DNA of 64,000 bases. Origin: Oscillospiraceae bacterium. GTDB lineage: Bacteria; Bacillota; Clostridia; Oscillospirales; Ruminococcaceae. The stretch's first letter is position 1; the number at the start of each line of letters is the position of its first letter. The notes under the pieces are model-generated. The model saw nothing but the letters and a program-made list of their open reading frames with translations, ran no database searches and was not told the DNA's origin. The position numbers and the translations under genes are program-made. Below, in pieces: positions 1 to 64,000 of the stretch. The stretch lies in assembly GCA_014799395.1 (NCBI GenBank), contig JAAVID010000064.1, positions 1 to 64,000 of the forward strand, read 5' to 3'.

Positions 1-87
1 CAGAAAAAAGTGATCCGCGCTTTGAACAGTACCGCGCTGCCGCAGCAGCCTAATAATTTGTTCGGTTCGCATTACACTAAATTATAA
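1..87 (+). CDS. C-terminal end of an unidentified protein (partial)
   Basis: An open frame enters the window in frame 1 and stops at TAA 85-87, giving a 28-residue tail that ends in GSHYTKL. It is followed by a hairpin that would serve as a terminator between this gene and the convergent chemoreceptor. The tail is too short to assign a family. That it is coding is inferred from the open frame and the terminator position only. Confidence 0.4.
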   Translation, partial: QKKVIRALNSTALPQQPNNLFGSHYTKL

Positions 88-110
88 TTTAGTTACGAAT
101 TCATTATAGA

Positions 111-150
111 AAAAAAGAGGCAAAGCGTAAAACCGCATTGCCTCCTTTGT
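111..150. terminator. Rho-independent terminator, probably bidirectional
   Basis: GAGGCAA (117-123) pairs with TTGCCTC (138-144). Read on the minus strand the stem is followed by a run of T (complement of 111-116), ideal for ending the chemoreceptor transcript. On the plus strand the downstream tract is weaker. Confidence 0.8.
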
Positions 151-164
151 AATTACACTTTAAA

Positions 165-1949
165 TCAAAGCGCGTCCGTATGCATTTCTCTCGCCATTTT
201 CTTGCCCTCGGGAGAGTTGATGAACTTGTTGTAGTTCTCGGTCGCGATTCTGATGAAGTCCTTATCGTGTGCCTTCTCGGGCGGGATGTAAGGCTTGCCG
301 GGCTCACGGTTACGCAGGTTGAACTGCTTCATGGAGGTCTTGAGGACCTCGGCGTTCTTGGAGATCTCGAGCGTCATAGCGGCGGTCTCCTCGCTGGAAG
401 CTGCGTTGCTGGAAACTATTCTGGAGATCTCGTCTATGTCGTTTGCGATATTCTCCATATTTTCGTGCTGAACAGCTCCCGACTTTGCGATCTGCTCGGA
501 TACGCCGATGATCTGCTGAAGCGAATCCATAATGGTCTCGAATGTCATATAGGTCTCGTCGGAAAGCTGGCTTCCGCGCTTTGCCTTTGCAATGGTATCG
601 TCGATAAGCGACTTGGTCTGTGTAGCGGAGAGCGCGCTCTTGTCCGCCAGATCCTTGACGGAGGAAGCAACGACCGCGAAGCTCTTGCCCGCTTCGCCCG
701 CTCTCTTTGCCTCGATAGTCGCGTTGATAGCAAGCAGATTGGTCTGCTTTGCGAGGGACTCTATGTTCGCGATAACGCCCGAAACCTTTTCGGAAGCCTC
801 GTAGATAGCCTTCATTGCCTCAACAAGCTCCTGCATCTTCTCCTTGCTGATAACGACCTCGTTGTGAATGGAGTCGGAGAGCTCGCTTGCGTGCCTAGCG
901 TTCTCGGCGTTCTCTCTGGTGAGCTGATTGGTGCTCTTGATATCGTCCTGAAGATCGGTGATAGCCGTTGCCTGCTCGGTGCAGCTCTCCGCGAGAAGTC
1001 TCGCCGCGGAAGCGATGGAATCCGTGCCAAGTGTTACGGAATCGGCGATCTGGGAGATCTGCGCGAACATAAGGTCGTTGCTCTGTACCATTTTGTAAAG
1101 GCTCTTACCGAGGCTGTCCTCGCTGGAGCGAATTTTTACATACGCGGTCATATCGCCGTTTGCAACCTTGCTTACGACCTCAACGTTCTCTCTGACGGTC
1201 TCGGACATTACGGTGAACGCCTTGACCATACGCTGGATCTCCTCAAGATGAATACTGCTGTCGGGACCCATATTGGCTTTGTCGATATGAGCGCCCGTAG
1301 CAAGAGTCTCTGCCCACTCGGCAACAGCGACAACGGGCGTAGCAATTGTTTTCGCCATTCTGTTGGAGATCTTAAGCGAGTAGATAAGCATACCGATGAG
1401 GAAAACAACTCCCGCGATCGTGCTGAACATACTTACATCCTTAACGAGCTGACCCGCGGTAACACACATATTGTCATATGCCGTGGCGATCACGTGGAGA
1501 TTGTCTGTTACATCGTTAAGAGCGTCGGTAAGCTCGTTGTCACACATTTCCTGCGCTTTTTCGTTGTCTGTGACATTGGTCTGCATAACGGAGTTTGCGG
1601 TCGTCTTGAATGTGTCGTAAACCGTCTTTGCCGCCTGCGCCTTTTCCTTTGCCGAACCCGGGTCGTTTATCGCTTCATTGTACAGATAATCGAAATCGGG
1701 AGTGCTGAGGCTCACGGAAGACGTGCTGCCCGAGTAAACAGTCGTGTCAATGTTACGGTAAATATTGTTCGCCTCGATTATTACATCGGCAGACTTAGCC
1801 AGCAGGTCGCTGTAATGCACGGAGCTCTGCTGACATATCTGGATAAATATCAGGCACGCCGTGAAAAACACGGTCAAAAAGAGTCCGCCCGCCAGGATAA
1901 GCATATTTCCACGGCGTATGCTGCTGCGGATTGATGGGTTCTTCTTCAT
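165..1949 (-). CDS. Methyl-accepting chemotaxis protein
   Basis: A 594-residue membrane chemoreceptor that would relay an extracellular signal to CheA/CheW. It has a first membrane helix at about 16-38, an extracytoplasmic helical sensor to about 175, a second helix at about 176-196, a HAMP region, then the long coiled coil. The conserved signalling tip is clear at 402-421 ([20 protein letters not shown]). The sensor is of the small four-helix type and gives no ligand clue. The gene lies downstream of guaB on the same strand with a 74-bp gap, has a GGAAGG ribosome site before ATG, and ends at a strong hairpin terminator. The last 45 residues are a polar tail with no obvious CheR/CheB docking pentapeptide. 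Confidence 0.93.
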
Positions 1950-1984
1950 TTCAATTTTCCTTCCATTTTAGATTTTATTACTAT

Positions 1985-2016
1985 ACATTCGATATGTACA
2001 AAGGTATACCGAATGT
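1985..2016 (-). repeat. Inverted repeat between guaB and the chemoreceptor gene
   Basis: ACATTCG (1985-1991) pairs with CGAATGT (2010-2016), with further pairing of the flanking TAT/ATA. It sits just after the guaB stop on the minus strand without a clear T run, so it may be a weak terminator, an mRNA processing site or an operator for the chemoreceptor gene. Confidence 0.35.
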
Positions 2017-2023
2017 CGATGCC

Positions 2024-3526
<1,503 letters not shown>

Positions 3527-3544
3527 TTAAATATTATTGTAACT

Positions 3545-3573
3545 ATTATACACCAATCGGCAATTTTTTTCAA
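3545..3573 (-). promoter_or_regulatory. guaB promoter
   Basis: On the minus strand TTGAAA (complement of 3568-3573) and TATAAT (complement of 3545-3550) are separated by exactly 17 bp. The leader to ATG 3496 would be about 40 nt, too short for a riboswitch. Confidence 0.8.
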
Positions 3574-3678
3574 GACTAACAAAAAAGAAAAATACACAAA
3601 TATCTTTACTTTTTTTCAACGAGTTTGGAACATTTTAACGCACTTGCTAAATTTTCTGTAAAAAAATAGATTTACTTC

Positions 3679-3707
3679 TTGACTTAACGGCAATTTTATT
3701 ATAGAAT
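3679..3707 (+). promoter_or_regulatory. Promoter of the phosphatase-rpe-rnf-like gene run
   Basis: TTGACT (3679-3684), 17-bp spacer, TAGAAT (3702-3707). It is the only good promoter I see ahead of the contiguous plus-strand run that reaches to about 11.7 kb. Confidence 0.7.
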
Positions 3708-3773
3708 ATATTTGTATGGTGTAAAAGAGGATTTTATTGGTTTATTCGGCAAAAGCGGCGGGTGAGGTAAAAT

Positions 3774-4874
3774 ATGGAAATTATGTTTCCCGATTATGAC
3801 AATTGCATAGCGAATCTCGCCTGCTCGGTAATGAAGCATTTCGGAGTCACGCCGCCGAATACCACCCTGCCGCTCGCGGACGGGCTGCTTTCGGAGCGGC
3901 GTTATAAAAACGTTGTTGTAATGCTGCTGGACGGAATGGGCAATAATATCATCGAGGCGAACCTTGAGCCCGGCGGATTTTTCCGCGGTCATCTCGCGGG
4001 AACGTATTCCTCGGTGTTTCCGCCGACCACCGTCGCCGCTACTACGGCTATGGACAGCGGACTTTTCCCTGTGCAGTCTGCGTGGCTGGGCTGGACGGGA
4101 TATTTCCCCGAGGTCGACAAAAACGTGGTGTATTTTCTCAATCGGGATTTTGATACCGATGAACAAATTGAGGGCGACAGCATAGCGTGGACATATGTGC
4201 CGTATTGGAGTATCTGCGACCGTATACGGGACGCGGGCTATGGGGCGCATTACCGCGCGCCGTTTACAGAGCCGTACCCCGAGGACTTCGGCGCTTTTTG
4301 CCGCGAGATAAAGCGGCTTTGCGCCGAGGACAGCGAGAAATTCGTATACGCCTACTGGGATCAGCCCGACACCGTAATGCACCGCAAGGGCTGCTTCGGC
4401 GAACGCGCTAAGTCGACGGTTCGCGAGCTTGAAAAAGCGGTCGGGGAGCTTGCCGATGAGCTGTCCGATACTCTGCTGCTGATCACGGCGGATCACGGAC
4501 ATATCGACAGCCCTAAGGCGGTAGTCACGCACTATCCCGATATAATGGAATGTCTGGTGAGAATGCCGTCGATAGAGCCGCGCTGCCTTAATCTGTTCGT
4601 CAAGGACGGAATGGAGGAACAGCTCAAAGCGGCGTTCAATGAGCATTTTGACGGAAAGTTTATGCTGATGTCCAAAGCGGAGGTCAAGGAGCGGCAGTTG
4701 TTCGGCAAAGGCGAGCCGCACCCGCGCTTTGACGGAATGCTTGGCGACTATATCGCAGCCGCGGTCGGCGACGTTTCGATATACAATATGGACAGCAAAA
4801 ACTTTGTCGGCGCTCACGCGGGGCTTACCGAGGACGAGATGATAATTCCGCTGATAGCGGTTAAAAAGGAATGA
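3774..4874 (+). CDS. Alkaline phosphatase superfamily phosphodiesterase/phosphatase
   Basis: A 366-residue cytoplasmic protein (no signal peptide) of the type I phosphodiesterase/nucleotide pyrophosphatase branch of the alkaline phosphatase superfamily. Seen in the sequence: the metal-binding start LLDGMG (Asp53), the likely nucleophile Thr in PPTTVAATTA (about 83-92), a second metal motif ITADHGHID, and a C-terminal GAHAGLTEDE that supplies another His. The substrate cannot be told; nucleotide or sugar phosphates are possible. Its stop overlaps the rpe start by 4 bp (ATGA), so the two are translationally coupled. This could mean it acts on a pentose-phosphate intermediate, but that is only an inference from position. 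Confidence 0.85.
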   Translation: MEIMFPDYDNCIANLACSVMKHFGVTPPNTTLPLADGLLSERRYKNVVVMLLDGMGNNIIEANLEPGGFFRGHLAGTYSSVFPPTTVAATTAMDSGLFPVQSAWLGWTGYFPEVDKNVVYFLNRDFDTDEQIEGDSIAWTYVPYWSICDRIRDAGYGAHYRAPFTEPYPEDFGAFCREIKRLCAEDSEKFVYAYWDQPDTVMHRKGCFGERAKSTVRELEKAVGELADELSDTLLLITADHGHIDSPKAVVTHYPDIMECLVRMPSIEPRCLNLFVKDGMEEQLKAAFNEHFDGKFMLMSKAEVKERQLFGKGEPHPRFDGMLGDYIAAAVGDVSIYNMDSKNFVGAHAGLTEDEMIIPLIAVKKE

Positions 4875-5539
4875 TAATTATAAATGATATAATAGTTTCC
4901 GTCTCGCTTCTCGCGAGCGATATGACAAAAATGGCGGAGGAGATACGCCGCTGCGAGAACGCGGGCGTGGACTGGATACATTACGACGTTATGGACGGGC
5001 ATTTCGTGGAGCAGATCTCCTACGGAACGCAGATACTGAAAAGCGTGAGAAAATGCACGGACAGACCTCTCGACGTGCATTTAATGGTAGAACGTCCCGA
5101 CCAACAGGCGGAATATTTCGCCGAGGCGGGCGCGGACATCATAGATATACACATAGAAAGCCCGTGCGATACCGCCGCGTGTCTGAAACGCATACGCGAA
5201 ATGGGAAAATCGCCCGCGCTGGCGATAAAGCCGAAAACTCCGATAGAGGAAGCGTATCCGTATCTTCCCTTGTGCGATATGGTCTTGGTTATGACCGTCG
5301 AGCCGGGCTACGGCGGACAGGGTTTTATCGCGGAGATGACGGCTAAGGTAAAGTCTCTGCGCGAATACGCCGACAACAACGGCTTTCCGTCGCTGAATAT
5401 TCAGGTCGACGGTGGTATCAACGAAAAAACGGGCGCACAAGCCAAAAGGGCGGGCGCAAACGTATTCGTCGCGGGTACGGGTCTGTTTAACGCAAACGAT
5501 ATGAAAGCGGTCAACTCCGCATTGAAAGGAACTCTTTAA
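4871..5539 (+). CDS. rpe: Ribulose-phosphate 3-epimerase
   Basis: A 222-residue TIM-barrel enzyme interconverting ribulose 5-phosphate and xylulose 5-phosphate in the pentose phosphate pathway. Family motifs are present: VSLLASD near the N-terminus, HYDVMDGHFV with metal-ligand His and Asp, DVHLMVERPD, MTVEPGYGGQGFI and QVDGGIN. Length is normal. The only usable start is the ATG that overlaps the phosphatase stop. The next gene, an rnfD homologue, starts on the base after the rpe stop, so rpe is embedded in the operon. Confidence 0.95.
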   Translation: MIIINDIIVSVSLLASDMTKMAEEIRRCENAGVDWIHYDVMDGHFVEQISYGTQILKSVRKCTDRPLDVHLMVERPDQQAEYFAEAGADIIDIHIESPCDTAACLKRIREMGKSPALAIKPKTPIEEAYPYLPLCDMVLVMTVEPGYGGQGFIAEMTAKVKSLREYADNNGFPSLNIQVDGGINEKTGAQAKRAGANVFVAGTGLFNANDMKAVNSALKGTL

Positions 5540-6655
5540 ATGATTAAATTTACTGCGCGGGAGCCTAACAAGGTCTATCTCGAGCGATTTGTTATAATGG
5601 CTATGCTGCTCGTGCTCTCAACGCGTATGCAGGGCTTCAGAGCGCTGGCGGTCGGTATACTCAGCGTCGTGCTGTGTCTGGTGACCGACCTTATATGCTG
5701 TCTTATCCGGAAAATACCGTACAGCCCGAGAGATATGGCGGTGCCGTTCTGGGGACTGGCGGCGGCGCTTATGATGCCCGCTTCCGTACCGTTTATTCTG
5801 GTGGCGCTGTCCGCGGTGATATGTATAGTGGTGGGAAAACATCTGTTCGGCGCTTCGGACAATATCGTGTTCTGTCCGCCCGCTATCGCCGTGGCGTTTC
5901 TGATAATCTGCTATCCCTCGGAGCTGCTGTACGCTCCGAAATACGGCGAGCATATTCCCGTATTTGAGGAATACGGCGGACTGCTTACGCGCTCGGTGGA
6001 GTATTCGCTCAAGCTCGGAAACGTTCCGACGGGCAGTCTCTGGGATATTCTTATGGGATTTGTCTCGGGGTCGATAGGCACGGTTTATATACTGGTAATA
6101 CTGGTGTGCGGGATCTGTATGATCATCCACCGCTCCAACAGCGGCTGCGCGGTCATATCCTGCCTTGTGACGGCGGGAGTGCTGGCGTTTTTCTTCCCGA
6201 GGATAAGCGTTTCGGGTATTCAGTCGGTGTTTTACGAGCTGAGCTCGGGGTATCTGCTGTTCGGAATGGTATTCCTCGCCGCCGAGCCTTACAGAATGCC
6301 GGAAAAGGCTATGGGCAGAGTTATCTACGGTATGGTGCTGGGATATATAACGATGATGTTCCGCGTGTTCGGTCAGACAGAGGGCAGCTTCCTGTTCGCC
6401 TTGCTTATAACGGGAGCGCTCGGCAGCAGCTTCGACAGAGTTGTCGAGAATATTGTGTACTGGAAACGGACGTACATCAACTCGTTCGAGAAATCCAAAA
6501 CGCAGGTTCAGCGCGGCGACATAAAACTCACCGACACGCAGGAGATAGTATTGCCCGAAAAATACCGCTTCAACACTCCGCCCATTGACGGAGAGGTAAA
6601 GAAAAAGCGCAGACGCTTCAAGGACGATAAGGGGGATAACAATGAAAAAAAGTAA
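5540..6655 (+). CDS. RnfD/NqrB-family membrane protein lacking the flavinylation motif
   Basis: A 371-residue polytopic membrane protein with about ten hydrophobic helices and a basic cytoplasmic tail rich in Lys/Arg (last 30 residues). The family is recognised from GSIGTVYILVILVCG, matching the GSIGE motif of RnfD/NqrB, and from the overall helix pattern. In canonical RnfD/NqrB a Thr in an SGAT motif just upstream of this segment is covalently flavinylated by ApbE. Here the corresponding stretch reads LGNVPTGSLWDIL with no SGAT, and the Glu of GSIGE is Thr. No apbE is nearby. It overlaps the rnfE-like gene by 14 bp. Family assignment is fairly safe; electron transfer by this protein is doubtful. 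Confidence 0.8.
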   Translation: MIKFTAREPNKVYLERFVIMAMLLVLSTRMQGFRALAVGILSVVLCLVTDLICCLIRKIPYSPRDMAVPFWGLAAALMMPASVPFILVALSAVICIVVGKHLFGASDNIVFCPPAIAVAFLIICYPSELLYAPKYGEHIPVFEEYGGLLTRSVEYSLKLGNVPTGSLWDILMGFVSGSIGTVYILVILVCGICMIIHRSNSGCAVISCLVTAGVLAFFFPRISVSGIQSVFYELSSGYLLFGMVFLAAEPYRMPEKAMGRVIYGMVLGYITMMFRVFGQTEGSFLFALLITGALGSSFDRVVENIVYWKRTYINSFEKSKTQVQRGDIKLTDTQEIVLPEKYRFNTPPIDGEVKKKRRRFKDDKGDNNEKK

Positions 6656-7253
6656 ATTCTCCGTGAACCTTGACGGCTTGCTGAGACAGAATATCGTGCT
6701 TATGAGCGGACTTGTCACCGCGCCCGTTATCGTCGCGGCGACCACCGTGCAGCGCGCCGTCGTGCTGACGGTGAGCTTTTTCCTGCTGTCGTACACAAGC
6801 ATACTGCTGTGCAGATTTATCCCGAGACGTATCGTATATACTATCAGAATACTGCTGTACGCGGTAGTCGCGGCGGCTATGTATATCCCGACTATGATAT
6901 GTCTGGAGTATCTGTTCCCCGAGGTTTTGTCGGGCGTTTCGCTGTATGTCGAGCTGCTGGTTGTGAACTCGTTCCTGCTGGCGAAAACCGAAACGCGCTT
7001 CTATCTCAAGCCCTACGGCGAGATGGTGCTCGACGTGCTGGTCTACGTCGTCGGTTACGCGATAGTGGCGTTTATCGTGGGCGCTCTGCGTGAGATACTC
7101 GCCTACGGCACGATTTACGGATTTCATCTGTCCGAGCCGATAATGCCCGCGGCGAAATCGCCGTTTTTCGGATTTATTCTTGTGGGCGTGCTCGCGGCGT
7201 TCTGCCGCGGAATTTCGGGCAGACGCGCTCCCCGAAAGGAGCGTGACGTATGA
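6642..7253 (+). CDS. RnfE/NqrD-family membrane protein lacking iron-ligand cysteines
   Basis: A 203-residue protein with about six membrane helices. The family signature GALREILAYGTIYG (canonical ALREILGxGT) is clear near residues 147-160. In RnfE/NqrD a Cys before Pro in the first helix (GLCP) and a Cys in the NC motif of the fourth helix bind the membrane iron centre. Here the first site reads TAPVIVAATT (Ala before Pro) and the second reads VVNSFLLAK (Ser for Cys). A strong Shine-Dalgarno (GGGGGATAAC) lies inside the end of the rnfD-like gene. Its stop overlaps the next start by 4 bp. Confidence 0.8.
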   Translation: MKKSKFSVNLDGLLRQNIVLMSGLVTAPVIVAATTVQRAVVLTVSFFLLSYTSILLCRFIPRRIVYTIRILLYAVVAAAMYIPTMICLEYLFPEVLSGVSLYVELLVVNSFLLAKTETRFYLKPYGEMVLDVLVYVVGYAIVAFIVGALREILAYGTIYGFHLSEPIMPAAKSPFFGFILVGVLAAFCRGISGRRAPRKERDV

Positions 7254-7846
7254 GCGAGGTATTTGCTAAGATCGTAAGCCTTGCGATGATCTCTGTGTTT
7301 ATGCAGAACGCGATATTCGACAGGGCGTTCGGCGCGAACGTCGCGATATACGCCTCGCGCAAGGACAATCACGTTATCGGCTTTACGTTTGCCATTACCG
7401 CGATGACTACGCTTTCAAGCATAGTCTCGTACTTCTTCGACAAGCTCCTGCTTCCCAAGCCGAACGGCTATCTGTTTATGCCGCTTATCTATGTCGGCAT
7501 AATCGGCGTGCTGTATATGCTCGGACTGTTTATTCTGTGGAAGTTCTTCCACACGCTGTTCCGCAAAATAAAGCAGTACGCAAGCCTCGCCGTGTTCAAC
7601 TGCACCGTTATCGGCGCGCTGTTTCTGAACTCGAACTACGGAAGCGACCTCGCAAGCTATATCGGCTACGGCTTCGGCACGGGCATAGGATTTTTCCTCG
7701 CCTGCTTTATGCTGAACATCGCTCACGAGAGACTTGACTCGGATAAAATACCGCGCATTTTCCGCGGCTACCCCATAATGCTGATCTATATAGGCATTGT
7801 TTCACTTGCGTTTAACGTATTGGTTGGATATACCGCTGAATTCTAG
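7250..7846 (+). CDS. RnfA/NqrE-family membrane protein, partly lacking iron ligands
   Basis: A 198-residue six-helix membrane protein. The C-terminal half matches RnfA/NqrE well: FNCTVIGALFLN, IGYGFGTGIGFFLACF, ERLDSDKIPRIFRGYPIMLI and IVSLAF. The second iron-ligand Cys (in FNC) is kept, but the first, normally in GICP of helix 1, is replaced (FGANVAIYAS). It is the last of three translationally linked genes in the order D-E-A. RnfB, RnfC and RnfG are absent from the window on either side. It could form the inverted-repeat heterodimer with the RnfE-like protein as in Rnf/Nqr, but with an incomplete redox site. Confidence 0.82.
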   Translation: MSEVFAKIVSLAMISVFMQNAIFDRAFGANVAIYASRKDNHVIGFTFAITAMTTLSSIVSYFFDKLLLPKPNGYLFMPLIYVGIIGVLYMLGLFILWKFFHTLFRKIKQYASLAVFNCTVIGALFLNSNYGSDLASYIGYGFGTGIGFFLACFMLNIAHERLDSDKIPRIFRGYPIMLIYIGIVSLAFNVLVGYTAEF

Positions 7847-7885
7847 TCAAAAATAAACTACGATAACTACGAAAGGAGAATTACA

Positions 7886-9112
7886 ATGGCACAAAAAAAG
7901 ACCAATATCAAAATAAAGCGCAAAAAGTTCAACCTATACAATAAGAAAAAGAGCAAAGCGCGGCAGGCGCTCACCTTGATACTGACTATCGCCGCGGCGT
8001 GCGCGCTGGGTATTGTGGGCTACGGTATCGGAAAGCCCGTGCTGGACTATTTTCAAAACCGCGGACAGTATACCTCCGACAGCTCGGATATAAGCAGTAC
8101 CGTTTCGGACAGCTCCGATGTCTCGGTCGGCACGGAAACCGCGGACAGCTCGGACAATTCCGACGGCTCGGCGTTATCGGAAAGCACCGAAAGCTCGGAA
8201 AGCGCCGACCCCGAACCTCCCGCTATGGACGGTACCGTGTATTTCCTCCCGGACAACGCCGCGGCAAGCTCCGCGTCGCTCAACAGCGCCCTGGCGGCGG
8301 CTAAGAGCGCGGGGCACACCACCGTTGCGGTAACGCTTAAGGACGCGAGCGGTATCTTCTACTACAAGACCAACATCGCGAGCGTAAAGAATACCGAATC
8401 CGTCAAGGGAACGCTCACTGCCGCGCAGATATACGATATTATAAATAAGGCGGGGCTTTCTCCCGCGGCGAGGATAAGCACCCTTATGGACAGCAATAAC
8501 CCCGGAGCTACGGGCGGAAGCTACGAGCTTGCGGGAGAAGCGGGCTATTGGCTCGACAACCGCAAGGAAAACGGCGGAAAAACGTGGCTCTCCCCGTTCA
8601 AGAACGCGACGACAACCTTTTTGAAGAGCGTTGCCGACGAGATAGCGGCGGCGGGCTTTAAGATAATCATCTGCGCCAACACGCGTTATCCCGCGTTCCA
8701 CAATGTGGATATAACGACATATCTGAAAGACCTGCCGCTCGGCGACGCGGCAAAGCGCACGGCGGCGTTGTGGGCTGTTCTCGACGCGATAAGCACGTCC
8801 GCTTCGGGCAAGGGAGCGCAGGTGTGGATAGAGGTAGGCTCGGAGGGCGTTCTCGCCGAAAACAAGAGCTGTACCGACGCGGAGATATTCTCCGACAAGA
8901 CCAAGACGGGCGCGGCAAAGATAATATTCAGCTACGCGGCGAGCGGAAACGCCTCGGACGCGTATAAAAACGCCAAGGATTTCGCCGCCAAGGCAAAGGC
9001 GGCGGCAAACGGCGCGGAGACTGCCGTGCTGATAAAGGGCTTCTCGGGCTCGGCGCTCTCGGACGTTCAGAAAGCGTTTAAGGAAGCGGATATGCCCGTG
9101 TACTCACAGTAA
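7886..9112 (+). CDS. Membrane-anchored DUF4015-like (putative glycoside hydrolase-like) protein
   Basis: A 408-residue protein with a very basic N-terminus (1-30), one membrane helix at about 31-53, a Ser/Asp-rich linker at about 62-110, and an extracellular domain. Parts of that domain recall the barrel-shaped DUF4015 family: AVTLKDASGIFYYKT (family VIDVKD-G), AARISTLMD (family IAR-F-D), WLSPF and a segment ending IIICANTRYP. The match is remote, and the expected acidic catalytic residue in the last motif (LDYVRFP in relatives) is changed to CANTRYP, so activity is uncertain. It has a GAAAGGAG site and lies between the rnf-like trio and yajC. It may act at the cell surface. Confidence 0.6.
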   Translation: MAQKKTNIKIKRKKFNLYNKKKSKARQALTLILTIAAACALGIVGYGIGKPVLDYFQNRGQYTSDSSDISSTVSDSSDVSVGTETADSSDNSDGSALSESTESSESADPEPPAMDGTVYFLPDNAAASSASLNSALAAAKSAGHTTVAVTLKDASGIFYYKTNIASVKNTESVKGTLTAAQIYDIINKAGLSPAARISTLMDSNNPGATGGSYELAGEAGYWLDNRKENGGKTWLSPFKNATTTFLKSVADEIAAAGFKIIICANTRYPAFHNVDITTYLKDLPLGDAAKRTAALWAVLDAISTSASGKGAQVWIEVGSEGVLAENKSCTDAEIFSDKTKTGAAKIIFSYAASGNASDAYKNAKDFAAKAKAAANGAETAVLIKGFSGSALSDVQKAFKEADMPVYSQ

Positions 9113-9179
9113 CGATTATTGCCCGAACGGGTCAATATACAGAAGAATGTTTTTACGGTAAAGAAAATGGAGGACAACT

Positions 9180-9572
9180 ATGAATTTGCTTAATTTTATC
9201 TCATCGGCGAGCGCCGCGGCAGACACCGCGCAGACAGGCGGTATACTCGGTATTCTCACGATGATACTTCCGCTCGGACTTATGGTGCTGGTGTTCTGGT
9301 TCCTGATAATACGTCCCGAGAAGAAGCGCACAAAGGAAATGCAGAATATGCTCGACAGCTTGCAGGTTGCCGACGAGGTCATAACAAACGGCGGCATTAT
9401 CGGGCGCGTTCTGTCCGTGCAGAAGGACACCGTGCTTATCGAAACAGGCTCGGACCGCACCAAGATACGCGTTGTAAAGTCGGCGATAGCGAAGAACAAT
9501 ACCGAGCACGAAAACGCCGCTCCCGCGGTCGAGGCTAAAAAGACCAAGGGCAACAAGACCGAGATCAAGTAA
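9180..9572 (+). CDS. yajC: Preprotein translocase accessory subunit YajC
   Basis: A 130-residue single-helix membrane protein. The helix (about 24-43) is followed by the family hallmark FLIIRPEKKRTKEMQ and the small beta domain VADEVITNGGIIGRV. YajC associates with SecDF-YidC at the Sec translocon. No secD or secF follows here, unlike the common arrangement. The N-terminal stretch ahead of the helix is Ala/Ser-rich. Its stop overlaps the TetR start (TAATG). Confidence 0.93.
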   Translation: MNLLNFISSASAAADTAQTGGILGILTMILPLGLMVLVFWFLIIRPEKKRTKEMQNMLDSLQVADEVITNGGIIGRVLSVQKDTVLIETGSDRTKIRVVKSAIAKNNTEHENAAPAVEAKKTKGNKTEIK

Positions 9573-10165
9573 TGTCGGGCGATCTGCGCGTTGTCAAGAC
9601 GCGGCGCGTTATCCGAAACACGCTGTTTGAACTGATGGGCGAAAAGCCGCTCTCGAAAATAACCATTTCGGAGATATGCGCGCGCGCCGAGATAAACCGA
9701 AAGACCTTTTACCGCCATTACCGCGCTGTCGGAGACGTGATAGAGGAGCTCGAAAACGAGATACTCGGCGAGATCTCCGCGATAATGCGCACGGGAAACA
9801 AAAGCGTGCTGGACGTCGGCGCGGCGATACGCGACATAAGCGCTATGGTGGAGCGGCGCAGAGATTTTTTCGCGGGGCTGATGAAGCTCAACCCCGATCT
9901 GTTCAGCAACGGAAAAATCAAGGCTATGCTGTGCAGAATGATCTCGGTAGCTCTGAAAAACATAGGCGCGTTGTACGACGAAACGACGCTCCGCGCCGCC
10001 GCGGAATTCACGGTGTCGGGAGTGCTGTCGCTGTACGCGGCGTGGTTTGACAACGGCTGCAAGGACGATCTCGCGTTCCTCACCGAGGTCTCGGTAAAGA
10101 TGACGACAAAGGGGCTTTCGGCGTTCGTTTCCGAGGAAAAGCTCTCGGAAATGCGCTTAAAATAG
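9572..10165 (+). CDS. TetR-family transcriptional regulator
   Basis: A 197-residue regulator. The N-terminal helix-turn-helix is clear: RRVIRNTLFELMGEKP, then ITISEICARAEINRKTFYRHY at about 30-50. The C-terminal helical ligand domain is of the type found in many Firmicute TetR proteins (TetR_C). It is translationally coupled to yajC and sits 16 bp ahead of bioY, so it might respond to an envelope or metabolite signal and act on this run of genes. No palindromic operator is obvious in the short flanking gaps. Confidence 0.88.
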   Translation: MSGDLRVVKTRRVIRNTLFELMGEKPLSKITISEICARAEINRKTFYRHYRAVGDVIEELENEILGEISAIMRTGNKSVLDVGAAIRDISAMVERRRDFFAGLMKLNPDLFSNGKIKAMLCRMISVALKNIGALYDETTLRAAAEFTVSGVLSLYAAWFDNGCKDDLAFLTEVSVKMTTKGLSAFVSEEKLSEMRLK

Positions 10166-10181
10166 GTTAGGAGATTTTATT

Positions 10182-10757
10182 ATGAAAACCGAAAAAAGAG
10201 ACTTTTTTAATATAAGAAGTATGGTGTTTATGGCGATATTCGCGGCGCTTATATGCGTTGCCGCGCCGTTTCAGATCCCGCTGCCGGGGCTTGTTCCCAT
10301 ATCGCTCGGAACGTTCGCGATCTACCTTACGGGCGCAATGCTCGGCGGCAAGCGCGGAACGGTTTCGGTTTGCGTGTATATACTGCTCGGCGCTGTCGGT
10401 CTTCCCGTTTTTACCGGATTTATGGGCGGCTTTGCGAAGCTTCTCGGTCCTACGGGCGGCTACATAATCGGGTATATCCCGCTGGTTCTGCTTACGGGTA
10501 TATTCTCGGATATGCCGTCTAAGAAGCACTGGACAATGCCCGTGGGAATGGTGCTCGGAACGGTGGCTTTGTACGCGTTCGGTACGGCTTGGTTTATGAT
10601 AATGAACGGTTCGCCGCTCGAGACTGCGCTTATGAACTGCGTGGTGCCGTTCCTTATCGGCGATACTATAAAGATAGTTCTGTCGACTATGATAGCGCTG
10701 CCGCTTAAGTCTCGTCTCAACGCCATTATCGGAGGAAACTCGGGGCTTGACAAGTGA
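10182..10757 (+). CDS. bioY: Biotin transporter S component BioY
   Basis: A 191-residue membrane protein with about six helices, the substrate-binding component of a biotin ECF transporter. Family features: the N-terminal MVFMAIFAALICVAAPFQIP, VPISLGTFAIYLTGAMLGG, and the conserved loop GLPVFTGFMGGFAKLLGPTG followed by GYIIGY. It lacks its own energising EcfAT genes here, so it probably uses a shared module encoded elsewhere. Its stop overlaps the GTG start of the next gene. Confidence 0.93.
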   Translation: MKTEKRDFFNIRSMVFMAIFAALICVAAPFQIPLPGLVPISLGTFAIYLTGAMLGGKRGTVSVCVYILLGAVGLPVFTGFMGGFAKLLGPTGGYIIGYIPLVLLTGIFSDMPSKKHWTMPVGMVLGTVALYAFGTAWFMIMNGSPLETALMNCVVPFLIGDTIKIVLSTMIALPLKSRLNAIIGGNSGLDK

Positions 10758-11719
10758 ACTCCGCGTTTGTAATAGCTTTTCAGGCGGGCGTGATGTTTAT
10801 ACTTATCGCGGCGGGGTATTTTCTGTACAAGAAAAAATTCCTCGGCGACGAGGCTACGCAGCAGTTATCCAACATCGCGATAACGCTTATCAACCCGATA
10901 GTTATCTTCAACGCCTACCAGACGGATTTTGACCCGTCGCTGTTCCGCGGGCTTATGTACGCGCTTCTGCTGGCGTTTATAGCGCAGACTATTCTTGTGT
11001 GCTCGGCGTACATAATGGTGCGCCCGAACCACAAAAGCGCGGAAATAGAGCGTTTTGCGCTCGGCTACTCGAACTGCGCGTTTATGGGCATACCGCTTAT
11101 CGAGGCGACGTTCGGCTCGGAGGGAGTTTTTTACCTCACCGCTTTTATCACGGCGTTCAACATATTTATGTGGACGCACGGCGTGGTGCTTATGGGCGGC
11201 TCGGAGAACAAAAGATCCCCGAAGGAACGCGCCGCGGAGACAGCAAAGATACTGCTTTCCCCCGCCATACTGTCGACGGTGCTGGGGCTGGTGTTCTTCT
11301 TTACGGGGCTGAGAATGCCGCGGATAATCCAACAGCCGCTGGGCTACCTCGGCGCGATGAACACTCCGCTCGCTATGCTCGTTTCGGGCGCGACTATCGC
11401 GAGGGTCGGGCTTCTTGGAGGGCTGAAAAACAAGCGCATATACTTTCTTCAGTCGTTCAAGCTGATTATCGTGCCTATGCTGCTCGCGGCGCTGTATGTT
11501 CCTATGGAGCTGTTCGGGGTGAGCCCGATAGTCGTAAACACGATGATACTTGCCGCAGCCGCGCCGACAGCCTCCGCGACGATAATGTTTTCGTACAAAT
11601 TCGGCAGAGACTCGGGCTACGCCTCCAATCACTTCGCAATGTCGACGATAGCGGGTATAGTTACAATGCCGCTCGTTCTGGCGTTCGCGCAAATGTTGGA
11701 AAGATTGTTTATTCCTTAA
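10754..11719 (+). CDS. AEC-family (auxin efflux carrier-like) transporter
   Basis: A 321-residue membrane protein with about ten helices in two halves, as in the AEC/PIN superfamily of organic acid or malonate exporters. Typical segments are the N-terminal GVMFILIAAGYFLYKK, ITLINPIVIFNAYQ, FGYSNCAFMGIPL-like YSNCAFMGIPLIEATFG, and the second-half LMSGATIA-like VSGATIARVG. Start is GTG at 10754, which overlaps the bioY stop and is the only start giving the full first helix. Substrate is unknown. It is the last gene of the plus-strand run. Confidence 0.88.
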   Translation: MNSAFVIAFQAGVMFILIAAGYFLYKKKFLGDEATQQLSNIAITLINPIVIFNAYQTDFDPSLFRGLMYALLLAFIAQTILVCSAYIMVRPNHKSAEIERFALGYSNCAFMGIPLIEATFGSEGVFYLTAFITAFNIFMWTHGVVLMGGSENKRSPKERAAETAKILLSPAILSTVLGLVFFFTGLRMPRIIQQPLGYLGAMNTPLAMLVSGATIARVGLLGGLKNKRIYFLQSFKLIIVPMLLAALYVPMELFGVSPIVVNTMILAAAAPTASATIMFSYKFGRDSGYASNHFAMSTIAGIVTMPLVLAFAQMLERLFIP

Positions 11720-11728
11720 TTGGTAAAT

Positions 11729-11756
11729 TTTTGTACAAAATTGCTAAATTAGCAAT
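11729..11756. repeat. Two adjacent AT-rich palindromes
   Basis: TTTTGTACAAAA (11729-11740) is a perfect 12-bp palindrome. ATTGCTAA-A-TTAGCAAT (11740-11756) follows it. They lie just after the AEC stop and 24 bp upstream of the -35 of the small-RNA promoter, so they could be operators for that promoter as easily as 3'-end structures. Confidence 0.45.
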
Positions 11757-11779
11757 ATAAAATTTGTGCGAAATTAGAA

Positions 11780-11808
11780 TTGAAAATCAAGACGGAAAAT
11801 GTTATAAT
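11780..11808 (+). promoter_or_regulatory. Promoter of a probable small RNA
   Basis: TTGAAA (11780-11785), 17-bp spacer, TATAAT (11803-11808). No convincing ORF follows before the terminator at 11935-11968. Confidence 0.75.
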
Positions 11809-11814
11809 TTAATT

Positions 11815-11968
11815 ACAATAAATTTGCGAGATAGTATTGTAGCTTTATGCTTACATACTTCTTAATATATTTTCCCCAATTATTTTCAGTCTGATCTGTT
11901 TTCCCCAAACAGGTCGACGGTTTGATTTGACTTTCCGCGGACACCCCCTTGTCCGTGGCTTTTTTTTT
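11815..11968 (+). ncRNA. Candidate C-rich trans-acting small RNA (about 154 nt)
   Basis: A consensus promoter and a strong terminator bracket about 154 nt with no ORF that has a ribosome site. Three C-rich patches are seen: TTTTCCCCAA at 11870-11879, the same ten bases at 11899-11908, and CACCCCCTTG in the terminator loop (11942-11951). The second patch forms the loop of a hairpin, CTGTTT (11896-11901) / AAACAG (11907-11912), with loop TCCCC. Exposed UCCC(C) loops are the hallmark of Gram-positive sRNAs such as RsaE/RoxS that pair with Shine-Dalgarno sequences. The role is inferred from this resemblance only. Confidence 0.65.
11935..11968 (+). terminator. Terminator of the candidate small RNA
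   Basis: CCGCGGACA (11935-11943) pairs with TGTCCGTGG (11950-11958), followed by C and nine T. The loop is C-rich. Confidence 0.9.
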
Positions 11969-11977
11969 ACAATAATG

Positions 11978-12065
11978 ATCCCCGTCTAAGCGATCGCCTT
12001 GACGGGGATATTGATTTGCAGAAAAAGTTATTTTGACCCGCATTTGCCGGACTGTCGGGAAATGC
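11978..12065 (-). terminator. Hairpins downstream of the ABC operon
   Basis: Two stems lie past the last gene of the minus-strand operon: GCATTT (12040-12045) / AAATGC (12060-12065), and a 9-bp stem ATCCCCGTC (11978-11986) / GACGGGGAT (12001-12009). Neither has a tight T run on the minus strand, so termination is only probable. Confidence 0.4.
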
Positions 12066-12079
12066 GTCGCAATGGCTGT

Positions 12080-12220
12080 TTAGTGGTTGACATTGTAAAT
12101 AAACTCGCCTATGTCCGTACCCACTCTTGTGCCTGCGTATGCGGAGAAAATCACGCAGACAACAAGCGCCGCAATACATACGCCGATAACCAAGCCCTTG
12201 GTTTTCTTGTCTTTATCCAT
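12080..12220 (-). CDS. Small single-helix membrane protein of the ABC operon
   Basis: A 46-residue ORF with an AGGAGG site 5-7 bases before ATG 12220 and stop at 12080. It has a basic start (MDKDKKTKG), one hydrophobic helix (about 9-30), and a short polar tail. It lies 12 bp after the ABC permease on the same strand. I recognise no family. The position suggests an accessory subunit of the exporter. Confidence 0.7.
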   Translation of the reverse strand: MDKDKKTKGLVIGVCIAALVVCVIFSAYAGTRVGTDIGEFIYNVNH

Positions 12221-12232
12221 AGCGACCTCCTA

Positions 12233-13132
12233 TCAGAATTCGGGGCGTTCTTCCTCGGTGTTGTCGATCTTCTTTGCGTTGAGAACTCCAAGCGAAAGGA
12301 AGAACATCATCACCGCTATCACAAGCGAGATCGCTATGCCGACTATAATGCTCGGCATACTTCCCGAAATGTCGAAGTCCTCCATGATCATATAACTCGG
12401 CAGGGTGACAAGCGTGAACGGGTTGTAGTCAATTAAGCCCATACTGTTGAATATCGTCTGGAGGAACGACTGCCCGAAGAAAATGACGACCGTCGCCACG
12501 CCGGGGCGCGAGGTGCATAATCCCACCGCGAGGTATACGCAGGTCAGAAACAGCGTGTATACCGAGTACATAAGCGTACACAGCAGAATAACCTCCGCCG
12601 AGACCTTATTGTTGGGGAAGAACGCGTTGCAGAACGCGCCGGTAATGGGAACGCTTACCGCCGTCACCGCGAACACGGTCAAGGGGTAAATAACGAACTT
12701 GGGGATAAGGTAATTTTTGTACTCGAGACCGCTGCACATCGGAACTATCGTCGCGCGCTTTTTCTGCTCGCCGCCCGCCGCCGCCATAAGCAGGAGCATA
12801 ACGATAAGCATGGACATACCCGCAAAGCTCGCTATCGCAGTCGAGAATATCATTCCCGCGTCGGAATACACGGCTACTATCTCGTCCATTCCGATATTGC
12901 CGAAAATCTCGTTGAAATCGCCGCCCATTCCCGCGGAAGCGTAGGTCGAAGCGAACACTGTGTTTCCCGAACCGTCGGGCGAGCCGTACACCATTTCCAT
13001 CATAACGCTCGCCATTTTAAAAATTATCGGGTTTGAAAGTGCGAACGCCAAAATAGCCGCGATAACTCCGATTATCCTGCCCGTGCGGGCGAAATGCGCC
13101 CATTCCTTTTTAAAGCTGTACTTTAACTGCAT
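12233..13132 (-). CDS. ABC-2 type transporter permease
   Basis: A 299-residue membrane protein with about six helices: one near residues 18-40, a long extracellular loop rich in Gly/Ser, then five in the C-terminal two thirds. It is the likely export channel for the ATPase encoded just upstream. ATG 13132 is chosen over an upstream in-frame ATG (13165) because it follows directly after the ATPase stop with a GGTGG site, while the longer form would overlap the ATPase by 32 bp. The substrate is unknown; small peptides, lipids or drugs are possible. Confidence 0.85.
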   Translation of the reverse strand: MQLKYSFKKEWAHFARTGRIIGVIAAILAFALSNPIIFKMASVMMEMVYGSPDGSGNTVFASTYASAGMGGDFNEIFGNIGMDEIVAVYSDAGMIFSTAIASFAGMSMLIVMLLLMAAAGGEQKKRATIVPMCSGLEYKNYLIPKFVIYPLTVFAVTAVSVPITGAFCNAFFPNNKVSAEVILLCTLMYSVYTLFLTCVYLAVGLCTSRPGVATVVIFFGQSFLQTIFNSMGLIDYNPFTLVTLPSYMIMEDFDISGSMPSIIVGIAISLVIAVMMFFLSLGVLNAKKIDNTEEERPEF

Positions 13133-13133
13133 A

Positions 13134-14024
13134 TCAGCCCACCACCTTTCTGAAAACTTCCTCAAGCGTCGCCGTGCCGATATTAAAGCTCTCCGCTATT
13201 ATGTCGTTATCGGCGAGCAGGCGCATAAGGCGCTTTGCGGTGTCCTCGACGTTGTCCGTGCCAAAACGGAACAATCCCGTTTCGTTGTCGAACTCCGCCC
13301 TTGCGAAATCCGCCTTTAACAGCACTATCTTGCTCTCCTGCGTGAGATTTCTCACCTTTACGTTTACGATGTCGCCGCCGTGCTTGCGCATTATCGCGCC
13401 TATCTCGCCTTCCTCGGCGAGCACGCCGCCGTTCATAATGCCGATACGGTTCGCCACGCGCTCAACGTCCGAAAGGATATGCGTTGACAGAACGATAGTA
13501 CACCCCATAGCCTTTAATCTGTTGATGATGTTTATGACCTCGACGCGGCCTTGCGGGTCAAGCGCGGAGGTCGGCTCGTCGAAGATCAGCAGCTCGGGAT
13601 TGCGGAATATCGCCGCGCCCATTCCGAGCCTTTGGGTCATACCGCGCGAAAAGCCCTTTGTGCGCCTGTCCGCGGCGTCGCGCAAGCCCACTATCTCGAG
13701 GACTTCATCGGTGCGCTTGGAAATATCGCTCTCATACCCCGCGCACGCCGCGATATATTCAAGATACTCCCTCGCGGTCATATACCCGAAAATAGTCGGG
13801 CTTTCGGGAAGATAGCCTATTTTTATTTTGCGCTCGCCGTCTCCGAGCTTGATGTCGCCCTCGTCCTTGGGGATAACGTTTGCGATAATATTCATCGTTG
13901 TCGTCTTTCCGCAGCCGTTGCGGCCGAGAAATCCGTACACGTCGCCGTCGTTGATGTCCATATTCAGCCCGCGGAGCACGGGGAACTGCTTGTAGCTTTT
14001 TTTCAGGTTCCTTATACTGACCAT
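13134..14024 (-). CDS. ABC transporter ATP-binding protein
   Basis: A 296-residue ATPase of the CcmA/NatA type. Walker A is GRNGCGKTT (about 35-43), the signature is FSRGMTQRLGMG, Walker B is ELLIFDEPTSALDP, and the switch His is in LSTHILSD. A C-terminal extension of about 75 residues follows the nucleotide domain, as in multidrug and bacitracin type exporters. It is the first gene of a three-gene minus-strand operon (ATPase, permease, 46-residue protein) driven from a promoter at 14095-14123. Confidence 0.94.
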   Translation of the reverse strand: MVSIRNLKKSYKQFPVLRGLNMDINDGDVYGFLGRNGCGKTTTMNIIANVIPKDEGDIKLGDGERKIKIGYLPESPTIFGYMTAREYLEYIAACAGYESDISKRTDEVLEIVGLRDAADRRTKGFSRGMTQRLGMGAAIFRNPELLIFDEPTSALDPQGRVEVINIINRLKAMGCTIVLSTHILSDVERVANRIGIMNGGVLAEEGEIGAIMRKHGGDIVNVKVRNLTQESKIVLLKADFARAEFDNETGLFRFGTDNVEDTAKRLMRLLADNDIIAESFNIGTATLEEVFRKVVG

Positions 14025-14094
14025 AGATTTTCTCCTTAAAATCTAAAATACTGTTATGGGATGGCTGTTGATATTGTGCATACGCCATATATAC

Positions 14095-14123
14095 AATATA
14101 GCACATCTCTCTGTGTTTGTCAA
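14095..14123 (-). promoter_or_regulatory. Promoter of the ABC operon
   Basis: On the minus strand TTGACA (complement of 14118-14123), 17-bp spacer, TATATT (complement of 14095-14100). Confidence 0.75.
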
Positions 14124-14158
14124 TAAGTTTTTTGAAAATTTTTTCATTTTTTTGACCC

Positions 14159-14187
14159 TTTACATTATGCTCGTTTTGTGGTACAAT
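14159..14187 (+). promoter_or_regulatory. Promoter of the tandem HAD genes
   Basis: TTTACA (14159-14164), 17-bp spacer, TACAAT (14182-14187). The expected start of transcription is near 14194, leaving at most about a dozen bases of leader before the first gene. Confidence 0.65.
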
Positions 14188-14204
14188 ATAATAGGGTGAT
14201 TATT

Positions 14205-14747
14205 TTGGACAAGAAGTTTTACATATTTGACCTTGACGGCACTCTCTGCGACAGTATGGGGCTTTGGCGGCGCGAGACCGCTCATATCGATAATTTCCGC
14301 GATTTTAAGCTTATGGAGCCCGCCTATCAAAAAATGCGCGAGCATTACCGCAATGAAGTCCAACTAAAGCAGGGCGTGAGGGAGTTCCTCGAAAACGCGC
14401 GCGCCGAGGGCGTTAAGATGTGCATTGCCACGGGAACGCGCCGCGACGTAGCCGAGCCGTTTCTGGAGCGGACGGGAATTATGGAGTTTATGGAGTTCTT
14501 TATCGACTGCCACGAGGTCGGGCGGTTCAAGGAGCACCCCGACATTTATCTTATCGCGGCGGAGCGTCTGGGCGCGGAGATCTCGGAGTGCGCGGTATTC
14601 GAGGACTCGGATTACAGCGCCGAGACCGCAAAGAAAGCGGGATTTTACGTTGTCGGGATAATCGACGAGGTAACAGGCACGGATGGCGATGTGCGCGGAT
14701 TCTCCGATATTATAATAGAGGACTGGCGCGAATTTGCCCGCGTATGA
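14205..14747 (+). CDS. HAD-superfamily phosphatase, first tandem copy
   Basis: A 180-residue HAD hydrolase, a small phosphatase of unknown substrate. Motif I is FDLDGTLCDS with the nucleophile Asp near the N-terminus, motif II is CIATGT, and the later acidic motif is FEDSDYSAETAKKAGF. The cap is helical, as in beta-phosphoglucomutase-like members. ATG 14178 cannot be the start because it lies in the -10 region. I choose TTG 14205, which follows AGGGTG and matches the second copy, over the in-frame GTG 14196. The leader is then extremely short. The next gene is a clear duplicate. Confidence 0.85.
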   Translation: MDKKFYIFDLDGTLCDSMGLWRRETAHIDNFRDFKLMEPAYQKMREHYRNEVQLKQGVREFLENARAEGVKMCIATGTRRDVAEPFLERTGIMEFMEFFIDCHEVGRFKEHPDIYLIAAERLGAEISECAVFEDSDYSAETAKKAGFYVVGIIDEVTGTDGDVRGFSDIIIEDWREFARV

Positions 14748-14770
14748 CCTTGTTTCAGAGGGTGATTATT

Positions 14771-15319
14771 TTGAACAAAAAATTTTACATATTCGATATG
14801 GACGGCACGCTCTGCGACAGCAACGGGTGGTGGCGCAAGGCTTCCGAGGGCGTTACGGATTTCAGCAGCCGAGAGTCGCTGGAGGGTATCTTCCGCAAAA
14901 TGCGCGAGTATTACCGAAACGGCGTTGAGCTTAAGGACGGCGTTCGGGAGTTTCTGGAGAAGTCGCGTGCCGAGGGCATTAAAATGTGCATTGCCACGGG
15001 AACGCGCCGCGACATTGTTGAGCCGTTTCTCCGGCGGTCGGGGATAATGGAGTTTATGGAGTTCTTTATCGACTGCGACGAGGTCGGAAAAACCAAGGGA
15101 CACCCCGACATTTTTTTACGGTCGGCGGAACGTCTGGGCGCGGAGATCTCGGAGTGCGTCGTTTTCGAGGACACGGAGCACTGCGCGAAAACCGCAAAAA
15201 ACGCGGGTTTTTACGTTGTCGGCATAATCGACGAGATAACGAGTACCGAGGGCGACGTTCGCGGATATTCCGATATGATAATAGAGGACTGGCGCGGACT
15301 TGACCTCTCGCGCGTATGA
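14771..15319 (+). CDS. HAD-superfamily phosphatase, second tandem copy
   Basis: A 182-residue HAD hydrolase that is a close paralogue of the gene 23 bp upstream. It shares FYIFDMDGTLCDS, GVREFLE, KMCIATGTRRD, GIMEFMEFFIDC and ERLGAEISEC almost residue for residue, while the cap differs more. The ribosome site and start (GGGTGATTATTTTG) were duplicated along with the coding part, supporting the TTG start in both. The Asp nucleophile and Lys/Asp motifs are intact, so both copies should be active. Divergence in the cap hints at different substrates. Confidence 0.85.
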   Translation: MNKKFYIFDMDGTLCDSNGWWRKASEGVTDFSSRESLEGIFRKMREYYRNGVELKDGVREFLEKSRAEGIKMCIATGTRRDIVEPFLRRSGIMEFMEFFIDCDEVGKTKGHPDIFLRSAERLGAEISECVVFEDTEHCAKTAKNAGFYVVGIIDEITSTEGDVRGYSDMIIEDWRGLDLSRV

Positions 15320-15353
15320 AAGATTTCGACGGCGTTCGGGTAAAGCGAAACGC

Positions 15354-15382
15354 TTGAAATTTGCGCGGTATCGTGTTATAAT
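15354..15382 (+). promoter_or_regulatory. purD promoter
   Basis: TTGAAA (15354-15359), 17-bp spacer, TATAAT (15377-15382). The leader is only about 25 nt, so no purine riboswitch is present. Confidence 0.75.
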
Positions 15383-15413
15383 TAAGTATATTATTGAAAG
15401 GACATTTTTTATT

Positions 15414-16685
15414 ATGAACATTCTGATTATAGGCGGCGGCGGTCGTGAACACGCAATAGCGGCGGCTTTGGCGAAGTCTCCCAAGGTAGATAAGCTGTAC
15501 TGCGCTCCGGGCAACGGCGGTATCTCGGCGCTTGCGGAGTGCTTCCCCGAGGTAAAGGCTACGGACATTGACGGCGCGGTGGCGTTAGCGAAAAAGCTGA
15601 ACCCCGACTATGTTTTCGTAGCGCCCGACGACCCTCTGGTAATGGGTATGGTCGACAAGCTGGAAGCGGAGGGCTTCAAGACGTTCGGTCCACGCGCAAA
15701 CGCGGCTATTCTCGAGGGAAGCAAGGCGTTCTCAAAGGGGATAATGAAGAAGTACGGCATACCGACGGCGGCGTATGAAACGTTCACGGACGAGGACAAG
15801 GCGGTCGCGTACATAAAGGAGCAGAACAGCTATCCCGCCGTTATCAAGGCAGACGGTCTCGCGCTCGGCAAGGGCGTTATAATCGCAAAGGACTTTGAAG
15901 AAGCTAAAGCGGCAGTCCACTCTATGCTGGTTGACGGAAAATTCGGCAAGAGCGGCTCGGAGATAGTAGTCGAGGAGTTTATGGACGGCACGGAGGTCAC
16001 GGTGCTGGCGTTCACGGACGGCAAGAGCGTAAAGCCTATGGTGTCGTCAATGGATCACAAACGCGCCTACGACAACGACGAGGGCTTGAACACGGGCGGC
16101 ATGGGAACGATAGCGCCCAATCCCCTGTATACTCCCGAAATAGCAAAAGAATGTATGGAAAATATATTCCTCCCGACCGTAAAGGCGATGAGCGCGGAGG
16201 GCAGACCGTTCAAGGGCTGTCTGTATTTCGGGCTGATGCTGACGAAAAACGGCGCAAAGGTAGTCGAATACAACTGCCGTTTCGGCGATCCCGAAACGCA
16301 GGTCGTTCTGCCGCTGCTGGAGACGGACTTAGTCGATATTATGGAGGCTATCACCGAGGAGCGTCTCGGCGAGCTGGATATCAAGTGGAGCGGCAAGTCC
16401 TGCGCGTGCGTTGTAATGGCAAGCGGAGGATACCCCGAAAAGTACGAGACGGGCAAGCCGATAAGCGGACTTGACGAAAAAGGTCAGTGCGCGGGCGCTT
16501 ATGTTTATCACGCGGGCACTAAGCTCGACAACGGAAAGTATCTCACCGCGGGCGGACGTGTTCTCGGCGTTACGGCAACGGGCGACGGTTTAAAGTCGGC
16601 GCTTGATTCCGCGTATAAAGCGGTAGAGGGCATTTCGTTCGATAAGGCTCATTACAGACACGACATCGGTAAAAAAGCATTATGA
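15414..16685 (+). CDS. purD: Phosphoribosylamine-glycine ligase
   Basis: A 423-residue ATP-grasp enzyme that joins glycine to phosphoribosylamine, step two of purine synthesis. N-terminal MNILIIGGGGREHAIA, KADGLALGKGV, EEFMDGTEVTV, NTGGMGTIAPNP and YNCRFGDPETQVVLP are all typical. ATG 15414 is chosen because longer in-frame starts would lie before the promoter. The gene stands apart from other pur genes. Its stop overlaps the start of the next gene (TATGA). Confidence 0.97.
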   Translation: MNILIIGGGGREHAIAAALAKSPKVDKLYCAPGNGGISALAECFPEVKATDIDGAVALAKKLNPDYVFVAPDDPLVMGMVDKLEAEGFKTFGPRANAAILEGSKAFSKGIMKKYGIPTAAYETFTDEDKAVAYIKEQNSYPAVIKADGLALGKGVIIAKDFEEAKAAVHSMLVDGKFGKSGSEIVVEEFMDGTEVTVLAFTDGKSVKPMVSSMDHKRAYDNDEGLNTGGMGTIAPNPLYTPEIAKECMENIFLPTVKAMSAEGRPFKGCLYFGLMLTKNGAKVVEYNCRFGDPETQVVLPLLETDLVDIMEAITEERLGELDIKWSGKSCACVVMASGGYPEKYETGKPISGLDEKGQCAGAYVYHAGTKLDNGKYLTAGGRVLGVTATGDGLKSALDSAYKAVEGISFDKAHYRHDIGKKAL

Positions 16686-17797
16686 TATATAATTATGTTG
16701 CTCCCTGCCATTTCGGTTTGGAGAAAACTCTTACTTTTGAGATAAAGAAAATCGGCGGCGAGAACGTCCGCGCGGAAAACGGGAGAGTGTTCTTTTCGGG
16801 CGGCGCGGAGGTCTGCGCAAAGGCCAATGTGTTCCTGCGGACGGCGGAGCGCGTGTGCGTGGTGCTCGGACAGTTCAAGGCGGTCACGTTTGACGAGCTG
16901 TTCGAGGGAATTCGTAAACTCCCGTTGTCGGAATTTATCGGGAAGAACGATAAGTTCCCGAATAACGGGCACTCGCTGAATTCCAAGCTCACAAGTGTTC
17001 CGGCGATACAGAAGATCGTTAAAAAGTCAATGGCGGTAAATCTCGGCAAGGCTTACGGCATGGGAGTTATGCCCGAGAGCGGCAGGGAATGCCGCATACG
17101 GTTCTCGCTGATGAAGGACGAGTTCACGCTTATGCTCGACACGAGCGGACAGGGCTTGCACAAGCGCGGCTACCGCCGTGACAGCAACGCCGCGCCTATC
17201 CGCGAAACGCTGGCGGCTGGTATAGTCGATATTGCGCGTGTGCGCGACGGCGACATTATCTGCGACCCGTTCTGCGGCTCGGGAACGCTGTTGATAGAGT
17301 CCGCGATGAAAGCGCTGAATATCGCCCCGGGACTGAACCGCCGCTTTGACGGCGAGCATATGAAGTTCCTCCCCGAAAGCGTGTGGACGTCCGCGCGTGA
17401 GGAGGCGCAGTCTCTTATTAAAGAGGACGGCGAATTCCGCGCGGTCGGTTTCGATATTGACAAGGAGTGCGTGGATTTGACCGCGGCGAACGCGAAAATA
17501 GCGGGGGTCGGCGAATATATCACGGTCGAGCGGCGGGATATACGCGATTTCGCCTATCCCGAAAACGCGGTCAAAATACTCACAAATCCGCCCTATGGTG
17601 AGCGTATGCTCGAAATATCCGAGGCGCGGGAGATATACGGGACTATGGGCGAAAGGCTTCTTCCGCTGAACGGGAATCAGCTTTATGCGATAACTCCCGA
17701 CGAGGAATTTGAGGATATTTTCGGCGCGAAAGCCGACAAAAACAGAAAGCTCTACAACGGTATGATGATGTGCAGACTTTATTCGTATTTCAGGTGA
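16682..17797 (+). CDS. THUMP-domain class I rRNA methyltransferase (RlmL/YpsC type)
   Basis: A 371-residue protein with an N-terminal THUMP RNA-binding domain (about 45-155) and a C-terminal UPF0020/N6-DNA-methylase-like domain. SAM-binding and catalytic signatures are DPFCGSGTLLIESA and LTNPPYGERM. Relatives of this length, such as YpsC, modify 23S rRNA at a guanine N2. The start overlaps the purD stop, so it is translated with purD, a link with no known functional reason. Confidence 0.88.
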   Translation: MIYNYVAPCHFGLEKTLTFEIKKIGGENVRAENGRVFFSGGAEVCAKANVFLRTAERVCVVLGQFKAVTFDELFEGIRKLPLSEFIGKNDKFPNNGHSLNSKLTSVPAIQKIVKKSMAVNLGKAYGMGVMPESGRECRIRFSLMKDEFTLMLDTSGQGLHKRGYRRDSNAAPIRETLAAGIVDIARVRDGDIICDPFCGSGTLLIESAMKALNIAPGLNRRFDGEHMKFLPESVWTSAREEAQSLIKEDGEFRAVGFDIDKECVDLTAANAKIAGVGEYITVERRDIRDFAYPENAVKILTNPPYGERMLEISEAREIYGTMGERLLPLNGNQLYAITPDEEFEDIFGAKADKNRKLYNGMMMCRLYSYFR

Positions 17798-17807
17798 ACA
17801 ATAAGCA

Positions 17808-19973
17808 ATGAAAAAGAAAAGCAAACCGGTTTTCAACGGCGCCGAGATACTCTCTTCGCTGGTCTATCTCTGCGCGCTGAGCGCGGGGCTTATGTATGTG
17901 CTTTGCAGAGACTATCTGCTTATCTGCACGATAATACAGACCGCGGCGGCTTTCGGCGTTTATATGTTATTTTACGCGCTTCGGAGAAAAAGGGCTTTTT
18001 CTCTGATGGCTTTTGTCGCGCTTTTTTTGGTCGTTTACGCGGTTTGCACCTTTATCGGAAACCCTTACAGGTCGCCGTCGTTTTATGAGTTTATATTCAA
18101 CGCTTCGGAGTTTTTCGACCCCGCGCTCGCGGGAATGACCATACTGCTCGGCTCGCTTATCATCGGGTTTCCGACCTGTTATTTTACGGCGTATCTTCCG
18201 CGGCCGAGCTTTCTGCTGCTGCCGCTGTTCGTTCCGCTTATTCTCGCGGCGAGACTGGTGGGGAGAATACCGCTCGGACTGCTGGTTTTTATGGCGGTCG
18301 GGTATATGCTGGCGGTGCTGGGTATAGCGAGACCGGAATTCCCCGATAACAACACCTATGTCGACGACAAACGCGCGCGTATCGAACGCGTCGCGGTGTT
18401 CGGCACGGCGGGCGTTATAGCCGCGGCGCTGCTTACGGTCATACCGCGCGACGACTACACGCCGATGATACGCTATCTCGAGGAACTGACGCAGCGCTCC
18501 TCCGCTTACGGCAGGCGCGTGCTCAGCGAATTTTCGGAAAGCTCCACGCCTAACCGCGGAAACAACACCCCCTCGGACAGCGCTCTCTTTGTGGTGTATA
18601 CGAACTTCCCGAGGAACGTGAGCCGACAGTCGTTCGACGTGTACCGCGGCGAAAAGGGCTGGACGTTCGACAGCGACTTCTCAAACGGTTATGACAACTG
18701 GCAGAGACACCGAAGCAGACTGAACATCAACAAGCTCATTACCGACCTGAAAAAGGGCGCGGAAAACGGCAAGCTGGAGCAGTACAGCGAAGCGCTCAAC
18801 AGGCTGGACGATATTCCCGAAATTTACTCTATCGCGACCGCGCAGATGACGATACGCATTGTGGACGGCAGCGCCACAAGCGTGGTTATGCACCCCTCGG
18901 AAACGATAGGCGCGAATATCACAGCACTCTCGGGAAATTCCCCGATCACCTACCGCAACGCCAACGATGAGATATTCACCGAAAGACCTATGCCGAGAAA
19001 CGCGTCTTATCTCGTGAATTATTTTTACAACGAGCCGAATCCGCAGTTCATTGAAATGCTGGAAGATGTGGACTTCAATACGCTTCTGGACGACGCGGTG
19101 GAGGAGGGCGTTATCGAAAGCGCGGTCAGAGATGAATATATCAGCGAAAGCAATACCGCTTACACATACTACGAGGCGGAGCTTGACGGCAGTATCACCG
19201 CCGAGATACAGGCGGTCGCCGACGAGATAACCGCGGGGCTTTCCAACGATTACGAAAAGGCGCTCGCAGTCGAAAAATGGTTTGGCGACGCGGGCTTTAC
19301 ATACGATCTCAGCTTCGTTCCCGAGAGGGCGGAGGCGGATTATTTTATGTTTGACAGCCGCCGCGGTATCTGCACGGATTTCGCAACGGCAAGCACTCTC
19401 CTGCTCCGCGCGGCGGGGATCCCCGCACGATATACCGAGGGGTTCGTTCTCCGTGAGGACGCGATGGACTCGTATGGACGGTACGTCGTCACCGAGGAGC
19501 ACGCGCACGCCTATTCCACCGCCTTTATCGAGGGCTACGGCTGGCTTGAGATAGACGGCACAAAATACGCGCCCGTAAGCAGTCTAAGCGACCGCATTAC
19601 CTTTGTGCTGACGATCGTTATTATCGCGGCTGTTGTTTTGACCGCCGCCGTGATAATTTTCCGCAGACAGCTCTCCGAGCTTTTCTTTGCCGCGGCGTAT
19701 CGTCTGAGAGGCAAAAACGGCAAGATACGCTCCGTTTATATGAAAACGCGAAGGTTAGCCTGCCGTATCGCGGAGACCGACCCGCGGAGCACCACCGCCG
19801 AGGAGGTTCGCGATATAATCTCGCGCACGCTTTCGATGGACGACGAGGCGCGGGAGATAACCGACGCGGCAAACGAGCTTTTCTACGGCTCGGGAGCGCC
19901 GAACGCCGACGTTAAAAAGCTGTACCGAAGCTACAAGGCTATTTGCCGAACCAAGAGGAGCAGAAAGAAATGA
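17808..19973 (+). CDS. Membrane transglutaminase-like protein (TgpA type)
   Basis: A 721-residue protein with about seven N-terminal membrane helices (within 15-220), a large extracellular region containing a transglutaminase fold at about 470-590, a further helix at about 600-622, and a cytoplasmic C-terminal helical domain like DUF4129. The catalytic triad is visible: Cys in RRGICTDFATAS, His in EEHAHAYSTAF, Asp in WLEIDGTKY. These proteins usually pair with a DUF58 protein and a MoxR ATPase. DUF58 follows here with a 4-bp overlap, but MoxR is missing. Likely role is envelope protein processing or crosslinking. Confidence 0.85.
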   Translation: MKKKSKPVFNGAEILSSLVYLCALSAGLMYVLCRDYLLICTIIQTAAAFGVYMLFYALRRKRAFSLMAFVALFLVVYAVCTFIGNPYRSPSFYEFIFNASEFFDPALAGMTILLGSLIIGFPTCYFTAYLPRPSFLLLPLFVPLILAARLVGRIPLGLLVFMAVGYMLAVLGIARPEFPDNNTYVDDKRARIERVAVFGTAGVIAAALLTVIPRDDYTPMIRYLEELTQRSSAYGRRVLSEFSESSTPNRGNNTPSDSALFVVYTNFPRNVSRQSFDVYRGEKGWTFDSDFSNGYDNWQRHRSRLNINKLITDLKKGAENGKLEQYSEALNRLDDIPEIYSIATAQMTIRIVDGSATSVVMHPSETIGANITALSGNSPITYRNANDEIFTERPMPRNASYLVNYFYNEPNPQFIEMLEDVDFNTLLDDAVEEGVIESAVRDEYISESNTAYTYYEAELDGSITAEIQAVADEITAGLSNDYEKALAVEKWFGDAGFTYDLSFVPERAEADYFMFDSRRGICTDFATASTLLLRAAGIPARYTEGFVLREDAMDSYGRYVVTEEHAHAYSTAFIEGYGWLEIDGTKYAPVSSLSDRITFVLTIVIIAAVVLTAAVIIFRRQLSELFFAAAYRLRGKNGKIRSVYMKTRRLACRIAETDPRSTTAEEVRDIISRTLSMDDEAREITDAANELFYGSGAPNADVKKLYRSYKAICRTKRSRKK

Positions 19974-20911
19974 CGCATATTTCGAGCTATATACAGGCGC
20001 TTTTGTTCGCGTCTCTTTTCACGGTATTTATTAACGCGAGCATAGGGTGGGCGCTTATCTATATTATCGGCGCGGCGATCGTGCTTTCGATAACCACGTT
20101 TCTTATCTCGAAAAAGCGCTTTACGGTAAAGCTGAGAGATATTTCGGGAGTGGCGGAGCACGGGCGGAATGTCACTTTTGACATTTTGCTGAAGAAAAAA
20201 GGCTTTTGCTTTATCCCGTATGTGGAGCTCTGCGTTTCCGCCGACAGCTCGATACATATAAGAACTTCGCTTTTGTTCCGCAGGAGCGTTTCCGTGAGCG
20301 GGAGCTTCCGCGCCGCGCACAGCGGACTGAACACCATAACGCTGAACGAGGTAATAATAAGGGATTTTCTCGGTCTTTTGCAGTTCAGAATACCGCTCGA
20401 GCAGACCGCGCATATCGCGGTTTTGCCGCGCGTTATCGAGTACGACGGTCCCGAGGTTCCGCCGAACCTGCTGCCGAGCGAGGAAGAGGAGGTCGAGGAG
20501 GGCGTTGCCGTAACGCAGGGCGGAATGCCCGGGTATGAGCACCGCGAGTACGTCGTCGGCGACTCGCCGAGACGGGTCAACTACAAGCTGTCGGCGAAAA
20601 AGCAGAAGCTGATGGTAAGGCTGGACGAGAGCAGCGGTCACGCCTCGACAAATCTGTATATAACCGAGAACGCTCTGCCTATCTGCTGCGACAAGGCTTT
20701 CGCGCTGGCGAAAAAGCTGATAATCCGCGGCGGAACGGTCAAAATAACCCATAAGGGAGACGAGCGCACCGCCGCGACTCCCGAAACGCTTGACAGATTG
20801 AGAGAGTGGCTCGCGTTCCGAGAGTTCGCCGAAACGGAGGAGCCGTTCACGGAAACGCCGCCCGCCGACGCGGAGGTCGTGTTTTCGGGAAACGGACAGA
20901 TTGCGGTTTGA
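19970..20911 (+). CDS. DUF58 domain-containing protein
   Basis: A 313-residue protein with two N-terminal membrane helices (about 8-45), a beta-rich middle part, and the DUF58 core (about 160-280) with MPGYEHREYVVGDSPRRVNYKLSAK split over the typical REY-GDxxRxINWKxSA pattern. ATG 19970 is preferred over ATG 19943 because an AAGAGGAG site precedes it and it overlaps the transglutaminase stop by 4 bp. The two products probably work together at the membrane. Confidence 0.87.
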   Translation: MTHISSYIQALLFASLFTVFINASIGWALIYIIGAAIVLSITTFLISKKRFTVKLRDISGVAEHGRNVTFDILLKKKGFCFIPYVELCVSADSSIHIRTSLLFRRSVSVSGSFRAAHSGLNTITLNEVIIRDFLGLLQFRIPLEQTAHIAVLPRVIEYDGPEVPPNLLPSEEEEVEEGVAVTQGGMPGYEHREYVVGDSPRRVNYKLSAKKQKLMVRLDESSGHASTNLYITENALPICCDKAFALAKKLIIRGGTVKITHKGDERTAATPETLDRLREWLAFREFAETEEPFTETPPADAEVVFSGNGQIAV

Positions 20912-20990
20912 TCGTTTTGTGCAATATTACCAAAAAAATACGGTTAAATAGCAAAAAATCTCCAAATCCGTTTAATACAAGCAAAAAATC

Positions 20991-21019
20991 TTGCAAAAAA
21001 TTGAAAAGTAATATATAAT
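20991..21019 (+). promoter_or_regulatory. pgi promoter
   Basis: TTGCAA (20991-20996), 17-bp spacer, TATAAT (21014-21019). Confidence 0.75.
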
Positions 21020-21035
21020 AAGAGTAGGACAAAAT

Positions 21036-21051
21036 GTCGGGGAGACCCGAC
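21036..21051 (+). promoter_or_regulatory. GNRA-capped hairpin in the pgi leader
   Basis: GTCGGG (21036-21041) pairs with CCCGAC (21046-21051), capped by GAGA, a GNRA tetraloop. It sits about 10 nt after the predicted transcript start and 7 nt before the AAAGGAG site. It could stabilise the mRNA 5' end or modulate ribosome access. Confidence 0.55.
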
Positions 21052-21075
21052 TGATTGGAAAGGAGTAATTATTTT

Positions 21076-22416
21076 ATGGGTATAAGGCTTGACGACAAGT
21101 ACTTAAACGGCTTTGTGAGAGAGCATGAGCTGGCGGCATACGCGCCCATGGTTAAGGCGGCGCACGAAACGCTGGAGGGCAGGAACGGTCCGGGCAACGA
21201 TTTTCTGGGCTGGGTAGATCTGCCCGTGAATTACGATAAGGAAGAGTTCGAGCGTATCAAGAAAGCGGCTGCCAAGATAAAGAGCGACAGCGAGGTGCTG
21301 ATCGTTATCGGTATCGGCGGTTCGTATCTGGGCGCGAGAGCGGCTATCGAGGCGCTGAGATCGTCGCTGTACAATTCGCTGAAAAAGGATACTCCCGAGA
21401 TATATTTCGTAGGGTGCAGCCTTTCGCCGACTTACCTCAGCGAGGTTATTTCGCTGGTTGAGGGCCGCGACTTCTCGGTGAACATCATCTCGAAATCGGG
21501 CACGACTACCGAGCCCGCGCTGGCGTTCAGAGTATTCCGCGACCTGCTGGTCGAGCGCTACGGCGAGGACGGCGCAAAGGGAAGAATTTACGCGACTACC
21601 GACAAGGCTCGCGGAACGCTTAAAGAGCTGTCCGACAAAATGGGCTATGAGACGTTCGTCATTCCCGACGACGTTGGCGGAAGATTTTCCGTGCTGACGG
21701 CGGTGGGCTTGCTGCCTATCGCGTGCGCGGGCTGCGACATCGACGCGCTGATGAAAGGCGCTGCTGCCGCTCGCGAGGAGTACAAGGATTTCGACATCGA
21801 GAAGAATTCCTGCTACAAGTACGCGGCTCTGCGCAACATACTTTATAAAAAGGGCAAGAGCGTGGAAATGCTCATAAGCTACGAGAACAGCTTCCAGATG
21901 ATGGCGGAGTGGTTCAAGCAGCTGTACGGCGAGAGCGAGGGCAAGGACAACAAGGGTCTGTACCCGTCCTCGGCGGTATTCTCGACAGATCTTCACTCGC
22001 TCGGTCAGTTCGTTCAGGACGGCTCGCGAATTATGTTCGAGACCGTTATCCAGTTCGGCAAGCCGCAGAAGGAGCTGTTCCTCAAGGACGACCCGAACAA
22101 CGTTGACGGACTGAACTTTCTGTCAAATCAGAATATGTCCATTGTAAACCGCAAGGCTTTCGAGGGCACCGTTATCGCGCATACCGAGGGCGGCGTGCCG
22201 AATATCGTGCTTGAAGTTCCCGAGCTTAACGAGTTTGAGCTTGGCTTTATGATCTACTTCTTTGAAAAGGCTTGCGCTATCAGCGGCTATCTGCTCGGAG
22301 TTAATCCGTTCGACCAGCCCGGCGTTGAGGGCTACAAGAAGAATATGTTCGCGCTGCTCGGCAAGCCCGGCTATGAGGATCAGAAAGCGGCTCTTGAAAA
22401 GAAGCTCGGTCTGTAA
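21076..22416 (+). CDS. pgi: Glucose-6-phosphate isomerase
   Basis: A 446-residue glycolytic enzyme interconverting glucose 6-phosphate and fructose 6-phosphate, of the shorter Firmicute type. Signature pieces are [54 protein letters not shown] and [22 protein letters not shown] 21076 follows AAAGGAG with good spacing; an in-frame ATG at 21055 has none. It has its own promoter and hairpin leader. The next gene follows after 61 bp on the same strand. Confidence 0.97.
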
Positions 22417-22477
22417 GATCGCTAAGATCGTGAATATTGCGCATCGGGCGCTATTATATATTACGGAGGAAAAGATT

Positions 22478-22882
22478 ATGGTTAAAATTATTACGGGCAG
22501 ACGCGGTTCGGGAAAGACCAAGGTGCTTATCGACGCTATCCACGAGGCGGAGAAGAAGTCCAACGGCAACGTTGTGGCTATCCAGAAGGGTTCTTCGCTG
22601 AACACCGACATTACCTATAAGGTTCGTCTTGTGAACATCGAGGACTACGCTGTCGAGGGCATGGACGCTTTCTACGGATTTATCGCGGGAATTCTCGCTT
22701 CCGACCACGACTGCACCGATATATTTGTAGACGCTACCTTGAAGATCACGGGCAGAGACTACGACAAGCTCGGCGAGATGTTCGAGAAACTCGAAAAGAT
22801 CACCGCGAACACGGTCGTTACCCTCACGGTTTCCGCCGACAACGCGGAGCTTCCCGAGAACGTAAAGAAGTTTATCGCGTAA
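22478..22882 (+). CDS. Small P-loop NTP-binding protein of unknown function
   Basis: A 134-residue cytoplasmic protein that begins with a Walker A motif, MVKIITGRRGSGKTKVLID, and then a Rossmann-like alternation of strands and helices, with hydrophobic strand TDIFVDATLKI as a possible Walker B with a weak acidic end. Length is too short for a complete NTPase of the common families. A GGAGGA site precedes ATG 22478, and longer in-frame forms start inside pgi. It follows pgi and precedes the rpmF promoter. I do not recognise a named family. Confidence 0.75.
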   Translation: MVKIITGRRGSGKTKVLIDAIHEAEKKSNGNVVAIQKGSSLNTDITYKVRLVNIEDYAVEGMDAFYGFIAGILASDHDCTDIFVDATLKITGRDYDKLGEMFEKLEKITANTVVTLTVSADNAELPENVKKFIA

Positions 22883-22929
22883 TATTGCGTAACTATCGGC
22901 GTGAATTTGAAAAAAATTCAAAAAAACGC

Positions 22930-22958
22930 TTGACAAATCACCCGCCTTGTGATATAAT
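22930..22958 (+). promoter_or_regulatory. rpmF promoter
   Basis: TTGACA (22930-22935), 17-bp spacer, TATAAT (22953-22958): perfect consensus at both boxes. Confidence 0.88.
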
Positions 22959-22961
22959 GGT

Positions 22962-23021
22962 AGATGTTCGATAGTAAATCAGTATACAAACCATTGTTTA
23001 CTGTGGCTTTATTTGTCATCT
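22962..23021 (+). promoter_or_regulatory. Structured leader of rpmF
   Basis: AGATG (22962-22966) pairs with CATCT (23017-23021), enclosing AGTAAA (22973-22978) / TTTACT (22997-23002). The nested helices fill most of the 80-nt leader before the GAGGGGGGTG ribosome site. Ribosomal protein leaders often act in autoregulation; that is an inference here. Confidence 0.45.
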
Positions 23022-23043
23022 GACAAGAGGGGGGTGTGCAATA

Positions 23044-23229
23044 ATGGCAGTTCCAAAGAGAAAAGTATCTCGTGCAAGACGTGATAAAAGACGTTCTGCG
23101 GTGTGGAAGTTATCCGCTCCCGCTTTCTCGCGCTGCAAAAACTGCGGTGAGCTGAAGCTCGCTCACAGAGTTTGCGGAAATTGCGGTTATTACAAGGATA
23201 AGGTTGTTATCGTTAAAGAGGCTGACTAA
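23044..23229 (+). CDS. rpmF: 50S ribosomal protein L32
   Basis: A 61-residue basic protein of the large ribosomal subunit. It begins AVPKRKVSRARRDKRRS and carries the zinc-ribbon form with CKNC and CGNCGYY, so it is the zinc-binding (C+) paralogue. In many relatives a DUF177 gene precedes rpmF; here a P-loop gene does, and rpmF has its own strong promoter and terminator, so it is transcribed alone. Confidence 0.97.
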   Translation: MAVPKRKVSRARRDKRRSAVWKLSAPAFSRCKNCGELKLAHRVCGNCGYYKDKVVIVKEAD

Positions 23230-23289
23230 GAATTTTTTCGGTCACTTTGATAAGTTATTCGCGTAATATCAAACGTATGTTTACGAGGA

Positions 23290-23323
23290 CAGGCTTGACC
23301 GCTGCGGTCAAGCCTGCTTTTTT
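23290..23323 (+). terminator. rpmF terminator
   Basis: A 12-bp perfect stem, CAGGCTTGACCG / CGGTCAAGCCTG (23290-23316), followed by C and six T. Confidence 0.95.
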
Positions 23324-23344
23324 CGTTGCTGATCGGAGGTGTAT

Positions 23345-26300
23345 ATGGGCGATTTCGTTCATCTTAATGTGCATACCGCGTACAGCCTGCTGAAAGGCGC
23401 GTGCCGTCTCGGAGAGCTTGCCGCAAGGGCAAAGGAGCTCGGGCAGACTGCGCTTGCCATTACCGATAACGGCGCGCTTTACGGAGCTATCGACTTCTGC
23501 GACGCGTGTGCGGAGCACGGGATAAAGCCGATAATCGGGTGCGAGGTCTCTATCGCGGAGGGAAGCCGTTTAGCGCCTATCCGCGCGGGATACGAGCCGT
23601 ACCGCCTTACACTGCTGTGCGCGGACAACACGGGCTACAAAAACCTCTGCCGCCTTATAACGGAGCAGACGCCAAACGGTATCGACGGCGGATACGTCAC
23701 CGATAAGGAGAGCATAGAGCGTTACAGCGGCGGGCTTATCGCGCTTTCGGGCGCGGATAACGGCGAGGTCGGCGCGCTGCTCTCCAACGACCGCGCCGAC
23801 GAAGCGCTCAAAGCCGCCGAGTGGTACGGGAGCGTGTTCAACGGGAATTTTTACCTCGAGCTTTCCAACCACGACACTTCCTCGGAGGCGCGGCTGTGTA
23901 CTCTGCTTCGTGAATTCTCCAAGCGGACGGGAATACCGACCTGCCCGACAAATAACGTTCACTATGTCGAAAAAGGAGGAAGCTACGCTCAGCGCGTACT
24001 GCAATGCATAGGGCAGAACAAACAGCTTTTCGAGCCGAACGCCCGCGCTCTCCCGACCGAGGAATACTACCTCAAAAGCGCCGAGGAGATGAGCCGCTTC
24101 TTCACCGAGGAGGAGCTTGCGCGGACGGGCGAGATAGCCGCGAAATGCAATGTCGAGTTTGAGTTCGGCGTTACAAAACTCCCCTTGTTCACCAAGGAGG
24201 GCGTTTCGGACAACGCGGAGTATCTTGTCCGACTGTGCAATAAGGGCGCGGAAAAGCGCTACGGCACGGTCACGCCCGAAATCCGGAAACGGCTTGACTA
24301 CGAGCTGGGAATAATCCGAAAAATGGGTTTTGTGGACTATTTTCTGATAGTCTGGGATTTCGTGAGGTACGCGAGATCACAGGATATTCCCGTTGGTCCC
24401 GGGCGGGGGAGCGGCGCGGGGAGCTTGTGCGCGTACTGTATGGGCATAACGGATATAGACCCGCTGAGGTTCAATCTGCTGTTTGAGCGCTTTCTCAACC
24501 CCGAGCGCGTTTCAATGCCCGACTTCGATATCGACTTCTGCAACGAGCGCCGCGGAGAGGTCATTGAGTACGTCCGCCGCCGCTACGGCACGGATTACGT
24601 AGCGCAGATAGTCGCGTTCGATACGCTGAAAGCCAAGGGCGCTATCCGCGACGCGGGCAGGGTCATGGGCATTGCTCCGCAGGAGATCAATATGGCGGCA
24701 AAGGCGGTCTCTTCGCCGTTTGCGACCCTTGCGGAGGAGCTCGACCACGGCGAGCTGAAACGGCTGTACAATAACGACCGCGAAATACACCGCCTTGTCG
24801 ACGTCGCAAGGCAGATAGAGGGATTTCCGCGCCATACGACCGTCCACGCGGCGGGCGTTGTGATAACGCGCGACCCCGTTACGGAATACGTTCCGCTGAG
24901 CTACGAGGACGGCGCGCTTACAACGCAGTACACCATGACCGCGCTTGAACGGCTCGGCTTGCTGAAAATGGATTTCCTCGGACTTCGCAACCTTACCGTT
25001 ATCAAGAAAACCTGCGATTTTATCAAAAAGACCGACCCCGATTTCGATATTCGCAAAATAGACGAATATGACCCCGAGGTTTACAAAATGCTCGGAAACG
25101 GCGGTACGGCAGGCGTGTTTCAGTTTGAGTCGGCGGGAATGACCTCGGTGCTGTCGCGGTTACAGCCAAAGTCGCTCGAGGACTTGACGGCGGCGCTCGC
25201 GCTTTACCGCCCGGGACCTATGTCGTCGATACCGACCTATATCGAAAACCGTCACAAAAAGCCCGGGGAGATAGTCTACAAGCACCCTCTGCTGAAAGAT
25301 ATTCTTTCCGTGACCTACGGCTGTATCGTTTACCAGGAGCAGGTAATGCAGATATGCCGCGTTGTCGGCGGTTATTCCTACGGCAGAGCCGACCTTGTGC
25401 GGAGGGCTATGTCCAAGAAAAAGCACGCGGTCATGGAAAAGGAGAGGAGCGCGTTCATTTACGGCACGGAGAGCAACTGCGGCGCGGTCGCGAACGGCGT
25501 TCCCGAGAACGTTGCCAACGAAATATTTGACGAAATGGCGGGGTTCGCTTCCTACGCATTCAACAAATCCCACGCCGCCGCGTATGCCGCGGTAGCGTAT
25601 CAGACGGCGTATCTGAGCCGTTACTACAACTCCGCGTATATGTCGGAGCTGATAACGAGCATAGCCGACTGGACGGAGAAGGCAAACGAGTACGTTGCGG
25701 ATATGGTAAACAAGGGCGCAAGGCTTCTGCCGCCGGATATAAACAAGAGCTTTTACTCGTTCGCGGTCGAGGAGGGCGCGGTGCGTTACGGCTTCGCGAC
25801 GGTGAAGAACCTCGGGCGCGGATTTGTCGGCGCTATGGTAAAGGAACGCGAAAACGGCGCGTTTACGTCGGTAACGGACTTCGCTGTGCGAATGGCGGAC
25901 AAGGACAACAACCGCCGCTATATGGAAGCGCTTATTTACTGCGGAGCGTTTGACGGTGTTGAACCTAACCGCCGCAAGATCACAATGGGGCTGAACGCGC
26001 TTCTCGACTACGCCTCGCGCGAGTTCAGCCGCCGCGAGAGCGGACAACTCGACCTTTTCGAGCTCGACAACGAAACGGCGGAATTCACGCTCCCCGAGAC
26101 CGACGACTTCCCGCGTTCGAGACGGCTCGCAATGGAAAAGGAGTATCTCGGGCGGTACATCTCGGGGCACCCCGCGGACGACTTCCTTGACCGCGCTTCC
26201 GAAAACTGTATGTACATCGCGGACGCGTCAATGCTTAACAGCGGCGCGGAGGTCTCGATAATGGCGATGTGCCTGTACGAGAGACAGCATACCTCGAAAA

Positions 26301-26746
26301 ACGGCGGACTGATGTCCTACGCGGCGTTTGAGGACAGCTCGGGCGCGATAGAGGGCGTTGTGTTCCCGAAAGTGTACGGCAGACTGGAGCGCTTTACGGA
26401 GGGCACGGTATACTCGGTGCGCGGAAAAATTTCCGTTAAGGACGACAAATTGAGCTTTTACGTCGACGCGGCAGCTCCCGCGGTAAAAATCCCCGACGGT
26501 CAAAGGAAGATACTGTACGTCAATCTCCCCTCGGAGGAGGACGGACGGCTCGGCGCGGTGCGCGATATTCTTATGTCGAGCAAGGGCGTATCGGCGGCGC
26601 GGATATGCTTTGGCAGTACGCGGACGGTCAATCCCGTAAGCGGTCTGCGCGGAGTGCGCATAAGTACGGCGCTCCTCGGCAGGCTGAAAAAGCTGTGCGG
26701 CGAGGAGAATGTGAAAGTGTGCTTTTTAAACAGAAAACAGCCGTAA
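23345..26746 (+). CDS. dnaE: DNA polymerase III alpha subunit, DnaE type
   Basis: An 1133-residue replicative polymerase subunit. Domains in order: PHP (about 1-280, starting FVHLNVHTAYSLLKGA), polymerase palm with the metal-binding PDFDIDF (about 395-401), fingers, tandem helix-hairpin-helix region, and a C-terminal OB fold (about 960-1030). ATG 23345 fits the GGAGG site better than the in-frame GTG 23339. In Clostridia, DnaE usually works beside PolC, which is not in the window. No promoter was found in the 20-bp gap after the rpmF terminator. Confidence 0.96.
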   Translation: MGDFVHLNVHTAYSLLKGACRLGELAARAKELGQTALAITDNGALYGAIDFCDACAEHGIKPIIGCEVSIAEGSRLAPIRAGYEPYRLTLLCADNTGYKNLCRLITEQTPNGIDGGYVTDKESIERYSGGLIALSGADNGEVGALLSNDRADEALKAAEWYGSVFNGNFYLELSNHDTSSEARLCTLLREFSKRTGIPTCPTNNVHYVEKGGSYAQRVLQCIGQNKQLFEPNARALPTEEYYLKSAEEMSRFFTEEELARTGEIAAKCNVEFEFGVTKLPLFTKEGVSDNAEYLVRLCNKGAEKRYGTVTPEIRKRLDYELGIIRKMGFVDYFLIVWDFVRYARSQDIPVGPGRGSGAGSLCAYCMGITDIDPLRFNLLFERFLNPERVSMPDFDIDFCNERRGEVIEYVRRRYGTDYVAQIVAFDTLKAKGAIRDAGRVMGIAPQEINMAAKAVSSPFATLAEELDHGELKRLYNNDREIHRLVDVARQIEGFPRHTTVHAAGVVITRDPVTEYVPLSYEDGALTTQYTMTALERLGLLKMDFLGLRNLTVIKKTCDFIKKTDPDFDIRKIDEYDPEVYKMLGNGGTAGVFQFESAGMTSVLSRLQPKSLEDLTAALALYRPGPMSSIPTYIENRHKKPGEIVYKHPLLKDILSVTYGCIVYQEQVMQICRVVGGYSYGRADLVRRAMSKKKHAVMEKERSAFIYGTESNCGAVANGVPENVANEIFDEMAGFASYAFNKSHAAAYAAVAYQTAYLSRYYNSAYMSELITSIADWTEKANEYVADMVNKGARLLPPDINKSFYSFAVEEGAVRYGFATVKNLGRGFVGAMVKERENGAFTSVTDFAVRMADKDNNRRYMEALIYCGAFDGVEPNRRKITMGLNALLDYASREFSRRESGQLDLFELDNETAEFTLPETDDFPRSRRLAMEKEYLGRYISGHPADDFLDRASENCMYIADASMLNSGAEVSIMAMCLYERQHTSKNGGLMSYAAFEDSSGAIEGVVFPKVYGRLERFTEGTVYSVRGKISVKDDKLSFYVDAAAPAVKIPDGQRKILYVNLPSEEDGRLGAVRDILMSSKGVSAARICFGSTRTVNPVSGLRGVRISTALLGRLKKLCGEENVKVCFLNRKQP

Positions 26747-26812
26747 AAAAGTCGAAATTTGTTAAAATGCACATATTATTTTTGCGTAACGTGATAAGTT
26801 GACAAAATGCGC

Positions 26813-26841
26813 TTGACGAAAACGCGCGCTTGTAGTAAAAT
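26813..26841 (+). promoter_or_regulatory. pfkA promoter
   Basis: TTGACG (26813-26818), 17-bp spacer, TAAAAT (26836-26841). A TATAAT starts at the last base of this -10, so initiation could shift by about 5 bp. Confidence 0.7.
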
Positions 26842-26905
26842 ATAATTTGGAATTAGACCGAGTTTTATGCTCGGAGAAATATAAAATCGGTAAGGAGAGA
26901 CTACT

Positions 26906-27868
26906 ATGAAAAAAAGAATTGGCGTATTGACAAGCGGCGGCGACGCCCCCGGAATGAACGCGGCAGTCCGCGCGGTAACAAGAACGGCATTGTATAAGGG
27001 TTTTGAGGTCATCGGTATCCTTAAGGGCTACAACGGACTTCTCAACCGTGAGTTCGTTCAGCTGGACGTTCGCGCGGTTTCCGATATTATCCAGCGCGGC
27101 GGAACTATGATATACACAGCGCGCTGCCCCGAGTTCAAGGAGTGGGAGAATATCGAAAAGGCTAAGCAGATATGCGAGGAGAAGAATATGAGCGGTATCG
27201 TCGTTATCGGCGGCGACGGCTCTTTCAGAGGCGCGGCTGACCTTTCAAAGGCGGGTATCCCCTGTATCGGTATCCCCGGTACTATCGACAACGATATTCA
27301 GTGTACCGAATATACTATCGGTTACGATACCGCTCTTAATACTGTCGTTGACCTTGTCGACAAGCTCCGCGATACGAGCCACTCGCACGAGCGCTGCTCC
27401 GTTGTTGAGGTAATGGGAAGACGCGCGGGTCATATCGCGCTTAACGCGGGTATTGCCTGCGGAGCTACCGCGGTTCTCGTTCCCGAGGTAGAGTATGACC
27501 TCAGTAAGGTCATCCAGCGTATCAAAGAGGTTCGCGCGGACGGCAAAAAGCACATCATCATCATTGTTGCCGAGGGTATCGGCGGCACAGAGGAGATCGC
27601 AAAGACCATTCAGGAAGAAACGGGTATCGACTCGAGAGCAACCATTCTCGGTCACGTTCAGCGCGGCGGTACGCCTACGCTCCGCGACAGAGTTCTCGCT
27701 TCCGAAATGGGCTACTATGCGGTCGAGCTGCTTGAGCAGGGTATCGGCAACCGCGTAGTCGGACGTAAGGACGGCAAGGTATACGACGTTGACATTCAGG
27801 AGGCTCTTGCTATGAAGAAGCCCTTTGACGAGCGTCTTTACAGAATTCTTAACGAGATCAACTTCTGA
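26906..27868 (+). CDS. pfkA: ATP-dependent 6-phosphofructokinase
   Basis: A 320-residue enzyme that phosphorylates fructose 6-phosphate to the 1,6-bisphosphate, the committed step of glycolysis. GVLTSGGDAPGMNAAVRA, VIGGDGSFRGA, IGIPGTIDNDI and VVEVMGRRAGHIA are all in place. The Gly in GGDGS suggests the ATP-dependent rather than the PPi-dependent form. Length is the standard 319-320. The gene is followed by the folate riboswitch with no clear terminator between, so read-through is possible. Confidence 0.97.
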   Translation: MKKRIGVLTSGGDAPGMNAAVRAVTRTALYKGFEVIGILKGYNGLLNREFVQLDVRAVSDIIQRGGTMIYTARCPEFKEWENIEKAKQICEEKNMSGIVVIGGDGSFRGAADLSKAGIPCIGIPGTIDNDIQCTEYTIGYDTALNTVVDLVDKLRDTSHSHERCSVVEVMGRRAGHIALNAGIACGATAVLVPEVEYDLSKVIQRIKEVRADGKKHIIIIVAEGIGGTEEIAKTIQEETGIDSRATILGHVQRGGTPTLRDRVLASEMGYYAVELLEQGIGNRVVGRKDGKVYDVDIQEALAMKKPFDERLYRILNEINF

Positions 27869-27897
27869 TATATCCGAAGTTTTTCACAAAGTATTTC

Positions 27898-28156
27898 ACA
27901 GAGTAGAACACCGCGCGTTAAGTGCCGACCGAACGGAGAGTTGTCGGGCGGACGAAAAGCCGAGTGTGCTGTCTCGTTCAAAATTAACAATAGATGCGCA
28001 GCAATTTTTTCCATACGCGAGGCGAAAATTCGCAGATGTACTTTATGTACCTCAAGAATTTTCAACGAAGCGTATGGGAAAAAGTGCAAGCAGATATGTT
28101 AATTTTGAGCGGGACAGTACACTGGGGCTTGCGGTGCGGTGTTCGCATCTCGCTGT
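27898..28156 (+). promoter_or_regulatory. Tetrahydrofolate (THF) riboswitch with a greatly enlarged P4 arm
   Basis: Core match to the THF aptamer as I remember it: GTAGA, the invariant GCGTTAAGTG (27915-27924), P3 CCGAC / GTCGG (27925-27929 / 27943-27947), GACGAA, and GCGGTG (28131-28136). Helices: P1 ACAG (27898-27901) / CTGT (28153-28156), P2 AACACCG (27907-27913) / CGGTGTT (28137-28143). P4 starts with AAGC (27957-27960) / GCTT (28127-28130), but instead of a small loop it runs on as a long stem held by G-U wobbles, with an inner palindrome around GTAC-N5-GTAC. The aptamer normally has about 90-100 nt; this one has 259. It precedes a FolT-like gene, which fits folate control. Confidence 0.8.
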
Positions 28157-28229
28157 ACATAAATTGAATAAGCCATTTGATTATTCTTTTATATATAGCG
28201 GAAAAGTCGTATTATGGGAGGATAATGGA

Positions 28230-28871
28230 ATGGCTTTTTTTGCTAAATTCAAAAGATCGGCGGCGGAGCTGCACGATATACGCTGCATATGTGTTACGGC
28301 AATTCTTATAGCGCTTGACCTGGCGCTGAAATGGCTGACGCAGTATCTGCCCTCGGGGAAGATAAGCGTTGCTTTTCTGGCAATCGCGGCGATAGGAATG
28401 CTGTTCGGACCCGTTGTCGCTTTTCTTGCGGGAGGAATAACCGATATTCTGGGAATGCTGCTTATTACACAGAATATAGGCGCGTTTAATCCTTTATTCA
28501 CATTAGTGGAAATGACGGGCGGATTGATCTACGGTTTGTTCCTTTACGATATGACGGTGTTCAAACCCGATTTTTCCGGCGGAAAAATGTTCTTTAAATC
28601 GGTCGGCTCGAATTGGGGCTCGTTTCTTAGAATAGTGCTGGCAAAGCTGACGGTGATAGTTATCTGCAATCTGCTGATGAATACATCGTTCCAGGTTCTT
28701 ACGGGATACATTGCGCCCGAAGCGTTTACGGCAAGACTCTGGACGAGAGTGGGAACCAATTTCATTAAAATGCCTTTCGACATTCTCTTGATGCTGCTGA
28801 CGATGTATCCCATCAAGGCGGCGTTCGTGGCTGTTTTCGGACGGTGGACGACGATTGGCAACTCAAAATAA
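28230..28871 (+). CDS. folT: Folate ECF transporter S component
   Basis: A 213-residue membrane protein with about six helices, the substrate-binding part of an ECF-type vitamin importer. Family features: VTAILIALDLALKWL, ISVAFLAIAAIGMLFGPV, GGITDILGMLL, and a C-terminal RVGTNFIKMPFDILLML followed by MYPIKAAF, as in FolT. The upstream THF riboswitch makes folate the best substrate guess. ATG 28230 is chosen with GGAGGATA before it; the longer ORF would run through the riboswitch. EcfA and EcfT must be supplied from elsewhere. Confidence 0.88.
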   Translation: MAFFAKFKRSAAELHDIRCICVTAILIALDLALKWLTQYLPSGKISVAFLAIAAIGMLFGPVVAFLAGGITDILGMLLITQNIGAFNPLFTLVEMTGGLIYGLFLYDMTVFKPDFSGGKMFFKSVGSNWGSFLRIVLAKLTVIVICNLLMNTSFQVLTGYIAPEAFTARLWTRVGTNFIKMPFDILLMLLTMYPIKAAFVAVFGRWTTIGNSK

Positions 28872-28886
28872 GAAGAGGAATAAAAT

Positions 28887-29684
28887 ATGACAAAACTGGG
28901 ATTTATCGGCGTCGGCAATATGGGCGGCGCGATCATCAAGGGAATTAACGGAAAGCTCGGCAACACGGCGGTTTTCGCCTACGATCAGAACCCCGACAAG
29001 CTGAAAGACCTGCGCTTTTCGGGAGCGACCGCGGGCTCGAGCGCGTTTGAACTGGCTAAGAAGTGCGATTATATCCTGCTGGCGGTAAAGCCGCAGCAGC
29101 TCGACGAGGTGCTTGCGGAGGTCAAGAACGCCGCAAACGAGAATTTGGTAATAATCTCCATTTGCGCGGGAATTTCCGCCGAATACATACGCGAGCGCAC
29201 CTTTGCAAATGCTAAGGTAGTTCTGGTAATGCCGAATACCCCGATGATGCTCGGCGTGGGCGCTTCGGCAATGAGCCGAGACGATAAGGTGTCGGACGAC
29301 GAATTTGCGTTCGCAAGGAAGATAATCGGCTCCTGCGGCATAACCGAGGTCATTCCCTCGGATAAGATGAAAGAGGTCATTGCGATAAACGGAAGCTCTC
29401 CCGCGTTTATTTATGTGTACGCAAAGGGTTTTGTGCAATATGCACAAAGCGTTGGTATCGACCCCGACGCGGCGCTTCGATTGTTCGCGCAGTCGCTGAT
29501 AGGTTCGGCGAAAATGATGACCGAAAGCGGAATGACGGTGGACGAGCTGATAAAGCAGGTGTCCTCTCCCGGAGGCACGACACTCGCGGGGCTGGAGGTA
29601 CTCGAACGCTCGGGCGTAGTCCACTCCGCGATAAACGCGTGCGAGGCGTGCACCAAGAGAGCGTACGAGCTCGGTGGAAAGTGA
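28887..29684 (+). CDS. proC: Pyrroline-5-carboxylate reductase
   Basis: A 265-residue NAD(P)H-dependent enzyme making proline from pyrroline-5-carboxylate. The Rossmann start KLGFIGVGNMGGAII, VKPQQLDEVL, MPNTPMMLGVGASAM and the C-terminal QVSSPGGTTLAGLEVLE are diagnostic. It lies 15 bp after folT and 20 bp before the cyclophilin gene, all on the plus strand, so the three are probably co-transcribed. Confidence 0.96.
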   Translation: MTKLGFIGVGNMGGAIIKGINGKLGNTAVFAYDQNPDKLKDLRFSGATAGSSAFELAKKCDYILLAVKPQQLDEVLAEVKNAANENLVIISICAGISAEYIRERTFANAKVVLVMPNTPMMLGVGASAMSRDDKVSDDEFAFARKIIGSCGITEVIPSDKMKEVIAINGSSPAFIYVYAKGFVQYAQSVGIDPDAALRLFAQSLIGSAKMMTESGMTVDELIKQVSSPGGTTLAGLEVLERSGVVHSAINACEACTKRAYELGGK

Positions 29685-29704
29685 TCTGCTATTAAGGAGG
29701 AACT

Positions 29705-30178
29705 ATGGTAGTAATAGAAATGGAAAACGGCAAGGAGATAAAGCTGGAGCTTTATCCCGAAAAAGCGCCTATAACGGTGGAGAATTTCCTCAAACTGGTA
29801 AAAGAGGGGTTTTATGACGGACTTATCTTCCACCGCGTTATCAGCGGATTTATGATACAGGGCGGCGACCCTCTCGGCAACGGTACGGGCGGCGCAAAGG
29901 AAAAGATAAAGGGCGAGTTTTTGGCGAACGGCGTGGCTAACGATATAAAGCACGAGCGCGGAGTTATCTCTATGGCGCGCAGCAGAGCCAACGATTCGGC
30001 TTCCAGCCAGTTCTTTATAATGCACGAGGACGCTCCGCATCTCGACGGGAGCTATGCGGCGTTCGGTCGTGTAGTCGAGGGAATAGAGACGGTGGACGAG
30101 ATCGCCTCGGTCGAGACCGACTTCAGCGACCGTCCCCTTAAAGACGTGCGTATGAAGCGTGTATATACGGTGGAATAA
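29705..30178 (+). CDS. Cyclophilin-type peptidyl-prolyl cis-trans isomerase
   Basis: A 157-residue cytoplasmic cyclophilin that speeds prolyl bond isomerisation in protein folding. Active-site motifs: FYDGLIFHRVISGFMIQGGD with Arg, Phe and Gln, SMARSRANDSASSQFFI, and FGRVVEG. There is no signal peptide. A GGAGG site precedes ATG 29705. The gene closes the folT-proC transcript at a hairpin terminator. Confidence 0.95.
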   Translation: MVVIEMENGKEIKLELYPEKAPITVENFLKLVKEGFYDGLIFHRVISGFMIQGGDPLGNGTGGAKEKIKGEFLANGVANDIKHERGVISMARSRANDSASSQFFIMHEDAPHLDGSYAAFGRVVEGIETVDEIASVETDFSDRPLKDVRMKRVYTVE

Positions 30179-30187
30179 TTTGGAAAT

Positions 30188-30220
30188 GGCACAGCGATTT
30201 TTGTGCCGTTTTCCTTTTAT
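30188..30220 (+). terminator. Terminator after the cyclophilin gene
   Basis: GGCACA (30188-30193) pairs with TGTGCC (30202-30207), followed by a T-rich tract. Confidence 0.75.
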
Positions 30221-30236
30221 TGTACATATTGTACAA
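30220..30236. repeat. AT-rich palindrome with TGTACA cores
   Basis: TTGTACA-TAT-TGTACAA is a perfect dyad of 17 bp, about 70 bp upstream of the -35 for the deacetylase gene. It resembles the TTTTGTACAAAA palindrome at 11729-11740 and may be a regulator site. Confidence 0.4.
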
Positions 30237-30307
30237 AAAACGGTTAAAAATTTTGTCATAAAATCGATTGTTTTCGGATAATAACTCGGTTTTGTATATT
30301 GTTGCTA

Positions 30308-30336
30308 TTGACAAATTACATTTTTTATAGTATTAT
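30308..30336 (+). promoter_or_regulatory. Promoter of the deacetylase-bactofilin genes
   Basis: TTGACA (30308-30313), 17-bp spacer, TATTAT (30331-30336). This may also feed the genes up to the ATP synthase operon, since no terminator is seen before 41203. Confidence 0.75.
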
Positions 30337-30382
30337 TAAATAATAGGGGAATTATCACTTGATATACTCGAGATAAAAAATT

Positions 30383-30444
30383 GGATCTTATCCTCAAAAA
30401 ATTTGCTTCGTAATCCAAGCATTTCGGGCTGTGAGGACAAGTCC
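30383..30444. repeat. Internally deleted copy of the palindromic element at 59493-59768
   Basis: Ends are an imperfect inverted repeat, GGATCTTATCCTCA (30383-30396) against TGAGGACAAGTCC (30432-30444). Between them AATCCAAGCATTTCGGGCT (30412-30430) is identical over 19 bp to 59735-59753, and AAAAAATTTGC is shared too. The copy lies in the untranslated leader of the deacetylase gene, where it would fold as a hairpin. Confidence 0.7.
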
Positions 30445-30462
30445 TTTAGAAGAGGTTAAAAG

Positions 30463-31821
30463 ATGCGTTTTGGCAGCGTTGAATTTTTTAAGGTGCTGAT
30501 AAAATCGGTACTGGCTATATTGTTCTTTGTTCCGCTGGCAGCCGCTGTGGTGTTCGGCGTGTTTTTCGTGAAGAACAACGCTCAGCTTTCCGAGGTAAAC
30601 GAAAAGCTGAAAGTGGCAGAGGAAGAAAACCGCCGCCTTTCGCTGGTGGCAGACGCGTTCTCGAAAGATCAGGCAGGCACGATAGAGGGGTTCAGCGAGA
30701 TATTCGCAAGGAGCGGATTGGCGTATTCGGAGCTTGTTGCCTTTGTTAATGAGAAAAACGAGCTGAGCGCTCAGGAGCTTTACGATATACTTTCCAAGTC
30801 GGGTATGACCGACAGGGAGATAATCATGATAGCGGCGGCGAAAAACACCGTGAGCGGCGAGGGTTTTTATGAGATAATGTCGAAAAACGGCATTTCGGAC
30901 AAGGATATTGTCGCTATTATCGCCAACAAAAACGGCGGTACTATCGATGAATATTACGAGATACTCAAGCAGTGCGGACTTTCGGACGAGGATATAGTCG
31001 CGTATATAAACAAGAAAAACCCGAATATGTCCGTTTCGTCTAATATACCGCCTGTTTCAACAAGCGGGTCGGAAAGCTCCGAAAGCTCGTCGAGTACGGA
31101 GAGTCCGGAGCAGCCGAACGGGTCGAATGAGCCGCAGGGTCAGTATTCCGCATTGTACGAGGATATGTACGTCAGCGAGCCTGCCGAGTATGTGCGCGAG
31201 GAAAACACGGTTTACCTCACGTTTGACGACGGACCTTCCGGAAGCACCTACTCGATACTGTCGTATCTGAGAAAGGCGGGCGTAAAGGCGACGTTCTTTG
31301 TAGTGCCCGACCGCTCGGAGGAGTGCGCGGCTACGCTGAGAGCTATCGCGGCGGACGGTCACGCTATCGGCGTTCACAGCGCTTCGCACGTATATACGGA
31401 TATATACGAATCCGTAGAGGCGTTCCTCGGCGATTTCTACGAGGCGTGGGACATCATTAGGGACGCAACGGGCATATCCACCGAGATATTCCGTTTCCCG
31501 GGAGGAAGCAACAACGATTACAACGTGGATACCAGAGAGGCGATAATCGCGGAAATGACGTGGCGCGGCTTCAGGTTCTACGACTGGAACGTGGACAGCT
31601 ACGACGTTGACGGAGCGACATGGACGCAGATGTACAACTCCATTCCCTCCGATGTCAGGGATCATTCCCGTTCTATCGTGCTTATGCACGACGCTACTGT
31701 CAGACAGAACACGGTGCTTGTTCTCGAAGATGTGATAAAAGTTTTGCTTGATGAGGGTTATAAATTCGATAAGATAAACAGTGACACACAACCCGTACAG
31801 TTTGTCGGACCGTTTGCATAA
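30463..31821 (+). CDS. Membrane-anchored polysaccharide deacetylase (NodB/PgdA type) with helical repeats
   Basis: A 452-residue surface protein. A membrane helix (about 13-36) and short coiled coil (about 41-62) lead to four tandem repeats of 28-29 residues (74-101, 102-130, 131-159, 160-188), each with a pattern like YEI-SKNGISDKDIVAIINKKN. A Ser-rich linker follows, and then the CE4 NodB domain (about 250-440) with TFDDGPSG (Asp255, Asp256), GVHSASH (metal His), RFPGGS and IVLMHD. The catalytic set is complete. It probably deacetylates peptidoglycan N-acetyl groups at the cell surface. The repeats are unlike known CE4 partners. The leader carries a repeat-element remnant. Confidence 0.88.
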   Translation: MRFGSVEFFKVLIKSVLAILFFVPLAAAVVFGVFFVKNNAQLSEVNEKLKVAEEENRRLSLVADAFSKDQAGTIEGFSEIFARSGLAYSELVAFVNEKNELSAQELYDILSKSGMTDREIIMIAAAKNTVSGEGFYEIMSKNGISDKDIVAIIANKNGGTIDEYYEILKQCGLSDEDIVAYINKKNPNMSVSSNIPPVSTSGSESSESSSSTESPEQPNGSNEPQGQYSALYEDMYVSEPAEYVREENTVYLTFDDGPSGSTYSILSYLRKAGVKATFFVVPDRSEECAATLRAIAADGHAIGVHSASHVYTDIYESVEAFLGDFYEAWDIIRDATGISTEIFRFPGGSNNDYNVDTREAIIAEMTWRGFRFYDWNVDSYDVDGATWTQMYNSIPSDVRDHSRSIVLMHDATVRQNTVLVLEDVIKVLLDEGYKFDKINSDTQPVQFVGPFA

Positions 31822-31837
31822 TTGAAAGGATAACGCT

Positions 31838-32980
31838 ATGGGAATTAAGGATAATTTTTCGCAGGCAGTGAAGGAGCTGTGGAAGAAGGACGGACAGGAT
31901 CAGACTCCCGCCCGCCCCGACGGTCAGCCCACGGAGCTTGACAACTACCTCAAACAGGGAGAGCAGAGCGCCGCGCCGCAGCAGCCGTCTGCGCGGAGCT
32001 ACGAGCCGGGAAACGCGCCGCTTGAAACGCCGTATTACCGCGACCAGCCCTTTAATACACAGAACACTCAGCAGGCGCAGAACAATGTTCCGCTGCAAAA
32101 CACTGTGCCGGAGGGCGAGCCCGGCGTTAATATGAACGTGCAGAATATTCGCCAGAACTTTGGGCAGAATACTCAGAACGCGCAGGCAGATCCGGCGCCG
32201 CAGGCACAGCAGAACGGCGAGCCCGCGCAGGGAATGGGGCAGGCGGCACAAACGGAACAATCGCCGATGCAGTCGGTTCCGCCGCTGGGCGCTCCGCAGA
32301 ACGCGCAGATGCCGCAGGGCGGTTATCCCAATCAGAATGCTTACCCCGATCAGAACGCCTATCCGAACCAGGGCGGATATAATGCCAATGTTCCCGGAAA
32401 TTACGGTCAGGGCGGAGGTTACGGCGGAGGAGGATATGTTCCCCCCGCGCCCGGCGTGCCTATGCAGTCGGCAAACGAGGTCGACGAGACCACGATAATC
32501 TCCAAGAATACCATTATCGACGGAAACGTGCGTTCGCTCGCGAATATGCAGATAGACGGCAATATAAAGGGCAACGTTGAGACCACACGCAACATTGATA
32601 TGAGCGGTAAGATAATCGGCGATATTACCTGCAACAACGCGGGTATGAACTCCGCGGCGATGCAGGGCAATGTGTCGCTCAAGGGCAGAATGAAAATGGA
32701 CCGCGACACGATACTTATCGGAGACCTCTCCTCGCAGTACGCCGACATCAACGGCAGAATAAGAGGAAAGCTCGACATAGTGGGCAAGGCTGAGCTTAAG
32801 CGCGACGCTATCGTTTTCGGCGACATCAACGCCTCGACAATAGCCGTGACCGACGGCGCGATAATACAGGGCTATGTAAATACTACCTTCCTCTCCAAGG
32901 AGGACAGCAGAAACGTATTCCCCGAGGCTATCTCTATCGACAAGGACGGTCAGTCTGCGCCAAAGCCCAATCAAGGTTAA
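31838..32980 (+). CDS. Bactofilin-family protein with a Gln/Asn/Pro-rich N-terminus
   Basis: A 380-residue protein. The first 210 residues are low complexity, rich in Gln, Asn, Pro and Ala with YPNQNAYPDQNAYPNQ-type repeats. The C-terminal part (about 215-350) is a bactofilin domain: a right-handed beta solenoid recognised by TIIDGNVRSLANMQIDGNIK, GDITCNNA, GRIRGKLDIVG and FGDINASTIAV. Bactofilins polymerise into cytoskeletal scaffolds that place cell-wall enzymes. The neighbour upstream is a wall deacetylase, which fits that role. The disordered head is far longer than the usual short bactofilin tail. Confidence 0.88.
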   Translation: MGIKDNFSQAVKELWKKDGQDQTPARPDGQPTELDNYLKQGEQSAAPQQPSARSYEPGNAPLETPYYRDQPFNTQNTQQAQNNVPLQNTVPEGEPGVNMNVQNIRQNFGQNTQNAQADPAPQAQQNGEPAQGMGQAAQTEQSPMQSVPPLGAPQNAQMPQGGYPNQNAYPDQNAYPNQGGYNANVPGNYGQGGGYGGGGYVPPAPGVPMQSANEVDETTIISKNTIIDGNVRSLANMQIDGNIKGNVETTRNIDMSGKIIGDITCNNAGMNSAAMQGNVSLKGRMKMDRDTILIGDLSSQYADINGRIRGKLDIVGKAELKRDAIVFGDINASTIAVTDGAIIQGYVNTTFLSKEDSRNVFPEAISIDKDGQSAPKPNQG

Positions 32981-33005
32981 TTTATAAAACCGAAAGGCAG
33001 GCATA

Positions 33006-33695
33006 ATGAGCGAAAAGAACTCGAAAAACGCTAACGGGCTTGTTCCCCTTATAGCCACCGTTCTGGTGGGCATTGCCGCTGTTGCGGCGGTCGTCTTTCT
33101 TATTGTGATGAATTCGGGAGACAGCGGGTCAAACGAAAGTTCTTCGGGACTGCCCTCCAACACGTCCATAATTTTCCACCCCTCGCAGGAGCTGGTTGAG
33201 GAATGCAACAACAACGCGCACGACCTTGTCGCGGGCAATTACGAGATTTTGAAGCTGTTTATGCTTGAGGGCACTCCTCATAGGGATGAGCCTTACGGAA
33301 ACGAGCCCGAGGACGGTTATTATACCGCCATATCCGCAAGATACGCCGTCTACGCCGATCTGGAGGCGTTTGTAAAGTCGGTATTTACCGCCGACGAAGC
33401 GGAGAGAATACTTCATAATTTCGACGGAAACGGTCTTGCGGTCTATAAAGCACGCGAGGAGCACAACGGCGCTCTTGGGATCATCGCGAGCTTTTCGCCC
33501 GACACCTCATATAACAAACCGTGGGACAGCACGCGCATACAGTTCGTCCCCGTAAGCGAGACGGAATGCGGTCTGACCGTTTTCCTCGGCGCGGATGAAA
33601 ACACCGACCTGTCGTCGGTACCTCAAGAGGACACGCTGGAAGTCTCAATGGTAAAGACCGCGGACGGCTGGCGTCTTACAAAGCTGGTATACTGA
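33006..33695 (+). CDS. Membrane-anchored extracellular protein of unknown function
   Basis: A 229-residue protein with a cytoplasmic start, one membrane helix (about 12-35), a Ser/Gly linker, and an extracellular alpha/beta domain (about 55-229) ending in DGWRLTKLVY, as in many small NTF2-like or inhibitor-like folds. No catalytic motif is seen. It follows the bactofilin gene by 25 bp and overlaps the atpZ-like gene by one base, so it is part of the same transcript. A wall-linked role is only a guess. Confidence 0.75.
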   Translation: MSEKNSKNANGLVPLIATVLVGIAAVAAVVFLIVMNSGDSGSNESSSGLPSNTSIIFHPSQELVEECNNNAHDLVAGNYEILKLFMLEGTPHRDEPYGNEPEDGYYTAISARYAVYADLEAFVKSVFTADEAERILHNFDGNGLAVYKAREEHNGALGIIASFSPDTSYNKPWDSTRIQFVPVSETECGLTVFLGADENTDLSSVPQEDTLEVSMVKTADGWRLTKLVY

Positions 33696-34000
33696 TGGAT
33701 AAGAACAATAACCCGTTTTCGGTCTACGCAAAGGTAAGCCAACTGGCCTTTGTTATAATAACGCCGCTGCTGCTGTTTCTCGGCGGCGGAAGCTGGGCGG
33801 TAAAGCACTTCGGGCTGCCCGATTGGGTAATGGGAATATGTGTGGCGCTGGCGATCGTTTTTATGATAGGCGGAGCGGTGTCGTATCTTTATCAGCTGAT
33901 AAAGATGTACGAGAAAGCCGACAAACCCGCGCCGAAAGCGTTTACAAGCTCATTGAGAGATAACGACTATTACGATGAGTATAAGGATTTGCGAAAATAA
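33695..34000 (+). CDS. atpZ: AtpZ/AtpI-family protein
   Basis: A 101-residue protein with two membrane helices (about 14-34 and 44-66) and a charged tail. The pattern VSQLAFVIITPLLLFLGGGSWA and the second helix match the small AtpZ/AtpI family (PF09527) often found at the head of ATP synthase operons, where it is linked to Mg2+ or to c-ring assembly. Position directly ahead of subunit I and subunit a supports the call. Confidence 0.8.
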   Translation: MDKNNNPFSVYAKVSQLAFVIITPLLLFLGGGSWAVKHFGLPDWVMGICVALAIVFMIGGAVSYLYQLIKMYEKADKPAPKAFTSSLRDNDYYDEYKDLRK

Positions 34001-34004
34001 CATT

Positions 34005-34397
34005 ATGACAAGACGAAATCAGCCTGTTTATCAGGAAATGCGCTCATTAGCACCGTATTTTCTGACTATCGGCGGAATATATATGGCTATTATGGCAGTG
34101 CTGTTTTTTGCGCTGAGGTTCGACTACACGCTCTTGATAGGCGGCGTATACGGAATAATAATAGCCGTTTTGAATTTTTTCGCGCTTGGCAAAACAGCGC
34201 AGACCGCGCTGAAAAAGAACGCCAAGTCCGCGCAGACCTATATGAACGCTATGTACTGCATACGTTATCTGGGTCTGTTTGCATTGCTCACCATCGGTGC
34301 GCTTGCACCGTTTATAAACCTTATTGCTGAGGTGATCCCTCTCTTCTTCCCCAAGATCGCCATTACAATAAGGGCACTAAGAAAAAAGGAGGAATGA
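34005..34397 (+). CDS. atpI: ATP synthase subunit I-like protein
   Basis: A 130-residue protein with four membrane helices, followed 3 bp later by atpB. The helix layout and place fit ATP synthase subunit I (PF03899), an assembly chaperone of the c ring. ATG 34005 is used because an earlier in-frame ATG (33975) lies inside the previous gene. The ribosome site is weak, so translation may be coupled to the gene before. Confidence 0.75.
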   Translation: MTRRNQPVYQEMRSLAPYFLTIGGIYMAIMAVLFFALRFDYTLLIGGVYGIIIAVLNFFALGKTAQTALKKNAKSAQTYMNAMYCIRYLGLFALLTIGALAPFINLIAEVIPLFFPKIAITIRALRKKEE

Positions 34398-34400
34398 TAT

Positions 34401-35512
<1,112 letters not shown>

Positions 35513-35555
35513 TAAGCCGATACTACGAGTTTAGATTGAGAGGAGAGGAGCAAAT

Positions 35556-36116
35556 ATGCTGAATATACTCGGCGTAATGGCGGAGTCAGCGGCGGGAGCA
35601 GCCGAAGCGGGCAATACGTTTTTGGATCTGGTCTCCATTGACCCGGGCACTATTGTATTTACGCTGATAAATACGCTCATAATCTTCCTGATCTTCAGAA
35701 TTTTCCTGTATAAACCCGTATGCAGTATCCTTGAAAAACGCAGGGAGATGGCTGCCGCGGAGATCGCCGAGGCTCAGAAAGCCAAGGAAAACGCCGAAAA
35801 GGCGGAGCAGGAATACACTGCGCGTCTTGCCGACGCAAAGAACGAGGCTGCCGAGATCGTAAAGCAGGCAACCCTCAGAGCGCAGAAGCGCGAGGAAGAG
35901 ATCGTATCCGAGGCTAATCAGAAAGCCGCGGAGATCCGCGCAAAGGCGGAAGAGAACATAGAGCGTGACAAACAGCGCGCCGTAAACGAGATCAAGGACG
36001 AGATCTCCGAGATGGTAGTTATGGCGGCAAGCAAGGTCGTTGAGAAGGAAATTTCCGCTAAGGACAACGAGGATATTATTTCCAAGTTCCTCAGCGAGGT
36101 CGGCGCGTCAGAATGA
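35556..36116 (+). CDS. atpF: ATP synthase Fo subunit b
   Basis: A 186-residue peripheral stalk protein: a single membrane helix (about 27-49, TIVFTLINTLIIFLIFRIFL) followed by a long charged coiled coil rich in Ala, Glu and Lys to residue 160. It joins Fo to F1 as a dimer. The GAGAGGAG site and 43-bp gap after atpE are normal. The first 25 residues are an extra, mildly hydrophobic extension ahead of the helix. Confidence 0.94.
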   Translation: MLNILGVMAESAAGAAEAGNTFLDLVSIDPGTIVFTLINTLIIFLIFRIFLYKPVCSILEKRREMAAAEIAEAQKAKENAEKAEQEYTARLADAKNEAAEIVKQATLRAQKREEEIVSEANQKAAEIRAKAEENIERDKQRAVNEIKDEISEMVVMAASKVVEKEISAKDNEDIISKFLSEVGASE

Positions 36117-36147
36117 CCGCCCGCCCCATAGACTAGGAGGAAATTTT

Positions 36148-36699
36148 ATGAACGACAAGGCTGAAAAGGTATACGGCGAGGCGTTCTTTGAGCTGTGCGA
36201 GGAGCAGAACGAAAGCGGACTGAAAGACATTCTGGGCGAGCTTGAGAGCTTGAACAAGGTGTTTGCGGACGCGCCCGAGTTTGTAAAGCTTATGGGCACT
36301 CCGACAATATCCGCCGAAGAGAAGCTCTCGCTGTGCAAGGACATAATCAAGACGGGCAGCGTTTCCGAGCTTGTCGGAAATCTGCTGTGCGTACTGGCGG
36401 AAAGAAGCAGAATAAACTGCTTTGCGGGCATTGTAAGGACCTTTAAGGAGCTTTACAACGAGAAGTTCAAGCTGGCGGAAATTACCGTCACGACCTCCGC
36501 GCCGCTGTCCGACAAGATGAAGGAGCAAATCGCGGAAAAGATGTCGAAGATAATCGGAAAAACCGTTACGATCAGCGAAAAGATCGAAAAGGACATTATC
36601 GGCGGCATTATTATAGACTATGGCAGCAAGCGCTATGACGGAAGCGTCAAGGCAAGGCTGGGCGCACTCAGGGACGAGCTTGGCTCGGTGATAGCTTGA
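36148..36699 (+). CDS. atpH: ATP synthase F1 subunit delta
   Basis: A 183-residue F1 subunit that links the stalk to the catalytic head. Six-helix N-terminal domain, then DKMKEQIAEKMSKIIGKTV and the typical C-terminal DIIGGIIIDYGSKRYDGSVK. ATG 36148 follows AGGAGG; the frame is open farther upstream only by chance overlap with atpF. Confidence 0.94.
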   Translation: MNDKAEKVYGEAFFELCEEQNESGLKDILGELESLNKVFADAPEFVKLMGTPTISAEEKLSLCKDIIKTGSVSELVGNLLCVLAERSRINCFAGIVRTFKELYNEKFKLAEITVTTSAPLSDKMKEQIAEKMSKIIGKTVTISEKIEKDIIGGIIIDYGSKRYDGSVKARLGALRDELGSVIA

Positions 36700-36741
36700 G
36701 TTTGAAGGCTTGCTAAATTCGCTAAGAAAGGGATGTATGTA

Positions 36742-38250
36742 ATGGATTTACGCCCCGATGAAATAACGGGTCTTATCAAAGACCGCATCAAGAACTACAA
36801 CGCAAAGATCCAGCTCGGCGACGTCGGCACGGTTGTTACCGTCGGCGACGGTATCGTTCGTATCCACGGCTTGGAAAAGTGTATGCTTAACGAGCTGCTG
36901 GAGTTTGAGAACGGCGTGCGCTGCATGGCGCTCAACCTCGAGCAGGATTTCGTAGGCGCGGTAATGTTGGGCTCGGACGCGGGCATTAAAGAGGGCGACA
37001 GCGTAAAGCGTACGGGCAGCATCGTGTCCGTTCCCGTTGGAGAAGAGCTTCTCGGACGCGTTGTAAACTCCCTCGGACAGCCGCTGGACGGCAAGGGCAA
37101 TATCCTCGCCAAGGAGACCCGCCCGATCGAGAAGATCGCTTCGGGTATCATCACGAGAGAGCCCGTAAATGTTCCTTTGCAGACAGGTATCAAGGCTATC
37201 GACAGTATGATACCGATAGGCAGAGGTCAGCGTGAGCTTATCATCGGCGACAGACAGACGGGTAAGACCGCTATCGCCATCGACACTATCATTAACCAGA
37301 AGGGTAAGGACGTTATCTGCATTTACGTCGCTATCGGTCAGAAGAACTCTACCGTTGCGAACGTAGTAGAGAGACTTACCAAGAACGGCGCTATGGACTA
37401 TTCTATCGTTGTATCGTCCACCGCGTCCGAGCTTGCGCCTTTGCAGTATATCGCACCGTATTCGGGCTGCGCAATGGGCGAGTACTTTATGGAAAAGGGC
37501 AAGGACGTGCTTATCGTATACGACGATCTGTCGAAGCACGCGGTAGCTTACCGTGCGCTGTCCCTGCTTCTGAAGCGCCCGCCGGGACGTGAGGCGTACC
37601 CGGGCGACGTATTCTATCTGCATTCAAGACTGCTTGAGCGTGCCGCTCGTCTTAACAAGGACTACGGCGGAGGCTCGCTTACCGCGCTTCCTATTATCGA
37701 GACGCAGGCGGGCGACGTTTCGGCGTATATCCCGACCAACGTTATCTCAATCACCGACGGTCAGATATTCCTTGAGACGGAGCTGTTCAACTCGGGCGTT
37801 CGTCCCGCGGTAAACCCCGGTATCTCGGTATCCCGTGTCGGCGGTAACGCGCAGATCAAGGCAATGAAGAAAGTCTCGGGTACTTTGAAGCTCGACTACT
37901 CGCAGTATCGTGAGCTGCAGTCGTTCTCGCAGTTCGGTTCCGATCTGGATAAGGACACCAAGGACAGACTTGCAAAGGGCGAGCGTATAGTTGAAGTTCT
38001 CAAGCAGGACGAAAACGCGCCGCTTGAGGTCGAGGAGCAGGTTGTAATTATCTACGCGGTAATCAACAACTACCTTGCTTCTATCCCCGTTGAGAAGATC
38101 AAGCAGTATCAGAAGGATCTTATCGAGGAGCTCAAGACCAACAATCCCAGCATTCTCGAGGGTATCAGAAACGATAAGGTGATCTCTCCCGAGAACGAGG
38201 AGTCGCTTAAGGCGGCGCTCGTAAGCTTCGCGGCTACCTACGCGGGTTGA
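36742..38250 (+). CDS. atpA: ATP synthase F1 subunit alpha
   Basis: A 502-residue non-catalytic nucleotide-binding subunit. Walker A is GDRQTGKTA (around 170), and the C-terminal region [18 protein letters not shown] contains the conserved Arg (arginine finger region) expected for alpha. ATG 36742 has better spacing from the AAAGGG site than ATG 36733. It is followed by a small ORF instead of directly by atpG. Confidence 0.97.
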
Positions 38251-38281
38251 TCCCCAAGGGTTGACCGAAAGGAGTTCAGTT

Positions 38282-38407
38282 ATGAAACAGGCTTCCTTTG
38301 TGCTCAGCATCATAGCTACGACTATCGCGGTGTTTACCGCGCTGGCTGTGGCTTGGCTGTACATTGAAAAGAAAGTTAAATATATCACCACGGACGACAA
38401 CGTCTGA
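38282..38407 (+). CDS. 41-residue single-helix membrane protein inside the ATP synthase operon
   Basis: An ORF with a perfect GAAAGGAG site 7-8 bases before ATG 38282 and stop at 38407. The product is MKQASF, a hydrophobic helix (about 6-28, ending in AWLYIEKK), and a short acidic tail TTDDNV. It lies between atpA and atpG, 31 bp after the former. I know no standard ATP synthase subunit at this place. Ribosome site, composition and location make it a likely real gene, perhaps a regulatory or assembly micropeptide. Confidence 0.75.
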   Translation: MKQASFVLSIIATTIAVFTALAVAWLYIEKKVKYITTDDNV

Positions 38408-38452
38408 TGACGTGAAATACTTTTTGGGGGTGATATTATAGCCAGTGGTAAT

Positions 38453-39289
38453 ATGAAAGCCATAAAGCGCCGTATCCGTTCCGTCGGCTCGACCCGACAG
38501 ATAACGAAGGCTATGGAGCTTGTGGCGTCGAGTAAGCTCCGTAAAGCAAAGTCCCGCGCGGAGCTGGCGCGTCCCTATTTCAACGAGCTGTACAAGACCA
38601 TGTGCGAGATAGCTTCGGCAAACACCGATTTCTCCACTATTTACACGGTAAAACGCGAGGTAAAGCATAAGCTGTTTATCGTTGTAGCGGGTGACAGAGG
38701 ACTTGCGGGAGGTTATAACTCCAACGTTCTCAAAACAGCGACAGCGGCTCACAAGGACGACGCCGAAAAGCCGAAGATAATCGCTATCGGCAAAAAGGCG
38801 GGCGAATATTTCGCAAAGCGCGATTACGACGTTGTGGCGTCCTACGCGAATATCGCGGAGGATATAAAGCCCAACACCGCGCAGGATATCGCGGATATTG
38901 CGATAAAGATGTTCGCGGACGGCGAGGTCGACGAGGTGCACGTGTTCTACACGATGTTCGTTTCGTCGATGTCGCAGCAGCCCGAGAGTATGCGCGTGCT
39001 CCCCATGGACACCGTGCAGCTTGAGGACTACGGCACAATGGAGTACGACCCCTCTCCCGAGGCGGTGTTCAACCGTATAGTGCCGCGCTTTACCGCGAGC
39101 CTTATCCAGTGCGCGGTAGTCGAGAGCTATGCCTCCGAGCAGGGCGCGCGCCGCACCGCAATGGAGAACGCTACCGACAACGCGGACGCGATGACGGAGA
39201 GTCTGTCGCTGCTGTACAACAGAGCGCGTCAGTCAAGCATTACAACGGAAATTATCGATATAGTTTCGGGCGCTTCGGCACAGGAATAA
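38453..39289 (+). CDS. atpG: ATP synthase F1 subunit gamma
   Basis: The central rotor stalk subunit, 278 residues from ATG 38453. N-terminal KAIKRRIRSVGSTRQITKAM and C-terminal MTESLSLLYNRARQSSITTE are conserved. Start is uncertain: the frame is open upstream and encodes ASGN just before MKAIKRR, as many gamma subunits start with MAS-N-MK. The only strong ribosome site, GGGGGTGAT (38426-38434), fits an ATA at 38438 or ATT at 38435, whereas ATG 38453 has no good site. A rare start codon is therefore possible. Confidence 0.95.
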   Translation: MKAIKRRIRSVGSTRQITKAMELVASSKLRKAKSRAELARPYFNELYKTMCEIASANTDFSTIYTVKREVKHKLFIVVAGDRGLAGGYNSNVLKTATAAHKDDAEKPKIIAIGKKAGEYFAKRDYDVVASYANIAEDIKPNTAQDIADIAIKMFADGEVDEVHVFYTMFVSSMSQQPESMRVLPMDTVQLEDYGTMEYDPSPEAVFNRIVPRFTASLIQCAVVESYASEQGARRTAMENATDNADAMTESLSLLYNRARQSSITTEIIDIVSGASAQE

Positions 39290-40741
<1,452 letters not shown>

Positions 40742-40765
40742 TCCGCTCGGTGAAAGGATATTCAG

Positions 40766-41167
40766 ATGACGCCGTTTAGATTACAAATTATCACGCCCGA
40801 AAAGACCGTTTTTGACGGCGAGACCGAGCAGGTCATCGTCCGCACCACAGTCGGCGATATCGGCATATTAAAGGGTCACGAGCCGTACTGTGCGGCGCTG
40901 GGAATAGGTCAGATGCGTATCATGCAGGACGGCGAGTTCCGCCGCGCGGCGACATCGGGCGGCATTATAAAGGTGTCAAAGGAAATAACGACGATCCTTG
41001 TGCAGACCTGTGAATGGTCGGACGAGATCGACGTAGAGCGCGCAAACACTGCCAAGGCAACAGCCGAGGAGCGCTTAAAGGCGGCAAAGAGCGACAAGGA
41101 GCTCCTGCTCGCCGACGCAAAGCTCAAGCGTGCGCTTAACCGAATTGATACCTCGAATTTCAAGTAA
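40766..41167 (+). CDS. atpC: ATP synthase F1 subunit epsilon
   Basis: A 133-residue subunit with an N-terminal beta sandwich (LQIITPEKTVFDGE, GDIGILKGHEPYCAALGIG) and a C-terminal helical hairpin (about 90-133) that can inhibit ATP hydrolysis. It is the last gene of the operon, closed by a bidirectional terminator. Confidence 0.95.
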   Translation: MTPFRLQIITPEKTVFDGETEQVIVRTTVGDIGILKGHEPYCAALGIGQMRIMQDGEFRRAATSGGIIKVSKEITTILVQTCEWSDEIDVERANTAKATAEERLKAAKSDKELLLADAKLKRALNRIDTSNFK

Positions 41168-41202
41168 ACCAAGGCGGACTTCGGGTTCGTCAAATAAAAA
41201 AT

Positions 41203-41237
41203 CGGCGTCGAGCGGAATGCTTGACGCCGTTTTTTTA
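41203..41237. terminator. Bidirectional terminator between atpC and dprA
   Basis: CGGCGTC (41203-41209) pairs with GACGCCG (41223-41229). Seven T follow on the plus strand, and an A-rich left flank gives a T run on the minus strand. Confidence 0.92.
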
Positions 41238-41241
41238 TTTG

Positions 41242-42438
41242 CTATACCGCGGTATAAACCCCGTCCATTTCCCTGGCAATATACCCGAAAAGCTCCAGAT
41301 TTGTTATCGTCTCGGACAGCACGGAAAAGTCCAGTCCGCTGCGCTCGACGAGCTCGTCCACGGTTGAGCGCTGTTCGGCGAGGAGCTTTAACACCGCCGC
41401 CTCGTTCGGTTCAAGCGACGAGAGCTTTTCCTCGCTCAAATTCGGCTTGAGCGATTTTGTTTCGGTCTCCTGCGTTTTTTCGGGAGCTTTTTTCTTGACT
41501 TTTTGAACGCTTTTCGGCGGCTCGGCGAGCATCTGCTGAATACGCTCTCTGCTCGAATAGTCCGTCAACAGCCGCTCGACAATATCCGTGTACCCGTAAA
41601 CGGGAACCGCACCGTCGCGCAGGAGCGGTATCGCGCCCGCGTAATGCTTGGAGAAAATGTCGTGCGGAGGTACGCAGAACACCTCGCGCCCTTGGTCGAC
41701 CGCGTGCGCGGCGGTAAGCAGCGAGCCGCTCTTTTCGCCCGCCTCAATAACGAGCGTTCCCGAACATATACCCGAAATAATTCGGTTTCTCAAATGGAAA
41801 TACGACGTGGACGTTCGGGTATTCGGAAGCAGTTCGCTTATAAGCGCGCCGCCGTTTTCGATCATCTCGCGTTTTAGCGGAGCGTTCTCGGAGGGATAGT
41901 TCACCAACATTCCGCAGGCGAGCACGCCGATAGTCCGCCCTCCAACGTCGAGTGCGGCACGGTGAGCCGCGGTATCCGCGCCGACAGCGAGACCGCTCAC
42001 GATGTTAAAGCCCATTTTCGCAAGCGGAGAGCATATCCCGGAAGCGGCGGTCTTGCCGTATTCCGAAACGCTCCGCGCGCCTACCGCGGCAATGCTTATC
42101 TGCTCGTTGAGCCCCTCAAGACTGCCGCAGACGAACAGCAGTATCGGAGGATTTTTGATATTGCGGAGCAGCTCGGGATATTCGTCATCGTCGAGCGTTA
42201 CTATGCGGATACCGTTTTCGCGGCACTGCTCGAGAACGGGGCGTATCGTACCTATGCGCACCTGTTCGGCGCGCTTTTTCTCCTTATCGCTCAGAAACGG
42301 AAACTCTCCGTCGCGTATCATTCGCGAGGCGAGAGTTGCGTCGCCGCCGCACCGCGCGAGTATCTCGGCGGTCTTGGAGTTGTACGGCTGCATTACGAGC
42401 AGCAGCCAAAGCCATACCTCAACGGGACTTTTCGCCAT
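41242..42438 (-). CDS. dprA: DNA-processing protein DprA
   Basis: A 398-residue protein that loads RecA on incoming single-stranded DNA during transformation. The Rossmann core has SIAAVGARSVSEYGKTA, SGLAVGADTAAH, and VIEAGEKSGSLLTAAHAVD with REVFCVPP. The last 60 residues form the winged-helix tail. The Lys/Glu-rich segment before the tail is a linker. ATG 42438 follows GGAGGG at good spacing and is preferred over ATG 42459. It is the last gene of a minus-strand run with the GH13 gene, with no topA downstream as often found. Confidence 0.95.
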   Translation of the reverse strand: MAKSPVEVWLWLLLVMQPYNSKTAEILARCGGDATLASRMIRDGEFPFLSDKEKKRAEQVRIGTIRPVLEQCRENGIRIVTLDDDEYPELLRNIKNPPILLFVCGSLEGLNEQISIAAVGARSVSEYGKTAASGICSPLAKMGFNIVSGLAVGADTAAHRAALDVGGRTIGVLACGMLVNYPSENAPLKREMIENGGALISELLPNTRTSTSYFHLRNRIISGICSGTLVIEAGEKSGSLLTAAHAVDQGREVFCVPPHDIFSKHYAGAIPLLRDGAVPVYGYTDIVERLLTDYSSRERIQQMLAEPPKSVQKVKKKAPEKTQETETKSLKPNLSEEKLSSLEPNEAAVLKLLAEQRSTVDELVERSGLDFSVLSETITNLELFGYIAREMDGVYTAV

Positions 42439-42462
42439 ATGTGACCCTCCGTTTCGCACGTT

Positions 42463-42870
42463 TTAATGAACTTCCCTTGCCGCGAGAGCAGACTGCACCG
42501 CAAGAAACAATACCGAATATCCCGAAGCAAACATCGAGAATATCCATTCGATAGGTATCGAATCTATCGACCAGAGCAAAAATTCTCTGATACCGAACAT
42601 CATAAGCACGTTTGTCAGTATAAAGACGAGCACGCTTATCGCGGCGGCGGGCAGAACGCCCATTAAAATATACTGCTTGGACGTTATGCCGAACCGCCGC
42701 TGACAGCGTTTTCGCGATAGCTTGACCGCGATCGTATGCAGAATAAACAGCGCGATAATCGCAAGCGGCGCGAGTATGCCAAATGACATAAGAAATATCT
42801 GACCCACTCCGAGCACTAAAATAAGCATATTGCCGAAAGCTATCAGCAGAACTATCACGGTGTCTTTCAT
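42463..42870 (-). CDS. Four-helix membrane protein of unknown function
   Basis: A 135-residue protein with four predicted membrane helices (about 5-24, 28-50, 70-92, 108-128), and a basic loop (SRKRCQRRFG) between the second and third. No family is recognised. It lies 24 bp after the GH13 stop and 24 bp before dprA on the same strand, so it is likely co-transcribed with both. Confidence 0.75.
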   Translation of the reverse strand: MKDTVIVLLIAFGNMLILVLGVGQIFLMSFGILAPLAIIALFILHTIAVKLSRKRCQRRFGITSKQYILMGVLPAAAISVLVFILTNVLMMFGIREFLLWSIDSIPIEWIFSMFASGYSVLFLAVQSALAAREVH

Positions 42871-42893
42871 CTTGCGCTCCTTACGGCTGTATA

Positions 42894-44216
42894 TCAGAGC
42901 TTAAATACCGCGCTAGTGAACGCGGGCAGGGTCAGTCCGCCGAGCTGCTGCTTTTCGCCCGTGAGGAGATTTTCGGCTTCTCCGCCCATGTTCAGGTTGA
43001 ACGTAAACGGCGCGCCGTCCGCGTTGATAACGGTGAGCAGGGTCTCTCCCTCCGCGGAGCGCGAGAACGCGTACTGGCGGTTGGTGAGCTGAACCTGCTT
43101 GTAGTCGCCCATAGCCGCAGCGGGGTGGTTCTTCTCAATTTCGGCGAGCGCGTGGATATGCTCGGTGAGATCGCGGTGACCGGAGGACTTCATATTTTCA
43201 AGGTTGAACTCGGGACGAAGAGCGTCGTCGCCGCCGCCGCGCTTGTCTCCCTCGATAGCGAACTCGCTGCCGTAATAAACGGACGGAATGCCCGGCATCA
43301 TAAACATAAGCGTGTAGATAAGCGGCAGGTGTTCCTTGGTCTTGAGGATAGTCGCAACGCGGGTTACGTCGTGGTTGTCGACGAAAGTATACAGGTGCTT
43401 GCCGCGGTACAGACACCAGTTTTCGCTGCCGAACTGACGGTTTATCGAGTGAGCGATCTCGAACATATTCATATCATTGAAGCTCGAGAACAAGCCCTTG
43501 TAGCATTCGTAGTTGGTAACGGAATCGAGCATCTGGTCGTTCATCCACATATTGTAGTCGCCGTGGAGAGTCTCGCCGAGCAGGAAGAAGTCCTCGCTGA
43601 GCCACTTGCAGTGACCGCGCAGCTCGCGCAGGAAGTTCTGTTCGAGACAGTACGCAACGTCAAGGCGCAGACCGTCAATGCCGAACTCGTTCTTCCAGCC
43701 CGTGATAACGTCCTTTAAGTACTGCTTTACCTCGCCGTTGTAGAGGTTGAGCTTAACAAGCTCGTAGTGACCCTCCCAGCCCTCGTAGTAGAAGCCGTCG
43801 TTGTAGCAGGAGTTGCCCTCGCGAACGTGGAACCAGTCCTTTTTGGAACTGCCGAGCCTGTGCTCGCGAACATCGCGGAACGCGGTGAAGTCGCGTCCGA
43901 CGTGATTGAAAACGCCGTCGAGAACCACCTTTATGCCGTTCTCGTGGAGCGCGTCGCAGACCTTTTTAAAGTCCTCGTTAGTTCCGAGACGGCGGTCGAT
44001 GGTCTTGTAGTCGATAGTGTCATAGCCGTGGGCTACGCTCTCGAACACAGGACCGAAATAGATGGCGTTGCACCCGAGCTCCTTGATGTGCGGAATGTCG
44101 TCTATAAGTTTAAGTATCTTGTGCGTAGGCTCGCTCGCCTGGTCGTTCTGACGGGGGCAGCCGAAATATCCGATCGGATATATGTGATAGAATACCGCGC
44201 TTTCATACCATTTCAT
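42894..44216 (-). CDS. GH13 alpha-amylase-family glycosidase
   Basis: A 440-residue intracellular enzyme (no signal peptide) acting on alpha-glucans or maltodextrins. The (beta/alpha)8 barrel starts FYHIYPIGYFG. GH13 regions I-IV are visible: DGVFNHVG, GLRLDVAY (nucleophile Asp), LLGETLHG (acid/base Glu) and FVDNHDV (transition-state Asp). A short C-terminal beta domain follows. Absence of the N-terminal domain of neopullulanases makes a compact oligo-alpha-glucosidase more likely. It is driven by a consensus promoter with a palindrome just downstream. Confidence 0.92.
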   Translation of the reverse strand: MKWYESAVFYHIYPIGYFGCPRQNDQASEPTHKILKLIDDIPHIKELGCNAIYFGPVFESVAHGYDTIDYKTIDRRLGTNEDFKKVCDALHENGIKVVLDGVFNHVGRDFTAFRDVREHRLGSSKKDWFHVREGNSCYNDGFYYEGWEGHYELVKLNLYNGEVKQYLKDVITGWKNEFGIDGLRLDVAYCLEQNFLRELRGHCKWLSEDFFLLGETLHGDYNMWMNDQMLDSVTNYECYKGLFSSFNDMNMFEIAHSINRQFGSENWCLYRGKHLYTFVDNHDVTRVATILKTKEHLPLIYTLMFMMPGIPSVYYGSEFAIEGDKRGGGDDALRPEFNLENMKSSGHRDLTEHIHALAEIEKNHPAAAMGDYKQVQLTNRQYAFSRSAEGETLLTVINADGAPFTFNLNMGGEAENLLTGEKQQLGGLTLPAFTSAVFKL

Positions 44217-44249
44217 AAATTATACCTCTTTTTCCTTATTTTTACTTTT

Positions 44250-44267
44250 ATACCTTATTAAAGGTAT
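44250..44267 (-). promoter_or_regulatory. Palindrome at the GH13 transcription start
   Basis: ATACCTT (44250-44256) ATTA AAGGTAT (44261-44267) is a perfect 7+7 dyad. It lies about 7-24 bp after the predicted start of the minus-strand transcript, a typical repressor position. The regulator is unknown. Confidence 0.5.
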
Positions 44268-44280
44268 ATTCTGCAAGAAC

Positions 44281-44309
44281 ATTATATCATATTGTCGGCA
44301 ATTTGTCAA
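44281..44309 (-). promoter_or_regulatory. Promoter of the GH13-dprA operon
   Basis: On the minus strand TTGACA (complement of 44304-44309), 17-bp spacer, TATAAT (complement of 44281-44286): perfect consensus boxes. Confidence 0.88.
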
Positions 44310-44378
44310 TCGTTTTGTGCAAAATGTATAAAAAACAAAAATGTTTTGTTGCAGAACTGAAAAAATTACACTAATCTC

Positions 44379-44407
44379 TTGAAAAATTATTCAAAAACTG
44401 ATATAAT
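44379..44407 (+). promoter_or_regulatory. Promoter of the sensor-EAL gene
   Basis: TTGAAA (44379-44384), 17-bp spacer, TATAAT (44402-44407). It is divergent to the GH13 promoter, with 69 bp between the two -35 boxes. Confidence 0.8.
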
Positions 44408-44412
44408 ATTTT

Positions 44413-44559
44413 ATAGTGAAACAGAAAATTACAGTAAATCGCTTTTAAGATACAAGGACAGTTAAAAACAAATGTAAGGCAGCAACCACGTGAGGTTTCT
44501 ACAGTGTTACCTTAGGTTTTATTTTTTTCTTTCTAAGAGCCTGTTTAGGAGGGGATTTA
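44413..44559 (+). promoter_or_regulatory. Long structured leader with a terminator-like hairpin
   Basis: About 147 nt from predicted start to ATG 44560. AAGG (44476-44479) pairs with CCTT (44510-44513) around an inner AACC / GGTT stem, and a T-rich run follows (44516-44531), so the leader could stop transcription conditionally. It does not fit the c-di-GMP-I or -II aptamers as I know them. An AGGAGGGG ribosome site closes the leader. Confidence 0.45.
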
Positions 44560-47529
44560 ATGAAAGGGCTGCGTACTTTTATAAGAACGCCCGCGCTCGT
44601 TATGGCGCTTTTTGTTTTCTTGACATCTTTTCCGCTGAGCCTTACCGCTTCGGCGTATTCGCGGGCGGCAAGCTATGTCGTCGGCGCAAACGCGAAGTTC
44701 GGCGTTACCAAGACAAATTCGGGAACGTCGGGGCTTGCCTGCGATTACCTCGAGCAGATCTCAAAATATACGTCCGACCGCTTTACATACAAGGACGGCA
44801 CTCCCGAGGAGCTGTTTGAAATGCTCCGCGAGGGCACAATCGACGTTATCCCCTGCGTAAGCGCGGAGGAGCTCGAGCTGTACGGCGGAGACGGTCTTGC
44901 CGCGGCGGGCTTTTCGATGATTACAAAATTCAACGCCCTTTACGTTTACCGCAACGGGTCGAAAAAGAATGTGAGTTTCGGCGACGCGAGCGAGATAAGC
45001 CGTATGAGAATAGGCTATCTCCCCGAGGACGAGGGCGACTTTTTCAGAAACGGAAAGTTCGTTTGCAGCGACCTTGAGGACGCGGAGTACATTAAATACA
45101 ACACCGAGGCAATGATGAAAGCCGATTTCACCTCGGGCAAGCTCGACGCGGTAGCGAAAAACTGCTTCCGCCCGTGGGATAACGAAACGATAGTCTACCA
45201 GTTCGGCACGTCCTCCTGTTTTTTCGTTACAAGAGCGGATGAAACAGGCTTGTCCGCGGATATTACGGCAGGAATGTCCGAGCTGTTTTTGAGCTATCCG
45301 TCGTTCCCCGGCGATACATACCAAAAGAATATTTCCAATTACGGCTCTCAGAGCTACGCGTATTCCGAGACGGAGCGGGCATATCTCGCTTCGCACGAGG
45401 AGATAGTAATGGGATACAATCTCGGCTCGGATATAACCGCGGCTTACGATTACTCGTCCGAAAAGCTGACGGGAATTTCGGGTTCGATAATGGAGCAGAT
45501 AACGGCGAATACGGGGCTTATGATAAAGATGATACCGTACAGCTCGCTGTCCGAGTGTATGGAGGCTATGGCTTCCGAGGAGATAGACGTTATCTACGGC
45601 GGCATACCGATAGAGGGCGTAGAGGGCTACTCGGGATATTTCGTTTCCGCGCCCGTTACACGTTCGCCGATGGTTCTTGCGGGAAAAGCCGATACGGAGA
45701 TGACCGACGCGGCAACTATTGCCGCCGCAAACAGCAGTAGCGAGCTGGTCAAATACCTTGAGCGTTTCCGCCCTCAAGCGAGTATTACAAGATATTCCAC
45801 CAACACGATCGCGTGCGATATGGTTATGAGCGGTCACGAGAGCTTTGTATGTATGGACTGCAAGGACGCGCTGTATCTGAGGTCCACGCAGCACGAGGAT
45901 ATGGTGATACACGAGATACTGCCTATCTTCCGTTCCGAGTGCTTTGCAATATCGTGGCGTTCAAGCGCGCTGAGAAGCATACTTGAAAAGTCTATCGCGC
46001 AGATAAACGGAAACGAGGCTATCGCGGATATTCACAACCTCATTTACTCTCAGACCTCCGTTCCGCAGGAAAGCAGTGCGTATATCTGGCTGATACTTGC
46101 GGGGTTTGCGGTGCTGAGCGGTCTGCTCGCGCTGTTTATCGTGCTTACGACTATCAAGAGCCGCCGCCTTGCCGAGATAGACACGCTCACGGGCGGACGC
46201 ACCAAGCGCAGATATTTCATCGACTCGGAGAAGGTGCTGCGCAAGTCAAGCCCCGACAACTGGGCGGTCATCGTTTTTGATATTGATAAGTTCAAGTTTA
46301 TCAACGACCGTCTCGGCTACGAGGAAGGCAACCGTATGCTGGAGAGGCTGTACAAGACCGTCAGCGACCACCTTGAAAATTACGAGGTCTACGCGCGTAT
46401 CTCGGACGACAACTTTGCGTGTACGGTAAAGAATGGCTCGGACATCGAGCTGGAAAACAGGCTCAACAACATCTTCGCGGAATTTGAGCGCCGTAATTCG
46501 CTGTTCGTCTCCTATCCCGTTCTGTTCAGCGCGGGCGTTTGCAGGCTTGGACAGTGCACCGACAAATACGGTATGGTGGATTTCAACGCCGCTATCGACC
46601 GCTGCAATATCGCGAAAAAGACGATAAAGGGCAGACACAGCAACGCCATTGCGTTCTACGACGGCAAGATACGTGACAACGCCCTGCGCGAAAAGGACTT
46701 TGAGAACGTTATGCCCATTGCGCTCAAGGAGCGTGAGTTTATGTGCTACATTCAGCCGAAATACGGCACGAATTCAAGACATATCGAGGGCGGCGAGGCG
46801 CTTATCCGCTGGAACAGCAAGGAGTTCGGATTTGTGTTCCCCGACCAGTTTATCCCCATTTCCGAGAAAAACGGCTTTGTCGTGGAGCTTGACTTCTTTA
46901 TTCTCGAGGAGGTCTGCAAGGCTATGCGGCGCTGGCTGGACAAGGGGCTTACGCCCGTGGTCATTTCCGTGAACCAATCGCGTCTGCACTTAAACAACGA
47001 CGATTACATCTGGCGTCTGCGCGAGATAGTTGACAAGTACGCGATACCGTATGAATATATCGAGCTGGAGCTTACCGAGAGCGTGTTCACCGATAACGCC
47101 GACCTTATGCTGAAAACGATGCAGAAGCTCCACGAGATAGGCTTTAAACTGTCGATAGACGACTTCGGCTCGGGTTATTCCTCGCTGAATATGTTAAAGG
47201 ACATTCCCGCCGACGTAGTCAAGATAGACCGCGAGTTCTTCAACGGAACGGTCAACTCGCAAAAGGGGCGCGCGGTAATTTCGACGGTCGTCGACCTTGC
47301 CAAGAACCTTGATATGCAGGTTATCTCCGAGGGTGTTGAGACCGTAGAGCAGGTGGATTTCTTGCAGGATATTGAGTGCCATATGGTGCAGGGCTATTAC
47401 TTCGCGAAGCCAATGCCTATCAAGGAATTCGAGGAGCTGTGGGAAAAGGACATTGCCGACTCTATGCCCAAGCCGCCGGTGGTTCCCTTGACAAGCGGTC
47501 GGATCACCGAGGCAGTCGAGGGGGTCTGA
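44560..47529 (+). CDS. Sensor protein with solute-binding domains, degenerate GGDEF and EAL domain
   Basis: A 989-residue membrane signalling protein. A signal peptide (about 1-32) is followed by two extracellular solute-binding-like domains (about 38-255 and 270-490, type SBP_bac_3), one membrane helix (about 505-531), a GGDEF-like domain (about 540-690) and an EAL domain (about 710-975). The GGDEF motif is SDDNF, so cyclase activity is unlikely. EAL residues are intact: EALIRW (about 745), VNQS, ELTES, IDDFGSGYSS, VKIDREFF, SEGVET and QGYYFAKP. It likely degrades c-di-GMP in response to an external small molecule such as an amino acid. Confidence 0.9.
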   Translation: MKGLRTFIRTPALVMALFVFLTSFPLSLTASAYSRAASYVVGANAKFGVTKTNSGTSGLACDYLEQISKYTSDRFTYKDGTPEELFEMLREGTIDVIPCVSAEELELYGGDGLAAAGFSMITKFNALYVYRNGSKKNVSFGDASEISRMRIGYLPEDEGDFFRNGKFVCSDLEDAEYIKYNTEAMMKADFTSGKLDAVAKNCFRPWDNETIVYQFGTSSCFFVTRADETGLSADITAGMSELFLSYPSFPGDTYQKNISNYGSQSYAYSETERAYLASHEEIVMGYNLGSDITAAYDYSSEKLTGISGSIMEQITANTGLMIKMIPYSSLSECMEAMASEEIDVIYGGIPIEGVEGYSGYFVSAPVTRSPMVLAGKADTEMTDAATIAAANSSSELVKYLERFRPQASITRYSTNTIACDMVMSGHESFVCMDCKDALYLRSTQHEDMVIHEILPIFRSECFAISWRSSALRSILEKSIAQINGNEAIADIHNLIYSQTSVPQESSAYIWLILAGFAVLSGLLALFIVLTTIKSRRLAEIDTLTGGRTKRRYFIDSEKVLRKSSPDNWAVIVFDIDKFKFINDRLGYEEGNRMLERLYKTVSDHLENYEVYARISDDNFACTVKNGSDIELENRLNNIFAEFERRNSLFVSYPVLFSAGVCRLGQCTDKYGMVDFNAAIDRCNIAKKTIKGRHSNAIAFYDGKIRDNALREKDFENVMPIALKEREFMCYIQPKYGTNSRHIEGGEALIRWNSKEFGFVFPDQFIPISEKNGFVVELDFFILEEVCKAMRRWLDKGLTPVVISVNQSRLHLNNDDYIWRLREIVDKYAIPYEYIELELTESVFTDNADLMLKTMQKLHEIGFKLSIDDFGSGYSSLNMLKDIPADVVKIDREFFNGTVNSQKGRAVISTVVDLAKNLDMQVISEGVETVEQVDFLQDIECHMVQGYYFAKPMPIKEFEELWEKDIADSMPKPPVVPLTSGRITEAVEGV

Positions 47530-47577
47530 GCCGACTATACCGTCAGCTAACAAAAATACACAAAAACTATCTCTTTA

Positions 47578-47602
47578 CAGCCCCGTTTTTGGGGCTGTTT
47601 TT
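47578..47602 (+). terminator. Terminator of the sensor-EAL gene
   Basis: CAGCCCC (47578-47584) pairs with GGGGCTG (47591-47597), followed by five T. Confidence 0.93.
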
Positions 47603-47631
47603 GTGCGAATTGCTCAAAAAAATATAACCGC

Positions 47632-47660
47632 TTGACAACGGGATTGTAATAAGTTATAAT
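47632..47660 (+). promoter_or_regulatory. Promoter of the second EAL gene
   Basis: TTGACA (47632-47637), 17-bp spacer, TATAAT (47655-47660): perfect boxes. Leader about 30 nt. Confidence 0.88.
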
Positions 47661-47697
47661 TATAGTAAGAGCCATTTTTAAAAGTGAGGTGACGAAA

Positions 47698-50600
47698 ATG
47701 GCAAACGAGTTGTTGGACGAGATAGAACGGGCGCGGCAGGAAATAAAGCGTCTGCAAATATCTCTTCGCGCTGAACAGCTTCGCACTAAAATTTGTTCGG
47801 AATATTCAAATTTCGGCTTATGGGAGTACGACATAGCAACGGATATTTGCTACCAATATAAAAAGCTCAGCGGAAAATACGAAAATAATCTGGAGCCTAT
47901 CGTGCATTTCAGAGACTCGGTGATAAGCTGGGGTATCGTGTGTACGGAGGATCTTCCCGCGTTCAATCGCTTCTGCGACGCAATGGAGCGCGGAGACAGC
48001 GAAATGTCCTGCGACCTGCGCGTTATCAACGATAACTACGAAATGATATGGATGCGCTACGAGGGCAAGACTACCTTTGACGACGGCAAGCCCGTAAAGG
48101 TCATCGGGCGCACCATCGACGTTACCGAGCTGAAAGGCGGAATTGAGACCTCCACTCACGCGGGCAGGGACAGCCTTACGGGAGTGTTTTCTCCCGAGCT
48201 TTTCCGCGACTGCGTAATGGAAAGACGCGCGGGAATAAACCGCTATAAAAACGCGGCGCTGATGTCCGTGGGGATCGATGATTTCCGCGCCGTTATGGCG
48301 GAGAACGGCATAGATTATTCGGATAAGCTACAGAAGCTCATTGCGGGTATTCTGGAAAATATCTGCTCGGTTGAGCACGACAGCGTGATCTCGCGCGTCC
48401 GCGACGGTGAGTTTTTGCTGTACCTCAGCTTTTCCAATCTGTCCTCGCTTGAAGATACGGCGCGGCGCATTATCAAAACTACAGAGGAGCATAAATTTGA
48501 CGGCGCGCCCGTTACGGTCAGCGTCGGAGTTTCGCTGTTCAAAAACGGACGTAAGCTAGAAGAGGTCTACAAGGAGTCGTCCGCGGCTCTCTTCGAGGCG
48601 CAGAAGAGCGGCGGAGGGTGCTTTATGCACTTCACCGCGGCTATGTACAAATTCTCGGCGGAGCATACCGCTATCGAAGGCGCGGCTCTGTCAAGCGGCG
48701 CGGCAAAGGTGTACGACCTCATTATAAGAGCGTTTTGCAGTGAAAGTGAACGTTCGCTTATGCTCAAGGCGGCGTTTCAGGCGGCGGGTCAGCATCTCGG
48801 CGCCTCGAATATCTATGTGTTCAACAACGACGGAGGAAAATTCCGCCGCTATATGACTTACAATTCCACGGGAAAACCCGAGGAGCAGTGTCCGCGTATC
48901 GGTCAGAGCTGTTCGGACGATGACGTGCGCAGAATTTTTGCGGGGCGCAGTAAGCTCCGTCTGCACAGCGCGGGCGAAAAAATAAGCGGACTTTCGCTGG
49001 AGAACGGCGCAGTCTGCGCGGAGTGCCGCGCGATACGCTGTAAGGGCGAGGTCGCGGAGTATTTCGCGATCATCTTCGACAGCAGATTTGAGCTGTTGGA
49101 GCAGGATCTGCAAATTATCGACGAGCTCGCGAACGCGCTTACCGAAATGTACGCGATGTATATCAACAGCAAGCTCGGCGACCTCGGCGGCAGACTGAAA
49201 ACCACGATAATCAGCAACCACCGTATGGAGGGTTTTTCGCTTATCCCCGGGACCTTCGTTACGGAGGTTATCGGAGAGAACGCCGCGGAGCATTACGGAA
49301 TGAAGCCCGGTGACATCTGCTACAAGAAAATGCGCGGCCGCGACGAGCCTTGCGTCAACTGCCCCGCGTTACAGCTCGATAATTCGGATAAGCTGTTCGC
49401 GTCCTCAGCGTATTATGACGAGGTCGACCGCCGCTGGTTGGACGTTACCGCGTCTGTCGAGGAAAACGCGTACGGCGAGCGCCGCTACATAATAAGCTCC
49501 ACGGATATTACGGAATGTCTCGGAAATATCCGTATGGCGGATTCGCTTACGGGCGCTATGACGTTCGATGTGTTTACGGCTGAAGCGCTGAAAGCGACTG
49601 CCGAGGAAAATTTTGACAAGACGATGGGCAGTTATGTCGTGGTCATAAACGTTGCGGAATTCCGCAGGATAAACGAGGAAAAGGGCTTTGATCTCGGAAA
49701 TTCCATACTGGTGTCGATCGCGGAGATAATACAGCGCTGTCTCGGAAACGGAGAGCTTCTCGGACGTTCGGAGGGCTCGCGGTTTGCGGCGCTTTTCAGA
49801 AATGCCGACAGCGACGAGTTTATCTCGCGTATGAACTTAATGCTCAGCAGTATCCAGCGGCAGATCTACGAAAAGCTCCACGTTCAGATATATCTCCTTG
49901 CGGGAGTATGCGATATGAACGACGATCCCATAGGCTTTATGGGCGCGCTCGACAGGGCTATCACCGCGCAGAAAACCATACGCGACAGGACGTACTATCA
50001 CGAAAATCTGGTAGCGTTCTATGACGGAGCGCTCCGCGAGAAGATCCGGGAGCGCCGCCATATTGAGGCGAATATGCTGTCCGCGCTTGAAAACGATGAA
50101 TTCCACGTTTTCTATCAGCCCAAGGTAAACATCGCAACGGGCAAGGTCGTGGGCGCGGAAGCGCTCGTGCGCTGGATAAGACCCGACGGCGAGATAATCT
50201 CTCCGGGCAAGTTCGTTCCGATATTCGAGGAGAACGGCTTTATCACCGAAATGGATTTCGCTATTTACCGCACCGCGATAAACGATATAAAGCGCTGGCT
50301 CAGCGAGGGCATAGAGGTACCGCTGGTATCGCTGAACGTATCGCGCCACCACCTTGCGGACGACAATTTCTGCCGGAAGCTTAACGATCTCGTTGACAGC
50401 GTCGGCGTGCCGCACGAGCTTATCGAGCTGGAGATTACCGAGAGCCTGCTCACCGAAAACCTCAACAAATTGGTCGAGACCGTGACTTGGTTCAAGGACA
50501 GAGGGTTCAGAATATCCATTGACGATTTCGGATCGGGGTATTCGTCGCTCAATCTGATAACTATGCTGCCGTTTGATACGTTGAAGATCGACGGAGGATT

Positions 50601-50835
50601 TTTCCTCAGAAACGACCTCACCGAAAAGAACAAAAAGGTAATCACGTCGGTGGTAACGCTGGCGAAGAGCCTTAACCTCGAGACGGTCTCCGAGGGCGTT
50701 GAAACTCAAGTTCAGGTGGACTTCCTCCGCGACCTCGGCTGCGATATGATACAGGGATTTTTCTATTACAGACCGATGACGTGCAGCGATTTCCACAAAC
50801 TGCTTCAATCTCAGACCGCAAAAGTAATGGTTTAA
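47698..50835 (+). CDS. Cytoplasmic PAS-GGDEF-GAF-PAS-GGDEF-EAL protein
   Basis: A 1045-residue soluble protein with no membrane segment. In order: a short coiled coil (1-30), PAS (about 38-145), degenerate GGDEF (about 157-295, motif RDGEF), GAF-like region (about 330-480), PAS-like domain with PCVNCP (about 515-608), a second degenerate GGDEF (about 615-775, motif SEGSRF) and EAL (about 788-1038). EAL residues are complete: EALVRW (about 820), NVSRHH, EITES, IDDFGSGYSS, LKIDGGFF, SEGVET and IQGFFYYRP. ATG 47698 follows GAGGTG. It is probably a phosphodiesterase gated by redox or ligand sensing; the PCVNCP pair could bind metal. Confidence 0.88.
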   Translation: MANELLDEIERARQEIKRLQISLRAEQLRTKICSEYSNFGLWEYDIATDICYQYKKLSGKYENNLEPIVHFRDSVISWGIVCTEDLPAFNRFCDAMERGDSEMSCDLRVINDNYEMIWMRYEGKTTFDDGKPVKVIGRTIDVTELKGGIETSTHAGRDSLTGVFSPELFRDCVMERRAGINRYKNAALMSVGIDDFRAVMAENGIDYSDKLQKLIAGILENICSVEHDSVISRVRDGEFLLYLSFSNLSSLEDTARRIIKTTEEHKFDGAPVTVSVGVSLFKNGRKLEEVYKESSAALFEAQKSGGGCFMHFTAAMYKFSAEHTAIEGAALSSGAAKVYDLIIRAFCSESERSLMLKAAFQAAGQHLGASNIYVFNNDGGKFRRYMTYNSTGKPEEQCPRIGQSCSDDDVRRIFAGRSKLRLHSAGEKISGLSLENGAVCAECRAIRCKGEVAEYFAIIFDSRFELLEQDLQIIDELANALTEMYAMYINSKLGDLGGRLKTTIISNHRMEGFSLIPGTFVTEVIGENAAEHYGMKPGDICYKKMRGRDEPCVNCPALQLDNSDKLFASSAYYDEVDRRWLDVTASVEENAYGERRYIISSTDITECLGNIRMADSLTGAMTFDVFTAEALKATAEENFDKTMGSYVVVINVAEFRRINEEKGFDLGNSILVSIAEIIQRCLGNGELLGRSEGSRFAALFRNADSDEFISRMNLMLSSIQRQIYEKLHVQIYLLAGVCDMNDDPIGFMGALDRAITAQKTIRDRTYYHENLVAFYDGALREKIRERRHIEANMLSALENDEFHVFYQPKVNIATGKVVGAEALVRWIRPDGEIISPGKFVPIFEENGFITEMDFAIYRTAINDIKRWLSEGIEVPLVSLNVSRHHLADDNFCRKLNDLVDSVGVPHELIELEITESLLTENLNKLVETVTWFKDRGFRISIDDFGSGYSSLNLITMLPFDTLKIDGGFFLRNDLTEKNKKVITSVVTLAKSLNLETVSEGVETQVQVDFLRDLGCDMIQGFFYYRPMTCSDFHKLLQSQTAKVMV

Positions 50836-50846
50836 AAATAATCTGA

Positions 50847-50868
50847 GCCGCCGAGTAAAATCGGCGGC
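50847..50868 (+). terminator. Terminator of the second EAL gene
   Basis: GCCGCCGA (50847-50854) pairs with TCGGCGGC (50861-50868), followed by a short T-rich tract. Confidence 0.85.
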
Positions 50869-50914
50869 TTTGTTAATATTTGCGAGTGATTTTATTGCAC
50901 AAACGATAATTAAA

Positions 50915-51067
50915 GTTTTTAACGTTTTTAACACGGTTTTCAACTTTTAAAAGGGCATTATAGTGCAAAACGGGCGATTTTTCCTCAAAAACTGTTGAAA
51001 ACTCTTCCATACTGCTAACTTTTCAACAGTTTTGACCCGCTTTTCAACAGTTTTTACCGTTGAAAAT
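50915..51067. repeat. Iteron-like array of (G/C)TTTT(C/T)AAC motifs
   Basis: Copies on either strand: GTTTTTAAC at 50915-50923 and 50924-50932, GTTTTCAAC at 50936-50944, its inverse GTTGAAAAC at 50994-51002, TTTTCAACAGTTTT at 51020-51033 and 51041-51054, and GTTGAAAA near 51060-51067. The two 14-mers are 21 bp apart, two helical turns, and a third 14-mer in inverse sense is at 50988-51001. The array fills a gap between two convergent genes, beyond both terminators, with no ORF. It looks like a protein-binding array of unknown purpose. Confidence 0.6.
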
Positions 51068-51144
51068 GTGGAATATTTTCAATTCTTTTTTACAAATTGT
51101 AATTGATTTTGAACGGTTTTTTCACCTTTGATTTAAAATAAGAT

Positions 51145-51167
51145 CAGCCCCCTGTTATAGGGGGCTG
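51145..51167 (-). terminator. Terminator of the mannan operon
   Basis: CAGCCCCC (51145-51152) pairs with GGGGGCTG (51160-51167). The minus-strand continuation is T-rich but interrupted. Confidence 0.8.
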
Positions 51168-51186
51168 AAATATTTTATAGATATAA

Positions 51187-52578
51187 TTAGGTGTACGGCT
51201 GTTTAGTTCCCTCCCATACTGTAATGGGCGTGGGGACGTTGCGTTCTCCGACGAACTTCGGGAGGTCCCGCCACGAAACAAGCGCGGGGTTGCTGAAATA
51301 CTCTTGCAGCAATTCGTCGCTGAGCCTTTCGGGGTTGGGGTGCGGCGTGCCGAACAGGTCGCACTTGGGCGTTCCCGAGCCGGGGCTTGTTGCCTCGTAA
51401 ATAAACTCATCGTTCCACGGCATATAGAACAGCCACATTACGCCCTCGTCGACGCACTGCTGCGGGTCGGGGAGATAGCCGCACTCGGTAAGCGCGAGCA
51501 TTTTTCCCTCGTAGGTAAAGCCCTTAAGCTCCTCGTACTTTTTCGTCTGCGGAGAATGATCCTCCTTATCGGGATACACGTCCGTTCCCGAAATATCGTA
51601 GGTGTTGGGGTCTACCTCGCAGAATTTCGTCTGACCGTTCCATACCCAGATAAGGTTTGAGAGCTTGTGGTAATTTTCAAAGCGGTCAAACATCATATAC
51701 CAAAGTCTCTGATAGGTCTCATATGTTCCCGCCTTGATGGCTTCGCGGTCCTCGGGCTGAACTCCCCACCAGAACCAGCTTCCGCTAGCCTCGTGGTACG
51801 GGCGCCAGAGAACGGTAATTCCCGCCGCCTCAAGCTCCTGGAGATAGCTTGCTATCAAGTCCATATCGTGAACAACGATTTCGTATTCCTTAGTTCCCGG
51901 AGTGGTCGCGTTGAGCGCGTTCCAGTTGGTTATCTTTACGCCGTCCTGATCCATATAGAACGCGTAGCCGTTTTCGGGGTGGTCGACATCTTTAGGAACA
52001 TTCCAGTGCCAGCAGAACGTGACCAGACCGTCGCTGTTCTTTCCCCATTCGAGCGCCGCGTCAACAAAGCCGCGGTCGGGGTTGATACCCGTCGTGAAGA
52101 TAAAGTCAAAGCCTTTCATAGCGGGCAAGTCCTCGAGAGCGTTATAGTAGACCTTATCCTCAAAGGTCTGCTTTAAATTCATCTGCTGCTGTGCGGAGAT
52201 TATCTGCTTTCCGTAGCCGTCTTTCAGATATTTCCAGACCTTCATCGTTTCGGGGTTATTGCGCGCGTTGAGCGAAACGGGCTGAGACAGGTCGACCTCG
52301 CGCTCGGAAAGGCTCTTTTTCAGCGCGTCGAAGTCGGTCTCGTACGCAAGCGCCGCTTCCATATCGACGTCGCCGTCAGCCGTCATTTTAACGGGATTTG
52401 AGAGCGCGTTCGGGTTTTCCTCTCCTCCGCTGTTCTCACTTTCGCCGCCGGAGCTGTCCGAAGCAAGGTCGGAATACGCATCGGAAACTCCGTCGCTGTA
52501 TGCGCCGTCCTTATTATCGCAGGCGGTGAGCGAAAGTATCATCGCAAGCGACAAGATGATCGATGCAAATTTTTTCAT
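51187..52578 (-). CDS. GH26 endo-beta-mannanase, lipoprotein
   Basis: A 463-residue secreted enzyme that cuts beta-1,4-mannan. The N-terminus MKKFASIILSLAMILSLTAC is a lipoprotein signal with the modified Cys at 20, followed by a Ser/Gly/Glu linker to about 65. The GH26 barrel shows LWRPYHEASGSWFWWG with the acid/base Glu (about 260) and LALTECGY with the nucleophile Glu (about 363). TFCWHWNVP is also typical. No carbohydrate-binding module is seen. It is the last gene of the four-gene operon that starts with the alpha-galactosidase. Confidence 0.92.
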   Translation of the reverse strand: MKKFASIILSLAMILSLTACDNKDGAYSDGVSDAYSDLASDSSGGESENSGGEENPNALSNPVKMTADGDVDMEAALAYETDFDALKKSLSEREVDLSQPVSLNARNNPETMKVWKYLKDGYGKQIISAQQQMNLKQTFEDKVYYNALEDLPAMKGFDFIFTTGINPDRGFVDAALEWGKNSDGLVTFCWHWNVPKDVDHPENGYAFYMDQDGVKITNWNALNATTPGTKEYEIVVHDMDLIASYLQELEAAGITVLWRPYHEASGSWFWWGVQPEDREAIKAGTYETYQRLWYMMFDRFENYHKLSNLIWVWNGQTKFCEVDPNTYDISGTDVYPDKEDHSPQTKKYEELKGFTYEGKMLALTECGYLPDPQQCVDEGVMWLFYMPWNDEFIYEATSPGSGTPKCDLFGTPHPNPERLSDELLQEYFSNPALVSWRDLPKFVGERNVPTPITVWEGTKQPYT

Positions 52579-52600
52579 TGGGTTCTCCTTTCAAAATAAA

Positions 52601-53818
52601 TTAAAAAGTGACATTACAATCGGGCAATTGCCGAGTGAGTTCTTCTATCTGTTCGTCCGTGAGCGGGTTGTCGGACAAGTTCACCCACGTCAAACCGGTA
52701 AGGTTTTGCAGCGGTGAAATGTCGGTTATCTCGTTTTCGAACAAGACCAGATCCACTAAATCGGTATGGTTTTGGAGCGGCGAAATATCGGTTATCCTGT
52801 TTTCGGACAAGGACAAATTCGCTAAGCCGGTAAGTTTTGCCAAGGGCGATATATCGGTTATATCGTTGTCGGCTAAGATCAAATACTTCAAACGATCAAG
52901 ACTGCTCAGCGGAGAAATGTCGGATATTCCACCGGACTCCAAGACCAGATCGTTCAAAACGCTCAGGTTTTCTAACGGGGATAAATCGGTTATTTTGTTG
53001 CCGCTCATATATAAAGACGTTAAGCCGTTAAGACTTGCCAGCGGCGAAATATCGGTCAGTTCGGCATAGGACAAATTCAAATACGTCAGACCGATAAGGC
53101 TTTGCAGCGGCGACACATCGGATATTTCGTTGAATGACAAGTCCAGGTACGTCAAGCCTTTAAGACCTTGCAGCGGCGATATATCGGATATTTCCATGTC
53201 GGACAAGTCCAGGATCGTCAAACCCGTAAGGCTTTGCAGCGGTGATGTATCGGATATTTTGTTGCCGCTCAAATGCAATTCCGTCAAGGCGGTAAGTTTT
53301 GACAACGGTGATATATCGGATATTTCGTTGAACGACAAGAACAAACTCGTCAAGCCGTTAAAGCTTTGAAGCGGCGAAATATCGGATATTTCATTGAATG
53401 ACAACTCCAGCCATGTCAAACCGTTAAGGTTTTGCAGCAGTGAAATGTCGGTTATCTTATTCGACGATATGTCCAAGCGGGTAAGATTAGTCAGCTTTTC
53501 TATCTGAGGCGCTATCTCAGCCAGATCTTTATCGGTAAGTTCTGCGTCGAATAAGTAAAGCTCTGTGGTGTCGGCAATATTGTATTCCTTTCCCAGTATC
53601 GTGACCGTTCCCATAGAGCCGTATTCGGGCAGGCTACTTCCCTCCGGCTGCGAGCTTTCCAAGCTAACGGTGCTCGTGCTTTCGGATTTTGAGCTGCTCT
53701 TTTCGGACGAGCCGCCGGATATCTCATCGTCTTTTGTCTGCGTATCGCCGCTCTTGTTGCAAGCGGTGAGCGAAAGCGCCATTGCCGCAGCTAAAAGCGC
53801 CGTAATAAATTTCTTCAT
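52601..53818 (-). CDS. Leucine-rich-repeat lipoprotein (internalin-like repeats)
   Basis: A 405-residue surface lipoprotein. The signal ends in LSLTAC, a Ser-rich linker follows, then a short cap, and then thirteen 22-residue leucine-rich repeats of the form LTGLTxLDLSxNxISDISPLQN from about residue 120 to 395. The repeats end with a capping helix DEQIEELTRQLPDC. There is no LPXTG or other wall anchor beyond the lipid. ATG 53818 is preferred over 53845 since TAGGAGAAACG precedes it. It lies inside the mannan operon and may bind polysaccharide or a partner enzyme. The coding DNA is highly repetitive. Confidence 0.92.
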   Translation of the reverse strand: MKKFITALLAAAMALSLTACNKSGDTQTKDDEISGGSSEKSSSKSESTSTVSLESSQPEGSSLPEYGSMGTVTILGKEYNIADTTELYLFDAELTDKDLAEIAPQIEKLTNLTRLDISSNKITDISLLQNLNGLTWLELSFNEISDISPLQSFNGLTSLFLSFNEISDISPLSKLTALTELHLSGNKISDTSPLQSLTGLTILDLSDMEISDISPLQGLKGLTYLDLSFNEISDVSPLQSLIGLTYLNLSYAELTDISPLASLNGLTSLYMSGNKITDLSPLENLSVLNDLVLESGGISDISPLSSLDRLKYLILADNDITDISPLAKLTGLANLSLSENRITDISPLQNHTDLVDLVLFENEITDISPLQNLTGLTWVNLSDNPLTDEQIEELTRQLPDCNVTF

Positions 53819-53826
53819 CGTTTCTC

Positions 53827-54030
53827 CTATCTGAAAAGCGTACAATGCCCGCTCTTACGGTAGTAGTCTATCCGCGCCTGAATTACCTCGCGCGTTGTCT
53901 TGTAATACTCCGCGAGACAGTCGATACAGAAGAACTCCTGCACATTGCGCGAGATGAGCTTCTGATTTATCGCGATGTCGTCGCTGCCGAGCGGCGCGCC
54001 GCATTCCTTACAGGTTTTCCAGTTCGCCAT
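53827..54030 (-). CDS. Small zinc-ribbon-like protein
   Basis: A 67-residue cytoplasmic protein with CKECGAPL near the start and FFCIDCLAEYY in the middle, a CxxC-CxxC pair able to bind zinc, then a helix. Its ATG overlaps the stop of the GH27 gene (TAATG) and its stop is part of the ribosome site of the LRR gene. Function unknown; similar short proteins are found in Clostridia. A regulatory or chaperone role in the operon is possible. Confidence 0.8.
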   Translation of the reverse strand: MANWKTCKECGAPLGSDDIAINQKLISRNVQEFFCIDCLAEYYKTTREVIQARIDYYRKSGHCTLFR

Positions 54031-55241
54031 TACCGCGTCTTTACCACCTTAGCGCGGAGCACCATGCAGTCGTGCGGCTCGAGAGTGGTGACAAAGCGCT
54101 CGGTGAACGTGCCGAGGTCCTTTTTGTTCCAGCAGTCGTACAGCTCCAGACCGCGCCCCGAAGCGTAGGTCAGTCCAATATCCCAGAACTGGAGCGACAT
54201 CTCGCCGCTTCTGTCGCCGAAGTTGAACAGACCGATAGCGTAGCCGCCGTCCGACATGGGCTTCACGAGCGCGAAAACGTTCTCGGGGTTGTTCCACTGC
54301 TTGATGCAGTACGGTCCGCGGCACTCGATATCCTGATTTATCGCGATAACTTCCTTGTTGGTGAGGATATTGCGCGTAGCTTCGGTCATATTGCGGATAT
54401 CGCAGCCTATCATCAGCGGCGAATTCATAATAGCCCACAGCGAGAAATGCGTTTTGTACTCGGTATCGGTGCAGCCGCCTATTGCGGGGGGAGCGCCCGC
54501 GCCCTCGTCGGCGATAACGTTTACGCCCTCCTCGGAGGAGTTTATCCACTGATTGTTGGATCCGCCGTGCATACCGACTACCAGCATATCAATGTCGTTA
54601 TGGCAGAAGTTTCCGCCGTAGCACTCATTGCCTATCTGAGACATTGCAAGGCGCTTTATCGACTCCCAGCTGTCCTGAATATCGCCCGTGGAGCGGAACA
54701 GGTGCGCGCCGCTCTCGCGTATCCACTTGTACACGTCGTCGTTGCCCCAGTTACACGCCGAGAACATAATGTCGCGTCCGCAGTTGCGCAGAGCGGTGGA
54801 CATTCTCTTATAAAGTATCTCGCCGGGGATATGGTCGGGCTTGTAGCAGTAGTCGTATTTGAGGTAGTCGATACCCCACTCCGCAAAGGTCTCCGCGTCC
54901 TCGAACTCATGCTCGAAGCTGCCGGGGTGTCCGCCGCAGGTGTGAGTTCCCGCGCAGGAATAAATACCGAGCTTCAGACCCTTGGAGTGAACATAATCGG
55001 CAACGCTCTTAATGCCGTTCGGGAATTTATAGTGGTCGGGTACCAGTCTGCCGTTTTCGTCGCGCTGTTTTTCGCTCCAGCAGTCGTCGATAACGACGTA
55101 TTCATAGCCCGCCTCGCGCAGACCCTGCGTTTCAAACGCGTCCGCCGCGGTCTTGATAAGCTCCTCGTTGATCTCCCATGTAAAGGTGTTCCAGGAATTC
55201 CAGCCCATAGGTGGTGTCAACCCAAGAAATTTGTTATTCAT
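54030..55241 (-). CDS. GH27 alpha-galactosidase
   Basis: A 403-residue intracellular enzyme (no signal) that removes alpha-1,6-galactose side chains from galactomannan fragments or melibiose-type sugars. GH27 signatures: LTPPMGWNSWNTF, YVVIDDCWSE, LGIYSCAGTHTCGG, the nucleophile Asp in YLKYDYC (about 132), and the acid/base Asp in FRSTGDIQDSW (about 184). A C-terminal beta domain of about 100 residues completes it. It heads the operon GH27, zinc ribbon, LRR lipoprotein, GH26, which together fit galactomannan use. Confidence 0.95.
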   Translation of the reverse strand: MNNKFLGLTPPMGWNSWNTFTWEINEELIKTAADAFETQGLREAGYEYVVIDDCWSEKQRDENGRLVPDHYKFPNGIKSVADYVHSKGLKLGIYSCAGTHTCGGHPGSFEHEFEDAETFAEWGIDYLKYDYCYKPDHIPGEILYKRMSTALRNCGRDIMFSACNWGNDDVYKWIRESGAHLFRSTGDIQDSWESIKRLAMSQIGNECYGGNFCHNDIDMLVVGMHGGSNNQWINSSEEGVNVIADEGAGAPPAIGGCTDTEYKTHFSLWAIMNSPLMIGCDIRNMTEATRNILTNKEVIAINQDIECRGPYCIKQWNNPENVFALVKPMSDGGYAIGLFNFGDRSGEMSLQFWDIGLTYASGRGLELYDCWNKKDLGTFTERFVTTLEPHDCMVLRAKVVKTR

Positions 55242-55295
55242 AAGCAGATTCTCCTATATTTTAATTGAACGCGGAGCCCAACTCCGCCTTGTTTA

Positions 55296-55324
55296 ATTGT
55301 ACCATAAGGGGCAAAAAAAGTCAA
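55296..55324 (-). promoter_or_regulatory. Promoter of the galactomannan operon
   Basis: On the minus strand TTGACT (complement of 55319-55324), 17-bp spacer, TACAAT (complement of 55296-55301). The leader contains a perfect hairpin, GCGGAG (55271-55276) / CTCCGC (55282-55287), soon after the start. Confidence 0.75.
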
Positions 55325-55355
55325 TAGTATTTGTTGATGTTTGATTATAAATTAT

Positions 55356-55429
55356 CTTAATAATATTGTGCCTGCCACACAATTATTAAGTGAATGCAGC
55401 TTAATATTAAGTCCGTTCTCGCTTAATAT
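55356..55429. promoter_or_regulatory. Cluster of CTTAATA half-sites, probable operators
   Basis: CTTAATAAT (55356-55364), ATTATTAAG (55382-55390, inverse), the perfect palindrome CTTAATATTAAG (55400-55411), and CTTAATAT (55422-55429). They lie between the divergent promoters of the GH27 operon and the GNAT gene, from about 32 to 105 bp upstream of the GH27 -35, as expected for an activator. No regulator gene is adjacent. Confidence 0.5.
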
Positions 55430-55468
55430 CGAAAAGCCGCAGCACCGTAAATTATATATTAAAATCAC

Positions 55469-55497
55469 TTGACAAGGCGTACAAAAAATGGTAAAAT
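55469..55497 (+). promoter_or_regulatory. Promoter of the GNAT-led gene run
   Basis: TTGACA (55469-55474), 17-bp spacer, TAAAAT (55492-55497). Confidence 0.75.
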
Positions 55498-55566
55498 ATA
55501 ACTTGTCGGGCACTCACAATTGAGATTATCTTTGACGGCAGTCCGACTGAAAGTGAAAAGGGTTTT

Positions 55567-55587
55567 GCCCCGAAAAGGGGCTTTTTT
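55567..55587 (+). terminator. Intrinsic terminator in the leader (possible attenuator)
   Basis: GCCCC (55567-55571) GAAAA GGGGC (55577-55581) and six T, placed between the promoter and the GNAT start. Transcription must read through it. The 60 nt ahead can form GTCGG / CCGAC, so conditional termination is possible; it could alternatively end a short RNA of about 85 nt. Confidence 0.65.
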
Positions 55588-55604
55588 ATTTAACGGAGGT
55601 ACAT

Positions 55605-56081
55605 ATGCCGATAAGAGAAATGACCGCCGAAGAATATCCGCTTCTGGAGGATTTTCTGTACGAGGCGATATTTATCCCCGAGGGTGTGGAAAAGCCGCCG
55701 CGGGATATTATCAAGAACGAGGAGTTACAGGTCTATATACGGGATTTCGGCAGACGTAAAGACGACTATTGCCTGGTTGCCGATAACGGCGGAAAAATCG
55801 TCGGCGCTTGCTGGGTGAGGATAATGGACGACTACGGACATATCGACAACGATACGCCGTCGTTCGCGATCTCGCTTTTCGAGGAGTATCGCGGGCGGGG
55901 GATAGGCACGGACTTAATGAGGGCAATGCTGGAGCGGCTCAAAGCTAAGGGCTACAAACGCGCTTCCCTTGCGGTGCAGAAAGCGAATTACGCAGTTAAA
56001 ATGTACAGGAAAGTTGGTTTTGAAATTGTCGGCGAGAATGAACAGGAATACATAATGGCTGTTGATGTGAAAGCGGAGTAA
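55605..56081 (+). CDS. GNAT-family acetyltransferase
   Basis: A 158-residue acetyl-CoA-dependent N-acetyltransferase. The acetyl-CoA loop is YRGRGIGTDLMRAML (about 99-113), and the later strand-helix ASLAVQKANYAVKMYRKVGF is typical of the fold. Substrate unknown. A GGAGG site precedes ATG 55605. It opens a run of small plus-strand genes to 59.5 kb that share tight gaps. Confidence 0.9.
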   Translation: MPIREMTAEEYPLLEDFLYEAIFIPEGVEKPPRDIIKNEELQVYIRDFGRRKDDYCLVADNGGKIVGACWVRIMDDYGHIDNDTPSFAISLFEEYRGRGIGTDLMRAMLERLKAKGYKRASLAVQKANYAVKMYRKVGFEIVGENEQEYIMAVDVKAE

Positions 56082-56129
56082 ATGCGCGAATACAAGTAAA
56101 TTTTATGTATAAATTAAGGAGGAAACAGA

Positions 56130-56666
56130 ATGGCAAAGGCAGTAAAAGTACCGACTTTGGAGGAAATGCAGGAGTACCTGAAATTATGGAAAGCGGACCA
56201 CAAAAACCGCATAAACGACGCGGATCACGCGGCAATGCACAAGGAAATGACACTGCGCATTTTCGCGGAGGATATGACTGACGACGTAAAGCTCACGGCT
56301 TGGAAATACTGCAAGGAACTGGCGAAATTCGCTCACGCGCCCGTCTCTCCCGCCGAGTACAAGCGCGTTGAAAAATGGCTCGGCGAGACGTGGCTTATCG
56401 ACGTTCTGCTCAAAGCGTGCGAGGATTATTATCCCGACCCCGCGTTCAAGTATAACTTTGATACTATCGGGTTTTCCTATTCGATAGCGCTTATTTCGCA
56501 GTCGAATTACAGACGGCAGGACTGCCTTGCGCTGCTGGATAAAATAACTCAATATTACGTTAATACCAAGGACGATTGGTATACTGTTCTTTTGCGGAAT
56601 ATGCAGAAGCTCGTCAAGACATTCCCCGACCTCGCGCCGTTTAAGACCGCATTGGAGAGCATTTAA
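56130..56666 (+). CDS. Uncharacterised alpha-helical protein
   Basis: A 178-residue soluble protein, mostly helical, with no recognised motif. Conserved-looking parts include WKADHKNRINDADHAAMHKE and DYYPDPAFKYNFDTIGFSY. Composition (many Lys, Asp, Trp) is that of a cytoplasmic protein. The AAGGAGG site before ATG 56130 and its place 10 bp before the next gene support coding. I cannot assign a function. Confidence 0.7.
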   Translation: MAKAVKVPTLEEMQEYLKLWKADHKNRINDADHAAMHKEMTLRIFAEDMTDDVKLTAWKYCKELAKFAHAPVSPAEYKRVEKWLGETWLIDVLLKACEDYYPDPAFKYNFDTIGFSYSIALISQSNYRRQDCLALLDKITQYYVNTKDDWYTVLLRNMQKLVKTFPDLAPFKTALESI

Positions 56667-56676
56667 CGGAGGATAT

Positions 56677-57558
56677 ATGACATTTAAAGCCAAACTTTTC
56701 GGCGAGCTTTCCGCCGCCGAGATATACGAAATTCTGAAAGCGCGTTCGCGGGTCTTTCAGCTTGAACAGAACATTCGGTATCTTGACGAGGACGATACCG
56801 ATTACGACAGTCTGCACTGCTTTTTCGAGGAGAACGGACAGGTCAAGGCGTATCTGCGCGCGTTCCCCGATAACGGGAAAATTCGGTTTGGCAGAGTACT
56901 CACCGTAACGCGCGGGCAGGGTCACGGCAAAATGCTTATGGAACGGAGCGTTCGGGCGGCGCGTGAGCGCTTCGGCAAACTCACCGTTACAATGGACGCG
57001 CAAAAGCACGCCGAGGGATTTTACAAGAAATTGGGTTTTGCCACGACTTCGGGGGAATTCCTCGAGGAGGGCGTTGTTCATATCGTTATGGAGCTTCCGT
57101 TTGAGGAAACAATTGACCGAAAGGATAACGCAATGGACTACAAAATAACCGACTGCACCGACGACGATATTAAAAGGATATACTCCGGTCTTACCGAGAG
57201 CAATTCCCGAAAAGTTCCCGAGCTGCAAAACGGCAGATATTTCGAGATAAACAAAAAGATCGCCGACGAAAACGGCGCGGTCATTGCGGGCTGCACCGCC
57301 GAGGTAAATTACCGGAACGCTCTGCATATAGGTATGCTTTGGGTAAGCGAGGAATATCAAAAGCGCGGTCTCGGTTCAAGACTGCTCAAAGAGGTTGAAA
57401 AAATCGCGGCGGAGAGCGGCTGCACGCTTGCGCATTTGAGCACGTTCGATTTTCAGGCTAAGGATTTTTATATCAAGAAAGGGTATGAGGTATTCGGAAC
57501 ATTGGATAATATTCCCGAGGGGCATTGCAGATATTATCTTAAAAAGATAATCGGATAA
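56677..57558 (+). CDS. Tandem GNAT protein: ElaA-like domain fused to a second acetyltransferase
   Basis: A 293-residue protein made of two GNAT domains. The first (about 1-148) resembles ElaA: ILKARSRVFQLEQNIRYLDED, then VTRGQGHGKMLMERSV as the CoA loop, and AEGFYKKLGF. The second (about 153-293) has SEEYQKRGLGSRLLKEVE and AKDFYIKKGYEVFG. The joint holds an AAAGGATAACGCA-ATG sequence (ATG at 57133), exactly like a ribosome site and start, so the C-terminal domain may also be made separately or may mark a recent fusion by loss of a stop codon. Confidence 0.85.
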   Translation: MTFKAKLFGELSAAEIYEILKARSRVFQLEQNIRYLDEDDTDYDSLHCFFEENGQVKAYLRAFPDNGKIRFGRVLTVTRGQGHGKMLMERSVRAARERFGKLTVTMDAQKHAEGFYKKLGFATTSGEFLEEGVVHIVMELPFEETIDRKDNAMDYKITDCTDDDIKRIYSGLTESNSRKVPELQNGRYFEINKKIADENGAVIAGCTAEVNYRNALHIGMLWVSEEYQKRGLGSRLLKEVEKIAAESGCTLAHLSTFDFQAKDFYIKKGYEVFGTLDNIPEGHCRYYLKKIIG

Positions 57559-57568
57559 GGAGAAATTT

Positions 57569-57943
57569 ATGAAAGATATTAAAAATTATAACGCGCCGAA
57601 ATACAACGGAGCGGCTTACACGCTTGTTGAGGACGGTATCTACAAGACCGAGGAAAACGGCGATACGGTTTATGTGACATCGCTGTCGTTCGTTCAGGAG
57701 CCCGAGCTTGACGAGGGGGAGAATGCGGCGGAGATCTCACAGTATCCGTTGGAGGATCTGCTTGACGAATTCGGCTGTTGGATAAGCGATTTTTACGACG
57801 ATCTCAATACCGAGGATTCAACCGTTTGTTATCAGGAATTTATGAGCGGCACTTCGGAGGAATTAAAAAACCTGCGGTCGATAATCGGAAAGCACGTTTA
57901 TGAGAAACAAGACGGACAGTATATCAAGCTCTGCATTGAATAA
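57569..57943 (+). CDS. Uncharacterised acidic protein
   Basis: A 124-residue soluble, acidic protein with a beta-rich N-terminus and helical C-terminus. No motif is recognised. An AAGGAG site precedes the ATG, and it lies 10 bp after the GNAT fusion gene, 14 bp before the next gene. Confidence 0.65.
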   Translation: MKDIKNYNAPKYNGAAYTLVEDGIYKTEENGDTVYVTSLSFVQEPELDEGENAAEISQYPLEDLLDEFGCWISDFYDDLNTEDSTVCYQEFMSGTSEELKNLRSIIGKHVYEKQDGQYIKLCIE

Positions 57944-57957
57944 GAGGAGAATGACCG

Positions 57958-58449
57958 TTGTTTAAGTGGGTAAGGATTTTCGGCGCTCAATATCTGGGGT
58001 TCTGGGCGTTTGGGCTGATAATATTCGCGCTTCAAGAAGTTCCGTATATGGTTATGCCGTTTTTTCATCTTCAGTCAAATCCGATCATGGAAATGCGGGA
58101 ATCGTCCGTTTTTCTGGATATCTGCGAAAAGGTCTTAGGCTCATCATGTATCGCGATGATGATGTTTATCGTACACAATGACGCAAAATTCTTTTCGACG
58201 ACCGCGGGCAGGGAACGGCTGTTTTTCTGCATTGCCGCAGCGGTATTGCTGCTGAATTATTTCGGCTGGTTCTTATATTTTACGGGTCATCAAAGCACCG
58301 CGGTGATGTTGATATTTATCGTGGCTCTTCCGCCGCTGCTTTATCTTTTTGTGGGGCTTTGGAGGAAAAATATCCCGCTTGCGGTAACGGCGTGCGTTTT
58401 TCTGATAGTGCATTTTGTTCACGTTTCGGGGAATTTTAAATTGGAATAA
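57958..58449 (+). CDS. Multi-pass membrane protein of unknown function
   Basis: A 163-residue protein with four to five membrane helices. It starts at TTG 57958, eight bases after AGAGGAG; the ATG between is out of frame and stops after four codons. No family is recognised. Confidence 0.65.
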   Translation: MFKWVRIFGAQYLGFWAFGLIIFALQEVPYMVMPFFHLQSNPIMEMRESSVFLDICEKVLGSSCIAMMMFIVHNDAKFFSTTAGRERLFFCIAAAVLLLNYFGWFLYFTGHQSTAVMLIFIVALPPLLYLFVGLWRKNIPLAVTACVFLIVHFVHVSGNFKLE

Positions 58450-58517
58450 ACGCTGTTTCGTAAAATAGTTACGGAATTGAAAAAGGTCATCAAATAAATT
58501 TGTAAAGGAGAGAATCT

Positions 58518-58883
58518 ATGAAACTGATCTTACAGCCAACGCCCCTTACCTGCGGACAGGCTTGCATAGCAATGATCGCGGAGAGAAGCGTTGAGGAAGT
58601 CATAAAAGATATGAAAACCGATAAGCCCGTGAGTATCGGGCAATTGATGGAAATTCTCGATTTTTACGGGATAGGTCACGCGGACAGGAACAAGCGTATT
58701 TCCAAGAAAAATCCCGTCCCGTATCCGTTCTCGATTTTGACCGTCCACACAAACGGGGGCTATACGCATTGGTCGCTGTTGTTTGAAGATCGTTATTATG
58801 ACCCCGAGTTCGGGTTGATAGAGGGCGAATACACGCACGGAAAAATCACCTCTTTTCTGGAGATATACGGAAAAGCGAATTGA
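58518..58883 (+). CDS. C39-like papain-fold cysteine peptidase domain protein
   Basis: A 121-residue stand-alone domain. QPTPLTCGQACIAMI at 6-20 has the oxyanion Gln6 and likely catalytic Cys12, and GGYTHWSLLFEDRYYDPEFG near 78-97 brings the His and Asp. This is the pattern of the C39/bacteriocin-processing and related small papain-like families. There is no transporter domain, signal peptide or obvious bacteriocin precursor nearby, so the target is unknown. An AAAGGAG site precedes the ATG. Confidence 0.75.
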   Translation: MKLILQPTPLTCGQACIAMIAERSVEEVIKDMKTDKPVSIGQLMEILDFYGIGHADRNKRISKKNPVPYPFSILTVHTNGGYTHWSLLFEDRYYDPEFGLIEGEYTHGKITSFLEIYGKAN

Positions 58884-58894
58884 GGAGGATACGG

Positions 58895-59509
58895 ATGAAT
58901 AGTCTGATCTCAAAAATCGGCGCGGCTGTCGTTACCGTTTCGGTATTTCTTTTCGCGGTGTGTCTGATAACGGATTTCGGCTTCGGGTCGTATTTTGTCT
59001 GTATGCTTTTGCCGATAGGGTATATAATGATGTCGGCGGGATTTCATCACGAAAGCGGCGACGATTGCAAGACCGCGGCAAATGTCGGAATGATTTTTTC
59101 CGCGGTGTACGCCGTGCTGATTTTTCTTGTGTATTTCGCCCAGACGACAAACGTCCGCCTTGACGATATGAGCGAGCAGGCGTTAAAGATACTCGATTTC
59201 AAAAGGGGCGGACTTATATTCAGCTACGCTCTGCTCGGTTACGGAATGATGGCGCTTTCCACATTCTTTATCGGACTGACGATAAAGCCGAAAAACAGGG
59301 CGGACAAATGGCTGAAATATCTGATGACAATACACGGAGTTTTTTTCATAGGCTGTTTTATAATGCCTATGACCGGAGCTTTCGGCAGTATGTCCGACGG
59401 CGGGACAAGCGTTATCGGCGTGACGGCGCTGCTGTTCTGGTGCGCATATTTTCTGTCGATAGGTATACTGGGATTTTTGCATTTCAATAGTAAGAACCTG
59501 TCCGCATAG
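58895..59509 (+). CDS. Six-helix membrane protein of unknown function, end altered by a MITE-like element
   Basis: A 204-residue protein with six membrane helices. ATG 58895 follows GAGGAGG; the longer frame from TTG 58880 would use the ribosome site itself as codons. The final codons KNLSA and the TAG stop (59507-59509) lie within the left terminal inverted repeat of the element at 59493-59768. The native C-terminus was therefore probably cut or replaced on insertion. Confidence 0.72.
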   Translation: MNSLISKIGAAVVTVSVFLFAVCLITDFGFGSYFVCMLLPIGYIMMSAGFHHESGDDCKTAANVGMIFSAVYAVLIFLVYFAQTTNVRLDDMSEQALKILDFKRGGLIFSYALLGYGMMALSTFFIGLTIKPKNRADKWLKYLMTIHGVFFIGCFIMPMTGAFGSMSDGGTSVIGVTALLFWCAYFLSIGILGFLHFNSKNLSA

Positions 59510-59768
59510 CCGCTCAACGCTTGTCTTAGTGTGAACGCCTTTAATGCGCGACATCGTGTCGCGCTGGGGCGTTCACCTTAAGGCATCGTGCCTTGCGGCA
59601 AATTTTTCCGAGTACTGCGTCAAAGCTCCTTGGCGTACATACAGTACGCCTGCGTCGCAGCGTTTTGCGTGCAACGCATAATGCGTCCTTGTACTCGAAA
59701 AAATTTGCAAAGAATTGCTTTGCAATTCTGGCGCAATCCAAGCATTTCGGGCTATGTGGACAGGTTCT
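59493..59768. mobile_element. MITE-like palindromic element, 276 bp
   Basis: Terminal inverted repeats AGAACCTGTCCGCATAGCC (59493-59511) and its near-perfect inverse GGCTATGTGGACAGGTTCT (59750-59768). Inside is a chain of hairpins: GTGAACGCC / GGCGTTCAC enclosing GCGCGACA / TGTCGCGC (about 59531-59577), AAGGCA / TGCCTT, a long stem CAAATTTTT...AAAAAATTTG with CGAGTAC / GTACTCG, a central GGCGTAC-ATACA-GTACGCC, and AGAATTGC / GCAATTCT. It has no ORF of merit. A 19-bp block matches the remnant at 30412-30430, so the element is a dispersed family. I could not define a target-site duplication. Confidence 0.75.
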
Positions 59769-59829
59769 AAAAAGTGATTTTTCACGAGTACTAAAAACGA
59801 CTTGCCGCCTTTGGCAATTCGTCTTATAG

Positions 59830-59868
59830 AAAATCGGTGTCGAGCGTTCCCGCCCGGCACCGATTTTT
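59830..59868. terminator. Bidirectional terminator
   Basis: AATCGGTGTCG pairs with CGGCACCGATT (59832-59865), flanked by A and T runs. It separates the plus-strand run from the convergent GyrI-like gene. Confidence 0.85.
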
Positions 59869-59895
59869 ATACCTCTCGCGCTATAAAACCTTTTG

Positions 59896-60420
59896 TTATT
59901 TCTTCTTTATCGGAAGAAGCAAGTCGAGCTGCCCGTCAATGCCGTTTTCGGGCCACCCCATATGCGAGGAGTATACCCAGTTTAAATGCTCCTCCAGACA
60001 GCCGCCCATTATCTCGTCGCCTTGCTCGCTGTAATTCGGCTCGTATTGGGCGTTGTTGTACGCCCACTTCTCCAGCTCCTGCCAGAGGTGGAAGTCGGGG
60101 AACTTGATAGTCAGCGCGGCATACAGTCCGCCGTCAAAATGCTTTTTGACTAATGGCGCGGGCACGTCCATATCGTCGGGTATAGTGACCCAGACCTCAT
60201 AGCCGTGAATATCTCCCTCAAGTACTCCGGGATTCGGATGATTAAAGCCGAAATACCGCGCGTCGGGCTTTATCTCGTACAGCTTGCTTTCGCGGATAAA
60301 TTTGTCCATAGGCTCGCCGACCGTTTCCTCGGGTTCTTTCCCGATGACGTGATTTGACGCGACCGTAAACGGCGGCAGCAGCACTATCCTCACCAAAGGC
60401 TCATTTTTGTTTTCGCTCAT
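59896..60420 (-). CDS. Stand-alone GyrI-like effector-binding protein
   Basis: A 174-residue protein with no DNA-binding domain. It matches the C-terminal two thirds of the neighbouring MerR protein nearly throughout: RIVLLPPFTVASNHVIGK, RYFGFNHPNPGVLEG, HGYEVWVTIPDDMDVPAPLV, GGLYAALTIKFPDF and GGCLEEHLNWVYSS. Such GyrI-like domains bind small hydrophobic or cationic compounds. ATG 60420 follows AAAGGAGAG and is preferred over ATG 60441. Its promoter has the same 19-bp-spacer architecture and dyad as that of the MerR gene, so it is a likely target. It may sequester the inducer or act as a small-molecule hydrolase/binder. Confidence 0.85.
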   Translation of the reverse strand: MSENKNEPLVRIVLLPPFTVASNHVIGKEPEETVGEPMDKFIRESKLYEIKPDARYFGFNHPNPGVLEGDIHGYEVWVTIPDDMDVPAPLVKKHFDGGLYAALTIKFPDFHLWQELEKWAYNNAQYEPNYSEQGDEIMGGCLEEHLNWVYSSHMGWPENGIDGQLDLLLPIKKK

Positions 60421-60471
60421 ATCTGCGCTCTCCTTTAACATTTTTTCGGAAGATGAACTCTTCCTTTTTTA

Positions 60472-60502
60472 ATTATAGTGTACGACATCGTGTCAAAGTC
60501 AA
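60472..60502 (-). promoter_or_regulatory. MerR-type promoter of the GyrI-like gene
   Basis: On the minus strand TTGACT (complement of 60497-60502) and TATAAT (complement of 60472-60477) are 19 bp apart. A dyad GACA-TCG-TGTC is centred in the spacer. Long spacers with a central dyad are the hallmark of MerR-activated promoters. The leader then has a GGAAGA / TCTTCC hairpin. Confidence 0.82.
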
Positions 60503-60525
60503 GTGTTTTGCGAAAACTTTTTTCA

Positions 60526-60565
60526 AAAAGAATTGCGGCGTGAGCTTTCTGACAACGCCGCAATT
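60526..60565 (-). terminator. Terminator of the MerR gene
   Basis: AATTGCGGCGT (60531-60541) pairs with ACGCCGCAATT (60555-60565), with a T run on the minus strand. Confidence 0.88.
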
Positions 60566-60574
60566 TTCCATACC

Positions 60575-61579
60575 TTAATCCTTTTTGCTCTCCCTTTTCT
60601 TTATCGGAAGAAGCAGATCAAGCTGCCCGTCAATGCCGTTTTCGGGCCACCCCATATACGAGGAGTAGACCCAGTTCAAATGTTCCTCCAGACAGCCGCC
60701 CATTATCTCAAAGCCAAGTTCGCTGTAATTCGCCTCATAATCGGGATTATCCCACGCCCACCTGTTGAGCTCGCACCAGAGATTAAACTCGGGGAATTTT
60801 ATCGTCATTGCGGCATACAGTCCGCCGTTAAAATGCTTTTTGACCAAAGGCGCGGGAACCTCCATATCGTCGGGGATAGTTACCCATACCTCATAGCCGT
60901 GAATACCGTCCTCAAGCACACCGGGATTCGGGTGATTAAATCCGAAATACCGCGAATCGGGCTTTATCTCGTACAGCCCGCTTTCACGGATAAATTTGTC
61001 AACAGGGTCGCCGACGGAAGCCTCGGGGTCTTTGCCGATAACGTGATTTGAAGCGACCGTATACGGCGGGAGCATAACTATTCTCACATTAAGTCTCTTG
61101 TCAAGACTTTCGTTAGCTTGGTCGAGCTCGCTTATGCTGATGTTCGTTTTCTCTTTTAAAGTAGTCTTTGGGAGAGAAAGCGCTTCTACCGCTTTCATCA
61201 GTACGTTGTTGCCGAGCAGATACACCCGCGCCTTTGACTGCGTAGCCTCGTCGAGATGTGAAATAAACATATTCAGCGCGCTGCGGACGGTCTCGAGCGA
61301 CTTTATCTCGCCGTCGAGCTCCTCAACGCTCTCGCGGAGAATTTCCAGCGTTTTCATCTGATCGCTGTCCTGCAATATCACCGCGATCTTTTTTAACGGA
61401 ATACGCAGCTTGCGCATAACGATAATGAGTTGTAAGCGCTTTACGGTCTCCTCGTCATAGCACCTGTACGCGTAATCGTCCTTGTGAAACGGCGTTATCA
61501 GTCCCACTTTCTCGTAGTACCTCAGCATTCTCGGCGTAACGTCAAGGCTCTGCGTGACCTGGCTTATGGTATACTCCAT
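60575..61579 (-). CDS. MerR-family regulator with GyrI-like effector domain
   Basis: A 334-residue activator. The N-terminal winged helix is EYTISQVTQSLDVTPRMLRYYEK, followed by VKRLQLIIVMRKLRIPLKKI and the dimerising coiled coil (about 75-125). The C-terminal GyrI-like domain (about 165-325) is a close copy of the stand-alone neighbour, so the two arose by duplication. ATG 61579 has better spacing to AAAGGAGAG than ATG 61585. It resembles the BmrR/multidrug-sensing arrangement. Its own promoter carries the same 19-bp spacer and dyad, implying autoregulation. Confidence 0.92.
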   Translation of the reverse strand: MEYTISQVTQSLDVTPRMLRYYEKVGLITPFHKDDYAYRCYDEETVKRLQLIIVMRKLRIPLKKIAVILQDSDQMKTLEILRESVEELDGEIKSLETVRSALNMFISHLDEATQSKARVYLLGNNVLMKAVEALSLPKTTLKEKTNISISELDQANESLDKRLNVRIVMLPPYTVASNHVIGKDPEASVGDPVDKFIRESGLYEIKPDSRYFGFNHPNPGVLEDGIHGYEVWVTIPDDMEVPAPLVKKHFNGGLYAAMTIKFPEFNLWCELNRWAWDNPDYEANYSELGFEIMGGCLEEHLNWVYSSYMGWPENGIDGQLDLLLPIKKRESKKD

Positions 61580-61608
61580 ATACATCTCTCCTTTCGACTT
61601 TAATTATT

Positions 61609-61639
61609 ATTATAACGTATGACACCGTGTCAAAGTCAA
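61609..61639 (-). promoter_or_regulatory. Autoregulated MerR-type promoter
   Basis: On the minus strand TTGACT (complement of 61634-61639) and TATAAT (complement of 61609-61614) with a 19-bp spacer that holds the perfect dyad TGACAC-C-GTGTCA (61620-61632). Confidence 0.85.
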
Positions 61640-61699
61640 GAGGGAAAAAATATTTTTTTACAGAGGGTCTTTTCCCCTCTGTATGCGGAGAGAATGCCG

Positions 61700-61897
61700 T
61701 TACTTTGACTTATAGTACAGCATACAATGACAATACCCCTCAAAATCGGGATCGGCTATCTGCCCTCGGAATTCCTCGCAGATACACTTGTTCTCGGGAA
61801 TTTTCTCGCGCTTGCACGGACAGTATCCGCCGCTTTTCTTTAACCCCTCGCGTATCATTTCCACTATTTCCCTGTTCTCGTTTTCCTTGACTGCCAT
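61700..61897 (-). CDS. Small ferredoxin-thioredoxin-reductase catalytic-chain-like protein
   Basis: A 65-residue protein with three CxC pairs: YCPC (26-28), CIC (38-40) and YCHCMLYYK (56-58). The CPC and CHC ends are those of the FTR catalytic subunit, which holds a [4Fe-4S] cluster next to a redox disulfide, but the whole chain is far shorter than plant-type FTR, and the spacing CPC-x9-CIC-x15-CHC differs from that family. ATG 61897 follows GAGGTG. It may reduce thioredoxin-like proteins from ferredoxin in this anaerobe. Confidence 0.78.
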   Translation of the reverse strand: MAVKENENREIVEMIREGLKKSGGYCPCKREKIPENKCICEEFRGQIADPDFEGYCHCMLYYKSK

Positions 61898-61938
61898 AAG
61901 TTCACCTCGCAAAATAATGACCGTTTGATTTTAAGAAA

Positions 61939-61973
61939 ATTGCGGTGCCAAGCGAGTAGCTCGACACCGCAAT
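61939..61973 (-). terminator. Terminator of the ffh-rpsP-khpA transcript
   Basis: ATTGCGGTGCCAAGC (61939-61953) pairs with GCTCGACACCGCAAT (61959-61973) with one mismatch and G-U pairs. A T-rich tract follows on the minus strand. Confidence 0.9.
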
Positions 61974-62003
61974 ACTTCTTTAGTATGCGCCGTAATTTCC
62001 AAA

Positions 62004-62240
62004 TCAGTCGATCTCAACGGAAATTTTCTCGTTGGCACGAACAGCACCCGCGCGCATTACCGTGCGGATCGCCTTGGCAATTCTGCCCTGCTTGCCGATA
62101 ACTCTGCCCATATCGTCGGGACCGACGTGCAGATGATACACGATAACGCCCTCCTCGTTAGGCTCGTCAACACTGACCTCAACGGCGGTCTTATCCTCAA
62201 CCAGCGCAGTAGCAATAGTAATAAGAAGTTCTTTCATCAT
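62004..62240 (-). CDS. khpA: KH-domain RNA-binding protein
   Basis: A 78-residue single KH domain protein (YlqC/KhpA). The conserved loop is GRVIGKQGRIAKAIRTVM, preceded by VGPDDM. KhpA acts with KhpB as an RNA-binding pair in Gram-positives. It usually lies between rpsP and rimM-trmD; here a terminator follows directly, so rimM-trmD must be elsewhere. GGAGGG precedes ATG 62240; a second ATG follows at once. Confidence 0.92.
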   Translation of the reverse strand: MMKELLITIATALVEDKTAVEVSVDEPNEEGVIVYHLHVGPDDMGRVIGKQGRIAKAIRTVMRAGAVRANEKISVEID

Positions 62241-62340
62241 AAGTTTCCCTCCATAGGGGTTAAATGCCGTGGTAAATTATTGCCTTGATCTCGATGAATT
62301 CCTAAAATACCTATGCTTATTTAACCTTTGCTTAAAAAAA

Positions 62341-62568
62341 TCACTTTAAAAGTCTCTTGACTGTATCGGTGGGCTGTGCGCCCTTCTTGATCCATTCCTC
62401 TGCCTTTTCCTTGTCTATCTTGACAACAGCGGGCTCCTTGGTAGGATCGTAGTAGCCGATCTCTTCGATGAAACGGCCGTCGCGCGGAAAACGCGAGTCG
62501 GCAACGACTACACGGTAGAACGGGGCTTTCTTAGCGCCCATTCTTCTCAGTCTGATTTTAACTGCCAT
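62341..62568 (-). CDS. rpsP: 30S ribosomal protein S16
   Basis: A 75-residue ribosomal protein. [20 protein letters not shown] and IEEIGYYDP are standard; the C-terminal tail is short. An AAAGGAG site precedes the ATG. It is separated from ffh by a small membrane protein gene, an unusual insertion in an otherwise conserved order. Confidence 0.97.
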
Positions 62569-62638
62569 AAGATGTATCTCCTTTCAATTTTTTTATTATT
62601 ATAAAATCAAGCATGCACTTGTTTTTATCGTTTCTGCA

Positions 62639-62863
62639 TTACCCAAACACAAACAGCATTACAATGCCGCCTATAAACATAACAATTCCTTGAACCAGTG
62701 TCAGCCAGCCGCCCGAATAATACGTTCCGTGAATACTGCTGTGTTCTTCGGGAGGATAGAAACGCGCCTTCCTTATCCAATGGAAGATAAAACCTATCCC
62801 TACAAGGATAATTACCCAACAAAACAGGTGTATAGGCTTTTTCCCGTAGTCAAAGTCATTCAT
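62639..62863 (-). CDS. Small two-helix membrane protein between ffh and rpsP
   Basis: A 74-residue protein with two membrane helices (about 11-29 and 51-72) joined by a polar loop with FYPPEEHSS. No family is recognised. It lies 15 bp after ffh on the same strand. Placement next to the signal recognition particle gene might be chance. Confidence 0.7.
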   Translation of the reverse strand: MNDFDYGKKPIHLFCWVIILVGIGFIFHWIRKARFYPPEEHSSIHGTYYSGGWLTLVQGIVMFIGGIVMLFVFG

Positions 62864-62878
62864 TTGTTACCTCGCGAT

Positions 62879-64000
62879 TTACATTCCGGGAAAGCCGCCC
62901 ATTCCCCCCATATTCATGGGGAATCTCGGCATGCGCTTTTTCTTGCCCTTTCCGGCGAAGCCCATCTGCTTCATGACCTTCTGCATCTGGTCGAACTGGC
63001 GGAGCAATTGATTGACCTCCTCGACCGACGTACCCGAACCCGCCGCAATTCTGCGCTTGCGTTTCGCGTCGATAATAGAGGGTTTTTCGCGTTCCTTTTT
63101 CGTCATCGAGGAAATAATTGCCTTGGTACGCGGCATTTTCTTTTCGTCAATGTCCTCGTCCTTTATCTTCCCCGCAACTCCGGGTATCATATTCAGAAGC
63201 GAGCGTATATTGCCCATTTTCTCGATCTGCTCAAACTGCGCGTACAGGTCATTCATATCGAACTTGTTTTCCTGGAGCTTCTTGACGGCTTTCTCCGCTT
63301 CCTTTTCGTCAATGGAAGCCTTAGCCTTGTCGATAAGCGTGAGCACGTCGCCCATTCCGAGAATACGGCTCGCCATTCTGTCTGGGTAGAACGGCTCCAA
63401 GTCCTCGGGCTTCTCGCCGATACCCGCGAACTTTATCGGCTTACCCGTTATCGCGAGAACGGTAAGCGCCGCGCCTCCGCGCGTATCGCCGTCGAGCTTC
63501 GTAAGAATAACGCCCGTAATGTCCAGCGCGCTGTTAAAGCTCTCCGCGACATTGACCGCGTCCTGACCCGTCATAGAGTCGACAACGAGAAGTATCTCGT
63601 TCGGCTGAGTTGTAGCCTTTATATCCTCAAGCTCTTTCATCAGCGTTTCGTCGATATGCAGACGACCCGCCGTATCGAGCAGAACGGTATCAAACCCCTG
63701 ATCCTTGGCATATTTGATTCCGTGCTGAGCTATCTCAACGGGGTTTCCTTGCCCCTCGTCAAAAACGTGAGCGCCTACCTTTTCGCCGACGATATGCAGC
63801 TGCTCTATCGCCGCGGGACGGTACACGTCGCACGCCACGAGAAGCGGTCTGCGGTTCTGCCCCTCGAGCCACTTCGCGAGCTTCGCGCAGTGCGTGGTCT
63901 TACCTGCGCCCTGCAATCCGCACATCATTATAACGCACGGCGGCTTGCTCGGGAAATTCAGCTTTGCGGTGGTGTTACCCATAAGCTCGATAAGCTCTCC
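62879..64000 (-). CDS. ffh: Signal recognition particle protein Ffh (5' part outside the window)
   Basis: A 374-codon portion, open to the window edge. It contains the end of the N domain (ELIELMGNTTAKLN), the GTPase G domain with GLQGAGKTTHCAKLA, DTAGRLHIDE and LTKLDGDTRGGAAL, and the M domain that binds 4.5S RNA and signal sequences, ending in a Met/Gly-rich tail (MNMGGMGGFPGM). Ffh targets membrane proteins to the Sec translocon. The true start lies upstream of position 64000 on the minus strand, about 75-80 residues farther. Confidence 0.97.
   Translation of the reverse strand, partial: GELIELMGNTTAKLNFPSKPPCVIMMCGLQGAGKTTHCAKLAKWLEGQNRRPLLVACDVYRPAAIEQLHIVGEKVGAHVFDEGQGNPVEIAQHGIKYAKDQGFDTVLLDTAGRLHIDETLMKELEDIKATTQPNEILLVVDSMTGQDAVNVAESFNSALDITGVILTKLDGDTRGGAALTVLAITGKPIKFAGIGEKPEDLEPFYPDRMASRILGMGDVLTLIDKAKASIDEKEAEKAVKKLQENKFDMNDLYAQFEQIEKMGNIRSLLNMIPGVAGKIKDEDIDEKKMPRTKAIISSMTKKEREKPSIIDAKRKRRIAAGSGTSVEEVNQLLRQFDQMQKVMKQMGFAGKGKKKRMPRFPMNMGGMGGFPGM

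Follow-up and report, generated by a model that had tools for sequence, protein, structure and literature searches.

Rnf is a ferredoxin:NAD+ oxidoreductase encoded by rnfCDGEAB, and its relative Na+-NQR (nqrABCDEF) is held to stem from duplication of the rnf operon and loss of rnfB, according to a passage in PMC4014512. The route taken by Na+ through Rnf and NQR is disputed: passages in PMC12174285 and PMC11889175 place it in RnfD/NqrB or in the RnfA/RnfE dimer. For the Rnf of A. woodii, the Arg67–Glu115 pair of RnfE and Asn112 of RnfA have been named for Na+ passage, and Asn123 and Asp249 of RnfD are presented as riboflavin ligands in the relevant part of PMC11889175. A three-gene set, 'rnfDEA', of Faecalibacterium duncaniae A2-165 was listed in 2024 as a working rnf operon, i.e., an energy-conserving NADH:ferredoxin oxidoreductase (PMC10781979, legend).

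A set of this kind was present in the window—the whole analysed stretch of 64,000 nucleotides from an Oscillospiraceae bacterium—in which all features given below lie on the forward strand. Three ORFs, overlapping head to tail, were found between the housekeeping gene rpe, encoding ribulose-phosphate 3-epimerase (4871..5539; PF00834, 3.9e-67), and the gene of a DUF4015 protein (7886..9112; PF13200, 4.9e-11). They encode the RnfD/NqrB-like membrane protein D' of 371 aa (5540..6655; PF03116, 1.6e-47), the RnfE/NqrD-like membrane protein E' of 203 aa (6642..7253; PF02508, 3.7e-22), and the RnfA/NqrE-like membrane protein A' of 198 aa (7250..7846; PF02508, 9.1e-24). The PF03116 and PF02508 matches exceeded the Pfam gathering scores, the solved RnfD, RnfE, and RnfA chains aligned with the three proteins, and matches to NqrB, NqrD, and NqrE were obtained as well. 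NCBIfam called them rnfD, rnfE, and rnfA, respectively, all far under the curated cut-offs (78.8 bits against 207, 47.4 against 213, and 85 against 229). A simple scan revealed six hydrophobic segments in E' and six in A'. In the window, the run of genes around the trio encodes none of RnfB, RnfC, and RnfG, as judged from ORFs and Pfam, and no ORF in the 41 named loci had one of these subunits as its best match. Genes for NqrF, NqrA, and NqrC were likewise not identified by Pfam in the run around the trio; PF03116 was the sole Pfam domain of D', a fused NAD-binding domain (PF00175) being absent. By consensus match only, a sigma-70-like promoter was located 5' of the gene run (3679..3707) and a terminator-like hairpin with a T-run past the downstream genes (11935..11958), the latter being a possible transcript end.

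Cofactor sites were mapped by aligning the three proteins with canonical copies and with chains of solved structure, using A. woodii numbering. Only one of the four cysteines that bind [2Fe-2S] remains in the trio, and neither the FMN threonine nor the riboflavin ligands Asn and Asp are present. The four Fe-S sites (two of RnfE, then two of RnfA) read A, S, N, and C. The site of RnfE Cys25 is occupied by Ala27 (codon 6720..6722; Ala in 41/41 distinct genus sequences), that of RnfE Cys108 by Ser110 (6969..6971; Ser in 37 and Leu in 4 of the 41), and that of RnfA Cys25 by Asn30 (7337..7339; Asn in 38, Asp in 3). Cys118 (7601..7603), corresponding to RnfA Cys113 of the FNC motif, is the last Fe-S ligand left. 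In D', the riboflavin ligands, which the first-pass annotation had not covered, are replaced too: Cys112 (5873..5875; Cys in 23, Ser in 17, and Pro in 1 of the 41 genus sequences) stands at the site of Asn123, and Glu249 (6284..6286; Glu in 41/41) at the site of Asp249. We failed to find an SGAT- or SATP-like motif in the aligned D' stretch that carries the FMN threonine. The first-pass annotation had described three overlapping RnfD-, RnfE-, and RnfA-like genes at 5540–7846 with RnfB, RnfC, and RnfG missing nearby, SGAT missing from D', Ala and Ser at the two cysteine sites of E', and an A' with FNC kept and the first cysteine gone; ORFs, Pfam, and NCBIfam agree with it on the genes, and the alignment confirmed the residues, three of the four cysteines and the threonine being absent and not displaced.

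D' also possesses an added C-terminal tail (residues 330–350, LTDTQEI...TPPID; 6527..6589, by alignment) that is conserved within the genus, partly so in loci L116 and L186, and was not seen in canonical RnfD rows. Its DTQEI resembles the pThr-x-x-Ile motif of FHA-type docking; such docking was rejected, as no FHA domain was found in the genome and the DTQEI-coding pattern occurs there only once.

The three membrane proteins, normally at the centre of a sodium pump driven by electrons, have been kept although the majority of their sites for iron and flavin, the electron carriers, are gone, so that the pump core has perhaps been turned to an electron-free job. The alignments indicate that the trio is very probably a non-redox derivative of the Rnf membrane core. 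The distinct, possibly non-redox complex proposed at first pass was supported at that degree of probability; in addition, it is conserved and is distinct from the complete Rnf of the same genome.

The relatives form a ladder of reduction: full Rnf; C-D-E-A, which lacks B, G, and most Fe-S cysteines but has the riboflavin ligands; and D-E-A, from which the riboflavin ligands are often gone too. A C' without B or G adjoined D' in 22 of 57 judgeable family copies, own copy included and two being cut at a contig end. The riboflavin Asn was present in 22/22 family loci with C', in 14/35 without it, and in 0/41 sequences of the window's genus. The contrast between C-D-E-A and D-E-A amounts to no more than one to three changes along the tree; Fisher values for the association of C' with these residues were set aside because so few changes are independent. 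As a degenerate RnfC lies directly upstream in 22 family loci, an electron partner was probably once present and then lost. Loci L038 and L150, in which the secondary RnfB match is their own C', were relabelled C-D-E-A by hand; the contig-cut L154 and L055 were grouped with canonical rows, and L163 and L164 were dropped. The partly degenerate L160 and L040 were kept outside the canonical set of residue comparisons, the ion-path column test included, and L229 outside the C'-versus-residue counts of family loci; one C-D-E-A comparison set labelled 17 comprised 18 loci, for 17 of which E was available. Past rpe, on the opposite strand, five loci (L199, L217, L240, L244, and L259) have a gene labelled RnfC-like that was not counted as C'; the match is weak and partial (95 residues in L199 and 136 in L217, with L240, L244, and L259 matching the L199 gene).

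In a tree of D alone, the C-D-E-A copies of genus g7 grouped with the complete-operon D of g7 (support 100/97; L039 omitted), whereas in a joint tree of D, E, and A they fell outside the canonical clade, against a separate origin. We preferred the D tree for g7 because E and A change fast, which is a matter of judgement; by the D protein only, this genus probably made the C-D-E-A reduction separately. A single origin of all degenerate copies was considered and set aside, since the D'E'A' tree has long branches, which may meet, and cannot settle it. In the scenario that we propose, the rnf operon next to rpe would be the older one and would have shed its redox parts stepwise, with B, G, and the Fe-S cluster lost first and RnfC and riboflavin later, while a second rnf operon would have retained the ferredoxin:NAD function.

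The RnfE Arg–Glu pair and the RnfA Asn assigned to Na+ passage are mostly retained in D-E-A copies. In E', Arg69 (6846..6848) retains A. woodii RnfE Arg67, the ion-pair/gating residue, and Glu117 (6990..6992) retains RnfE Glu115 of the ion pair and Na+ entry. Arg67 was present in 41/41 genus sequences and in 28/31 family D-E-A loci (30/35 in a larger set), Glu115 in 41/41 and 26/31 (27/35), and RnfA Asn112 in 41/41 and 33/35, one of the 35 loci having no A'. Only 4/22 family C-D-E-A loci had Glu115, so the Arg–Glu pair is not common to all degenerate forms. Eight ion-path columns were compared with 81 other canonical-conserved E/A columns: mean conservation was 0.65 versus 0.38 in the 31 family D-E-A loci (one-sided p 0.043), 0.70 versus 0.35 in the 41 genus sequences (one-sided p 0.029), and, with no excess, 0.50 versus 0.44 in C-D-E-A (p 0.31); the test is a weak one, its p values being uncorrected, its rows related, and its eight columns picked by us on the basis of a single paper's passages. 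The genus has lost RnfA Thr110 and Thr111, which belong to the eight. Among residues named in that paper outside the eight-column set, RnfA Pro107, a backbone contact, was lost in the genus, Leu22 was mostly Phe, and Lys32 was now Arg. The retained Arg, Glu, and Asn may be structural rather than part of an ion path; the Arg–Glu pair and Asn112 are consistent with transport and are not a proof of it.

We suppose that A' and E' would still form a six-plus-six-helix alternating-access dimer, which with D' would move Na+ or H+, or an ion-coupled solute, without electron transfer; the membrane-anchored DUF4015 protein is perhaps a partner of the trio. That the trio moves an ion or an ion-coupled solute is plausible, if somewhat short of probable. 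An ion channel, one of the functions suggested at first pass, is the option that would best match the retained residues. The widest form of the proposal is tentative and, taken whole, doubtful: the Rnf core would have been turned, perhaps repeatedly, into a non-redox transporter in which the A/E dimer, devoid of [2Fe-2S], uses alternating access to move Na+ or another ion, and Oscillospiraceae-like bacteria would have in D-E-A a new class of device, either ion-driven or an ion leak, that works with a DUF4015 envelope protein.

A complete rnfCDGEAB was encoded on another contig of the same genome. A full rnf coexisting with the trio, a point raised by the first-pass annotation, was thus found in the trio's own genome, and a second, canonical-scoring RnfE was found in 30/37 genus genomes. 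Genomes G040, G050, G073, G058, G059, G128, and G233 each had two PF02508 pairs, and the intact Rnf of G000, G040, G050, and G059 formed one clade (support 100/99). Ten second copies from family genomes with a degenerate copy were inspected, and nine had matches to C, D, G, E, A, and B; that of L258 had no G match. This co-occurrence speaks for the trio as an accessory of canonical Rnf, in which hybrid or inactive complexes would tune or damp pumping like a catalytically dead paralogue. We nevertheless consider this unlikely: in six genomes of the genus, the trio was seen but no canonical E (five are less than 90% complete; in G033, 93% complete, the trio alone was seen again in a repeat look), and four g7 genomes have C-D-E-A and no other PF02508 pair.

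Trio loci are marked by rpe in nearly all relatives (39/40 first-fetched family loci and 40/41 named loci); the two loci without it lie at a contig end and begin with D' or close to it. Natural loss of the trio in G002 was kept out of the evidence, since rpe is missing there too and an assembly gap is the probable cause. In relatives, a further gene lies between rpe and C'/D'; thiN was considered for it and rejected, the gene being MecA-like and on the other strand. On the 3' side, DUF4015 followed the trio in 59/59 genus rows with enough sequence (39 distinct) and in 33/40 family loci. Its product has an N-terminal hydrophobic segment (judged by eye) and then a putative glycoside-hydrolase-like domain. 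With so constant a neighbor, the trio might be the membrane part of an envelope machine, the Rnf core energizing, anchoring, or positioning an extracytoplasmic polysaccharide enzyme with DUF4015 as the working part. However, DUF4015 also lies 3' of 11/24 canonical rnf operons, so its linkage to the trio may be inherited rather than functional; seven family loci, some contig-cut, yielded no DUF4015 gene, none was seen in the f24 loci L038 and L150, and we know of no catalytic activity of DUF4015. A figure legend in a sporulation-gene paper (PMC12700454), which depicts fusions of YkyA domains with polysaccharide deacetylase domains and with DUF4015 domains, one of them in a lipoprotein, lends the envelope role some support, and we regard that role as distinctly unlikely all the same.

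Downstream, within the same gene run, BioY was encoded, and RnfD/NqrB is related to ammonium/urea transporters according to a passage in PMC12174285; both speak for D' as a carrier of flavin, a vitamin, or another small solute. At the same time, BioY is not present in all relatives, and no Rfam family, riboswitches included, reached threshold at positions 3400–12300 of the window, so that a riboswitch near the trio was rejected; this left the vitamin or flavin carrier suggested at first pass with no evidence here. The lost flavin-site residues argue against a flavin substrate at that site. A carrier role of D' is, in our estimate, decidedly improbable.

Electron transfer by the trio might persist with different cofactors, such as heme or a mononuclear metal bound at Cys118. 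Cys118 was conserved in 38/41 distinct genus sequences, with an equivalent in 24/35 family D-E-A loci, and C-D-E-A relatives retain the eight RnfC Fe-S cysteines (4/4 aligned) besides the riboflavin Asn. The FNC cysteine is, however, not fixed in the genus, three sequences having Leu, and RnfC is gone in the window. The whole genome encodes one FMN_bind protein, the RnfG of the complete rnf, and one ApbE, leaving no spare flavoprotein partner for the trio; the idea that another locus supplies an extra RnfG or a flavinylated partner was thereby rejected, and the module with its own electron partner, also suggested earlier, was not upheld for this genome. We hold electron transfer by the trio to be very improbable.

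Degenerate copies occur in many genera, in bacteria of which some come from animal guts. E' was found, beyond what chance would give, in 36/37 genus genomes, own genome included and one match being partial at a contig end, and a degenerate copy in 59/80 family genomes sampled at one genome per genus. For one pair of genomes, dN/dS values were 0.093 for D', 0.111 for E', 0.026 for A', and 0.097 for rpe, that of A' being the lowest of the 8 genes compared; in the one pair tested, the trio is under purifying selection, with no sign of decay. A decaying, functionless relic, as the stepwise loss of subunits and ligands and a stop codon within E' of G058 and of G300 might suggest, is scarcely credible in view of these values and this distribution, 46 invariant D' columns over 37 sequences, and the absence of stop codons from E' matches across the genus.

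As a non-redox derivative of Rnf, the trio would complete a natural deletion series of one core: all cofactor sites, riboflavin ligands and RnfC only, and neither. Residues still conserved in the stripped form hint at which parts serve non-electron roles, and the trio would provide a handle on ion flux without redox chemistry.

Among known systems, the NQR/RNF-like systems of Meheust et al. 2021 share with the trio an NqrB/RnfD fold outside full Rnf or NQR; in the pertinent passages of that paper (PMC8238504), their NqrB/RnfD carries a fused NAD-binding domain and is linked to flavinylation, whereas the trio shows neither. Na+-NQR has homologs of all three proteins in NqrB, NqrD, and NqrE, but it retains its cysteines and flavins and has gained NqrF, while no redox subunit was identified alongside D', E', and A'. 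Rnf is similar in the homology of D', E', and A' to RnfD, RnfE, and RnfA and in the order D-(G)-E-A; unlike it, the trio is devoid of RnfB, RnfC, RnfG, the full [2Fe-2S] set, the FMN threonine, and both riboflavin ligands of RnfD, and a complete Rnf is encoded elsewhere in its genome. In a literature search, with most subscription journals and bioRxiv preprints outside it, the F. duncaniae legend was the only published trace of a cofactor-free or D-E-A Rnf. The rnfDEA of that bacterium has the same three-gene make-up and stands beside a separate rnfCDGEAB (PMC10781979); compared by description, it likely belongs to the family of the trio. It differs in being read as energy-conserving, and the passages on it do not mention loss of cofactor sites. 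If it is of the same kind, counting such trios as working Rnf would misstate the energy metabolism of their hosts.

The genome containing the window was 2.76 Mb in length and 97.75% complete. On the contig bearing the window (C64), three genes on the forward strand were identified by Pfam and NCBIfam as RnfD/NqrB-like (D', 5540–6655), RnfE/NqrD-like (E', 6642–7253), and RnfA/NqrE-like (A', 7250–7846). This trio overlapped at both junctions, D'–E' and E'–A', and all three scores were far below the NCBIfam cut-offs for their subunits. The gene order on the forward strand was a phosphodiesterase-like gene, rpe, D', E', A', a DUF4015 gene, yajC, a TetR-type regulator, bioY, and a transporter. The last three, the transporter being a membrane protein of PF03547, lay within positions 9572–11958 and ended at a terminator-like hairpin; this order was retained in part of the genus.

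The first base of D' was the next base after the rpe stop codon, unlike in loci where an oppositely oriented MecA-like gene separates rpe from D' or from a degenerate RnfC (C'). The MecA-like gene was identified in L192 (9398–9961), the one locus on which Pfam was run; similar-looking genes were present in L036, L039, L052, L116, L185, L186, and L204. A short partial RnfC-like match, in a related gene on the other strand beyond rpe, was found in some family loci: L199 (2717–3871), L217 (10094–11296), L240, L244, and L259.

Cofactor sites were mapped by aligning the proteins with canonical copies of the same taxonomic order and with the solved chains 9eri, 7zc6, 8ahx, and 7xk3, which we take to be A. 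woodii, C. tetanomorphum, and A. vinelandii Rnf and V. cholerae NQR, respectively. According to PMC11889175, the [2Fe–2S] ligands of A. woodii Rnf are RnfA Cys25 and Cys113 and RnfE Cys25 and Cys108, FMN is attached to RnfD Thr156, and riboflavin is held by RnfD Asn123 and Asp249. The RnfA cysteines corresponded to Asn30 and Cys118 in A', the RnfE cysteines to Ala27 and Ser110 in E', and the riboflavin ligands to Cys112 and Glu249 in D'; no FMN Thr motif was present in D' in these alignments. The first-pass annotation, which had described the trio as lacking RnfB, RnfC, and RnfG nearby, and most cofactor ligands, had read all the cofactor sites it named correctly. Of the 41 distinct sequences of the genus, 3 had Leu in place of the remaining Cys118 of A'.

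Partial cluster loss was also observed within otherwise complete Rnf: L160 (G116) and L040 (G054) encoded B and G, yet Fe–S cysteines of E and A were missing, the four sites being C,G,T,T and C,G,G,C (one Cys one place off), respectively.

A complete rnfCDGEAB operon was encoded on contig C65 of the window's genome. The sole FMN_bind protein of this genome was RnfG of that operon and only one ApbE was encoded; thus, no second flavin carrier for the trio was found in it.

E' was present in 36 of the 37 genus genomes, including the window's own; the G019 copy was only partial, at a contig end; G002, the sole exception, also lacked rpe. In 30/37, a further E with a canonical score was present; six genomes had the trio only (five less than 90% complete, and G033 93%). 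A scan of named genomes yielded 41 loci, all from MAGs labelled Clostridia, Oscillospiraceae, or Ruminococcaceae. In 40 of them D' was preceded by a co-directional rpe, the remaining contig starting inside D', and no ORF in the 41 loci had RnfB, RnfC, or RnfG as its best match. One of these loci, L116 (Oscillospiraceae MAG Th196P3bin75), was distant (50% in A') and had both riboflavin ligands.

The family sample comprised 80 genomes, one per genus. A match was found in 70; with the window's own genome set aside, the best match was fetched for the other 69, together with second matches of some. A degenerate copy was encoded in 59/80 genomes: the window's own, 40/40 of the first two fetches, and 18 more, including G244 and G293, where it was the second match. 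Eleven genomes had a single match, canonical by its neighbors, and ten had none. rpe was visible at 57 of the 59 degenerate copies, the other two (L188, L229) being cut by contig ends. Neither the RnfE cysteines nor the first RnfA Cys were found in the 57 degenerate family loci compared (one without A'). C' adjoined D' in 22/59 copies and was absent from 35, the window's own included; its presence was not judgeable in L188 and L229, the former being placed with loci without C' in residue counts and tests.

In families f5, f15, and f24, C–D–E–A sets without B and G were located beside rpe; G040, G050, and G059, which belong to these families, yielded canonical operons. Family f23 had rpe–D–E–A–DUF4015 with a stop inside E'. 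The RnfE-like frame of the D–E–A trio in L039 (G058, contig C22) contained one TGA, which may be a sequencing error, decay, or recoding. In family f4 (L041), a complete rnfCDGEAB was located between rpe and DUF4015, which fits the idea that degenerate copies at the rpe site descend from a complete operon there. Of the 24 canonical rnf operons for which enough sequence was available, 11 also had a DUF4015 gene 3' of them (L037, L041, L042, L045, L152, L153, L155, L156, L160, L161, and L165); this gene may thus be a general neighbor of rnf operons in the order.

In genus g7 of family f7, L049, L147, L148, and L149 encoded C–D–E–A without B, G, and the Fe–S cysteines, and no other PF02508 pair was found in these four genomes; the fifth, G102, had a complete operon. 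Since the D proteins of all five formed one clade in the D-protein tree (support 100/97), this tree speaks for a C–D–E–A reduction in g7 separate from the others; the combined D+E+A tree did not recover it.

In the four aligned C' proteins, the eight Fe–S cysteines were retained and the GxGGAxFP stretch of four canonical RnfC rows, presumably the NADH/FMN loop, was lost. The contrast between family loci with and without C', which form clades or nearly so, is descriptive because the tree requires only one to three C' changes: the riboflavin Asn was present in 22/22 versus 14/35 (0/41 in the window's genus), the Asp in 16/22 (Glu in 6) versus 22/35 (0/41), and RnfE Glu115 in 4/22 versus 27/35 (41/41).

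In a single-pair comparison with the nearest genome, G020, dN/dS was 0.093 for D', 0.111 for E', and 0.026 for A', and 0.097, 0.125, and 0.162 for the neighboring rpe, YajC, and DUF4015. D' had 46 invariant columns over 37 sequences, including part of a C-terminal tail (6527–6589; in part also in L116 and L186) with the conserved LTDTQEI...TPPID, absent from the canonical RnfD rows compared. DTQEI was encoded once in the window's genome, and no FHA domain was found there.

Canonical-conserved columns (46 in E and 47 in A) were those nearly invariant in 27 canonical sequences, with two partly degenerate ones excluded. Among these, we selected eight ion-path columns for a link to Na+ passage or gating, following PMC11889175. 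Their mean retention was 0.65 versus 0.38 for 81 others in 31 family D–E–A loci (one-sided p 0.043, uncorrected) and 0.70 versus 0.35 in 41 genus sequences (one-sided p 0.029, uncorrected); no excess was found in C–D–E–A (0.50 versus 0.44, p 0.31). Two of the eight, RnfA Thr110 and Thr111, were lost in the genus, and RnfA Pro107, Leu22, and Lys32, also named in that source and outside our set, were Ser, Phe, and Arg in the window.

The trio is a conserved set of co-occurring Rnf homologs that has lost ligands and partners. It very probably transfers no electrons; an A'E' dimer with D' may instead transport an ion or an ion-coupled solute, and DUF4015 may have a role alongside it. In the literature searched, the only published trace of such a trio that we found was an F. 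duncaniae figure legend in PMC10781979, which names two putative rnf operons, rnfDEA and rnfCDGEAB, for an energy-conserving oxidoreductase. Judged from this legend's description, the F. duncaniae rnfDEA is like the trio in gene make-up.
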